A stretch of 43,710 bases of DNA from Nitrososphaerota archaeon (GTDB taxonomy: Archaea > Thermoproteota > Bathyarchaeia > Bathyarchaeales > Bathycorpusculaceae): contig JAISPR010000093.1 in NCBI GenBank assembly GCA_031274765.1, positions 1 through 43,710 on the forward strand, given 5' to 3'. A program made the translations under genes and the position numbers. Position 1 is the first letter of the stretch. Every line of letters starts with the position of its first letter. Shown in pieces: positions 1 through 43,710 of this stretch. Under the pieces are notes generated by a model that was not told the origin of the DNA, made no database searches, and was given only the letters and a program-made list of their open reading frames with translations.

Positions 1-8
1 ACAGGGGA

Positions 9-179
9 TTAGAAAAAGACGTTCGCCAAAACTGAAACAACAATTAACGAAACCGCTATAGCAACAAGCAACTCGGGACGAATTTTTACGCCTTCAGTTT
101 CTTCCTCAAAGAACCTCAACAAACCAGCACTGCCCGCAGGCATTGGGCCGCCTTCTTTCTTACGCTTCCTCATACCCAT
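9..179 (-). CDS. Preprotein translocase subunit Sec61-beta (SecG in archaea)
   Basis: A 56-residue protein forming the small tail-anchored subunit of the SecYEG/Sec61 channel in the cytoplasmic membrane. It has a basic N-terminus (MGMRKRKKEGG), then the family signature PMPAGSAGLLRFFEEE followed by GVKIRPE, and finally one transmembrane helix (about residues 38-54) that ends the protein. That order and the length are typical of archaeal Sec61-beta. I use the first ATG at 179; a second ATG two codons in (173) is also possible. A weak AGGACC lies just upstream. The stop codon is only a few bases from the window edge, so the downstream neighbour cannot be seen. Confidence 0.9.
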   Translation of the reverse strand: MGMRKRKKEGGPMPAGSAGLLRFFEEETEGVKIRPELLVAIAVSLIVVSVLANVFF

Positions 180-908
180 TAAACATCAGGTCCTAAATTG
201 TAATACATCCTAATGCGGCTTAAACTAATTAAGCTTATGCCAAAAAACGAAATTCAAACAAACAACTCCAAACAAACATAAAAATAATCCCTATCCGCCG
301 CTTTTTACATAACCCATAACTCCAAACAACAAGCAACCAACCTACGCACCATTTTATCACCCAAATTCTCACTGTTTTTACACCTACAAACAACATAGTA
401 ATTTTAACCTGATTTTGAAAACCACACTTTAATTTAAACGTTAATAACAAATAACAATATCGTTTACAACACATATTTTTGCCATATAACACAATTGCAC
501 CAACAACACAGAAAAAATTATGATACAACCAACACATAAAACACAAATTAACACTAAAAAACAAACACAATAAACACAAATAAAATACACCAAAAATTGA
601 CAAACAATTCCCAACCCCACAACTACAACACTGACAAGAACGCAGACCAAATAACAATTTAACAAAAATATAATTTAACTCTCAACGAAAACACACCTCA
701 AAACAACTCATTTTACATTAAAAATTAAAGGTTAACAACAAGTTTATTTGGCAAATAAAAACATACACACAACCACCCCATATAACCACACACGTTAAAT
801 ACATACAAAAATACGTAACACACAATTTTTAGTATACAAAAGCATCAACCAAACATAGAAAAAGCTGATTAACACATATCCATAAAACAAACAACAAAGG
901 TAAGCACT
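180..908. other. AT-rich intergenic region between divergent genes
   Basis: About 730 bases with no convincing gene. Open frames on the minus strand translate to cysteine- and phenylalanine-rich, low-complexity sequence without domain character, so I treat them as spurious. The plus strand is strikingly A/C-rich. Promoters for Sec61-beta (leftward) and the MazG-like gene (rightward) must lie here, but no single box stands out. Confidence 0.6.
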
Positions 909-1196
909 ATGCAAATTAACGAATTCCAAGAAATGATGAAACGCCTCTACTTTGAACGTGACAACACACGCGGCATCGAGGGCACCTTTAACTGGCTAAC
1001 AGAAGAAGTTCAAGAATTAGGCGCAGAACTCAAAAACAACAACAAAGAAGCCACTGAAAAAGAATTTGCCGACGTCATCGCCTGGCTAGCCTCACTAGCA
1101 AACATTATGAACATAGACCTTGAAAAAGCCGCCTTGACAAAGTACCCAAACAAATGCCCCAAATGCCACTCATCACCTTGCCAATGCACATTTTAA
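909..1196 (+). CDS. MazG-like nucleotide pyrophosphohydrolase with C-terminal cysteine cluster
   Basis: A 95-residue protein of the all-alpha MazG/NTP-PPase superfamily, which hydrolyses (d)NTPs to monophosphates plus pyrophosphate, usually for pool cleaning. The metal-binding helices are visible: WLTEEVQELGAEL (EExxE type, about residues 29-41) and EFADVIAWLASLANI (ExxD type, about 52-66). The tail after residue 80 contains CPKCHSSPCQC, a probable zinc knuckle that is not part of the minimal MazG fold. The ATG is preceded by AAAGGTAAG at a suitable distance. It converges on the winged-helix gene on the other strand and their stop codons overlap in a TTAA. The substrate cannot be read from sequence. 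Confidence 0.85.
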   Translation: MQINEFQEMMKRLYFERDNTRGIEGTFNWLTEEVQELGAELKNNNKEATEKEFADVIAWLASLANIMNIDLEKAALTKYPNKCPKCHSSPCQCTF

Positions 1197-1483
1197 ACCA
1201 AACGTTTCTGCCCCAAACCTGACAAAAGCCAAATGTAGCGCCGATTACCCTTACGCTCAACAATACCTTCACATTTCAAAAGCCGAAGATGATACATCAC
1301 AACATTATAGCGCAAACAAGAAAGTTGAACAAGCATAGCAGCACTAAAAGCTTCACGCTCAAACAACATCAAAAGTTTAGTTCGCGCAGAAAGCCCACTG
1401 CGAACATTTCGAATAGTCTTCAAATATGCGTTGGGATGCCAATTTTTCCTTATGATACTCACCGCCAAATAATGCAGAGTCAT
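1193..1483 (-). CDS. Small winged-helix (ArsR-like) DNA-binding protein
   Basis: A 96-residue protein. After a variable N-terminus, the segment from about residue 32 (ARTKLLMLFEREAFSA) through YNVVMYHLRLLKCEGIVERKGNRRYIW has the helix-turn-helix plus wing pattern of archaeal ArsR-type winged helices. The recognition helix is about NVVMYHLRLL and the wing about GNRRYIW. It starts 15 bases after the PolD large-subunit stop codon on the same strand, so it is probably the last gene of that operon and is likely co-transcribed with the polymerase. No metal-binding cysteine pair typical of ArsR sensors is seen. Its target is unknown. The N-terminal 25 residues are weakly supported, and an internal start is possible. 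Confidence 0.75.
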   Translation of the reverse strand: MTLHYLAVSIIRKNWHPNAYLKTIRNVRSGLSARTKLLMLFEREAFSAAMLVQLSCLRYNVVMYHLRLLKCEGIVERKGNRRYIWLLSGLGQKRLV

Positions 1484-1498
1484 GCTTGAAAAACTTAG

Positions 1499-4400
1499 TC
1501 ATTTGAAGTCAAATAATGTGGCCTGTTTGGGCTTTTTATTATCAAACATCAAAGTAATTTCTTCTTTGATGAGATTCATGCGCTGCGTATAGTAGTTGGG
1601 CAACCCATATTTATCAACAAGCTGCTGAGCGGCTTTGAGGTATTTTTCGATGTTACCGCGATAAACAGTGAGCGTGAGCGCTCCACCACATCGGGTGCAT
1701 TTGCCGCCAAGAGGCAGACGGCGATATTTCGCGTTACATGCTTTACAACGAAACCCCTGGGTGGAAAACGCACGCATATTACCCGCGATATCACGCATCA
1801 GATGCGTGTTTAGAACTTTTAGAGCAACCCGTTTAGCATCAACTGCCTCGATTTTTTCACCCAGCTCTAACTGCATATGGAGTTTATCAGTCATTGATTT
1901 GAATTCTTTGTAACTGCTATTAGCATTGCCAAGGTTTATATCGGTACAAGGAGTGGTGAATTGAAAGCCCTCAAATTGACCCTCAGTACCCAACCGATGA
2001 CTGATGACATCCATAAACGCACTAATTGGGCGGGCGTCACCTTTGAATAAAGTTTGTTGGTAGAATTCTATGGGATAAGTTGCACTAACATCAAAATCAT
2101 GCGCTTGACGCTGTACCTCTTTGGTATTCACAAAGGGGATAAGCAAGATGGGTGCATCCATAATACCGCCTATTTGCGAGGGCAAAAAATCTCGAGAAAA
2201 ATTTAGCAAAGTATCAAGAGCCAGCATGATAGCATCTTCATCACCATCACAATCCCTGCGTTTAGCAGAATGCCAAACCGGATGTGCATAAATCAAGTTA
2301 CGATCTGTGTAACCAACAACTCTTCCCAAAATACAAGCACAGGTATGGGGAGCTAAACCAAAGATTAGATGTCCAATCATATCTTCAGGTTTTGTAACAT
2401 TATAGAAGGCAGGACGCTTGTAAACTTTTATGAGCAACTCATCGATAAAGCGAGCCGTCTGCACTAAATAGGTTCCAGCGCTCCAAGGAATAACAACGTC
2501 TTGAATTTTTAGTTCACAAACTTGATTGGGATCAGTTAAGGGTAAACCGTGAGTGTCTGCAAAATATCCCATCTGATGCATCTTTTCAATAGGCACACCA
2601 ATTTCAGCAGGTGTGATATGAGTGAGAGGCGCATTAGTACCATCAAACCGTATGGTACCATCCTTATATGTAGACACGCCATGCTTTGCACGCAAAATAC
2701 CCTTTTCAATGATTTCAGGCATTTTATTTGCACTATTTAGACCCTTCACGCCACGCAACATTTTAGGGGTTGAACAACCAAGGTTATTACTTGCAGTTGA
2801 CAACAATTCTCTAAAGTTAAAAGACTGACGCTGGTAAAACACCGCGTTAGTTTTGCAAAGACCACAATAATCATCTTTGAGAGACCGCCCACACCGAGGA
2901 CACCCCTTCTCACAAACCGTTAAGACATTACAAGTGTCACATTTTATTTTTATAGTATAGGATTTACAAACAGGACATTTACGTTTGGCTAACTCAACAA
3001 AAACGGGCCCTTTCTTAGCAGCCTCACAGAGGTCACGGTGAGAACCACCCGCTAAACCCACTGGAAACAGTACATGAACCATGGGACGCATTTCACGGTG
3101 CTTAGCCTTCTCAGGTCGACCCATACGGCCACCTACATAAGTCGGCGCTTTATCCTTAACCTGAACACCACACAATACACTTAACAATTCCAACACAGTG
3201 GATGCCTGCAAAGATTCAGTTAACCGCGGGGTTCCATAACCAAGAGTAAAAGCCATAGCCGCCGCATCTTCTCCAGTCAGTATAATTTGTCCATCAAGCA
3301 GTTTGTAGGGGACAAAAATTTTGCGAAGCACTCCAACTACTTCCTCATTTGCCGGCCCAACAATTTTTGTGACAATCCCCTCTGTTAGAACTACTTCACA
3401 AATTAAAAACCAGTTACGCAAAGGCACTACTTCTTGAGGGGATAAAAGACTGGACCAAAAAAAAGTCGCACTTGGAGATAGAGGGATACCCAAAATTTGG
3501 CTAAGAGCAACGGCTTCTTTTGTTGTGGGCTTATTGTTAAATGGCTCACATATAAAATCCTCAAGCCGCTTAGCAGAAATTTGACAATCAAGTGCCGCTT
3601 GAACATAGCCGCCAGCGTATTTTACAAGCGCGTTTTGAAGATCCTTAGCCCACCATTCTTCCACATAACCCGAAGGGGGAAGAGCCTTGTTACTGTATAG
3701 AAAATCACCAAAATCAATGAGCATATCTCCTAGAAATAGAATTTTTTGGATTTTTCCTCTAACAGTGGATGTATAGTTCTCAAGCGATACTCTAACTACT
3801 GAGCCATCCTTTAGTAATACTACAGGTTTTTCGAGGCTGTCAACGGGCAGAGTAACGCCGCCTTTGCCGGGAAGCTCTAGGCGCATTTGGGTGCCAGCGG
3901 CTAGAAAATTTTCCACAACAAACATAGTTGCAGGGTGTATACCCACAGCAGAGAGGCCGGTGTTTCTTGATCGACCATAGCGCAGTCTAAAGCCGCCCCG
4001 TGTTGAGGGAAATGCAAAGATAGGGCGACCGGCAATCACATCGTCCATAAAGCCGCCGGATTTTTTCTCAGATTTTTTCTTAAAGTTTTTGAGCCATTCC
4101 CAACCAGAAAATTTGAGGTTGTCAATGATAACATAGACTTTTAATGCACGACCAACGATGCCGTCGTTTATAACTCGTAGGGCTCCACCGCGGACGCGAT
4201 TGGTTTCTATCCGTTCTAAGTTACGGTATGAGGAGACTTCGACAGGGTCTGATTCTGTACCGGTACATTCGATTGGGACAAGTTTGAGTGCTTTGCGGAG
4301 TTCTTCATCAGGAATGTGGTATTGGAAGCGGCCAACGGACCGTTCGTAGAGTCGGAGTTCTTCTATAAATCGAGAAATTTCTTCTTCCGTGGGTTTGTAA

Positions 4401-4921
4401 ATGTCTAAGTTTAGTTCTCGTCGTACATAGTCGCCAACAACAAGTGTTAGGGCTTGGTCTGTGCCGCCGGCTGAGCGGATGGGTCCAGCAAAATAGATGC
4501 CCAGATAGCGGGTTTGGTCGGCGTTTTTTTTAATCTTCACTTGGGCAATGCCTTGAATTGGTGCAGCGGTTAAGCCTTCAGTGAAAATTGCTAATGCTGT
4601 GCGGATGGCTTGCTCAGCTAGTTTTTCAGGCTCTTTTTCTTCATCGGTTAGAGCGAATTTGCCCTGGGCGATTTCTTTTGCAGTATAGAAGGCGATTTCT
4701 TCGCGTGGCATAGTTTTGCTGAGTTCGCGAATGCTAATGGCAACGCCTTTGGGTCCAACTAATCCTTCAACCAAGTCGGCGATGTCTTGTGCTATGATGC
4801 ATTCGGTTTTAAGTGCGGGGTCTAAGCCCAATGATCGGGCATCGTCGCTTATGGTGTAGAGACGTTTGAGTTCGTCAGCCATTATTTGAATATATGTTTG
4901 ATAGCCCTTGCTTATGTTCAA
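1499..4921 (-). CDS. polC: DNA polymerase D large subunit (DP2)
   Basis: Catalytic subunit of the archaeal replicative DNA polymerase D, 1,140 residues with no intein. The hallmark catalytic motif RRDCDGDEDA (about residue 888), with the two metal-binding aspartates of the double-psi beta-barrel core, is intact. A multi-cysteine zinc region spans about residues 645-695 (CPVCKSY, CDTCNVLTVC, CPRCG, CGLCK), and a second is near the C-terminus (CKACNAKY to CTRCGG, about 1060-1085). The last residues, KQATLFDFK, form a PCNA-interacting PIP box. The start is TTG at 4921; an internal ATG at 4882 exists, but the upstream residues match the helical N-terminus of the family. An Elf1-like gene lies upstream and a winged-helix gene downstream, all on the minus strand. 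The partner subunit DP1 is at 11,786-13,387. A GTGA-TTTGC-TCAC palindrome sits immediately upstream of the start. Confidence 0.97.
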   Translation of the reverse strand: MNISKGYQTYIQIMADELKRLYTISDDARSLGLDPALKTECIIAQDIADLVEGLVGPKGVAISIRELSKTMPREEIAFYTAKEIAQGKFALTDEEKEPEKLAEQAIRTALAIFTEGLTAAPIQGIAQVKIKKNADQTRYLGIYFAGPIRSAGGTDQALTLVVGDYVRRELNLDIYKPTEEEISRFIEELRLYERSVGRFQYHIPDEELRKALKLVPIECTGTESDPVEVSSYRNLERIETNRVRGGALRVINDGIVGRALKVYVIIDNLKFSGWEWLKNFKKKSEKKSGGFMDDVIAGRPIFAFPSTRGGFRLRYGRSRNTGLSAVGIHPATMFVVENFLAAGTQMRLELPGKGGVTLPVDSLEKPVVLLKDGSVVRVSLENYTSTVRGKIQKILFLGDMLIDFGDFLYSNKALPPSGYVEEWWAKDLQNALVKYAGGYVQAALDCQISAKRLEDFICEPFNNKPTTKEAVALSQILGIPLSPSATFFWSSLLSPQEVVPLRNWFLICEVVLTEGIVTKIVGPANEEVVGVLRKIFVPYKLLDGQIILTGEDAAAMAFTLGYGTPRLTESLQASTVLELLSVLCGVQVKDKAPTYVGGRMGRPEKAKHREMRPMVHVLFPVGLAGGSHRDLCEAAKKGPVFVELAKRKCPVCKSYTIKIKCDTCNVLTVCEKGCPRCGRSLKDDYCGLCKTNAVFYQRQSFNFRELLSTASNNLGCSTPKMLRGVKGLNSANKMPEIIEKGILRAKHGVSTYKDGTIRFDGTNAPLTHITPAEIGVPIEKMHQMGYFADTHGLPLTDPNQVCELKIQDVVIPWSAGTYLVQTARFIDELLIKVYKRPAFYNVTKPEDMIGHLIFGLAPHTCACILGRVVGYTDRNLIYAHPVWHSAKRRDCDGDEDAIMLALDTLLNFSRDFLPSQIGGIMDAPILLIPFVNTKEVQRQAHDFDVSATYPIEFYQQTLFKGDARPISAFMDVISHRLGTEGQFEGFQFTTPCTDINLGNANSSYKEFKSMTDKLHMQLELGEKIEAVDAKRVALKVLNTHLMRDIAGNMRAFSTQGFRCKACNAKYRRLPLGGKCTRCGGALTLTVYRGNIEKYLKAAQQLVDKYGLPNYYTQRMNLIKEEITLMFDNKKPKQATLFDFK

Positions 4922-4936
4922 GTGATTTGCTCACAG
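4922..4936. promoter_or_regulatory. GTGA..TCAC palindrome at the DP2 start
   Basis: GTGATTTGCTCACAG abuts the DP2 start codon. Its GTGA-N5-TCAC inverted repeat resembles the TGTGA/TCACA boxes found at the DP1 start, near orc1 and around 7,093-8,347. A regulatory role is inferred; such 5-mers also occur by chance in AT-rich DNA. Confidence 0.3.
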
Positions 4937-5024
4937 TCAAAGTATGTACTAAGGGTTATTTTGGTTTTCGAATCAAGAAAATATAGGACATGGGGTAATG
5001 GTTGATTTGGTTGTTATGCCTTGT

Positions 5025-5282
5025 TTACTGTTCTGTTGCGGGAGGGGTTTTTGTGGGTCCATAAATTTTATCAGTTAGCATGCAGTAGGCGTCAACTGCG
5101 CCTTGTGCGGTTTTGAGGGGGAATTCTTCTTTTAGGCCACAACTACTGCATTGGGTAAGGGCATTGTCGCCTGCTCGAGAGATTTCTACGCGGACTGTTT
5201 CTTTTCCGCACATAGGGCAGGAGAAGAATTTTGGTAATTTCTTTTTTGGTATATGTACAACTTTTTTCCGTCTACGCCCCAT
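5025..5282 (-). CDS. Elf1-like transcription elongation factor, zinc ribbon
   Basis: An 85-residue protein matching archaeal homologues of eukaryotic Elf1, a small factor that associates with elongating RNA polymerase. It begins MGRRRKKVVHIPKKKLPKFF, the basic arm that contacts nucleic acid. A four-cysteine zinc ribbon follows: CPMCGKE and CSSCGLKEEF. The C-terminal helix (GAVDAYCMLTDKIYG) is also typical. The ATG at 5282 has a GAAGGA ribosome-binding site upstream and a TATA-like ATAAATATTA about 38 bases away. It is divergent from nadE and lies about 100 bases upstream of DP2 on the same strand, so it may lead that operon. Confidence 0.88.
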   Translation of the reverse strand: MGRRRKKVVHIPKKKLPKFFSCPMCGKETVRVEISRAGDNALTQCSSCGLKEEFPLKTAQGAVDAYCMLTDKIYGPTKTPPATEQ

Positions 5283-5364
5283 ACAAATTCCTTCGTGTTA
5301 TCTGCTAATATTGGATAATATTTATGCTTGTCCTTAAATACTTGCCTACTCACAAGCATAGGAT
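5283..5364. promoter_or_regulatory. Divergent promoter region, elf1 / nadE
   Basis: For nadE, TATA-like CCTTAAATAC (5332-5341) lies about 28 bases before the GTG start with no Shine-Dalgarno, which suggests a leaderless transcript. For elf1, the complement of TAATATTTAT (about 5316-5325) provides a TATA-like box and GAAGGA a ribosome-binding site. Read from sequence; start sites are not proven. Confidence 0.5.
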
Positions 5365-6216
5365 GTGGATATTGTGAGATTAACGCCGTCTGTATTGGAG
5401 ATGGATTTTGAGGAAGTACAAAAAAGAATCTGTTTCTTCATTAAAGAGTATGTAAAAAATACAGATGCCAAAGGCATTGTTTTGGGACTAAGCGGCGGAA
5501 TTGATAGTGCAACAGTTGCAGCATTAGCAAGTTTGGCAGTGGGAGGTGAGAACGTTTTGGCGCTTTTGCTTCCTGAAAAAGAAACAAATAAACAAAAAGA
5601 TCTCGATGATGCCAAGGCCATTGCTGAGCAATTTCATCTGCAAACGCAACTTTGTGATATGACTAATGCTCTAAATGGTATCTACAAAAGTATTCCGGCT
5701 TATGTGCATACAGACCGACTGTGTAAAGGAAATATTAAGGCTAGAACGCGTATGATTTTTCTCTACTATTATGCTAATAGTCAAAAACGTATTGTTTGTG
5801 GCACGTCAGATAAATCGGAAGTTATGATGGGTTATGTTACTAAGTGGGGTGATGCCGCAGCAGATATTGCACCAAATAGTGATCTCTATAAAAGTCAGGT
5901 ACGCAAGTTGGCGTTGCATTTGGGAATTCCAGAGGAGTTGGCGTTGAAACCCTCATCACCAGCGCTGTGGCCTGAACAGTTTGCGGAGTCGGAACTAGAA
6001 ATCAAGTATGATATTCTTGATCTTATTCTGTATGGGCTTGAGAGGTTTATGAAGGCGGAGGAAATCGCAGGGCAGTTAGACATCGAACAGGGTATTGTTG
6101 ATAGGGTTAGAGCGCGGTGGTTGGCAAATGAGCATAAACGCAGATTGCCGCTTGTGCCTAAACTTGGTTTTCGAACTATGGGAAATGATTTTAGGCTTCC
6201 AAGACATAGCTATTAA
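5365..6216 (+). CDS. nadE: NAD+ synthetase, ammonia-type domain
   Basis: Catalyses the last step of NAD biosynthesis, amidation of nicotinic acid adenine dinucleotide with ATP. The 283-residue protein has the N-type ATP pyrophosphatase loop SGGIDS (residues 43-48), the conserved GTSDKSE and GDAAADIAP segments that bind ATP and NaAD, and the KPSSPALWP loop. There is no N-terminal glutaminase domain, so on its own it would use ammonia. The start is GTG at 5365, fitting a leaderless promoter. The next gene, 12 bases downstream, encodes a nitrilase-superfamily amidase of the kind fused to NadE in glutamine-dependent enzymes, so the two may act as separate subunits. Confidence 0.95.
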   Translation: MDIVRLTPSVLEMDFEEVQKRICFFIKEYVKNTDAKGIVLGLSGGIDSATVAALASLAVGGENVLALLLPEKETNKQKDLDDAKAIAEQFHLQTQLCDMTNALNGIYKSIPAYVHTDRLCKGNIKARTRMIFLYYYANSQKRIVCGTSDKSEVMMGYVTKWGDAAADIAPNSDLYKSQVRKLALHLGIPEELALKPSSPALWPEQFAESELEIKYDILDLILYGLERFMKAEEIAGQLDIEQGIVDRVRARWLANEHKRRLPLVPKLGFRTMGNDFRLPRHSY

Positions 6217-6228
6217 AAGAGAAGTGTT

Positions 6229-7062
6229 ATGAAAGCTAAAATTAAGCTTGCGCTCTGTCAAATCAGCAGTAAGCGGGAAAATAAAGAGGCGAATCTTGCT
6301 CAGTTTGAAGAATTGGTGTTTAAGGCAAAGGAGCAGGGGGTAGATTTAGCGATTTTCCCTGAAATGTCTCTTACAGGTTATGTTCTTTATGATCAGGTTT
6401 ATGAGTATGCTGAGTTAATTCCTGGGCCGTCAGTGCAAAAAGTTGAAGAGTTAGCTAAAAAGACGGGTGTGCATATTGTTTTTGGGATGGCGGAATTGAG
6501 TGGAAAAACTCAGGCTACACTGTATAATACGGCGGTGTTTGTGGGGCCGGAAGGGTATATTGGTAAGTATCGTAAAATGTATTTGCCTACTCATAGTGTG
6601 TTTGAAGAAAAACGGTATTTTCGTTTGGGGTATGAGCCGGCGGTGTTCCAAACTAGTATAGGTAGTATTGGATTGACGATTTGTTATGATGTGTTTTTTC
6701 CAGAAGTGTTTAGATTGTCTCGTTTGATGGGTGCGCAGCTTATTGTTTGTATTTCTGCGTCGCCAGCGGTGCGTAGTGGTTATTTTGAAGTTTTGACTGC
6801 GGCACGGGCTTTGGAAAATACTGCGTATTTGGCTTATGTTAATCTCTCGGGTGTAGAGGATGGTTTGCAGTTTTGGGGGGGAAGTCGTCTTGTTAGTCCT
6901 ATGGGTGAGGTTTTAGCTAAGGCTAAGTTTAATGAGAAAGATTTTGTGGTTTGTGAGGTTGATTTTTTGGATTTGCGGATGGCTGAGACGTTTATTCCTA
7001 CTTTGCGGGATCTGCGTCCGGAGTTATATGATAGGTTAAAGCAAATTTCGGGGGAGATTTAG
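6229..7062 (+). CDS. Carbon-nitrogen hydrolase (nitrilase superfamily), possible NAD synthetase glutaminase partner
   Basis: A 277-residue complete CN-hydrolase domain with the catalytic triad Glu45 (FPEMSLTG), Lys116 (KYRKMYLP) and Cys152 (ICYDVFFPE). Enzymes of this superfamily hydrolyse amides or nitriles through a thioester intermediate. The closest functional hint is position: it starts 12 bases after nadE on the same strand and is certainly co-transcribed. In glutamine-dependent NAD synthetases the same domain is fused N-terminal to NadE and supplies ammonia. An alternative is an omega-amidase or carbamoylputrescine amidase role. The domain is certain; the partnership is inference. Confidence 0.9.
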   Translation: MKAKIKLALCQISSKRENKEANLAQFEELVFKAKEQGVDLAIFPEMSLTGYVLYDQVYEYAELIPGPSVQKVEELAKKTGVHIVFGMAELSGKTQATLYNTAVFVGPEGYIGKYRKMYLPTHSVFEEKRYFRLGYEPAVFQTSIGSIGLTICYDVFFPEVFRLSRLMGAQLIVCISASPAVRSGYFEVLTAARALENTAYLAYVNLSGVEDGLQFWGGSRLVSPMGEVLAKAKFNEKDFVVCEVDFLDLRMAETFIPTLRDLRPELYDRLKQISGEI

Positions 7063-7092
7063 CTGGTATATAAGTTTGATTTGGTAGATTGG

Positions 7093-7196
7093 TATCACAG
7101 GAGTATCACACTTTGTGATATCTAGTGATTTATGGTGAAATCACCGTGATTTAGGCGTGATTGGGTGATGTCACGGTTGTTTTTTGTAATATCACC
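7093..7196. repeat. GTGAT/ATCAC repeat array upstream of the 165-residue gene
   Basis: Nine or so copies of the five-base unit GTGAT or its complement ATCAC occur in about 100 bases: TATCACAG, TATCACAC, TTGTGATA, AGTGATT, GGTGAAATCACCGTGATT, GCGTGATT, GGGTGATGTCACGG and ATATCACCTG. Several pair into short dyads, such as GTGATGTCAC. The array looks like clustered protein-binding sites. A matching cluster lies on the other side of the next gene (8,042-8,347). Confidence 0.7.
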
Positions 7197-7544
7197 TGTG
7201 AGGTTGGGTGGGGGGAATATGTTTTGGTGTTAGTTTTGGGGTTAAAATGTGTGTTTTATTTTACTGGAGATGTTAAAAGTGGGTGGTGAAAATTTGAGGG
7301 TGTTTGCAAAAGTGCATTTTTTGTGTAAAGTTCAGGTGTGTTGTTGTAAAAAAATACCGAGAAATTAGCGCTTTTTATGTCAACTGGCATAAATTAGTCG
7401 TTAAATTCACAAATATCTAATTTAGAGGCTGTTTTAAGTGATTGGGGCGTTATTTAGCTGTATTTTATTGCGGTATTTTGGTGTTTTGGGGCTATGAAAG
7501 GATAAAAACATGAGATAGTATACAAATCTGTATCCATTTAGACT
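7197..7544. other. G/T-rich intergenic stretch
   Basis: About 350 bases between the repeat array and the next gene. The plus strand is rich in G and T and contains no credible coding frame. GATAGTATACAAATC (about 7,513-7,527) is a possible TATA region for the downstream gene. Confidence 0.5.
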
Positions 7545-8042
7545 ATGGAGGAATACAACAGTTTGAAGTTAAAAGACGGTGTAACAACCTGGTTAAACGG
7601 AGCATTAAATGACCCTATTGTTAAAATCTTGGCCAAAAACAGCCAATTAACGAAAGTACAGCTCGAAACATTGCTTATTGACGTTTTATCCGAAAATATA
7701 TCGGATAAACAGCTAAAGTACGACGATAAAGCCGCTTTACGCCTAACAAGAGCTAAAATAAGCCGCGGTAGCTTTAATAGGACTTTAAAACAGTCCCGCG
7801 AAAACGTCATCAAATCCATTTATACAGTACTACTTTTAGGATATTTGGGTGTTTTTGACAGTACAACTCTTGATCCGTACCTCGAAATAGCAAATAAACT
7901 ACAAGAATATGTCGAAGCACACCAGAAGATACCAAACAAGGAAGAGGAACTAAAAGACCATCAAAAAGTCATAGAAATCATCAGAAATGAGCTGGAAACA
8001 AGCCTAAAACGGCTTTCTAGCGCCTCAGAAGGGCTTTTGTGA
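7545..8042 (+). CDS. Conserved-looking protein of unknown function flanked by GTGAT arrays
   Basis: A 165-residue, mostly helical soluble protein that I do not recognise by function. No signal peptide, membrane helix or cysteine motif is present. Notable stretches are KISRGSFNRTLKQSRENVIKS (about residues 85-105), which could be a helix-turn-helix with a basic recognition helix, the hydrophobic IYTVLLLGYLGVF, and a charged C-terminal helix. It starts ATGGAGGAA at 7545. Its composition resembles its neighbours and it has full coding character. It sits between two dense GTGAT/ATCAC arrays and upstream of two winged-helix genes and orc1. That placement suggests a DNA-binding or replication-linked role, but this is only inference. 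Confidence 0.7.
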   Translation: MEEYNSLKLKDGVTTWLNGALNDPIVKILAKNSQLTKVQLETLLIDVLSENISDKQLKYDDKAALRLTRAKISRGSFNRTLKQSRENVIKSIYTVLLLGYLGVFDSTTLDPYLEIANKLQEYVEAHQKIPNKEEELKDHQKVIEIIRNELETSLKRLSSASEGLL

Positions 8043-8347
8043 CGTCACAAATCACAGTTTTTTAACCCATTTTTCACTTTTTTCAGGAAGAAAAACACCC
8101 GCCAAAAATATACTTCACCTAAGCCACAATTAACTAAATAAACCCAAATATCAGCTTTTTCAACCCATAAATAACCGCTAAAAACAAGCCGTAAAAAATA
8201 CTGTGATGTGTGATGTCATATATTGTATGGAAAAACATCACCGATAACCTTAAAAGACCATGGAGAATAATGTGATGTGTGATGCAACCGTTAAAATCAC
8301 ACCAAATCACGGTTAAATCACAGCAAATCACGGAGAGAAAAAATCAC
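8042..8347. repeat. Second GTGAT/ATCAC array with helically phased AAATCAC iterons
   Basis: It begins at the stop of the 165-residue gene with GTCACAAATCACAG. The 14-base unit TGTGATGTGTGATG occurs twice, at 8202-8215 and 8271-8284. Then AAATCAC recurs at 8294, 8304, 8315, 8325 and 8341, with spacings of 10, 11, 10 and 16 bases, so four copies lie on one face of the helix. It overlaps the upstream region of the next gene and probably contains its promoter or operator. Confidence 0.75.
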
Positions 8348-8528
8348 GGTTGACCTCACAATAATAATCATCACCATTTTAACAGCCATCACAGCAATAG
8401 CAACACACCAATACTACAAACACATACAAAGAGCACACAAAGAATACCAAAAAGCCAAAAATTTCTTAGAAGACATAGTTTTAAGTTTTGACCGGGAACT
8501 TAAACGTGAATCAATAAAGTTTGACACC

Positions 8529-9134
8529 ATGGTATCAAAAGTAGAAAAAAGCTACACCACCGCAGATATGAGTTATAGAAAAACAGAAACACTTGAACAA
8601 AAAATAGAACCTATAGAAACACAGCTCTATACACTCACCCAATTATACCAAACAATGTCAAAAACAATCACAGAAAATCAAACAGAAAACACACAACACA
8701 ACACAAATATCCTCACAGACTTATCTAGCATAGAAACAAAACTAAAAGACACAGACACAACACAAGAAACACTTAAAAACAAAATTACAGAACTCGAAAA
8801 CCAACTCAAAAAAATAGCCACTATGCCACCACCTCAACCACAATTTGCAACAGAAGTTATGCTACCACCCATACCCATTAAACGCGATAAGGCACTAGCC
8901 GCATTAACAGATACCGAAATTCAAGTACTAGAAATGCTCTCCAAAGAGGGCTCCAAAACAGCACCGGAAATCAAAGAAAGAGTACAACTAAGCCGGGAAC
9001 ATACAGCACGCTTAATGAAAAAACTCTATGAAGATGGATATTTAGAAAGAGAAGCCGGTAAACTCCCTTTCCGCTACAGCATAAAAAAAGAAATGGAAAT
9101 ACTATTACAAAAAGTTGAAAACCCAACAACATGA
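8529..9134 (+). CDS. Membrane-anchored coiled-coil protein with C-terminal winged helix
   Basis: From the first ATG the protein has 201 residues: a long coiled coil (about residues 15-100, rich in Q, T, E and K) and a MarR-like winged helix (about 115-190; LTDTEIQVLEMLSKEG, APEIKERVQLSREHTARLMKKL, then a wing). The same frame is open upstream from 8295. It encodes a hydrophobic helix (LTIIIITILTAITAIA, about 8355-8402) followed by a charged helix running straight into the coiled coil, so the real protein is probably membrane-anchored and about 55 residues longer. No ATG, GTG or TTG exists in that upstream stretch. Either a non-standard start is used near 8343-8364, just after GGAGAG at 8332-8337, or the start has been lost. 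It is probably a membrane-tethered transcription regulator. Confidence 0.72.
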   Translation: MVSKVEKSYTTADMSYRKTETLEQKIEPIETQLYTLTQLYQTMSKTITENQTENTQHNTNILTDLSSIETKLKDTDTTQETLKNKITELENQLKKIATMPPPQPQFATEVMLPPIPIKRDKALAALTDTEIQVLEMLSKEGSKTAPEIKERVQLSREHTARLMKKLYEDGYLEREAGKLPFRYSIKKEMEILLQKVENPTT

Positions 9135-9334
9135 CACATACAAAAACACATCATAACCGAAGAACAAGAAGAGCCTTTGGCGCGAATTAATTTAACCACT
9201 ACCAACACCAGACTGTCCAAAAACTAACAGCAATCCCCGAAAAATAAAAATATTTAAGTTTAAGCAAAACAATTGTTATAGTAGCGGTTGCATAAAAAAG
9301 AGAAAACTAGCCGATAGATGACACAACCAAAGAA

Positions 9335-9751
9335 TTACTTTGTTATCCGTTGTTTAATTGCTGGTGCAATGTTTGGCGCTGTTTTATATTTAAGACTATT
9401 TGAACTACCTGTCCTCAATAGCATGCCTTTATCAACCATACGTGATAAATAAGTAGAAATAGTGCTTAGGCTAACTGGTTCTTTGAGTTCTGTTTCATAA
9501 ATAGTTTGAATATCTTTAGATGAAAACCAGATTAAGGGAAAATTTTTCTGGATAACAAGCTGAACCTTTTCAAAACGTGATAGCTGCTGATTAGGCATTG
9601 TTGGACCAGAAGTAACAATTGGGTTTTCACTTGGTGTACCGCCTAACAATTCAACTAAGTCTAGGAGCCGTAATGCCTTGTCACGAGTCACTTGACCCTC
9701 AAATGCAATGGTATATCTATTCCCATCGCTATCGAAGAGCTCAACACGCAT
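9335..9751 (-). CDS. Winged-helix DNA-binding protein next to the candidate origin
   Basis: A 138-residue protein. The N-terminal part, MRVELFDSDGNRYTIAFEGQVTRDKALRLLDLVELLGG given here by its first 20 residues MRVELFDSDGNRYTIAFEGQ, forms a small beta-rich module followed by a helix. The C-terminal half (about residues 55-125) is a winged helix: FEKVQLVIQKNFPLIWFSSKDIQ in outline, then VSLSTISTYLSRMVDKGML as recognition helix, then a wing. I use ATG 9751; an in-frame GTG at 9775 would add eight residues, but neither has a clear ribosome-binding site. It is transcribed away from orc1, with the candidate origin between them, so it may regulate orc1 or bind the origin region. The exact role is unknown. 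Confidence 0.75.
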   Translation of the reverse strand: MRVELFDSDGNRYTIAFEGQVTRDKALRLLDLVELLGGTPSENPIVTSGPTMPNQQLSRFEKVQLVIQKNFPLIWFSSKDIQTIYETELKEPVSLSTISTYLSRMVDKGMLLRTGSSNSLKYKTAPNIAPAIKQRITK

Positions 9752-9960
9752 TTTACGAGCCGGCACAATGCACACCTATAACTTGTTCACAAACTCTCTA
9801 CTTCACACCTTATAACTGTGATGGTGAAATGAGTAATTAAAAAAAGTCCAAAATAACCATTTAATAGCTAAATAAGGCGTTTTTACATCGATTATGGAAT
9901 AACCAGCTTCACAAGAAAATATATCTGTGAATAAACTAACTTGACAGCTTGGTTTGTATT

Positions 9961-9982
9961 TTCCAGTAGAAGTGTAGGGGTG
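9961..9982 (+). promoter_or_regulatory. ORB-like box 1
   Basis: TTCCAGTAGAAGTGTAGGGG followed by TG matches the archaeal ORB pattern: a TTCCAGTGGAAAC-like core followed by a GGGGT string. It reads in the plus orientation, pointing toward orc1. Confidence 0.7.
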
Positions 9983-10070
9983 CCTTGTTCACTGTAAAAA
10001 GACAAAAATAGGGTAATTTTAAAGAAAAACGACATAGAAAAACGTCAGTTTTAATGCTATTTTATACACC

Positions 10071-10086
10071 TTCACAGTTTTGTGAA
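10071..10086. promoter_or_regulatory. TTCACA-TGTGAA inverted repeat
   Basis: TTCACAGTTTTGTGAA is a perfect 6-bp inverted repeat with a 4-base spacer, inside the candidate origin. Related half-sites are nearby: TTCACA near 9,786, TTCACACC near 9,801, CTGTGATGGTGAAA at 9,816, and CCTGTGAAAC near 10,097. It is probably an operator or protein-binding dyad. Confidence 0.5.
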
Positions 10087-10218
10087 CACACAACCACCTG
10101 TGAAACTCTGACAAAAATTAAGTTAGATTTTTATCAGTAAAAATTTCAAGTTAGCCATAACCCAAACTGATTAGCAGAATTTTTACGCTACATTTCCATG
10201 GATTTAACATCCCAGAGC

Positions 10219-10240
10219 CACCCCTACATTTCCTCTCGAA
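10219..10240 (-). promoter_or_regulatory. ORB-like box 2 (inverted)
   Basis: On the minus strand this reads TTCGAGAGGAAATGTAGGGG then TG. It agrees with box 1 at most positions, including the TGTAGGGGTG end. Its orientation is opposite to boxes 1 and 3, as expected for ORBs flanking an unwinding element. Confidence 0.6.
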
Positions 10241-10403
10241 GTTTTTTGAACAAAAAAGAAGTTTAGCGAGACAGAAAAAACAAATATCAACCACCAGTCT
10301 AAAAAGTTGGATAATAACAATTAATATATCTCTTACTATTTTCTTACCCAACGTATATAATTATATATATTTATTTTTAATAGGTCTTTATTTAGTGAAA
10401 TTT

Positions 10404-10426
10404 CTCCAGTCGAAACTCCGGGGTGT
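10404..10426 (+). promoter_or_regulatory. ORB-like box 3
   Basis: CTCCAGTCGAAACTCCGGGG then TGT shares TCCAGT-GAA and GGGGTG with box 1, and its CGAAAC is close to the canonical core. It lies about 140 bases before the orc1 ATG and next to the most AT-rich stretch of the region. Confidence 0.7.
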
Positions 10427-10564
10427 GTGTTCTGGTCATTGCTATCTGTTCCTTTCCTTTCTTTGAAATGTTTTAGGCATTATTCAGATTTTTGTACTAT
10501 ATCCTTTATCTGTTCCACCAGAAATATCGGTTGTACCTCTGTAAAAAAAGGAAGAAAGGGCAAA

Positions 10565-11794
10565 ATGGGAAACTCAGTATTAGACGATGTATTTGATAAC
10601 TTTGTTAACAGCGCACTATTATTTAAAGACAGAGAAGTTCTAAGACATGACTATTTACCTGACAAATTACCTCACAGAGAAGACCAAATTCGCCTCCTTG
10701 GCTCAACTGTAGCCCCAGTTCTAAAATCAGCTCGCTGCTCAAACATATTTATATATGGTAAAACCGGCACAGGCAAAACAGCCGTCACAAAATATGTACT
10801 CAGCCACTTAGAATCAAAAGCCAAAGAATACGGCGCCCAAGTAAAATTCTGCTACATCAACTGCCGCATGACCGGCTCAGAATACCGAGTATTTGCCAGC
10901 TTAAGCCAAAGTGTAGGCCTAAAAATTCCCTTCACCGGCCTCTCTGTTGGAGAAGTCTTTGACCGCTTCCGTTCCGGGCTAGACCAATCACACATAATTT
11001 TTATAATTGTCCTAGATGAAGTAGATGCCCTAATCAAGGAACGCGGCGACGCTTTTATGTATGAGCTCACCCGCATCAACGAAACCCTCCATAAAAGCAA
11101 AGTCTCCATAATCGGCATATCTAACGATTTACGCCTAAAAGAATTCCTAGATCCCCGTGTCTTTAGTTCCCTAAGCGAAGAAGAACTAGTTTTTCGTCCC
11201 TACGACGCCGGTGAACTCCGCACCATACTTCTTGAACGCTCAAAACTTGCTTTCCAAGAAGGTGTTCTCTCTGCCTCTGCACTAAGCATCTCCTCTGCAC
11301 TAGCCGCTGCTGAACACGGCGACGCACGCCGCGCCCTAGATTTGTTACGTGTAGCAGGCGAAGTCGCTGAACGCCAAAGTGCAAAAGCTGTAACCGAAGA
11401 ACACGTGCGGCAAGCCGAAAAACATATCGAACATAACCGTGTCATCGAAGCTCTCAAAAATCTAACCCTACATTCAAAACTAGTACTTCTAAGTGTATAT
11501 CATCTAAACAAATCCAGTGCCACTACAGGCGAAATCTATGACATTTATAATGAATTATGTGGTGAAATGGGTGCTGGTCTTTTGACACAACGTCGTTTGG
11601 GTACCCTTGTCAACGAACTTGATTCTATGGGTTTAGTGAACGCTAAAGTCGTCAGTATGGGTCGTTATGGTCGAACTAAAAAAATTCGACTGGAAATCAG
11701 CCGTGGGCTAATTCGAGATGTTTATGGTGATGACAACCGTTTTAGTCAATTACTTAAATATTGCCCAAAAACCATCCATAAAAGCTCAAACTAG
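10565..11794 (+). CDS. orc1/cdc6: Orc1/Cdc6 replication initiator ATPase
   Basis: The origin-binding AAA+ initiator of archaea, 409 residues. Walker A GKTGTGKT is at about residue 65, Walker B IIVLDEVDA at about 148, and sensor 1 in IGISNDLRLKEFLDPRV. The arginine-rich lid follows (GDARRALDLLRVAGE), and the C-terminal winged helix that contacts ORB DNA runs from about residue 310 to the end (LHSKLVLLSVYHLNKS to GRTKKIRLEI). The ATG at 10565 is chosen because GGAAGAAAGGG lies just upstream and the family sequence starts there. Its 3' end overlaps that of the PolD small subunit by 9 bases on the opposite strand. ORB-like boxes lie directly upstream, so initiator and candidate origin are adjacent. 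Confidence 0.96.
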   Translation: MGNSVLDDVFDNFVNSALLFKDREVLRHDYLPDKLPHREDQIRLLGSTVAPVLKSARCSNIFIYGKTGTGKTAVTKYVLSHLESKAKEYGAQVKFCYINCRMTGSEYRVFASLSQSVGLKIPFTGLSVGEVFDRFRSGLDQSHIIFIIVLDEVDALIKERGDAFMYELTRINETLHKSKVSIIGISNDLRLKEFLDPRVFSSLSEEELVFRPYDAGELRTILLERSKLAFQEGVLSASALSISSALAAAEHGDARRALDLLRVAGEVAERQSAKAVTEEHVRQAEKHIEHNRVIEALKNLTLHSKLVLLSVYHLNKSSATTGEIYDIYNELCGEMGAGLLTQRRLGTLVNELDSMGLVNAKVVSMGRYGRTKKIRLEISRGLIRDVYGDDNRFSQLLKYCPKTIHKSSN

Positions 11795-13387
11795 CGGTTC
11801 TAAAAAATCTAAAATCATAGTTTCTCTTGTTTGTAAATTTACCACTGGCACTTTTCCTGGTGTAGGAACTAAACCTAGTTTTTCCATATACTCTGTTTGT
11901 TCTTGCCATCCTCCTGAATTCACTACCAAAACCCCTCGGTAGTTGCAGAGGCCATTAACATGGATATGGCCCGCGTGAAATATATCTGGAACTTTATCTA
12001 CAACGAGATAGTCACGGTTTTCGGGTGAGAGCATAGTTTTCCCACCATACACAGGTGCTAGATGTCGGCATTGCATTAGCAATCTCATTGATGTTTCGGG
12101 GTGGTCGTTGTCCATGCCTGGCACAACTCCGATTATATCGTTTAAACTTACACCATGAAACATCAAGACTTCGATGCCATGGAGGCTAAGGTAACAGGGG
12201 CTTCCAACTGAGTGAATGTTTGGTTTATCTTTGAGGGCTGTGAGGTAGTTTTCTGATATGGCTGGTTGAGGTTGGGATTTGCGTGCGGCGTCATGGTTAC
12301 CTGGTGAGAGTATGATTTCAATATAGGGTGGGATTTTTTCTAGATATTTGGTTGCAAAATTGTATTGTTTATGTATATCGCGGATGGTTAATTCCATTTG
12401 TTGTCCTGGATAGATACCAACACCATCGACAATATCACCGGCAACCAAGAGGTATTTTACTCTGCCTGCTATCTCTCGCATTGCAGGGGTTCCATATTTT
12501 CCTTTGAGCCAGAGTATGAAGCGTTTGAAGGCTTCTTTGGTGAATTTTGTGCTGCCTATATGAATGTCTGAGGTGAAGACTGCATAGACTGGTTCTTGTG
12601 CATGTTGGGGCATTTTTCTGCCGACTTCGGGTAAAATGATGTCTTCTGCCATCAAGAGATTTGTTTTGGTTTTAATAGCGGCAACGCAGAAAACGGTGTC
12701 TGGTAGGAGCATAAGGGTTTTTCTTTTGATTTCTTGGGGTGATTTTTGTGGGATTAGAATGGTTGCACTTCCGCTTGGGTCTTCTACTGAGAGGATGGTG
12801 CTGTTTTTGGAGTCCCGTTTCTCAGTTAGCATACAGATGATTTTGAGTTTGGTTTTAGGTTGTGATTTGAGGGCTTCTATGATGGGTGTGGCCGCTTTGA
12901 CGTCCATACGTTGTCTTAGGATTTTTTCTAAGCGTTTAAAGCGGTCTTGGAAGAGGTTTTTGTATTCTTCAAGAGTGCCATTGGAGGTGAGTTTACCTGT
13001 GGCGTCGTCGAGGATTTTGAGTTCTGAGGGGATGTCTTTGGCATAGGGATAAAAGTCATTGTCTGTGCCATTGAAGCGTGATTTTGTTGATGCGGTTTCT
13101 GAGTAATTTAGCGCTAAAATTGGTTGGGGTTCTGTTGTCTGGGTTGGGGTTGTTTTTTGTATGGTTGGTGTGGATTGTTGTATGATGGTCTCAAGCAAGG
13201 TTTGTTCGATGAATATGGGTTTATCTGGTAGGGTCTCAAGTTTTTTTAGCGCTAGTGTTATAATTTCTACTGGATCGTTTGTTTTTGCATTTTGGCTGAG
13301 AAACTCGAAAGCTTCACTGTTTAATTGGTACCCTGCTTTGATGGTTGTTTCAATGGCCCTTTGGAGTTTATCTTGCGTATTTTTCAC
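11786..13387 (-). CDS. polB: DNA polymerase D small subunit (DP1), Mre11-like 3'-5' exonuclease
   Basis: Proofreading subunit of polymerase D, 533 residues. The C-terminal calcineurin-like phosphoesterase domain has all main metal motifs: SDIHIGS (about residue 272), GDIVDG (about 321), GNHDAAR (about 363), MFHG and GHIH (about 475). An OB-fold lies before it (about 150-255), and the N-terminal about 120 residues are a poorly conserved linker rich in T and Q. It starts at GTG 13387. A tandem CTGTGAT box sits 9 bases upstream, and no strong Shine-Dalgarno is seen. It is shorter than the roughly 600-residue euryarchaeal proteins mainly in the N-terminal part. It is convergent with orc1, and the catalytic partner DP2 is about 7 kb away. 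Confidence 0.96.
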   Translation of the reverse strand: MKNTQDKLQRAIETTIKAGYQLNSEAFEFLSQNAKTNDPVEIITLALKKLETLPDKPIFIEQTLLETIIQQSTPTIQKTTPTQTTEPQPILALNYSETASTKSRFNGTDNDFYPYAKDIPSELKILDDATGKLTSNGTLEEYKNLFQDRFKRLEKILRQRMDVKAATPIIEALKSQPKTKLKIICMLTEKRDSKNSTILSVEDPSGSATILIPQKSPQEIKRKTLMLLPDTVFCVAAIKTKTNLLMAEDIILPEVGRKMPQHAQEPVYAVFTSDIHIGSTKFTKEAFKRFILWLKGKYGTPAMREIAGRVKYLLVAGDIVDGVGIYPGQQMELTIRDIHKQYNFATKYLEKIPPYIEIILSPGNHDAARKSQPQPAISENYLTALKDKPNIHSVGSPCYLSLHGIEVLMFHGVSLNDIIGVVPGMDNDHPETSMRLLMQCRHLAPVYGGKTMLSPENRDYLVVDKVPDIFHAGHIHVNGLCNYRGVLVVNSGGWQEQTEYMEKLGLVPTPGKVPVVNLQTRETMILDFLEPLV

Positions 13388-13395
13388 ACTCTAGT

Positions 13396-13411
13396 CTGTG
13401 ATACTGTGATG
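13396..13411. promoter_or_regulatory. Tandem CTGTGAT box upstream of DP1
   Basis: CTGTGATACTGTGATG is a direct repeat of CTGTGAT with 8-base periodicity, directly before the DP1 start. It resembles TATCACAGGAGTATCACA at 7,093 read on the other strand. A shared regulator is inferred. Confidence 0.4.
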
Positions 13412-13740
13412 TTTAGGCAGTATTGTTTTTTGTGTTATTTACTTTTTTGTGTGTGCTTAGAGGGTTGCTGTGGTTTTCTCTTATTTAACCGTGAGTTAGT
13501 TTTTTTATCTGTTTTTGTTGTGTTGGTTATAAAATGCAAGTTATGTGTGTTTAAGTTTTTTAACTGCCAAAATTTTCTGTAGCTATTTTTGTCTTTGTTT
13601 ATATTTTGTTTTTAGGGCGGGGGTTCTATCTGTTTAGGTTTTAGTGATGGTTATTTGTATTTTTATCCTGTAGATATATTAATTTTAAAATATTTATATG
13701 AGTGCTCAAATGTTTAAACAGATTATATAGTGAATATAGT
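13412..13740. other. Intergenic region between DP1 and the PhoU-type regulator
   Basis: About 330 bases, T/G-rich, no gene. AATTTTAAAATATTTATATG (about 13,681-13,700) is a likely TATA region for the rightward regulator gene. Confidence 0.5.
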
Positions 13741-14712
13741 ATGAGTGAATTACGAAAGGTCCAACAAACACCAACCGGTACTTACTTTATCTGTCTACCC
13801 CGTGAATGGGCAAAAAACCAAAGCCTACAGAAAGGTTCCCAAGTAAATATAGAATCAACAAAGGATGGTAAACTCTTAATTGACACGCAATTTGACGTGG
13901 AGCCCCAACCCAAAATAATCTCGCTCAAAATCGGACCCTACCTAAACCGCGAAATCGTCGGTAACTATCTTTTAGGCTATGACATAATCCGAGTTGAAGC
14001 CAAAACCCGCATAGACTCAACCATGCGTAACCAAATTAAATCTACCGCAAATTCTCTAGCTGGCTTAATGATAGTCGAAGAAACAACTACACTAATGGTT
14101 CTTCAATGTATGATGCAACAACCCTTTGCTTCACCAAAAAAGTTGCTTCAACGCAACCAAGGTAGTGCTGCACTCATGCTGCGTGATGCGGCTAACTCTT
14201 TTATCAATCGTGACACTGATATGGCAAAAAACGTTATTGATCGTGATGATGAAAACAATAAATTCTATTTTTTGCTCGTTAGAATTTTGCGTACTATAAT
14301 TCAAAATCCTCGTCAAGGTGAAAAATTCGAAATTACTCCCATCGAATGTCTAGACTATCGTTTAGCTGCAAGTTTAATCGAGAGTATCGGTGATGCTTGT
14401 GTTCAGATAGCTACTTCTACTTTATCAATCGCGGACACTAAATTTTCAAGTGAAGTACGCAAGTTGCTCATAGAGTTACATTGTGTTTGTTTTGAAGCAA
14501 GTGAGCAAGCGTTCAGGGCATTTTTAAATAAAGATATCTCGATAGCTGAAAATGTGCGTTTGATGCGAACAAAAATTGAAACGACCTCCATAGAGCTTGA
14601 GAATGCTGCGAAATTTGCTTCTGTGGATTTGATGCCCCAGATTTTATCTGTGGTGTCTTTTTTGAAACAGACCTATGGATACAGTGTTGATCTGGCTGAT
14701 CTTGTTGTGTGA
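13741..14712 (+). CDS. AbrB-like plus PhoU-domain regulator
   Basis: A 323-residue archaeal phosphate-uptake-regulator type protein. The N-terminal segment, RKVQQTPTGTYFICLPREWA with the following KGSQVNIE, is an AbrB/SpoVT-like swapped-hairpin DNA-binding domain (residues 1-50). The rest is all-helical and resembles tandem PhoU bundles with acidic metal-binding patches, such as RDDENNKFYFLLVR. Such proteins are thought to link DNA binding with phosphate or metal sensing, but the direct targets are not known. I start at ATG 13741, where the family begins; an in-frame ATG at 13702 would add 13 unrelated residues. No phosphate transporter genes lie nearby. Confidence 0.85.
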   Translation: MSELRKVQQTPTGTYFICLPREWAKNQSLQKGSQVNIESTKDGKLLIDTQFDVEPQPKIISLKIGPYLNREIVGNYLLGYDIIRVEAKTRIDSTMRNQIKSTANSLAGLMIVEETTTLMVLQCMMQQPFASPKKLLQRNQGSAALMLRDAANSFINRDTDMAKNVIDRDDENNKFYFLLVRILRTIIQNPRQGEKFEITPIECLDYRLAASLIESIGDACVQIATSTLSIADTKFSSEVRKLLIELHCVCFEASEQAFRAFLNKDISIAENVRLMRTKIETTSIELENAAKFASVDLMPQILSVVSFLKQTYGYSVDLADLVV

Positions 14713-15482
14713 TCTATTGTCTAAAAACCAGTTAGTGTTGTGTGGATAGTTATTTTTAGTGTACAAAATTTGGCGAAATTTCTATTTTATCTCTTTTTGT
14801 AGTTAATTGTTTTAGTAGGTTTTCTGATTTTTGTTATGTTTGTGTGTGTAGTGGTATTTTTGAGTGTTGTGTTGGTTTTTGAGGATATGTTTAATTGTAT
14901 TGTTCAGCCGGGTTTGGTGGTGTTTTTTGTCAAAAATTTTTGTATATTGTTTGATTTGTTTGTTTTACGGGTATGGGTTTTATGTTGCATATACTGTAGT
15001 GGGTTGCAAAATAGTGCTGTTTTGTATGTTTGCTGAGTGTTGTTGTTTGTGGGTTGTTGTGTGTTTTATAAATATGTTTGTTTTGTATTACTTGTGATTT
15101 GAGATTTGTGTGTGTTGTATTTGTGTTTGATTCATATGTTTTTGTGTTTTGATGCATATGTGTGTGAGTTAGTGGCCTAAAAAGGTAAAACGCCTTTTGT
15201 TTCCAAGCCCAAGGAAGTTAGCCCTGTCTTTGTTGTTTTGCCGGTTAGTAGTGTAAATTATTTGTTTTTGGAGTGTTTAAATTTAAAAATTTAACTTTAT
15301 ATGATTCTGTTATGCGGTGACGTGTTGCGAATTTCTTTAGCTTTCATTTTTAACAACGCTTAAAAATAATGGAAAGCATCACCATGCAAGTTTGGGGGAG
15401 GAAGACCTCAAAAGGCTTGACTGCATAATTCCGGTTCACTATCTATGCGTACATACGCTTGAATAAACCTATGTGTGTATTT

Positions 15483-15496
15483 GTACACATATGTGT
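15483..15496. promoter_or_regulatory. TACACATATGTGTA perfect palindrome
   Basis: A 14-bp perfect palindrome about 95 bases upstream of the first glycosyltransferase gene. It is surrounded by TATGTGTGTAT (15470-15480) and GTACGTGCGCATGTAC (15509-15524). It could be an operator for the glycan locus. Function is inferred. Confidence 0.4.
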
Positions 15497-15530
15497 ATAT
15501 TGGTACTCGTACGTGCGCATGTACCTGTCT

Positions 15531-15546
15531 TCTTCCAGTAGGAAGA
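15531..15546. other. Short hairpin TCTTCC-AGTA-GGAAGA
   Basis: A perfect 6-bp stem with a 4-base loop, 43 bases before the glycosyltransferase start. It could lie in the 5' leader. The TTCCAGTAGGAA core superficially resembles an ORB half but lacks the G string. Confidence 0.35.
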
Positions 15547-15588
15547 GATTGCATAGTGGAAACTATGAACATTTGTAAGGGTTAAGAG

Positions 15589-16284
15589 TTGACAAAAATT
15601 TTACAACATCAACAAACTGTACAATTACAGTTAATTATCCCCGCTCTAAATGAAGAAGCGGGAATCGGTCTCACTATCTCAGAAATGCAACAATTCCTAG
15701 TTAATCTACCTATACTAGTCATTGATGGCCAAAGCACCGACCGCACTATAGAAATTGCCAAAAGTTTAGGTGCAAAAATCGCCCGCCAAAATGGAAAAGG
15801 CAAAGGCGACGCACTCGCAAAAGCCTTCGAATGCATGGCGCCCCAAGTGAAATACGCCATACTAACTGACGCAGACTACACTTACCCCGCTGAATATGTC
15901 CCCCAAATGATACAAGTGCTTGAAGAAAAACCTGAAGTTGGCATGGTATGCGGAAACCGCTTCAGCGGCAATGTGGATCCTAAAGCATTGCGCAAAGTGT
16001 TTAGTTTTGGCAACCGTCTAATAGCTTGGTCACACCGCAACCTCAATGGTGTCCAGCTCAAAGATCCTCTTACCGGTCTAAGAGTGATTCGTGCAGAGAT
16101 TCTTAGAAATTGGCAGATAAAATCTAAAGGCTTTGACATCGAAGTAGAACTCAATCGGCATGTTGAAAAACACGGCTTTGACATCAAAGAGATTGACATA
16201 CACTATCGACAAAGATTAGGTGAAAAAAAACTCAAGGTCCGAGATGGCGTAACAATCCTAAAACGGATAATTCTTGAAGCGTAA
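15589..16284 (+). CDS. Family 2 glycosyltransferase, dolichol-phosphate-sugar synthase-like
   Basis: A 231-residue soluble GT2 (GT-A fold) enzyme, close in layout to dolichyl-phosphate mannose or glucose synthases that charge the lipid carrier for protein glycosylation. Seen: LIIPALNEEAGIG at the N-terminus, VIDGQSTDRT binding the nucleotide, the metal-binding TDADYTYP, and the DPLTGLRVIRAEIL region with GFDIEVELN. No transmembrane segment is present. Start is TTG 15589, after a weak AAGGGTTAAGAG. It is the first gene of the glycan locus but is separated from the rest by about 1.1 kb without intact genes. The donor and acceptor sugars are unknown. Confidence 0.88.
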   Translation: MTKILQHQQTVQLQLIIPALNEEAGIGLTISEMQQFLVNLPILVIDGQSTDRTIEIAKSLGAKIARQNGKGKGDALAKAFECMAPQVKYAILTDADYTYPAEYVPQMIQVLEEKPEVGMVCGNRFSGNVDPKALRKVFSFGNRLIAWSHRNLNGVQLKDPLTGLRVIRAEILRNWQIKSKGFDIEVELNRHVEKHGFDIKEIDIHYRQRLGEKKLKVRDGVTILKRIILEA

Positions 16285-16629
16285 ACTCGGAGGAAACCCC
16301 AAAATAAGACCCGGCTATCGGCAACTTGTAACTACACTATTCTTCTTGACATTACCTATTGGTTACTATGTACACCACACCGATTGCTCAAAATGACCCG
16401 TTTGGTTGAACTATAAAATGCAAATAACGCTATAGCTCAAGCTTTCACCGCTGTCTCAAATATTGAAAAAACAGATACAAATGTTTTGAGCGTTAGTCCA
16501 ACAAATGATGCCGCCAAACTCCTTACACAGGCAGAAAACGCTTACCTATTGATAACTTGTACGGTTACAACATATGCCAACAGCGTGGTTTCAATAACAA
16601 ATCAGGTTACAACATCAGCCAGAAACTGA
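16274..16629 (+). pseudogene. Possible decayed small membrane-protein gene
   Basis: Two short frames follow the glycosyltransferase. The first (16274-16396, start TTG overlapping the preceding stop) would encode about 40 residues, with basic KRKLGGNPKIRPGYR followed by a hydrophobic helix TTLFFLTLPIGYYV. The second (16417-16629, a different frame, no start) encodes about 70 residues rich in T, A, N and V with protein-like composition (AIAQAFTAVSNIEKT, AAKLLTQAENAYLL). They may be one membrane-anchored exported protein broken by a frameshift and stop. This rests on composition only. Confidence 0.3.
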
Positions 16630-17425
16630 AAAAACAATGCAAACCAAAATCAAAATAATTTCCAAAAAAATATGGGTGCCCAATAATCCATATCATCATC
16701 TTCATGATTATTCATATCTGAATGATACAAAACCAAACAACACTACATTAAAACCCTACCCAACAAATTCGGCGTAATCTTTTTGTGAAACTATGTAATA
16801 ACACTCAGTTTTGTGGCAATAGATCTGATTCGCATTGTTAAATGTTCGCGTGCTTTGTTTAATCAAGAACTGGAACTCTTCAGTATTTAGGGATTTATTT
16901 GCCAGATTTAAATTGAATATTGTTAATCATCATTTAATGTCATAACTGACCAAAATTACTCAATATATTTGAAACTGTTCAATAATTTTGGTATTTCTAT
17001 TTGTTGTGTATTGTGTTTGAAAACAAATGGCGATCCTGATGCGTTGCTCAGTAACGCGGTGAGCATGTGACTTGTTACCTCATCACAATAATCTTTTGTC
17101 TTTAATGGTAATAAAACAGAGAAAAATTTTGTAGTTTTCCGTTATATGACGCTAAAATTATTGATGACCATGCACTATTGGAAAACTTGTTGAATGGCAA
17201 TACTTATAAAATCGCCAAAACAGCCCCTTGAATGCTAACTGCTCAGATTTTGTCTATCAATTTTTAATAGATCTGCAGCGTAACCTTGTGACTGATACTT
17301 TACAATTCGATAATCACCTTGTTATCTAAACTTAAATTTCACCGATAACCCGGTAAAACACTGAAATTATCAATCCTAGTCCTGATTTTACATCTTGACA
17401 ATACGAGAAGAGAGAGAGAAAAAAA
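16630..17425. other. Non-coding stretch inside the glycan locus
   Basis: About 800 bases without a recognisable gene. It contains an overlapping pair of small hairpins near 17,040-17,070 (GCGTT-GCTCAGT-AACGC and GCTCA-N9-TGAGC). Just before the next gene is a purine-rich AGAAGAGAGAGAGA ribosome-binding region (about 17,405-17,418). Confidence 0.5.
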
Positions 17426-18766
17426 ATGACGAATGTTTGCGTAGTAGGTTTAGGCAGAATAGGGCTTCCTCTTGCCCTAGTTCTGGCAAAAGCAAATCAC
17501 CAAGTATATGGTGTAGATACAAACCCCACCGTTGTTAGTAAAATCCGTTCTATACACGGTTGCTCGGATTCAATAAAAGAAAATGAACTCCTTGAAGAAT
17601 ATTTGGAAAAACGGTTTTTTGTTACAGATTCGCTAGAAGAAGGATTAAAAAAAGCCGAAATTGTTTTTATTGCTATCGGCACTAGTATTAGTTCTAATGG
17701 TAATCCTGATCTTTTTACTCTTTTTGTGTTAATTGATTATATCTGTAACATAGCCAACAGTGTTAAGGGAAAATTATTTGTTCTCAAATCTACTTTACCT
17801 GTTGGAACAACTCGTCAAATTGCACATCTTTTGGAAAGTCGTTCTGGTTTACTGTGTGGTCGAGATTTCTATTTTGCTTTTTGTCCTGAACGTGTACTGG
17901 GGGATAAAGCAATAAGCGAGATGGAATCCTTGCCTAAAATTATCGGGGGGATGGACCCAGAGAGCACTAAACGGGCTGTGAATATTTATGAAACAATTGG
18001 TGGAAAAGTCGTAGTAATGGAAAGCCCTGAAGCAGCAGAACTCGTTAAACTCTTAGATAATTCTTACAGGCAAACAATTTTCGCTTTTTCGAACGATTTT
18101 GCTTTGCTAGCTGAACGGTATGGCTTAAATGCCCTCAAGATAATAAATGCTGCAAACGAAAGTTATCCTCGAAATAACATTCCTATGCCTTCAGCAGGCG
18201 TAAGTGGTTACTGTTTAACTAAAGATCCGTTGTATCTTGAAATGTCATTTAAAGAAATAGCGGCAAAACGAGGGTTTTCATCAATTTGGTATTATGGACG
18301 AAAAACTAATGACTACATGCCAATCCATGTTATAAATCGTGTAGCTGAACACTTGGAACAGGCTGGAAAAACTCTGAAAGAATCAACCATATTAATTTGT
18401 GGACTAACTTATAAGGAAAACACCAACGATGTTCGCAACAGTCACGGGATAGAGATTGCACATTTATTACAAGAAAAAGGGTCTCAAGTTATTGCATGGG
18501 ATCCTCATATACTTGACACAATTACGGGTATCCAGTTAGTTTCAAAGCCCGATGAAATCCTAGAAACTTTGGACGCAATTATCTTCGTCGTTAAACATGA
18601 TGAGTTCATAAAATTAAACAAGGATTGTACTATTCTTCAAATGGTTAGAAAAATGAGATTGCCTATTATTTTTGATGGCTGGGGGATATTTGACACATTA
18701 AATAAAGTTGAAAATATCCATTATTTTGGTATCGGAATTCCAAGTAAAACATTGAGGGATTCATAA
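17426..18766 (+). CDS. Nucleotide-sugar (UDP-hexose) 6-dehydrogenase, WecC/UDP-ManNAc DH type
   Basis: A 446-residue three-domain NAD-dependent dehydrogenase that oxidises the C6 alcohol of a UDP- or GDP-sugar to a uronic acid. The N-terminal Rossmann fold has VGLGRIGLPLA and VYGVDTN; KSTLPVGTTR and FCPERVLG line the active site; the central helical dimer domain contains AELVKLLDNSYRQ. The catalytic cysteine is in SGYCLTKDP, and the C-terminal domain has CGLTYKENTNDVRNS. The ATG follows a strong purine-rich leader. It supplies an acidic sugar precursor for this locus. The closest pattern is UDP-N-acetylmannosamine or UDP-N-acetylglucosamine dehydrogenases, but the substrate cannot be fixed by reading. 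Confidence 0.92.
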   Translation: MTNVCVVGLGRIGLPLALVLAKANHQVYGVDTNPTVVSKIRSIHGCSDSIKENELLEEYLEKRFFVTDSLEEGLKKAEIVFIAIGTSISSNGNPDLFTLFVLIDYICNIANSVKGKLFVLKSTLPVGTTRQIAHLLESRSGLLCGRDFYFAFCPERVLGDKAISEMESLPKIIGGMDPESTKRAVNIYETIGGKVVVMESPEAAELVKLLDNSYRQTIFAFSNDFALLAERYGLNALKIINAANESYPRNNIPMPSAGVSGYCLTKDPLYLEMSFKEIAAKRGFSSIWYYGRKTNDYMPIHVINRVAEHLEQAGKTLKESTILICGLTYKENTNDVRNSHGIEIAHLLQEKGSQVIAWDPHILDTITGIQLVSKPDEILETLDAIIFVVKHDEFIKLNKDCTILQMVRKMRLPIIFDGWGIFDTLNKVENIHYFGIGIPSKTLRDS

Positions 18767-18786
18767 CGCTTCTGGTTCTAAGTATT

Positions 18787-19989
18787 GTGGCACTTCTATC
18801 TGTTCTGTTCGTATACTTTGGCTATTTTGTTGCGATGCGAATTTTCCAACGTCGAAGTCCTGATTGGAGAACTCAAAATAAATCAAAGATTGAAAATTAT
18901 ACACCTGCGATTTCACTGATTATTGCAACATATAACGAAGAGACCACGTTACCTCGTAAGTTTCAGAATCTGATAGATTTAGATTATCCACCCGATAAAC
19001 TTGAATTGGTGTTTGTAGACAGTGGGTCCACAGATAAAACCTGTGAATATATAGAAAATTTCATAAAACAAAACCCTCAAGTATCAACAATATTTATTTG
19101 TGAAAATGAAAGGTTTGGTAAGTCGCATGCACTCAACATAGCTTATCCAAAAGCTACCGGTTCAATAAAAATAATTTCTGATGCTGATGCAATTCTTGAG
19201 CGCTCTGCATTACGCAATATAGTGCAGAATTTTAGCAATCCCGCCATCGGGGCAGTATGTGGGCGGCAAGTGCTTTTGAATCCTGATGAAAATTCTTCGA
19301 CACTTCTTGAAAAAAGTTATAGGGGTATTTATGAAGTTCTCCGGCAAGGTGAGAGTGCGCTAGATTCTACACCAATATTTCATGGCGAGCTTTCTGCTTA
19401 TAGAAGTGATTTGATTGATCCTTTGCCTGAGAACAAAAGTGCTGATGACTCACGGCTTGCTAATGTTATCCGGCAAAAGGGATATCGGTCAGTATATGAT
19501 GCATCAGCTGTTTTTTATGAATTTGCTCCTCCAAATGGGGCTTCAAGGCGGCTTCAAAAGGTTCGACGTGGTCAGGGTTTAATTCGTGTGTTTTGGGATT
19601 GTCGTCGTTGTTTGTTTAACCGGAAGTATGGGAAATATGGCACGGTTATTTTTCCTATGGAATTTTTTATGCACTCAATATTTCCAAGTTTTTTCTTATT
19701 TTTCATGGGTGTGTTTTTGGTTGCGCTTGCTTTATACAATCCTCTAGTTATGGTGTTATTGGTCACTATTCTTTTAGGTGTTGTGGGTTTAAGCAGACTT
19801 AAAAGTAACTTAAATATTTTGAATCAAATGATTTGTTTTTCTTCTATTTTGACAACTTTTATGGGTTCGCAATTAATTCTTCTGAACGCAATGGTTCTTT
19901 GGCTTTTAGGTCATTCTTTGCATAAATGGCAAAAAGTTGATGATGTACGAAAAGAATGGCACAAACAAGAAAATGCTGGTGCTATTTAG
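18787..19989 (+). CDS. Membrane-bound family 2 glycosyltransferase
   Basis: A 400-residue GT2 enzyme with an N-terminal transmembrane helix (residues 1-20), a cytoplasmic GT-A domain (ISLIIATYNEE, VFVDSGSTDKT, ISDADAIL as the metal-binding motif, ADDSRLANVIRQKGY and RRGQGLIR in the acceptor region), and C-terminal membrane helices (about 300-390). The topology resembles processive or lipid-linked polysaccharide synthases. Start is GTG 18787, though the hydrophobic frame stays open several codons upstream. It begins 20 bases after the dehydrogenase stop, and the asparagine synthase-like gene follows 27 bases after its end, so these genes form one operon. Confidence 0.9.
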   Translation: MALLSVLFVYFGYFVAMRIFQRRSPDWRTQNKSKIENYTPAISLIIATYNEETTLPRKFQNLIDLDYPPDKLELVFVDSGSTDKTCEYIENFIKQNPQVSTIFICENERFGKSHALNIAYPKATGSIKIISDADAILERSALRNIVQNFSNPAIGAVCGRQVLLNPDENSSTLLEKSYRGIYEVLRQGESALDSTPIFHGELSAYRSDLIDPLPENKSADDSRLANVIRQKGYRSVYDASAVFYEFAPPNGASRRLQKVRRGQGLIRVFWDCRRCLFNRKYGKYGTVIFPMEFFMHSIFPSFFLFFMGVFLVALALYNPLVMVLLVTILLGVVGLSRLKSNLNILNQMICFSSILTTFMGSQLILLNAMVLWLLGHSLHKWQKVDDVRKEWHKQENAGAI

Positions 19990-20016
19990 AACAATCACTG
20001 TTTGGGCGAATTTTGT

Positions 20017-21873
20017 ATGTGTGGAATAAATGGATTCAATTTTTCTGATAAGACTCTGGCGTATGCTATGAATAAAGCCATAAAGCACAGAGGCCCCGAT
20101 GATGAAGGCGTTTTTGTTGATCCTGAGATCACTTTTGGGCATGTACGATTGGCTGTTCTTGATTTAAGTAGTGCGGGCAAACAGCCGATGACTTATAATT
20201 ATGCGGGAAAATCTGCCGTTATCGTTTTTAATGGTGAAATTTATAACTGCGTGGAACTGAGAACAAAACTTGAAAAAATGGGGTATAAATTTGATTCAAA
20301 AACAGATACTGAAGTAATACTTGCAAGTTATTTGGCATTTGGATTTGATTGTGTAAAAGATTTTAATGGTATGTGGGCATTTGTAATTTATGATCCCGTA
20401 AAGAAAATTTTTTTCTGTTCAAGAGATAGATTGGGTGTAAAACCTTTTTATTATTTTTTGGATAAAGATACATTTATTTTCAGTTCAGAACTGAAAGGTA
20501 TTTTGTCTCACCATAAATTGTTATTAAATAATGTGGAAAATATTAATTTAGATTCGCTGAATCTTTATTTTTCTTTGGGGTATGTGCCTTCTCCTTTTAC
20601 AATTTTTAATAAAATTTTTAAACTCGAACCGCGGCAAAATTTAGTTTTCGATTTATGTTCTAAAAGTGTAAACAAATGGTATTACTATAATGTGCCAAAA
20701 TATGAACCTGAATATGATCACACAAAGCTCATTGAAGAAGGGCGCAATCTTTTAAAGAATGCTGTTGAGCTTCGAATGGTTGCTGATGTGTCTATTGGGG
20801 CCTTTTTAAGCGGTGGGTTGGATTCAACAACTACTGTTGGTATAATGAATCAATTTACCGATATTAAGAATCTTCATACGTTTTCTATTGGGTTTGAGGG
20901 AAAATATGATGAAACGCATTACATAAACATTGCAAAAGAATGTTTTGGCAGTAGACATCATCATGAATTTTTTGATCAAAATGATTTTGAAAACCTGTTT
21001 AAAGAGTATGCTGAAATTTTTGATGAACCTTTTAGTGACTACTCCGCTTTCCCAACATTTACTTTGTGTAAGTTAGCTCGTAGTTACGTTACTGTCGCTC
21101 TAAGTGGTGATGGGGGTGATGAAATATTTGGTGGTTATCCCGAACATATAAACGGGTATCGGTTAAGTCTTATTCTGAAAATTCCTCGCCCTCTACGAAT
21201 ATTACTTTCAAAAATTCCTGCTAAAAAAAATCTTGATAGTTATTTTTCACTCTATCTTTTAAAAAATGCTTTTCGAGTATCTCTTACTAAGTATTCAGAG
21301 TTTTTTTCTAATGCTTTAGATGATGACTTACAGATTCCTTCGTTTTACAAGAAATGGGCTTCTGATCGATTGGATGATTGCTTTAAAACTGGTGCAAAAA
21401 ACTTTGGCGAAATTCTTCGTCTCTATGATTTAATGTTTAACACTCTTCCTGATAATTATCTTGCAAAAGTAGATAAAACCTCTATGGCGTATGCTTTGGA
21501 GGTTCGCAGTCCTTTTTTGGACTACCGTTTTATAAATTTTTCTCAACGCATACCAACAGAATGGAAAATTGACACATTCAAATCAAAAAAATTTATGAAA
21601 GAATTAACTGAAGGTATTGTTCCAAAAGAAATCCTCCATAGACGCAAAAAAGGGTTTATACCCCCAGTACAGGACTGGATAAACAAAGATTGTTACAACC
21701 CATTTTTAGAGAAAACAAATGAAATTTTGAATACTTTTGACAATGAACTAGCAAACTTTTTCAAAGAGAAAGTCCTAAAAAATAAAAATAAACTTTATGG
21801 ACGATATAAAATAAGGTTGTTTATGTTTGGACTATGGTACGATAGATGGGTTTATAAGCCTGCTGAAAAATAA
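20017..21873 (+). CDS. asnB: Glutamine-dependent asparagine synthase-like amidotransferase
   Basis: A 618-residue protein with an N-terminal class II glutaminase domain and a C-terminal ATP-pyrophosphatase synthetase domain. Start is ATG 20017 because the next residue is the catalytic Cys (MCGINGF), which must become N-terminal; a frame start at 20002 would bury it. KHRGPDDEG, VFNGEIYN and DTEVIL are glutaminase signatures. FLSGGLDSTTT is the PP-loop, and LSGDGGDEIFGGY and YLAKVDKTSMAYALEVRSPF in outline are synthetase signatures. Enzymes of this family in polysaccharide clusters can amidate sugar uronic acids rather than aspartate, and here the neighbour is a uronic-acid-forming dehydrogenase. 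Either role is possible. Confidence 0.93.
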   Translation: MCGINGFNFSDKTLAYAMNKAIKHRGPDDEGVFVDPEITFGHVRLAVLDLSSAGKQPMTYNYAGKSAVIVFNGEIYNCVELRTKLEKMGYKFDSKTDTEVILASYLAFGFDCVKDFNGMWAFVIYDPVKKIFFCSRDRLGVKPFYYFLDKDTFIFSSELKGILSHHKLLLNNVENINLDSLNLYFSLGYVPSPFTIFNKIFKLEPRQNLVFDLCSKSVNKWYYYNVPKYEPEYDHTKLIEEGRNLLKNAVELRMVADVSIGAFLSGGLDSTTTVGIMNQFTDIKNLHTFSIGFEGKYDETHYINIAKECFGSRHHHEFFDQNDFENLFKEYAEIFDEPFSDYSAFPTFTLCKLARSYVTVALSGDGGDEIFGGYPEHINGYRLSLILKIPRPLRILLSKIPAKKNLDSYFSLYLLKNAFRVSLTKYSEFFSNALDDDLQIPSFYKKWASDRLDDCFKTGAKNFGEILRLYDLMFNTLPDNYLAKVDKTSMAYALEVRSPFLDYRFINFSQRIPTEWKIDTFKSKKFMKELTEGIVPKEILHRRKKGFIPPVQDWINKDCYNPFLEKTNEILNTFDNELANFFKEKVLKNKNKLYGRYKIRLFMFGLWYDRWVYKPAEK

Positions 21874-21978
21874 TTGGCCCAGAAATGAAATTTGTCTATA
21901 AACACTGAAGGCCACTGTTATCCTTGTAATTAACCAAAAACCCTTGAACCAATTAATTAAAAAACAAGTGAACTTTCA

Positions 21979-22935
21979 TTGAACGAATTATTTATATCCA
22001 TCATAATTCCTACCAAAAATTCATCAATGATTATAGAAAATTGTCTAAACTCAATTATGCACCAAAACTACAAAAATTTTGAATTAATTGTTGTAGATGG
22101 GCATTCCACAGATAATACTGTGGAAATCGCACGAAAATACACTGACAAAGTTTATTATGAAACCAGCGGAACACGCGCATCAGCATGTAACGTTGGAGTA
22201 AACCACGCTAAAGGTGATATCATTGTATTCACTGACGATGATTGTGAAGTCCCAAAAGATTGGCTTATGCAAATAGCGGCTAACTTTAACAATGAACCTA
22301 TCGATGTTTTAGGCGGATCTGCAATAACACCTGAGCAATCAAGTAAAATCGAAAAAGCCTTTGGAGCAGTATTAAACCACCTGTTATTATTTACCTATTC
22401 TTGGGATTCTTGCGAGAAAGTAATCGGTTGCAATTCAGCGTACAAAAAACAAGACCTTATTGAAATAGGCGGCTTCAATGAAAAATTGCCAACTGCAGAA
22501 GAAACGGAATTAAATTTTCGGTTGAAAAAATTAGGTAAAAAAATTAAATATTCTGAAAAATTATCGTTACTTCACAACCGTCGAGGGACCATTCGCTTGT
22601 TTTGCAAACAACAATTTAAATTTGGCATCGGAAAAGGCAAATGGTTACGTTCAAATCCATCCGCGATAAAGGCCAGCAATATTATAGTTCAATTACTAAT
22701 CTTTGGCACCTTTGTTATACTGCCTATACTGGTTGTTTTCAATTTAACAATCGCCTCTATTATTTTATTGACTGGATTTGGTCTTCTTTTAACCTCTGCA
22801 TTTTACGCCAGTATAAAAGAGAAACAAGTTTCCATTTTTCCATTTATTATTTTAGCAACGATAATTTGGATATACGCCCAGGGATTTGGACAACTTAGTG
22901 GTCTCCTACAAAAAGAACCACAAAAGAATCTATAA
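21979..22935 (+). CDS. Family 2 glycosyltransferase with C-terminal membrane helices
   Basis: A 318-residue GT2 enzyme. GT-A motifs are SIIIPTKNSS, VVDGHSTDNT, FTDDDCEVP as the metal-binding site, and AEETELNFRLKKLG with the downstream basic RRGTIRLFCKQQFKFG. Two or three hydrophobic helices follow (about residues 228-312), anchoring it to the membrane. Start is TTG 21979 with no strong Shine-Dalgarno. The 3' end lies 37 bases before the likely start of the next multi-spanning gene; if a TTG at 22886 were used instead, the genes would overlap by 50 bases. Sugar specificity is unknown. Confidence 0.9.
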   Translation: MNELFISIIIPTKNSSMIIENCLNSIMHQNYKNFELIVVDGHSTDNTVEIARKYTDKVYYETSGTRASACNVGVNHAKGDIIVFTDDDCEVPKDWLMQIAANFNNEPIDVLGGSAITPEQSSKIEKAFGAVLNHLLLFTYSWDSCEKVIGCNSAYKKQDLIEIGGFNEKLPTAEETELNFRLKKLGKKIKYSEKLSLLHNRRGTIRLFCKQQFKFGIGKGKWLRSNPSAIKASNIIVQLLIFGTFVILPILVVFNLTIASIILLTGFGLLLTSAFYASIKEKQVSIFPFIILATIIWIYAQGFGQLSGLLQKEPQKNL

Positions 22936-22972
22936 CCTCTATACAGAGAACAATTCAATACTATATTCTGAG

Positions 22973-24736
22973 GTGAAGTGTATTTTAAAAGATTTTCGCA
23001 GAATATTTTTTATCATTACAATTATTCTATCTATATCCCTGCTTTTTGTTTATCCCTTATTTAACATAAGTTACAATATTTATTTAGGCCCTATATCTGG
23101 ACCGCCCGACATCCTCAATATGCTTCCCCTAGCCTACTGGATCCTAACCGGCGTTATCCTTGCCCTTCTTGTTCTACAAATTTTGATTGCGCAAAACAAC
23201 TTTGAAATAAAAGTACGAAACTTATTTCTAGTTGTTTTCATTCCTGTGATGATATATGCATCCCTGCCCATTAGTCAATTACCATCGATCTATACGGTAA
23301 ATGACGCAGTTGGACATTTAGCGAACGCTGAAAACGTAATTCTAAATACTAACATTTCAACTCCTGCAACAGGCTATCTTCAATTTCCCGGAACCGCCTT
23401 GATGGTAGCCATCTTGGGAAATATCCTTGGAATAACTGGCGGCATACCCCTCTTAGCACTGGGGATTGTTCTCAATTCATTATTTGTTATTTTAATTTCT
23501 TTGTTTTTATTTGCGGTTGGTAATAGCCTAATAGGTCCCAGAAACGGTTTTGTTTTACCCCTACTTTATTTCCTTGTTAACACAGGCTTTTTTACACAAT
23601 TTTGCCCTCAAAATTTTGCTTTGATGCTTTACTTTATGGTAATAACTATTTTCTCATTTTTAAGTGAAAAATCAATTCCATCCAAACGTGGAACAATAGT
23701 TTTCATATTTATTGGTGCAATTATTGTGATTACTCATCCTATTACCAGTGTTTTCATAGTCGCAACCTTTGGCGGCCTTTATTTAAGCCGAAAAGTTCTG
23801 AAAATAAATAGTGGTGCACCTATCTTCTTTGCCTTCCTTTTATGCATACCCCTAATGCTCATTTGTTGGTGGATATTTTTTGCAACAGAAAATTTCATAG
23901 CAACAGTAAGCTCTCTCTATACTTTATTGCATAACGGCCTCCAATTTACCCCAACACATACCATCGTTCAAACTCTTTCTACACCTTTTTCTCAATTTAT
24001 ATCCTTCTTTAGTAAAGGAGTTCAATTTTCTCTGGCGGCAGTTGCCGCTATTGGCCTAATTGTTACTTATTTAAAACGGAAATCAAAAACACCCCATACT
24101 CTGCTTATCGCAATAAGTATCGGTCTAGCAATAATCAGTATATTCCCAATTGTTTTAATTAATGGCGAATTTGCTGACCGTCCTTTACAATTTGTATATT
24201 TTCCTATATGCGCTCTAGCAATTGTGGGTCTAGAACATTTTTCTTCGCTGTTACACAAAAAAAAGTACTCCACAAAAACTTGGCGAACATTAGGTATTTG
24301 TGCACTTATTTTGTTGGTTCCTCTTGCCTTTGTATATCATCATCAAATAGATTCAATTGAAAATGTTGTGCCTGCTGATTTTTCCATAACTGCCTTTTTA
24401 GTAAAATATAGCCCCTCAGCATCGGTGTATTTTCCCTGGAGCACTGGCATGAGAGCCGAATATTATTTCCATGAACCCGCAATTGCAAACATAAATGTAG
24501 TTCATGCTCCAACGCCTCTTATGGATCCATATATTTTTGTTGCTTGGATGACTAACCCTCAGATGCTTGTTTTTTCGATGAAAGAAACTCGTTATTTCGA
24601 ATATATGGAGTTTAAATCAAGTGATGATTATGATCAGAGGTTCTCTTATCTGAACGAAACTTTTGCTTGGGCTAGAGTATATGATAATGGTATTAATAAT
24701 GCTTATTTGAACACAAATTTTGTTAATCGCTGGTGA
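22973..24736 (+). CDS. Multi-spanning membrane protein, GT-C glycosyltransferase-like
   Basis: A 587-residue integral membrane protein with roughly a dozen hydrophobic helices and a short C-terminal soluble part. The first external loop carries YTVNDAVGHLANAENVI; an acidic residue in this loop is the catalytic position of GT-C enzymes, which use lipid-phosphate sugars. The later loop LQFPGTALMVAILGNI also fits that pattern. I choose GTG 22973, where the hydrophobic core soon begins; an alternative TTG at 22886 would add 29 polar residues overlapping the upstream gene. It probably transfers or polymerises lipid-linked sugars outside the membrane. A flippase or polymerase is the alternative, as no family is firmly recognised. 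Confidence 0.7.
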   Translation: MKCILKDFRRIFFIITIILSISLLFVYPLFNISYNIYLGPISGPPDILNMLPLAYWILTGVILALLVLQILIAQNNFEIKVRNLFLVVFIPVMIYASLPISQLPSIYTVNDAVGHLANAENVILNTNISTPATGYLQFPGTALMVAILGNILGITGGIPLLALGIVLNSLFVILISLFLFAVGNSLIGPRNGFVLPLLYFLVNTGFFTQFCPQNFALMLYFMVITIFSFLSEKSIPSKRGTIVFIFIGAIIVITHPITSVFIVATFGGLYLSRKVLKINSGAPIFFAFLLCIPLMLICWWIFFATENFIATVSSLYTLLHNGLQFTPTHTIVQTLSTPFSQFISFFSKGVQFSLAAVAAIGLIVTYLKRKSKTPHTLLIAISIGLAIISIFPIVLINGEFADRPLQFVYFPICALAIVGLEHFSSLLHKKKYSTKTWRTLGICALILLVPLAFVYHHQIDSIENVVPADFSITAFLVKYSPSASVYFPWSTGMRAEYYFHEPAIANINVVHAPTPLMDPYIFVAWMTNPQMLVFSMKETRYFEYMEFKSSDDYDQRFSYLNETFAWARVYDNGINNAYLNTNFVNRW

Positions 24737-24847
24737 TTTTTGTTTGAATCAACCATTATTTACGTACAAAAGTGTTGGTGTTAAAGTGTTGTTAAAAATA
24801 ATTTCTGGTATGTTTGGGTGTGATTTTTGGTTGTTAATGGGCCCTTT

Positions 24848-25134
24848 AGACTGCGCAAAAATCAAAAAACAGCAGCACTAAACGCTACAAATAACGTATG
24901 TACCTTCACTATTGCTGTAGTAGTGGTTTGGTGAATTTTGGGCAGTGTGTCAAATAGAATAGTTTTTTACCCGTCAGATACTTTATGTGTTACCCATGAG
25001 TTAAGGGTAACTTTTCTTTTCAAACCTTGGAAAATTGGCCAAGCATATGGCGTTAATACGAACTTGATTTTGCGTCAAATTAACTATTCTAAATTGGCGC
25101 ACTGTCGAATTTTATTGGAGTTTTTGCGCAATCT
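24848..25134. mobile_element. Miniature inverted-repeat element, copy 1, interrupted
   Basis: The left end AGACTGCGCAAAAA (24848-24861) and right end TTTTTGCGCAATCT (25121-25134) are near-perfect inverted repeats. The left 92 bases align with the uninterrupted copy at 42714-42832 at clearly high identity, and the last about 21 bases match its right end. The middle is occupied by a second element (24940-25106). No transposase is encoded, so it would need one supplied elsewhere. Confidence 0.8.
24940..25106. mobile_element. Second miniature element inserted into copy 1, with 7-bp target duplication
   Basis: A 167-bp insertion flanked on both sides by GAATTTT (24933-24939 and 25107-25113). Ends are inverted repeats: GGGCAGTGTGTCAAATAGAA at the left and, on the other strand, GACAGTGCGCCAATTTAGAA at the right, both continuing into TAGTT. 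An internal GTTACCC-N8-GGGTAAC hairpin (about 24,990-25,011) is present. The empty target survives in the copy at 42,801-42,817 (GTGAATTTTATCGGAG). Confidence 0.8.
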
Positions 25135-25594
25135 GAATTTATGTTTTATGAGACGTTTATACGCAATGGGCTGTTTGTGATACGGGTAAAACGAGGTTCA
25201 ATGCCTTTTTAATGATGAAACGCTCAATTACTCTTAGCGATACCTAACACTTGGCATAACAAATATCTGAACTGTGTTATTGAGGCATTTTACAAAATTT
25301 TGATCCATTTTGATAATTTTTATTCCACTAGTCTTGTTTTGTTGTAAAACAGCCCCAAAATCATCATGACACGTTTCTTAATAACTATGCGCCAGTTTTA
25401 TTTCATATGTTTGTTGTGAAACGCTTGGTTTTTATGGTAAGTTAATGGTTAAAAATATTTAATCTAACCTGATTGGTTAGACAAAATTGTTATTCGTAAC
25501 TGGAAAATCAATTCGAAAAAAGTTGTTTTGGATTTGTGCTGTGAAAAACTTTTAGTTACTTGCGGTAGTGTCAAAAAATTGGATGTTGGGTAGG
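25135..25594. other. Intergenic region before the GT4 gene
   Basis: About 460 bases with no gene and no clear repeat. GGTTGGGTAGG-like purines precede the GT4 start. The AT-rich TTAAAAATATTTAATC (about 25,447-25,462) may serve as promoter. Confidence 0.45.
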
Positions 25595-26785
25595 ATGAAT
25601 ATTTGTTTGATTTCAAGGGAATATCCTCCCGAAACAGGTTGGGGGGGAATAGGTACTTATACCTATAATATGGCTCACGCATTGGCTCAAAATAAAAACC
25701 ACGTGACCGTTATATCGTGTAGTTCTGATTTTTCTACGGATTATTTTGACAAAAAAGTTCATGTTTTTAGAATTAAAACTCCAAATCCTCATTTTGTAGG
25801 TAATTGTTTGAAGCACAGCTGTGCTGTTTTTAATAAACTGTCTCAACTTTGCGATGACTTTGACTTAATTGAAGCTCCAGAATTTCGTGCTGAGGGCCTT
25901 GTAAGTGTTTACCATTTGGATGTTCCTTTGATTACACGTTTACATACCCCAACTTATTTGCTTAATAAATTATCTATCAAAAAAAACTCTTTTCGTTTCC
26001 ATTCACGATTGTTAAACGATCATCTGCTTAATTTTCTTGAAAAAGCTCAAACTACGCAAAGCGCTGGCGTGACTGCTCCCTCGAAAGCTATTCTAGATGA
26101 AATTGCTATGGCTTGGAAAATTAAAACATCCAACATAAAAATAATTCCTAATGGTATAGATGTTAAAAGAATCCGATCTATAAAAACTGATGATTTTATT
26201 GAAGCGATCTCAACTGGACCTGCATATATTGCCTATGTTGGTCGAGTGGAAGCTCGTAAAGGCGTTTTAATTCTTGCCATGGCATTGCCTTTTGTATTTG
26301 AAAAATTTCCTAACTTAAAAGTTTTATTTATTGGGGATTACAACCCATTTAGAAACGATGATGAAAAAAAAATAGTTTTAAATTTAAATTTTAAACATCG
26401 TAACAACATAATTTTTACCGGGTATGTAAAAGAAAACCATAAGCTCTCACTTATTAAAGGTGCTAAACTAGTAGTATTACCGTCGCTTTGGGAGGCATTT
26501 GGCTACACTTGTCTTGAAGCAATGGCTCTTAGCAAAACAGTGATAGCTACCAGAGGTTCTGGTTTTGAAGAAATAATTGAAGATACCACATCTGGTTTTC
26601 TTGTCAGACCTAATGATTATAAAGACTTGCAAAAAAGAATAGTTGCCTGCCTTGAAAATGAGTGCCTGCTTAGATCAATTGAAAATGCAGCAGGACAAAG
26701 AGCGCAAGATTTTGATGTAACAAAAATTTCTCAAGCTTGTAACATGTACTATAAAGAGATTAAACAAAATAGATCGAAACGTTAA
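25595..26785 (+). CDS. Family 4 glycosyltransferase
   Basis: A 396-residue GT-B fold enzyme (RfaB/PimB type). The N-terminal acceptor domain starts MNICLISREYPPETGWGGIG, the typical glycine-rich loop of GT4. The C-terminal nucleotide-sugar domain has AYVGRVEARKGVLILAMA and the signature PSLWEAFGYTCLEAMA with GSGFEEII, containing the E-x7-E motif that contacts the sugar nucleotide. I start at ATG 25595, where the family begins; ATG 25583 and GTG 25568 are in frame upstream. It is soluble or peripheral. The donor sugar is unknown. It belongs to the glycan locus but is separated from the upstream genes by the nested mobile elements. Confidence 0.92.
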   Translation: MNICLISREYPPETGWGGIGTYTYNMAHALAQNKNHVTVISCSSDFSTDYFDKKVHVFRIKTPNPHFVGNCLKHSCAVFNKLSQLCDDFDLIEAPEFRAEGLVSVYHLDVPLITRLHTPTYLLNKLSIKKNSFRFHSRLLNDHLLNFLEKAQTTQSAGVTAPSKAILDEIAMAWKIKTSNIKIIPNGIDVKRIRSIKTDDFIEAISTGPAYIAYVGRVEARKGVLILAMALPFVFEKFPNLKVLFIGDYNPFRNDDEKKIVLNLNFKHRNNIIFTGYVKENHKLSLIKGAKLVVLPSLWEAFGYTCLEAMALSKTVIATRGSGFEEIIEDTTSGFLVRPNDYKDLQKRIVACLENECLLRSIENAAGQRAQDFDVTKISQACNMYYKEIKQNRSKR

Positions 26786-26861
26786 TTGTTGAATCTTTTT
26801 GTCATTTCAGGATAATGTCACGTATCATGTTACCCATTTTTAAAATAAGTCGGCGATACTG

Positions 26862-27494
26862 TTGAATAAAAATCAAAAAACAAATGAACAAACCAAGCAA
26901 CTTGTGGTTGATATTGTAAATAATCAGAAACCGCAAACTACACAACAACTAATTGTTCTTATGACAGAAAAATATTCTATTCCGCCTGAAAAAGTAACAC
27001 TGATTCTTTCGGAGCTAGAAATTGATGGCCTTTTCAATTTTACAGAGCAAAAACCGTCAACTTTAAACAAAAAAAGACATTTATTTTTTCAAAAACACCA
27101 ATGGTATTGGTTCACAGTTGTCTTTTCAATTGCAACAACATTAGCAGTTTTCTTAATACCTGCATCTGATCATCCAATAATTTGGCTTCGTTATTTATTA
27201 GGGTTCATATTTGCGCTTTTTTTTCCAGGATACTCTCTTTCAAAATTGATTTTCCCAAATGAAATACCCAAGATTTTTACCACGCAAAATAATACTCCAA
27301 AATCAATTAATAGCTGGAAAATAGACTTAGTAAACCGCATTCCTTTTAGCATAGGTCTGAGCTTTGCTCTTCTGGTTGCTATTGGTCTCATTTTGAATTT
27401 TACACCGTGGGGTATCACATTAATTCCTGTGATGCTTAGCCTCTTAATGTTGACCCTCATACTGGCAACTGGAGCCGAATTACAATGCCATTAA
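26862..27494 (+). CDS. DUF1616-like membrane protein
   Basis: A 210-residue protein. Residues 1-65 look like a small winged-helix or helical domain (TTQQLIVLMTEKYSIPPEKV, ILSELEIDGLF). About four membrane helices follow, with the sequence LRYLLGFIFALFFPGYSLSK and the later SIGLSFALLVAIGLILN and TPWGITL, which are the landmarks of the archaeal DUF1616 family often found in surface-glycan loci. It stops right after the last helix and lacks the extracytoplasmic tail that many DUF1616 proteins have, so it may be a short form. Start is TTG 26862. It converges on the GH5 gene with a 9-base gap. Function is unknown. Confidence 0.72.
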   Translation: MNKNQKTNEQTKQLVVDIVNNQKPQTTQQLIVLMTEKYSIPPEKVTLILSELEIDGLFNFTEQKPSTLNKKRHLFFQKHQWYWFTVVFSIATTLAVFLIPASDHPIIWLRYLLGFIFALFFPGYSLSKLIFPNEIPKIFTTQNNTPKSINSWKIDLVNRIPFSIGLSFALLVAIGLILNFTPWGITLIPVMLSLLMLTLILATGAELQCH

Positions 27495-27503
27495 AGAGCG
27501 GAG

Positions 27504-28718
27504 TCAAAGAATTGCCGTTTGACAATATTGACGCCACAATTGGCCGCGTGTGTTAAGGACTAAAATTCCCTTGGTCCAATTTTCATAGTCGAGCAATCCT
27601 TGATTGTCCTCTAGATTAACATCCCACGCCCAATATTGAGAACCTAATTTATTTTGTAAAAATATTTCAAAGGTATCTTTTGTAAACTGGATATAAGCAG
27701 GGTCTTGTGTCGAGTTGTAGCCGTTCCACTGTTCAGAGCCCCATTCGATTACTACGACGGGATATTTTATTGACATCGGTAAAATGCCGTTATTGTGCAG
27801 ATAAGTTAGGAACAATTCTTTTGCTTGGCTATAATTGCCTGCAACATATGCTGCACCATATTCTTTGGCTCCTGTTCGATATGCCATGTATGCTCCCTCA
27901 CAACAATAAACAACATTGTTATCTGGTAGAGGGTTAGTATAAAAATCTGTGAGGGAATTTCCCCAATCCATTCCGTAAACTCCCACTAGTATTTTTGGGT
28001 TTATTTCATGGATGGCCTTAGTTGCTAATTTTGCTGCATTATACCAGAGTTTAAAAAGAGTTTGTTTAGGTAATTGATCCTGGCATGGTTCATTCATTAT
28101 ATTTATCATACTTACAGTTGGGTTATTTGCGTAATGGCTTGTATAGTATTGTAACAAATCAATCCAGCTGATATCTGGGTAGGGTGCGCCTCCTTGTGCA
28201 GGTGTGAGGATGGTGTTTAGAGGGGCCTTTGGGTTTTTTATTATTGTTAGCATGTTGTTGGCTTCATTGTTATATGTTTTTGGATCACCTAAATGCATAT
28301 CAAGAATTACGCGCAGGTTGTTTTCGGTACACCATTTTACTACTTGGTCGATTTGAGTGGTGTATGCTTGATTGTGTTGATACCAATTTATTGTTAAGCG
28401 CAGACTGTTAGCTCCACATTCTTTTATGAATGTAGTGTAGTTTTTATTCCAATTTCCTGAAGTATAGCGGTTTGGGTCTGTCCAGCCCCAGTTCAGAACT
28501 GAGATTGCTACGCCTTTGAATTGGAATGTTTTTCCGTCATCTGTTTCGATGTGGTTGTGGTTTGTATGTAGCCAGCCGGGTTCTGTATTGTTGTTTATTA
28601 TGGTGGCGTTGTTTTTGATTGTTCGATGTGGGGTTATTTCTGTGCAAGTTGGGATGTTATATAGTGTGCTTGTGAGTAGGGTCAGTAAAATGATGATGAG
28701 TATGTATTTGTATTTCAT
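27504..28718 (-). CDS. Secreted glycoside hydrolase family 5 (cellulase-like)
   Basis: A 404-residue protein with a signal peptide or N-terminal anchor (MKYKYILIIILLTLLTSTLY). The TIM-barrel GH5 domain has VAISVLNWGW, the arginine strand NSLRLTINW, DMHLGDP, the acid/base Glu210 in NIMNEP, a YGMDW strand, the nucleophile Glu325 in VVIEWGSEQWNG, and YWAWDVN. These match clan A enzymes that cleave beta-1,4-glucans or mannans. A GAGGTG ribosome-binding site lies 7-8 bases before the ATG. It is encoded on the opposite strand to the adjoining glycan genes, so it is probably independently expressed. The substrate could be plant polymer or the cell's own glycan. Confidence 0.88.
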   Translation of the reverse strand: MKYKYILIIILLTLLTSTLYNIPTCTEITPHRTIKNNATIINNNTEPGWLHTNHNHIETDDGKTFQFKGVAISVLNWGWTDPNRYTSGNWNKNYTTFIKECGANSLRLTINWYQHNQAYTTQIDQVVKWCTENNLRVILDMHLGDPKTYNNEANNMLTIIKNPKAPLNTILTPAQGGAPYPDISWIDLLQYYTSHYANNPTVSMINIMNEPCQDQLPKQTLFKLWYNAAKLATKAIHEINPKILVGVYGMDWGNSLTDFYTNPLPDNNVVYCCEGAYMAYRTGAKEYGAAYVAGNYSQAKELFLTYLHNNGILPMSIKYPVVVIEWGSEQWNGYNSTQDPAYIQFTKDTFEIFLQNKLGSQYWAWDVNLEDNQGLLDYENWTKGILVLNTRGQLWRQYCQTAIL

Positions 28719-29528
28719 TTGTCGCTACACCTCTATTGATGTGAGATATGAAACATAAATCTTAATAAATTCCTGTTGGATGTTTTGTGCAAATGACTAT
28801 TTGCGTGATTGTGGCGCCCGGTGCTAACACAAACTCTGCTTCAACAATCTGTATAACGAGTAACATGTTTTGTATTATCTTCTTACTGATCATTTATCAT
28901 GACAAACAGGCCCTAAACAATAATTAAACACTGTCATATTCCACTAATCAACAAAGAAAAACCCCTATACATAACCTTATGTGGTAGGCTGGCTGTATAA
29001 ACAAAAACCCACACCACTCACATCTGACCGCCTCTCCACTAAACCCAAACATATCCAAACATCCAAAACCCGCCTTAAAGCACCCCGGCACTACTTTCCA
29101 TCACAACAGACTTATACAATAAAACAACACATTTTTAATAAACTATCATACACAACTCAATAATTCAATAAATATTTCAATTTTTAATGCTATTTTTCCA
29201 CTTAATTTCTAACATACTGCTCTTTAATATCTAATCAACTCACACAATTTGTTAAACTTTAAACTGTTAATTTTGTCAAATTTTATTTTTTCACATCATA
29301 TTTGTTCAATAAACAATAAATAAATATGCATATTCACACAACATACATTATATAACGAAACACTTCACTAAAAACCACACACAAAATTTCAATACCAACA
29401 ATTCCCAAAACATTTATTACAAAACCAATCAAAAACATATTTTCAAAAAACGAATTCAAACACACCTATCAACCTACTGATATAAACAAACAAAAAACCT
29501 ACTAAACTTACCGCCTAATACAAACACC
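28719..29528. other. A/C-rich intergenic region
   Basis: About 800 bases with no supported gene. The plus strand is dominated by A and C from 28,900 onward. A 60-codon open frame at 28981-29163 is basic low-complexity sequence with no domain character, and I treat it as chance. No repeat array or RNA gene is visible. Confidence 0.55.
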
Positions 29529-30701
29529 TTAACCCACACACCAACCAAACCGCTTCACATCTGTTGGCGCAATCCCCTCTTGACGCATCAAATCCTTCAA
29601 ACACACCGGATCAGCTTCTAAATAATCCCCCGTACACGCATAAGCCCTACCCCGACACCCACCACAACTTTCACGATACTCACAATCCCCACATTTTCCC
29701 CTCAAAGCTTGACGCTGCCGCAAAGTATTGAGAACAGGCGCCTTACGCCAAATCTCAGCTAATTTCTGCTCACGAATATTACCCACTTTTATAGGCAAAA
29801 AAGTACACGGATAAACATCCCCATTAGACCGAAGACTAAAATACATATTACCCGCATGACAACCAATCCCTTTGTGAATCCAAAACTCTTTAATGAGCAA
29901 ACCCTTAGCCTTAGTACCATGATTACGATGCATTTCATCTGCAATTTCAGGATAAAGCGGCGTACCACCTGACATAGTAAAAACCATCTCAGTATCCTCC
30001 TGACGACTCTGCAACCAACGAATAAGATTAACCCGCTGCTCCATAGTCATAGCATTATCCATCACATCCTTCCCCCTACCCACCGGAACAAGATCATAAA
30101 CTGCCGCTTCATCCACCCCCAATTCATACAAAAACTCAAGCCGCCTTGGCATCTCAGCATAGGTATCTTTTAGCGCCATCGTAGTTACAACAACCTCTAA
30201 ATCCAACTCAAGGCAGGTTTTAATAGCCTGAACCGTTCGATTAAAAGTACCGGGCAAATTACGTATAAAATCATGTTTCTCTGGAACCACTGAGTCAATG
30301 GGCATACCCACAACTTTTAAACCTGCCTCTTGGAGCTGCAATGCCGTATGAGGCGTCATGAGCAAGCCATTGGAAAGCATCGCTGTAATTATACCCAAAT
30401 CCGTACAATACTCAACGAGTTGTAACACAAACTCTTTACGCAACAAAGGCTCTCCGCCACTAAAAATCACTGCTTTAGTTCCTAAACTATGCATTTCCTC
30501 AATCGCTACCATAGCCTCTTTCAATTTGAGTTCATCTGGCATAGCTTCTCTAGCCGATACATGACAATGGATACAACTAAGATTACAAGCACGCGTTACT
30601 GCATAAGAAACAATAAGCGGTGTGCCAGGTTCCCCCTTTAGGCCTTGCCCTAAAAGGCTCTGCCTAAGCTGCAACTCAAGCATTTTTAAGGTTGTACCCA
30701 C
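29529..30701 (-). CDS. Radical SAM/SPASM enzyme
   Basis: A 390-residue enzyme. The radical SAM cluster ligands are Cys39, Cys43 and Cys46 (TRACNLSCIHCHVSA), and FSGGEPLLRKEF is the SAM-binding GGE motif. The C-terminal SPASM region has GCHAGNMYFSLRSNGDVYPC (given in part) and CGDCEYRESCGGCRGRAYAC, which bind two more Fe-S clusters. This layout is shared by peptide-modifying maturases and by the heme-pathway enzymes AhbC/AhbD and NirJ, and the TRACNLSCIHC sequence leans to the latter. Start is GTG 30701; ATG 30683 is an alternative. It lies 43 bases after the LamG gene on the same strand and is probably in one operon with it. Exact reaction is undetermined. Confidence 0.85.
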   Translation of the reverse strand: MGTTLKMLELQLRQSLLGQGLKGEPGTPLIVSYAVTRACNLSCIHCHVSAREAMPDELKLKEAMVAIEEMHSLGTKAVIFSGGEPLLRKEFVLQLVEYCTDLGIITAMLSNGLLMTPHTALQLQEAGLKVVGMPIDSVVPEKHDFIRNLPGTFNRTVQAIKTCLELDLEVVVTTMALKDTYAEMPRRLEFLYELGVDEAAVYDLVPVGRGKDVMDNAMTMEQRVNLIRWLQSRQEDTEMVFTMSGGTPLYPEIADEMHRNHGTKAKGLLIKEFWIHKGIGCHAGNMYFSLRSNGDVYPCTFLPIKVGNIREQKLAEIWRKAPVLNTLRQRQALRGKCGDCEYRESCGGCRGRAYACTGDYLEADPVCLKDLMRQEGIAPTDVKRFGWCVG

Positions 30702-30744
30702 AAGTTACACCCTTTGACTTGTCCGATAGAGTGAATTGAGTTAG

Positions 30745-31680
30745 TTAGACTTTGGGACGGATAATCCAGAGCTGGATTGCTCTGCGCAATATCCATGCGG
30801 CGGCAAAGATGATGGCAACTGCGATTGTGGCTATCATAATGTTTGGACCAATATCTAGAGCGTTTTCTGTAGTATTTGCTGGTGAGATGTCAGTGATTTT
30901 TATATTGTCAATAGTTGCAAAACTGTCGTGACCAAAGTAGTACTCTGTACCATTTAAGATATTACCTGAAGGGTTTTTTACCCCATGGATAACATTTGTG
31001 TTTTGCTCATCGCCATTTAAGTAGAGGTGCATGCCTATAGCATCGCGGCGAAATTCCACTTTAATCCACTGATTAAATGGAATTGACTCGGTAGTTACAA
31101 TTTCATTAAACCCTCCGCTATCAGTCACCACATATCCACTCAACGCTCCCTCCACATATTGCTCGCCATTCTCAGGGGTGCCAGCGCGTATGGATAAACC
31201 AAGGATACGGATGGTGTTTTGCCAATCACAGGCCTGATCTGGATGGGTACATTTGACAACTATATTGTTGTAGGGGGCGTTTTTTAGACTGGGTACATAA
31301 ATCCAAGCACTGATGTGTATCTGTTTTTGGATGTCAAGGTTTTGTGAAATCGGCATGTAGAGTGGTTGAGACATCGGCGGAAAACCCACAACAAAATTGA
31401 TGGGGACATAAACAGTGTTTTCACCGTTAAACTTTAGGGCTTTATCATATTTACCCTCGACAAGTACGGGTTCTATTTTGCCTGCTAAAATTCCAGCGTT
31501 GACTCCTGTTGTGTCAGGTGTTATGGTGCCTGCGTCGCTGGGTTTAATTTGATCCAAAGGCCACTCACCTACAACTGTGGGGCCGCTGTTTTGTGCTGTG
31601 GTCGATAAGAGCATGGGGCTTAAAAGAATAATTGATAGAAAACAAATAATCCCGACTTTTGTAAAGTTTTTTTGTGCCAT
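30745..31680 (-). CDS. Surface-anchored LamG/concanavalin-like protein
   Basis: A 311-residue exported protein with a signal sequence (hydrophobic IICFLSIILLSPMLLS, about residues 10-25), a jelly-roll lectin-like domain (VVGEWPLDQI, YDKALKFNGENTVYVP, ISAWIYVPS, NQWIKVEFRRDAIGMHLYLN given in outline, YYFGHDSFATIDNIKI), and a C-terminal transmembrane helix (about 278-300) with a short basic tail. These features fit a membrane-anchored extracellular carbohydrate-binding protein. I use ATG 31680 because AGGTGA lies 5 bases upstream; a GTG at 31689 is in frame. A radical SAM/SPASM gene follows on the same strand. Ligand unknown. Confidence 0.8.
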   Translation of the reverse strand: MAQKNFTKVGIICFLSIILLSPMLLSTTAQNSGPTVVGEWPLDQIKPSDAGTITPDTTGVNAGILAGKIEPVLVEGKYDKALKFNGENTVYVPINFVVGFPPMSQPLYMPISQNLDIQKQIHISAWIYVPSLKNAPYNNIVVKCTHPDQACDWQNTIRILGLSIRAGTPENGEQYVEGALSGYVVTDSGGFNEIVTTESIPFNQWIKVEFRRDAIGMHLYLNGDEQNTNVIHGVKNPSGNILNGTEYYFGHDSFATIDNIKITDISPANTTENALDIGPNIMIATIAVAIIFAAAWILRRAIQLWIIRPKV

Positions 31681-31689
31681 AGTATTCAC

Positions 31690-32389
31690 CTATTGTCCCT
31701 GGTTAGTGAGGTGCGATGTTTCTTTTTGGTTAAAGAGTTCTCCTAAAAGAACACCTCAAATAGACAAAGACTCCTCGTAAAACTCTCTATAATAGTTTTG
31801 CTTTTTTTGATGTTGACAACATTTTTAGAAGCAATTGCAACAGATCCCTTTTTTGTGGTCACAAAGCGAATTTTATTGGTAAACCTGATGATAAACAATG
31901 CCTGTCAGACATCTTAGCTGGCTTGCTGGTTAACCCTTATAGCGGGTTTTTATAAAACTTGTTATGCGTCTTAACGCTGAAAAACAGTTACCTGACCCTT
32001 TTTTTGCGTTTTATGTTAATTTGTGTCAAAACTTAGAGTTACAGCTAAACATTTTCTAAAAGAGACAATAATCAAATTATAATTTCACAATAATTAACTA
32101 TCTGTTATGTGAGCGACGAAAGTTACTCAATACAACTTCAAAACTTGTATTCGGCAGTTTGACCCAACACAGCCAAAAATTAAATCATGCTCAAAAAATA
32201 TTCGAAAAAATAAGAAAACCATTGTAAAAATAACCAAAAACACGCAACAACCAGTAATATAAACAATTCCAAATATTTTTTTCCAAACTGCCGAATGTAA
32301 GTCAAAAGATAGTTAAAGAGCTAAAAACACTCACAAATATCAAAGAAACTATATGAAACAATATTAAATTTGATAAAAATATCCAAAGA
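31690..32389. other. Intergenic region upstream of the LamG gene
   Basis: About 700 bases with no credible gene. T-rich near the LamG start and A-rich further right. No repeats noted. Confidence 0.5.
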
Positions 32390-32621
32390 ATATAAAAGAA
32401 AAGCAATACGACGGCTTCCTTCACACCATTTGGTAAGCAAAGATGCATGGCTCTGGGATAATGAAAAAGGCGTGCTTGGGAAAATGCCTCCCGGCAATGT
32501 AATTTTAGCAGCGGTACCTTCACCGATACTAACGCAACACAAATAGGCCACTCGAGTTCTCTTTGAAGAACACGATAACACAATGGCGGCCGATATAGCT
32601 GGTAACTCAAATGAAAGAAAC
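32390..32621 (-). ncRNA. Candidate structured RNA, unidentified
   Basis: A GC-richer island in AT-rich DNA. On the minus strand a TATA-like CTTTTATAGC (complement of 32641-32650) would direct initiation near 32,620. The transcript could fold a long hairpin at 32546-32591 (GGCC/GGCC and CCATT/AGTGG closing GTTCTT-CAAA-GAGAAC) and smaller stems (CGGT-GAAGGT-ACCG; GGGA-N7-TCCC). It ends in a U-rich stretch near 32,390. I could not match it to RNase P, SRP RNA or a known riboswitch. Short open frames here have no domain character. Confidence 0.25.
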
Positions 32622-32650
32622 CCTCCACAAGGCCAAAAATGCTATAAAAG

Positions 32651-32926
32651 ACAGCAGTATAAAACTAAAATACATATATGCTGTCTTAACTGAAATAATA
32701 ACAACACGCTTTCATATCGGCGCAGAAAAAAAGCAACAATATGTCAGAGTTAATTAACAATTTAGTAAACTCAAACCTAACTATGGCACGGCCTAACATG
32801 AAACTACACTATCCGCTAATTTGAACACAGAACAATAATTGTGAACTCAAACCAAGCCCTCAAACTACTCCCATCACATCACTCTGTAATGTACTGCTTG
32901 GTTTTTCTCTAATTTGCATAGTTTCA
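32651..32926. other. Intergenic region downstream of the dCMP deaminase gene
   Basis: About 275 bases, A/C-rich on the plus strand, no gene or clear motif. Confidence 0.4.
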
Positions 32927-33421
32927 TTATTGTTTGTCGTATTTTATGACTTCATCATTCATTATACAGAGCTCAATTCCTGCTTGTTTAAACATCTTGA
33001 GGGTGTCCACATCTGCGTGATAACGCTTCTCACACACAACCCGTTTAATACCGGCATTAATTATCATCATAGCGCAGGTACGACAAGGCGTCATTTTACA
33101 AAACAATGTGGCCCCTTCTAGGGGAATTCCAAAACGTGCAGCTTGAAGAATAGCGTTTTGTTCGGCATGAAGCGTACGGACACAATGCATGCTTACTTCA
33201 CCATTACCATTAGTCATCTGACGGATATCATGACCTGCCTCACAACAATGCGGGAGCCCCGCAGGAGCACCAACATACCCCGTTGTCATAATACGCCTAT
33301 CTTTAACTATAACACAACCACATCTGCCCCGATCACAGGTTGCACGCGCTGCTACCGCTTCACACATATCCAAAAAATATCGGTCCCAATTAGGACGTGC
33401 TTTTGGCTGATTTACCGCCAT
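32927..33421 (-). CDS. dCMP (deoxycytidylate) deaminase family protein
   Basis: A 164-residue zinc-dependent deaminase of the ComEB/dCMP deaminase type, which makes dUMP for thymidylate synthesis. The zinc site is complete: His85-Ala-Glu87 (RTLHAEQNAIL) with the proton-shuttling glutamate, and Cys113 and Cys116 (TPCRTCAMMI). RATCDRGRCGCVIVKD and TGYVGAPAGLPHC are further family landmarks. The ATG at 33421 has GAGGT six bases upstream. The start of the TrmG10-like gene's downstream end is 65 bases away on the same strand, so the two could be co-transcribed. Confidence 0.93.
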   Translation of the reverse strand: MAVNQPKARPNWDRYFLDMCEAVAARATCDRGRCGCVIVKDRRIMTTGYVGAPAGLPHCCEAGHDIRQMTNGNGEVSMHCVRTLHAEQNAILQAARFGIPLEGATLFCKMTPCRTCAMMIINAGIKRVVCEKRYHADVDTLKMFKQAGIELCIMNDEVIKYDKQ

Positions 33422-33485
33422 ATTTATACCTCGGATAAATAAACCAGTTTATTGAACAAATTAATAAACTACTTGCCTGTTTTAA

Positions 33486-34784
33486 CTATTTTTGAAGGAT
33501 ATGAATTTCTCTACCGATTTTGTGATGCTCATCTATCTCCCCAAAAGACGCGGTACCCATAAGTCGCCCATGCTCAGGCGCTGCTAAACCAAACATATCA
33601 TCCGTAAAAGCATAAACCCGTTTAAACCCCACCTCTTTTAATTTTTCATCAAGAGCCATAACCACTGCCTCGCGGGAACGTGTACGTATAAGAGGCGTAA
33701 CCACAACTAGCCGCCCCCCTGACCTTAACACACGATAGGCCTCTTCTATAAACTCAAAAAACAGCGGTTCAAGCTTTGCGATAATTCTTTGAGCATACGG
33801 CCCTGTTGGAATTTCACGCAGCGCCGGACCCAAATCAGGTTCAGAAACAACACAATCAACACTCTCAACCCCCATTTTCTCAGCCAATCGTGCTACATCA
33901 CCCTGCAAAACTCGAAAATCTGTCCCCCCCAGACTGTATTCATCAGTGAGCCACTCAAGGTTCTCTTTTGCTGCCTTCACACACCACGGATTAACATCCA
34001 TCCCCACAACTGATGCCTGCTCAAGCAAAGCTTCCTGAAGAATAGTGCCCACCCCACAAAACGCGTCAAGTAAAACTTTTCCTTGCATACAACCCGAAAA
34101 ATTAACCATTATACGCGCCAACCGTGGAGACATACCAAAAATCGCCCGCTGATTAGGCTTATATAAATCTCTTTTTTGAAATTCAAACGGGTTATGCACA
34201 GCAATAGTGTTAGCAATCCAAGTATGAGTTTTACCCATACAAAAAAGAACTTCCGCCTGATTTTCTACAAGATTCTTTTTGAGGACCTCAACATGACTGA
34301 GTTGGGCTTCGCTACGGTCTTGTCCGATGCCCATAAACCTCGATTTTTTACCCCGCACTGCCAACTCATCTTTGATGGCACTGCCAATGAAACGCTGAAT
34401 TCTACCCCCCAACGGCTTTATAGTATTATCTGAGGTATAGATACTTATCCCAAAGAGCACTTTATCTGGTGCACACAGTATACCCTCTAAGACTTCACTA
34501 CTAGCGATGGTTTGGCTTAGTTGCTTTTGGGCTGGTTTGTGTCTTTCAAGGAAAGCTTCTTTGAAAATTTTTGTTGGCACCATCGTTTTTATCTGCGCAA
34601 TTTTTATGGTGCCACCCAAATCATTGATGATCTTAGTGTTAAGTGGCGATTCAACGGTTAATTTACAGAATTCGGTCGAGAAATAGTCAATTTTAAACTT
34701 GAGATTTCTAGTTTGGAAATACGTGCCAAGTTCTGCTAATGATAGTGTCCAGTTCTTGCCTGAAACAAAGATATATGTTGACAT
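33486..34784 (-). CDS. TrmG10/Trm11-like tRNA guanine-N2 methyltransferase family, THUMP domain
   Basis: A 432-residue protein with an N-terminal THUMP-type RNA-binding part (about 1-180, including the phrase KKSRFMGIGQDRSEAQLSHV in part) and a C-terminal Rossmann SAM methyltransferase. Motif I is LLDAFCGVGTILQEAL and motif II VVGMDVNPWCV. Motif IV, normally D/N-P-P-Y in enzymes that methylate an exocyclic amine, reads SEPDLGP here. LRSGGRLVVVTP follows. The family modifies G10 in tRNA, but the unusual motif IV makes the target uncertain; a related archaeal subgroup with TEPYLGP-like motifs may be its true group. Divergent from the L10e gene. Confidence 0.8.
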   Translation of the reverse strand: MSTYIFVSGKNWTLSLAELGTYFQTRNLKFKIDYFSTEFCKLTVESPLNTKIINDLGGTIKIAQIKTMVPTKIFKEAFLERHKPAQKQLSQTIASSEVLEGILCAPDKVLFGISIYTSDNTIKPLGGRIQRFIGSAIKDELAVRGKKSRFMGIGQDRSEAQLSHVEVLKKNLVENQAEVLFCMGKTHTWIANTIAVHNPFEFQKRDLYKPNQRAIFGMSPRLARIMVNFSGCMQGKVLLDAFCGVGTILQEALLEQASVVGMDVNPWCVKAAKENLEWLTDEYSLGGTDFRVLQGDVARLAEKMGVESVDCVVSEPDLGPALREIPTGPYAQRIIAKLEPLFFEFIEEAYRVLRSGGRLVVVTPLIRTRSREAVVMALDEKLKEVGFKRVYAFTDDMFGLAAPEHGRLMGTASFGEIDEHHKIGREIHILQK

Positions 34785-34841
34785 TTAGGAAAAGAAAAGT
34801 AAACTGCTATATAAGCTGATGATGTGTCGCTATTGGCGATA

Positions 34842-34940
34842 TTTAGGGCAACCTTCAAACTATATTTTTCCAAAAGCATCTGCTGAAAACAGTGTACCTA
34901 TGTTGCAGGGTTTTCTGAAATAGGTGGAGGTTGCCTTAGA
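34842..34940. repeat. Imperfect inverted repeat between divergent genes
   Basis: TTTAGGGCAACCTTCA (34842-34857) and TGGAGGTTGCCTTAGA (34925-34940) are complementary at 13 of 16 positions, with the core GGCAACCT perfect. The arms are separated by 67 bases. It could be ends of a small mobile element or a foldable leader. Confidence 0.5.
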
Positions 34941-35041
34941 AAATAGTGGAAAAATGTGATGCGTAGAAACATGTTTAAATATATCTGAGAATAAGTTCTA
35001 CTGCTTCAATAGAATAACATAATTTCGCTGGAGAAAAGTTC

Positions 35042-35596
35042 ATGCATGCAAGAAACTATCGTCACGTAAAAAACCGTGCATATACGCGAAAAGATTACGC
35101 GCGCGGTTTTCCACCGCCAAAAATTGTCAAATTTACTATGGGTGATACCAAAGCACAATTTGAGCTTGAAGGAAAACTTCTTGCTACTGAGCGGGTACAA
35201 ATTCGCCACAGCGCCCTAGAAGCTGCCCGGGTTGCGACAAACCGCGTTTTAATGGATAAACTCATCAACGATTACTACATGACTGTTCATCTCTATCCCC
35301 ATATCATTCTAAGAGAAAATAAAATGATCTTTGGTGCTCATGCAGACCGTCTTCAGCAAGGGATGCGGCGAAGTTTTGGTACGGCTGTTGGTACCGCTGC
35401 AAAAGTAGAGGTCGACCAGCCTATTATTACTGTTCGAGTCAAGGCTTCAGCTTTGGAAACTGCCAAAGAAGCTCTCAAACGGGGCAGCGCAAAATTACCC
35501 ATACACTGTCGAATCGTTTTCACAAAAATCCAACAGGTTCCAAGTAAGACCGAGCAGGCTCAGCCAACATCAGAGACAACCGAACAAACCCTGTAA
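35042..35596 (+). CDS. rpl10e: Large-subunit ribosomal protein L10e (uL16)
   Basis: A 184-residue ribosomal protein near the peptidyl-transferase centre. The start MHARNYRHVKNRAYTRKDYA (first 20 residues) matches the archaeal L10e pattern, as do MDKLINDYYMTVHLYPHIIL (in part), RLQQGMRRSFGTAVGTAAKV and ITVRVKASALETAKEALKR. The C-terminus has an extra roughly 20-residue polar tail rich in T, E and Q. The ATG at 35042 is preceded by CTGGAGAAAAG. It stands alone, divergent from the methyltransferase gene. Confidence 0.95.
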   Translation: MHARNYRHVKNRAYTRKDYARGFPPPKIVKFTMGDTKAQFELEGKLLATERVQIRHSALEAARVATNRVLMDKLINDYYMTVHLYPHIILRENKMIFGAHADRLQQGMRRSFGTAVGTAAKVEVDQPIITVRVKASALETAKEALKRGSAKLPIHCRIVFTKIQQVPSKTEQAQPTSETTEQTL

Positions 35597-36033
35597 CGTA
35601 TAAGTTGTGATGTATGGCGCGTTTTGTGAATTATTTAGCTTCGCATGTGATGTTATGGGTGTGTCTGGTTTTATTTTTAATCGGAGTTTTGTTTGTGTCA
35701 CGGGAATGTGGTGTGTATTTAGCTCTTGACGAGAATGCGCTTTAAGGCAATTCGTTTTCCATTAAAAATTAAATTTTTATGCTATTTTTAGTTGTCAAAT
35801 AGAAGTATATCTGCATGTTTATGTCTATGTAGCCCCTTGAACAAAATACATGCGAAATATATATATTAATTGTTTTTTACATCCTTTATGTAATGAAGAC
35901 TGGGTTAGTGTTTCCTTGAGCTGAACATCCCTAGTTTAGCGTTTTGAGTTTAGAAAATTGTGTGCGAAATATTTATTAATTGTCAAAAAGTCATAACCTA
36001 GTTTTCTTTCTTTTTTTCATTGGAGTTAATGAG
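35597..36033. other. Intergenic region before the PEP synthase gene
   Basis: About 435 bases, T-rich, no gene. An open frame reaches back to 35,980 but its residues lack family sequence. ATATATATATTAATTG (about 35,857-35,872) is a possible promoter area, and GGAG at about 36,021 serves the ATG at 36,034. Confidence 0.5.
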
Positions 36034-38550
36034 ATGCTTAAGCCCGAAAAAGCGGGGAGTGTCAGCGCAGACAGCTTCCCTTCTAAATTTGTCGATGACA
36101 TTAAAACTATTGTAGGCGGCGAAGAAAAGAAACTTGTTCGATGGTTTGACACAGTAAAGAATACCGATATTGCAATTGTTGGTGGTAAAAATGCCAGTTT
36201 GGGGGAAATGATTCAGGCGGGGTTACCTGTTCCTTTCGGGTTCGCTATAACGGCTTATTCATATGAACGTTATATCGAAGAACAAAAACTATCTGAACAA
36301 ATTTACAACATAATAAAAGAAACTGTTAAAGATCCAAATGATCCAAGACAGTATGATGTTGCATCAAAACAAATCCGACTACTTATGGAAAAGACATCTA
36401 TGCCCAAAGATATCGAAATCGCTATCAGGGATGCTTATGAGGAGCTCAATAACAGGTTAGATTTGAAAGATACGTTTGTTGCTGTTCGCTCTAGTGCGAC
36501 TGCTGAGGATTTGCCCGATGCTTCATTTGCCGGGCAGCAAGAAACTTATCTTAATGTAAAAGGTTCAGATGATCTTATTGATAAGGTCCTTAAGTGTTGG
36601 AGTAGTCTTTTTACGCCGCGGGCTATTTTTTATCGTAATGAAAAAGGGTTTAGTCATGAAAGGGTTTTCATCAGTGTGGGCGTGCAAAAGATGGTTAATA
36701 GCCGTGCGTCGGGTGTGATGTTTACTATTAATCCTGTTACTGGAGCTTCTGATGAAATAATTATTGAGGGTTCATTTGGGTTGGGTGAAACTGTTGTGGC
36801 GGGTGCGGTTAATCCAGATAATTTTGTTGTCGATAAGAAAACGCTTAAAAATAAGAAACCGCTTAAAATAAAGGAGCGCCGTATTGCTAGAAAAACAATA
36901 AAGTATGTTCGCGATCCCCAGTCAGGTAAAACAGTTCATCTTAAAATTCCCGACGATGAACAAAAATTAGAGTGCGTTTCTGATACTGAAATTGCATTCT
37001 TGGCTGAGTTGGCGGTGCGTATTGAGAACCACTATGGGAAGCCTATGGACATTGAGTGGGCAATTGATCAAGACCTCCCCTATCCCAAGTCTATGATGCT
37101 GGTTCAGGCTCGCCCTGAAACAGTGTTTGGAATAAAAAACCCGGAAGAATTAAAAATGGCTGAAATCAAAACTCAAGACCTAAATGTTGTCGTCAGAGGA
37201 ATCCCTGCTGGTCGACGCGGCTATGGCACCGGTAAAGCCAAAGTTATCCTCAACAAAGAAGACGCATACAGAGACATGACTAAAGGCGATGTTCTTGTCA
37301 CTGGCATGACTGACCCTGACTTTGTCCCATTCATGAAAATGGCATCCGCCATAGTCACCGACCAAGGCGGCATTACCAGTCACGCAGCTATTGTTAGTCG
37401 TGAACTCAACATTCCCTGTGTCGTTGGCACCGAAACAGCCACCCAAACCCTACAAACAGGCCAAGAATACACTGTGGACTCCCGCAACGGGCTTATCTAT
37501 GAAGGCATCCTTGAGCTAGCCACCACCCCCACAACCAATAACGCCATAGCAATCCAAACAGTAGATGCTGCTCCTGTTACTGCAACTAAAATTTATTTGA
37601 ACCTTGGTATACCGGACATGATTGAGCAGTATGCAAACTTACCGTTTGAAGGCATAGGTCTGATGCGGACAGAATTTATTATGGCTGGTGCTATCGGTAA
37701 GCATCCCATGCTTTTTGTTGACGATAATGAAGGGCAAAAATTCGTCGACATATTTGCTGAAAATGTCGCCAAAGTAGCTCGTGTCATTCAACCAAAACCT
37801 GTCGTGGTCCGGTTTAGTGATTTTAAAACAAATGAGTATCGTGGCCTTGTTGGTGGCGAAAAATATGAAATTAATGAAGAAAACCCTATGCTTGGCTGGC
37901 GGGGTTGCAGTCGCTATATCAGTCCCTGGTACATCCAAGCTTTTAGATTAGAGTGTCAAGCCATCAAAAAATGTCGCGCCGAGTGGGGTCTCAAAAATGT
38001 TTATGTCATGTTACCTATGGTTCGAACTCTCTGGGAAGCAAAACAGGTACTTGATATTATGCAAACCGAAGGCCTTAAACGCGACAAAGATTTTAAAATC
38101 TGGTTTATGGCCGAAACCCCCTCCATTGCTATTTTAGCCGATGAATTTAGCAAACTAGTTGACGGCTTTAGCATTGGTAGCAATGACATGACTCAGGGCG
38201 TTCTTATGATTGATCGTGACAGTGAACGTCTTGGACAAATGGGCTATTTTGATGAACGCGATCCCGCAGTCAAACGTATCATTGCTCATCTTATCAAAGT
38301 TGCACACGAAAACAACTGTACGGTGAGTATTTGTGGTGAAGGACCCAGCAACCTCCCGGATTTTGCAGAGTTCCTTGTTCGAGCAGGCATCGATAGCATC
38401 TCGGTTAACAACGATGCTGTGGTGACAACACGCAAAAACATCGCCCAAGTAGAACAAAAAATCATACTTGAACGCTTAGCCGAACAAGCTGCAATAGCCG
38501 CAGGTCGCCCCATCAAAAAACCCCTCCCCGACTGGGCTTGGGAACCATAA
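36034..38550 (+). CDS. ppsA: Phosphoenolpyruvate synthase
   Basis: Converts pyruvate, ATP and water to PEP, AMP and phosphate, the gluconeogenic entry step in archaea. The protein has 838 residues in the usual order: an N-terminal ATP-grasp domain (GGKNASLGEM, VRSSATAEDLPDASFAGQQE), the swivelling phosphohistidine domain with GGITSHAAIVSRELNIPCVV (catalytic His), and the C-terminal PEP/pyruvate barrel (RTEFIM, GSNDMTQGVLMIDRDS, SICGEGPSN with the catalytic Cys). ATG 36034 with upstream GGAG is chosen over the in-frame start at 35,980. Third-codon-position use changes visibly near 37,150, from G/T-rich to C-rich. Dph2 follows 36 bases downstream. Confidence 0.96.
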   Translation: MLKPEKAGSVSADSFPSKFVDDIKTIVGGEEKKLVRWFDTVKNTDIAIVGGKNASLGEMIQAGLPVPFGFAITAYSYERYIEEQKLSEQIYNIIKETVKDPNDPRQYDVASKQIRLLMEKTSMPKDIEIAIRDAYEELNNRLDLKDTFVAVRSSATAEDLPDASFAGQQETYLNVKGSDDLIDKVLKCWSSLFTPRAIFYRNEKGFSHERVFISVGVQKMVNSRASGVMFTINPVTGASDEIIIEGSFGLGETVVAGAVNPDNFVVDKKTLKNKKPLKIKERRIARKTIKYVRDPQSGKTVHLKIPDDEQKLECVSDTEIAFLAELAVRIENHYGKPMDIEWAIDQDLPYPKSMMLVQARPETVFGIKNPEELKMAEIKTQDLNVVVRGIPAGRRGYGTGKAKVILNKEDAYRDMTKGDVLVTGMTDPDFVPFMKMASAIVTDQGGITSHAAIVSRELNIPCVVGTETATQTLQTGQEYTVDSRNGLIYEGILELATTPTTNNAIAIQTVDAAPVTATKIYLNLGIPDMIEQYANLPFEGIGLMRTEFIMAGAIGKHPMLFVDDNEGQKFVDIFAENVAKVARVIQPKPVVVRFSDFKTNEYRGLVGGEKYEINEENPMLGWRGCSRYISPWYIQAFRLECQAIKKCRAEWGLKNVYVMLPMVRTLWEAKQVLDIMQTEGLKRDKDFKIWFMAETPSIAILADEFSKLVDGFSIGSNDMTQGVLMIDRDSERLGQMGYFDERDPAVKRIIAHLIKVAHENNCTVSICGEGPSNLPDFAEFLVRAGIDSISVNNDAVVTTRKNIAQVEQKIILERLAEQAAIAAGRPIKKPLPDWAWEP

Positions 38551-38586
38551 CCCTCTAAATTTTTGTTTTATTTATATAGTGACCCT

Positions 38587-39588
38587 ATGTTAGGTTTTGA
38601 TTTTGAAGAAAAAAAAATAAAACAGGAAATCACCCGTCTGGGCGCTAAATGGGTGCTGCTCCAGATGCCCCAGGGACTTAAACCCGAAGCAATTAACCTT
38701 GCGCAATTTGTGGAATCCTGCGGAGCCACCCCAATTATCTCAGCTGATCCCTGCTATGGCGCATGCGACATAGCCCAAACGGACGCTGAAAATATCGCTG
38801 CTGATTTGATTGTGCATTTTGGCCACACAAAAATGATAAACCAAGCAACCATCCCTACAATCTATATAGAAACCCATGCCAAACTCCAAATCACTCCCGT
38901 AATCCAGCAAGCCCTGCCCCTACTTTCTGAGTATGGCAAAATTGGGCTAACCACTTCTATCCAGCACATAGAACACCTCACCAGTGCCAAACAAATCCTA
39001 TCGGACAACGGTAAAACAGTTCTTATCGGCAACGCAGGCCAACTCCCCTATGCAGGTCAACTCCTTGGATGCAACTATAGCAACGCAAAAATCATCGCCC
39101 CAAACGTCGATGCCTTCCTCTTTATCGGTGGCGGCATATTTCACGCCCTTGGGATCACTTTAGCCACAAACAAACCCACCATCATTGCTGATCCCTACGA
39201 CAACCATGCCTATCAAATCACCGACCAAGCACAACGCCTACTAAAACAACGTTACGCAAACATACAGGCCGCAAAAACCGCAAAAACCGTTGGCATTCTT
39301 GTTGGGTTAAAGCCAGGCCAAAAACATTTTGACCAAGCCCTAAAAGTTAAAACTCTGGCCGAAAAATCTAATTACGTCACCGTTTTGTTAACCAGTCGCG
39401 AAATCACTCCCGAGGCCCTAATAGAGTTTCCAAACATCGACGTCTATGTTAACACCGCCTGTCCCCGCATATCCCTTGATACTCCAAGTAAATTTCAAAA
39501 ACCCCTTTTAACAGTAAACGAATTTATGGTTCTTTGCGGCGAAATCTCATGGACCGATATGCTCAAAAAAGGATTATTCGAAAATTAG
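38587..39588 (+). CDS. dph2: 2-(3-amino-3-carboxypropyl)histidine synthase, Dph2
   Basis: Catalyses the first step of diphthamide formation on elongation factor 2, using a [4Fe-4S] cluster and SAM in a non-canonical radical reaction. The 333-residue protein has the three domains and the three widely spaced cluster cysteines: ADPCYGACD, LLGCNYSNA and NTACPRISLD. WVLLQMPQGLK and LIVHFGHTKM are further landmarks. I start at ATG 38587; a TTG at 38563 is in frame. It lies 36 bases after the PEP synthase gene, and its 3' end overlaps the next methyltransferase gene by 40 bases, so translation is probably coupled. Confidence 0.94.
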   Translation: MLGFDFEEKKIKQEITRLGAKWVLLQMPQGLKPEAINLAQFVESCGATPIISADPCYGACDIAQTDAENIAADLIVHFGHTKMINQATIPTIYIETHAKLQITPVIQQALPLLSEYGKIGLTTSIQHIEHLTSAKQILSDNGKTVLIGNAGQLPYAGQLLGCNYSNAKIIAPNVDAFLFIGGGIFHALGITLATNKPTIIADPYDNHAYQITDQAQRLLKQRYANIQAAKTAKTVGILVGLKPGQKHFDQALKVKTLAEKSNYVTVLLTSREITPEALIEFPNIDVYVNTACPRISLDTPSKFQKPLLTVNEFMVLCGEISWTDMLKKGLFEN

Positions 39589-40250
39589 ACTTAGAACTTT
39601 TTGTAGCCTCGCTACAGCCCCAACCCAATCCACAAGTTCACCTAGAGCAATATACCACTCCTGAGGACATAGTTGCCAATCTGCTCTACATAGCTGCATA
39701 TACCCGAGATGATATCCTTGGTCGGTCTGTGTTAGATTTGGGTTGTGGCACTGGTCGTTTGGGTTTGGGTGCGGCGTTTTTGGGTGCGGCTGAGGTTGTG
39801 GGGGTAGATATTGATCCGGTGGCAATAAAAGTGGCTCAACGTAATACTCAAAAAACCGCGTTATCTGATTGTGTACATTGGGTTAATGGTGACATAGCTG
39901 CGGTTCAGGGTCGGTTTGATACTGTGGTACAAAATCCGCCCTTTGGAGTACAAAGGCGTTGTGCTGATCAGGCTTTTTTGATTAAGGCTCTTGAGGTTGC
40001 TCATAGAGTTTATTCGATTCACAATCATCCCCAAGTTGATGCCTCTTTACTTAGGTTGCTCAAAGCCAGCGGTGGGGTTATTCAAGTTTTACCTTCTCCT
40101 TTTCTGGTGGGGTTTATAACTAAATGTGGGGGTGGAGTGACGGCTGTTTATTCGATGCTCATGACTATCCCCAAAATGTTTACGTTTCATCAGAAATTAA
40201 AACATACTTTTGTTATTGATCTCTACATTATAGAAAAACAAACTATGTGA
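39549..40250 (+). CDS. METTL5-like RNA N6-adenine methyltransferase
   Basis: A 233-residue class I SAM methyltransferase. Motif I is VLDLGCGTGRLGLGAAFLGA and motif II VVGVDIDPVAI. The catalytic NPPFG is at residues 129-133, followed by the METTL5-specific DQAFLIKALEVAHRVYSIH. The N-terminal LEQYTTPEDIVANLLY also matches. Eukaryotic METTL5 makes m6A in small-subunit rRNA, and an equivalent rRNA role in archaea is likely. I use ATG 39549; the gene starts inside the Dph2 coding sequence. Base use changes from A/C-rich to G/T-rich near 39,710. Confidence 0.92.
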   Translation: MDRYAQKRIIRKLDLELFVASLQPQPNPQVHLEQYTTPEDIVANLLYIAAYTRDDILGRSVLDLGCGTGRLGLGAAFLGAAEVVGVDIDPVAIKVAQRNTQKTALSDCVHWVNGDIAAVQGRFDTVVQNPPFGVQRRCADQAFLIKALEVAHRVYSIHNHPQVDASLLRLLKASGGVIQVLPSPFLVGFITKCGGGVTAVYSMLMTIPKMFTFHQKLKHTFVIDLYIIEKQTM

Positions 40251-40751
40251 TAGCTGGTTGGTGTTTTAATCTTTAGTTTGGTTTTGTGTGCTTGTTGTCA
40301 TGGTATGCGTTTGTTGTGTTGTTTATCTGTGTTGTTTACCTGGATGGCTTTGGTAGTGTTGTTAGTGAGAAAATTTTTCTGCTTTGTTGACAATAATGTG
40401 TAAAATTCCCCTGTTAACTATGACACTTTAAAAATAAGACGCGTTTTATTTTTATATTGCGGCACTAACTCGCAACAAACATATAAACAAACAGATGCAA
40501 TAGTATATGGGGCGGTTGCTGTGTCAGTGTTCTGATGGCTGTTTTGTAATAAATATGACAATTTAGAACAAAGTAATTCAAAAAGCGGCGAACTCTTGCA
40601 AAATATCCCCAACGTACAATTCATGCGTTTGTCGTGGCCCTAAACTTAGGCCTGATAGTTTATTGCTTATCAAAAGGTTTATTGCGCAGGATAGAAACTA
40701 CACCTATGCACTTATTAAATTATCTATTATTTACGTAAAAGAGGAAACAGC
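40251..40751. other. Intergenic region upstream of csl4
   Basis: About 500 bases. G/T-rich at the left, A/C-rich from 40,440. No gene recognised. A GAGGAAAC ribosome-binding site precedes the csl4 ATG, and TAAATTATCTATTATTTACG (about 40,717-40,736) is a possible promoter. Confidence 0.5.
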
Positions 40752-41357
40752 ATGACCTTAAAAGCTCCTGAACAAAAAAGCGGCCACCTTGTAATACCTG
40801 GCGAACGCCTCGGTGTTATTGAAGAATTCATTCCTGACTCGGGAACCTACGTTAAAGACGGCGTAATTTATTCAAAAATTGTAGGACGCAGCTTACTTGA
40901 CTTACAAAATAGACGCGTCTCAGTTTACCCTGTTGCTAACACTGCCATGGTTCCCAAAGCAGGAACAATTCTACTTGGACAAGTTGGTAATGCCCAATCT
41001 GACAATGTTTTGGTAAAAATTTTCAAAGTTGGAAAAAAACAAATCTCAGGAACATTTGGAGGCATTCTCCATGTTAGCGATGTTTCTGATAGATATGTAG
41101 AATCTATGAGTGATGTCTGTAAACCAGGCGATATTATCCGTGCTAAAGTCATCAGCGAAAAAAACCAAATTTTTCACTTATCAACCAACGACAAAAACCT
41201 AGGCGTCCTCTATGGCTTTTGCAGCCGAGACGCTACATTGCTAAATCAAGATCGTTACGAACTCAAATGTCCCAAATGCGGCAACATTGAACGCCGTAAG
41301 ATGGCTCCAGATTATGGCAAAGACCTATTATCCCGAGGGAACATAAATGAAAATTAA
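40752..41357 (+). CDS. csl4: Exosome complex subunit Csl4
   Basis: A cap subunit of the archaeal RNA exosome, 201 residues. It has an N-terminal domain (VIPGERLGVIEEF, PDSGTYVKDGVIYSKIVG), a central S1 RNA-binding domain (about 65-155; GTILLGQV, ILHVSDVSD, KPGDIIRAKVI) and a C-terminal zinc ribbon (LKCPKCGNIERRKMAPDYG). ATG 40752 follows GAGGAAAC. Its end overlaps rpoL by 11 bases. The csl4-rpoL pairing recurs in archaeal exosome gene neighbourhoods. Confidence 0.95.
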   Translation: MTLKAPEQKSGHLVIPGERLGVIEEFIPDSGTYVKDGVIYSKIVGRSLLDLQNRRVSVYPVANTAMVPKAGTILLGQVGNAQSDNVLVKIFKVGKKQISGTFGGILHVSDVSDRYVESMSDVCKPGDIIRAKVISEKNQIFHLSTNDKNLGVLYGFCSRDATLLNQDRYELKCPKCGNIERRKMAPDYGKDLLSRGNINEN

Positions 41358-41628
41358 AGTGTTAAAAAAAGAAGAAACTGAACTTAAAATTGAAATCGAA
41401 GGCAGCAGTCATGGCATATGTAACCTGATTCAGAAACGCCTGCTCGAAGACGAGCGGGTAGACTTTGCCGGATATGATGTACCTCACCCCTTAGCTTCTA
41501 GCCCTATAATCTATTTACGTATGAAAGACAAAACTAAACCCGAAGATGCCCTAATTAATGCAGTAGAAAAAGTCCGTGAAGCTAACGATGCTTTCGGTAG
41601 AGAACTAGACCGGGTTCTCAAAATTTAA
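41347..41628 (+). CDS. rpoL: DNA-directed RNA polymerase subunit L (Rpo11)
   Basis: A 93-residue homologue of eukaryotic Rpb11 and of the bacterial alpha N-terminal domain. It dimerises with subunit D to nucleate RNA polymerase assembly. Characteristic segments are SSHGICNLIQKRLLED, FAGYDVPHPLASSPIIYLR and the C-terminal dimerisation helix (PEDALINAVEKVREANDAF). It overlaps csl4 by 11 bases at its start and the convergent TrmB-type gene by 11 bases at its end. Confidence 0.96.
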   Translation: MKIKVLKKEETELKIEIEGSSHGICNLIQKRLLEDERVDFAGYDVPHPLASSPIIYLRMKDKTKPEDALINAVEKVREANDAFGRELDRVLKI

Positions 41629-42478
41629 CTTTTTTATGCTGTTCAGGTTTGTTTAAACGCTTACGGAAGTAATTACGTTTGTCAATTAATGTGTTGCCTT
41701 TATTCCAATAGGTCTCAAAATAGTTTTTGGCTAGCGCTATAACTGATGAGCTGTTTGTCCACAAGACAGGGGCTTCTGCAAAGTTGCCTTCTTCAAAGGA
41801 TAATATTATTTCTTTTTCATCAAATATGAAAAACTGTGCTTTTGGTGGCGGATTGATGTTTGACTGCTTGGATTTGTGTTGATCATTGTATACCAAGTTA
41901 ACTTCATCTTTGCGGTTGCCTGTTTTTTTGGTTATCCATCTTATTTTTATGCCTCTATCTTTGGCTTTTTTTATTGGTTCTTCTATGCTGGTTAACCAAG
42001 GTAAAACTTCTCTATTTGGTGTGAGGCAGTCAACGGTGGTTTGGGTTCTTTCAAGGGATTCTTGGATTTTATGGATGATCGATTGTTTTTCTGTGATTAA
42101 TACAATTTGATCTTTTTCGTGGTATCTGGTGGTTGGGATATATTTTTCGCTGGCTTTAATGACGAATTCTTCAGCTCTACGGTTCAGTTCATAAAAATTT
42201 TCTTTCTTTTTTTCTATAAGAATGGTGGTTGCTTTTTTGGGTTCGACAGCGCAGAATCTGGTTGGTTTGGTTATTATTTTTTCAACTATGCCTAGACGTT
42301 GGAGTTCTCTTAGTACGCGGTAAATGTCTTGTCGCGCGACGCCTGATATTTTGAAGATGCTGATTGCTTTAGCAGCGGTGCCTAATTTTAGGAGTGCAAG
42401 GTAAACTCTTGTTTGGTTGATTGTTAGTCCTAGTTCGGAAAGTACTCTGCTTTCGTCGCTTTCGCTAAATACTTCCAT
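41618..42478 (-). CDS. TrmB-family transcriptional regulator
   Basis: A 286-residue protein. The N-terminal winged helix (ELGLTINQTRVYLALLKLG, ISGVARQDIYRVLRELQRLG) is the TrmB signature, followed by an amphipathic linker helix and a C-terminal PLD-like effector domain (about 105-265). TrmB proteins respond to sugars or other metabolites in archaea, but the ligand is not readable here. ATG 42478 is used. It is convergent with rpoL, and its 3' end overlaps that gene. The neighbours do not indicate a target. Confidence 0.9.
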   Translation of the reverse strand: MEVFSESDESRVLSELGLTINQTRVYLALLKLGTAAKAISIFKISGVARQDIYRVLRELQRLGIVEKIITKPTRFCAVEPKKATTILIEKKKENFYELNRRAEEFVIKASEKYIPTTRYHEKDQIVLITEKQSIIHKIQESLERTQTTVDCLTPNREVLPWLTSIEEPIKKAKDRGIKIRWITKKTGNRKDEVNLVYNDQHKSKQSNINPPPKAQFFIFDEKEIILSFEEGNFAEAPVLWTNSSSVIALAKNYFETYWNKGNTLIDKRNYFRKRLNKPEQHKKVKF

Positions 42479-42678
42479 GTTGAACTAAGTATGCGTTTTT
42501 CCTTTTAACTTTGAGGTTTTTTGTTAGATATATTATTTGTTGAGGTGGTTAAAAATCGATTTGTATTTTGACGAATTGAGTGGTTAATTGCATTTTTTTG
42601 TCTGTATTTTTATTATTTTTATGGAAGTCTGCCGGTGCTAACTTCTGGCAACTCACTGCCTGATAGTGATTGCATGCT
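42479..42678. other. Intergenic region upstream of the TrmB gene
   Basis: About 200 bases, T/G-rich, no gene. It holds the leftward promoter of the TrmB-type gene, not individually identified. Confidence 0.4.
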
Positions 42679-42706
42679 CAGTTTGCGTAAAATCTCCGAT
42701 AAAATT
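42679..42706. repeat. Orphan inverted copy of the miniature-element end
   Basis: On the minus strand this 28-base stretch reads AATTTTATCGGAGATTTTAC followed by GCAAACTG. It matches the right end of the adjacent element (42805-42832) at nearly every position, in opposite orientation. It is probably a remnant of an earlier insertion or a rearranged end. Confidence 0.65.
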
Positions 42707-42713
42707 GATAATG

Positions 42714-42832
42714 CAGACTGCGCAAAAAATCAAAAAACAATGGCACTAAACGTTGCAGATAGCGCATATCGCCTCATTTATTGCTGTATGTAGTGGTCTT
42801 GGTGAATTTTATCGGAGTTTTTGCGCAGTCTG
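42714..42832. mobile_element. Miniature inverted-repeat element, copy 2, intact
   Basis: A 119-bp element with perfect 15-bp terminal inverted repeats, CAGACTGCGCAAAAA and TTTTTGCGCAGTCTG, flanked on both sides by AATG (probable target duplication). It has no coding capacity. Its interior aligns with copy 1 at 24848-25134 and shows the uninterrupted GGTGAATTTTATCGGAG. Confidence 0.85.
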
Positions 42833-43058
42833 AATGTCCTAATTTAGGTTTGATGACACTTGACAATAAAAAACCTGTCAAGACCACAAATGACAAGTCA
42901 ACCCCTCAAACCGCCCCAAAGAAAAACCATGCTTAAAATCTGAATTTTGCAGATTTTTAGCGTACACAAAAGCGGCGTCAAAATTTCTTAAAATTTTTGT
43001 AAAAACAACATGTTATAGCAGACTAGTATAAATTTTACGTTGCATTATAACATTTATT
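42833..43058. other. Intergenic region before the transposase remnant
   Basis: About 225 bases, A/C-rich, no gene. It should contain the left end of the IS630-type element, but I could not define a terminal repeat or TA duplication because the right end is outside the window. Confidence 0.35.
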
Positions 43059-43710
43059 ATGACATACAGTAGAGATTTCCGAGAAGCAGCACTAGCCTAC
43101 AAACAAAAAGGCCACACCATAAAACAAACCTGCGAAACCTTCAACATAACAAACAAAACCTACCACAACTGGCTAACCCAAAAACAAAAAACAGGCAACC
43201 TAACACCCAAAAAACACGGTCCCCGCAAAAGAAAAATCGACCCCCAAAAACTAAAAACCTACACAGAACAACACCCCGACGCCTACCTCAAAGAAATCGC
43301 CCAACACTTCAACTGCAAACCCTCCTCAGCCTACAACGCCCTAGTCAAGCACAAATTAACCCGTAAAAAAAAGCATTCACCTACAGTGAAAAATCCCCCG
43401 AAAAACGACAAATCTACATAGAACTTCTAAACAAGATTCCGGAAGCAAACCGCGCCTACATTGACGAATGCGGCATAAAAAAAGACCCGGGTACGCGAAT
43501 ACGGGTATGCGCCGCGAGGAAAACGAGTCGAAGACACTAGCGGGGACGAAAATTTCACCGCCTAAATGTTATAGGGGGGTTATTTAGTGGGCGGGTGGTG
43601 GTGTCTATGTGTTATGAGTATTCAACTACGGGGTGGTTTTTGGGTGGTGGTTTGTGACTCAGTTTTTGTCTTGGGTGCGTGGGGGTTGGTTGTGTTTTTG
43701 GATAATGCGC
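43059..43710 (+). pseudogene. IS630-family transposase, frameshifted and truncated by the window edge
   Basis: The first frame (43059-43421, 120 residues) is the N-terminal helix-turn-helix region (MTYSRDFREAALAYKQKG, FNITNKTYHNWL, then a basic linker and second HTH). At the 8-A run 43365-43372 the coding sense moves to the -1 frame, giving FTYSEKSPEKRQIYIELLNK and YIDECGI, the first Asp of the DDE triad. Further frame changes occur near 43,490 (REYGYAPRGKRVED) and 43,545 (FHRLNVIGGLFSGR), and an in-frame stop lies near 43,650. VVFLDNA near the edge would hold the second Asp. The first shift could be programmed, but the later ones indicate decay. Confidence 0.85.

Follow-up and report, generated by a model that had tools for sequence, protein, structure and literature searches.

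Structure of the locus

Two copies of a short repeat, family A, lie in the window, which is the whole 43,710-nt stretch of DNA analysed here, from an archaeal MAG close to Ca. Bathycorpusculum (assembly G000, 2.50 Mb, 170 contigs). The first copy is split by an insertion of a second element, family B, and the second is unsplit (Table 1). A protein encoded in the window has relatives in termite-gut type archaeal MAGs (Ca. Bathycorpusculum and one MAG labelled Nitrososphaerota), and neither a tRNA nor a match reaching the Rfam threshold was found in the window.

Table 1 Positions of the nested elements, their target-site duplications and the unsplit paralogue in the window
Feature	Position	Strand	Remarks
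Family A MITE copy 1	24847..25135	+	holds 115 bp of A, the remainder being inserted B and B's target duplication; inverted-repeat ends TAGACTGCGCAAAAA / TTTTTGCGCAATCTG; reads TAGACTG...CAATCTG
B left target-site duplication GAATTTTG	24933..24940	+	
Family B MITE, 166 bp	24941..25106	+	ends GGCAGTGTGTCAAATAGAATAGTT / AACTATTCTAAATTGGCGCACTGTC
B right target-site duplication GAATTTTA	25107..25114	+	identical to unsplit A sequence
29-bp relic, right end of another A copy, inverted	42678..42706	-	86% match; immediately left of copy 2
Copy 2 left target-site duplication AATG	42710..42713	+	
Family A MITE copy 2	42714..42832	+	119 bp, intact; serves as a related empty site for B
Copy 2 right target-site duplication AATG	42833..42836	+	

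The initial annotation had described copy 1 as split by another element, and the split is real, the copy reaching one base further on each side than had been placed. The inserted element does carry inverted repeats of its own, long and imperfect (GGCAGTGTG...AATAGTT), and it is one base shorter than the 167 bp first assigned to it. Its target duplication, reported as a perfect 7-bp GAATTTT, is better read as 8 bp with one mismatch (GAATTTTG/GAATTTTA). In the B copies with perfect duplications, the base that a 7-bp reading makes the first of the element (C, C, G and T) is found again directly after the right 7-bp repeat, so the duplication must be 8 bp long, and across the family the best-fitting duplication is 8 bp, beginning directly at GGCAGTG. 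Because B lies within A and is flanked on both sides by duplicated A sequence, A was inserted first, in the order that had been proposed.

At the point of B's insertion, the unsplit sequence of copy 2 reads GAATTTTA. The two copies are about 82% identical across their left part; the inverted ends of copy 2, CAGACTGCGCAAAAA, are perfect over 15 bp, and the 4-bp duplication of copy 1 itself is not intact (flanks CCTT / AATT). Copy 2 had been taken for a preserved empty site. It does hold the unsplit sequence, but it stands at another site with its own AATG duplication and is therefore only a related empty site: a paralogous A element, not the pre-insertion state of the locus of copy 1. Beside copy 2 lies a 120-aa ORF (43059-43421, +) that matches HTH_Tnp_IS630 (N-terminal portion of IS630-type transposases) and that has relatives in termite-gut archaeal MAGs.

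Copy number and target duplications of families A and B

A genome search for both terminal repeats, proposed in the initial annotation, showed that neither segment is single-copy. Family A, with CAGACTGCGCAAAAA ends (about 15 bp, a perfect 15-bp terminal inverted repeat (TIR)), measures 107-119 bp and is present in at least 46 distinct full copies in G000; family B, with GGCAGTGTGYCAA ends (about 25 bp), measures about 166 bp and is present in at least 27 near-full copies, both counts being lower bounds obtained from searches and fetched stretches. Neither family has coding capacity, in agreement with the earlier remark that no transposase is present in either. Perfect 4-bp duplications surround 28 of the 41 A copies that have both flanks (shuffled flanks: mean 1.9, maximum 9), and 45 of 46 copies fall outside every ORF of 100 aa or longer. 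For B, a perfect 8-bp duplication is seen in 4 of 15 copies (shuffled-flank mean 0.27) and a duplication with at most one mismatch in 7 of 15 (shuffled-flank mean 0.54). Copy numbers of this order in a single assembly, together with the excess of A duplications over the expected 1.9, exclude chance. Being short, non-coding, multicopy and bounded by TIRs and by target duplications of fixed length, A and B are both MITEs. The proposal of two distinct non-autonomous families was thus borne out by the genome-wide copies and the duplication statistics, as well as by the candidate helpers in relatives described below.

Of the 46 A copies, 11 match another copy at 99% identity or more and 17 at 95% or more, which indicates that A moved recently. 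Nearest-neighbour identity in B falls from 96% to 66%, and judged by this measure the B copies are older on the whole than the A copies. Searches of viral contigs gave no hit to the pattern of either MITE. Two oppositely oriented B copies lie a few bases apart at G000:C44:22705-23026 (L033, L045).

Several G000 contigs start or end within A elements. Contig ends also fall about 117-123 bp inside A-ended elements in two other genomes (G009:C45, C117 and C73; G033:C108 and C109), the pattern that an assembly interrupted by a multicopy element would give.

IS1182 elements as candidate helpers of family A

A direct DNA search of 91 genomes of the host family with the MITEs returned chiefly other MITEs, so end patterns were used to find full elements in these genomes and in fetched stretches. 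This search by matching ends, also suggested at the outset, led to IS1182 elements with A ends and to an IS1-type transposase beside one B end. At G035:C166:9367-12868 (L219), CAGACTGCGCAAAAA stands at both ends of an element that has the target-site duplication (TSD) ATAT and contains pieces of an IS1182 transposase; the 436-aa ISAzo13-family transposase ORF that it also holds (NF033519, E 3e-153) suggests a further nested insertion. A second element with matching A ends, at G033:C3:25298-27133, has the TSD AGAT and an IS1182 remnant. Single A ends were found about 107 bp before a 225-aa ORF matching DUF772 and NF033551 IS1182 (E 2.3e-40; G012:C11:9876) and about 118 bp past a 389-aa ORF matching NF033551 (E 1.3e-77; G039:C146:2418). 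The two-ended IS1182-type elements with A ends are degenerate or interrupted. Intact IS1182 relatives in the genus (NF033551 E 8e-98) have ends related to those of A, CAGACTGTGTCAAAA or GAGACTGTGTGAAAA, and the flanks of the intact copies in G021 and G014 show no perfect 4-bp repeat. The A MITEs have the terminal inverted repeat alone in common with the IS1182 elements, and a search of G000, a 170-contig MAG, yielded no intact IS1182 transposase, only three remnants. At C78 and C142, an A end stands at the start and is followed by an ISH6-type element, which was rejected as the helper of A.

The ends and the 4-bp duplication of A are, at the level of sequence, consistent with those of the IS1182 elements of the genus. 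In sister genomes, A ends flank IS1182-family transposases, which largely answers the question of its helper.

IS1-type elements as candidate helpers of family B

A B-type right end, identical to the family B consensus at 29 of 31 bp, lies just past an IS1-type transposase in a degenerate copy at G035:C161. This transposase matches NF033558 with E 1.5e-14, under the curated cut-off, and it is the one case of an exact B end adjoining an IS1 transposase, the left end being missing. A 1,093-bp IS1-type element at G010:C22 has ends GGCAGTGTCCYAAT (GGCAGTGTCC) and a perfect 8-bp TSD, TTATCTTA; its IS1 match is weak (E 2.7e-4), with a score under the curated cut-off. IS1 relatives are also found within G000, at C6 and C28, with ends that are at best related to those of B. 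IS1 is thus a likely assignment for B, less firm than that of IS1182 for A.

The IS6, IS1595 and ISH6 families also show 8-bp duplications and ends that start with GG, and C142 carries an ISH6-type transposase, so that one of these families, rather than IS1, might have mobilized B through similar ends. We consider this improbable. No match to the IS6 transposase domain (DDE_Tnp_IS240, PF13610) was found in G000, and an IS6 helper was rejected on this ground; the ISH6 element at C142 has differing ends (CGTGTCTTACAATTGGC); and in a search over families other than IS1595, the sole transposase found adjoining the exact end of B is IS1-type. The IS1 relative, moreover, combines GGCAGTGTCC ends with an 8-bp TSD.

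Other nested and composite elements

Three further MITE families (C, D and E), each found repeatedly in the fetched loci, split other A copies in G000. One A copy is split by a 168-bp D element with TIR GTTACTACTCAGCA and an 8-bp duplication, GTAATGTG (L124, G000:C12:16694-16983), and another by a 140-bp E element with TIR GAACAGTTCGGCGATAA / TTATCGCTTAACTGTTC (L125, G000:C36:5577-5835); E recurs at 87-96% identity. Family C (107 bp), with ends CAGACTGTCCAAAA / GAGACTGTCTAAAA that are close to those of A, splits the A copy at C17 and has 55 matches among the fetched G000 loci, which overlap. Its copies (L123, L129, L131, L132, L134 and L135 in G000) usually have C or G runs in their flanks, and its ends resemble those of the genus IS1182 elements. 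With A copies split by several MITE families, nested insertion is common here, and the case in the window is one example.

At G009:C1:90333-91725 (L197), a 278-aa reading frame lies between two MITEs, each about 158 bp long and with A-type ends. The outermost flanks are both AAGT, as would be seen if the two MITEs had transposed jointly as one composite unit. Identical B-like ends at C49, C118 and C121 were initially read as those of an autonomous element; the one at C49 proved to be another MITE.

Proposed history of the locus

The ends, duplications, copy numbers and order of insertion reported above are all shown by the sequence data, as is the occurrence of identical or related ends on sister-genome elements of the IS1182 and IS1 types. 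Very probably, the locus records two insertions by unrelated non-autonomous elements, A through IS1182 and then B through IS1, both mobilized in trans. In the first step, a 119-bp A MITE would have been inserted by an IS1182-family transposase that recognizes CAGACTGCGCAAAAA, with duplication of 4 bp. In the second, a 166-bp B MITE would have entered A, mobilized by an IS1-family transposase that recognizes GGCAGTGTGYCAA... and duplicates 8 bp; such an IS1 helper would bear GGCAGTGTGCCAA ends on both sides. That the IS1182 and IS1 transposases actually mobilized the MITEs, and that the events occurred in this lineage, we infer.

Family A was recently active, although the assembly holds only IS1182 remnants. 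A rather unlikely reading is that a transposase supplied by other strains, or by a source beyond the chromosome, keeps A mobile, and that A copies offer other mini-elements sites where insertion does no harm.

It is very improbable that A and B serve the host as short intergenic repeats (REP-like elements, terminators or structured RNAs) and were spread by recombination instead of transposition. Strong hairpins are predicted for both (z -4.9 and -5.9), and A copies lie almost exclusively outside ORFs; the hairpins, however, are expected from the terminal inverted repeats, and the window gave no match at the Rfam threshold. An unsplit paralogue exists, the same ends occur on transposase-encoding elements, and the precise 4-bp and 8-bp duplications, far in excess of chance, already largely refute this view. 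Least credible of all is that assembly or recombination produced a chimera: the MAG is fragmented and several contigs end within A elements, but the junction is interior to a contig of 43.7 kb and looks like that of an insertion (GAATTTTR duplicated around an intact B), and equivalent nesting is found at other loci, one of them with its own perfect duplication.

Two successive insertions remain the preferred reading, and nested insertions of this kind yield the relative order of element activity. Together, at least five small mobile-element families are resolved in a lineage of uncultured archaea related to Ca. Bathycorpusculum, with helpers proposed for two of them. These elements also break the assembly, in which contigs start or end in A copies.

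Comparison with known systems

A 2013 survey described IS1182-derived, ISMac2-related MITEs of 160 and 169 bp in Methanosarcina acetivorans, the 160-bp one having 14 copies, 26-bp inverted repeats and 4-bp direct repeats (PMC3852290). Family A resembles them in its archaeal host, small size and IS1182 partner, and in the 4-bp repeats of the 160-bp MITE, but differs in host and sequence, in its length of 119 bp, its perfect TIR of about 15 bp and its copy number of at least 46. In contrast to the M. acetivorans MITEs, the IS1182 partner of A is located in sister genomes and not in the host assembly. Compared with the IS1182 family itself (NF033551), whose transposase class adjoins A ends and has 4-bp TSDs at two loci, A shares the ends only and has no transposase.

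Family B resembles the IS1 family (NF033558) in that one B end adjoins an IS1-type transposase of the zinc-ribbon kind, and in the 8-bp TSD, seen both in the relative and in B; it differs in having no gene, the IS1 matches score under the curated cut-off, and the exact match is at one end only. A 165-bp MITE of Haloquadratum walsbyi (ISHwa6 entry) has an IS1595 partner, 8-bp direct repeats and 25-bp inverted repeats (PMC3852290). Compared by description only, B and this MITE are both archaeal, of similar size and have 8-bp repeats as well as inverted repeats of about 25 bp, whereas the transposase family assigned to them differs.

Bathyarchaeia receive no mention in a 2024 review whose list of archaeal MITEs covers Sulfolobus, Halobacterium, Haloquadratum and others (PMC10969869); the abstracts of the literature found for Bathyarchaeia, transposon and termite together report nothing on these elements. 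The kind of element and its mechanism are already known in archaea, and the families and their host are new within the literature searched.
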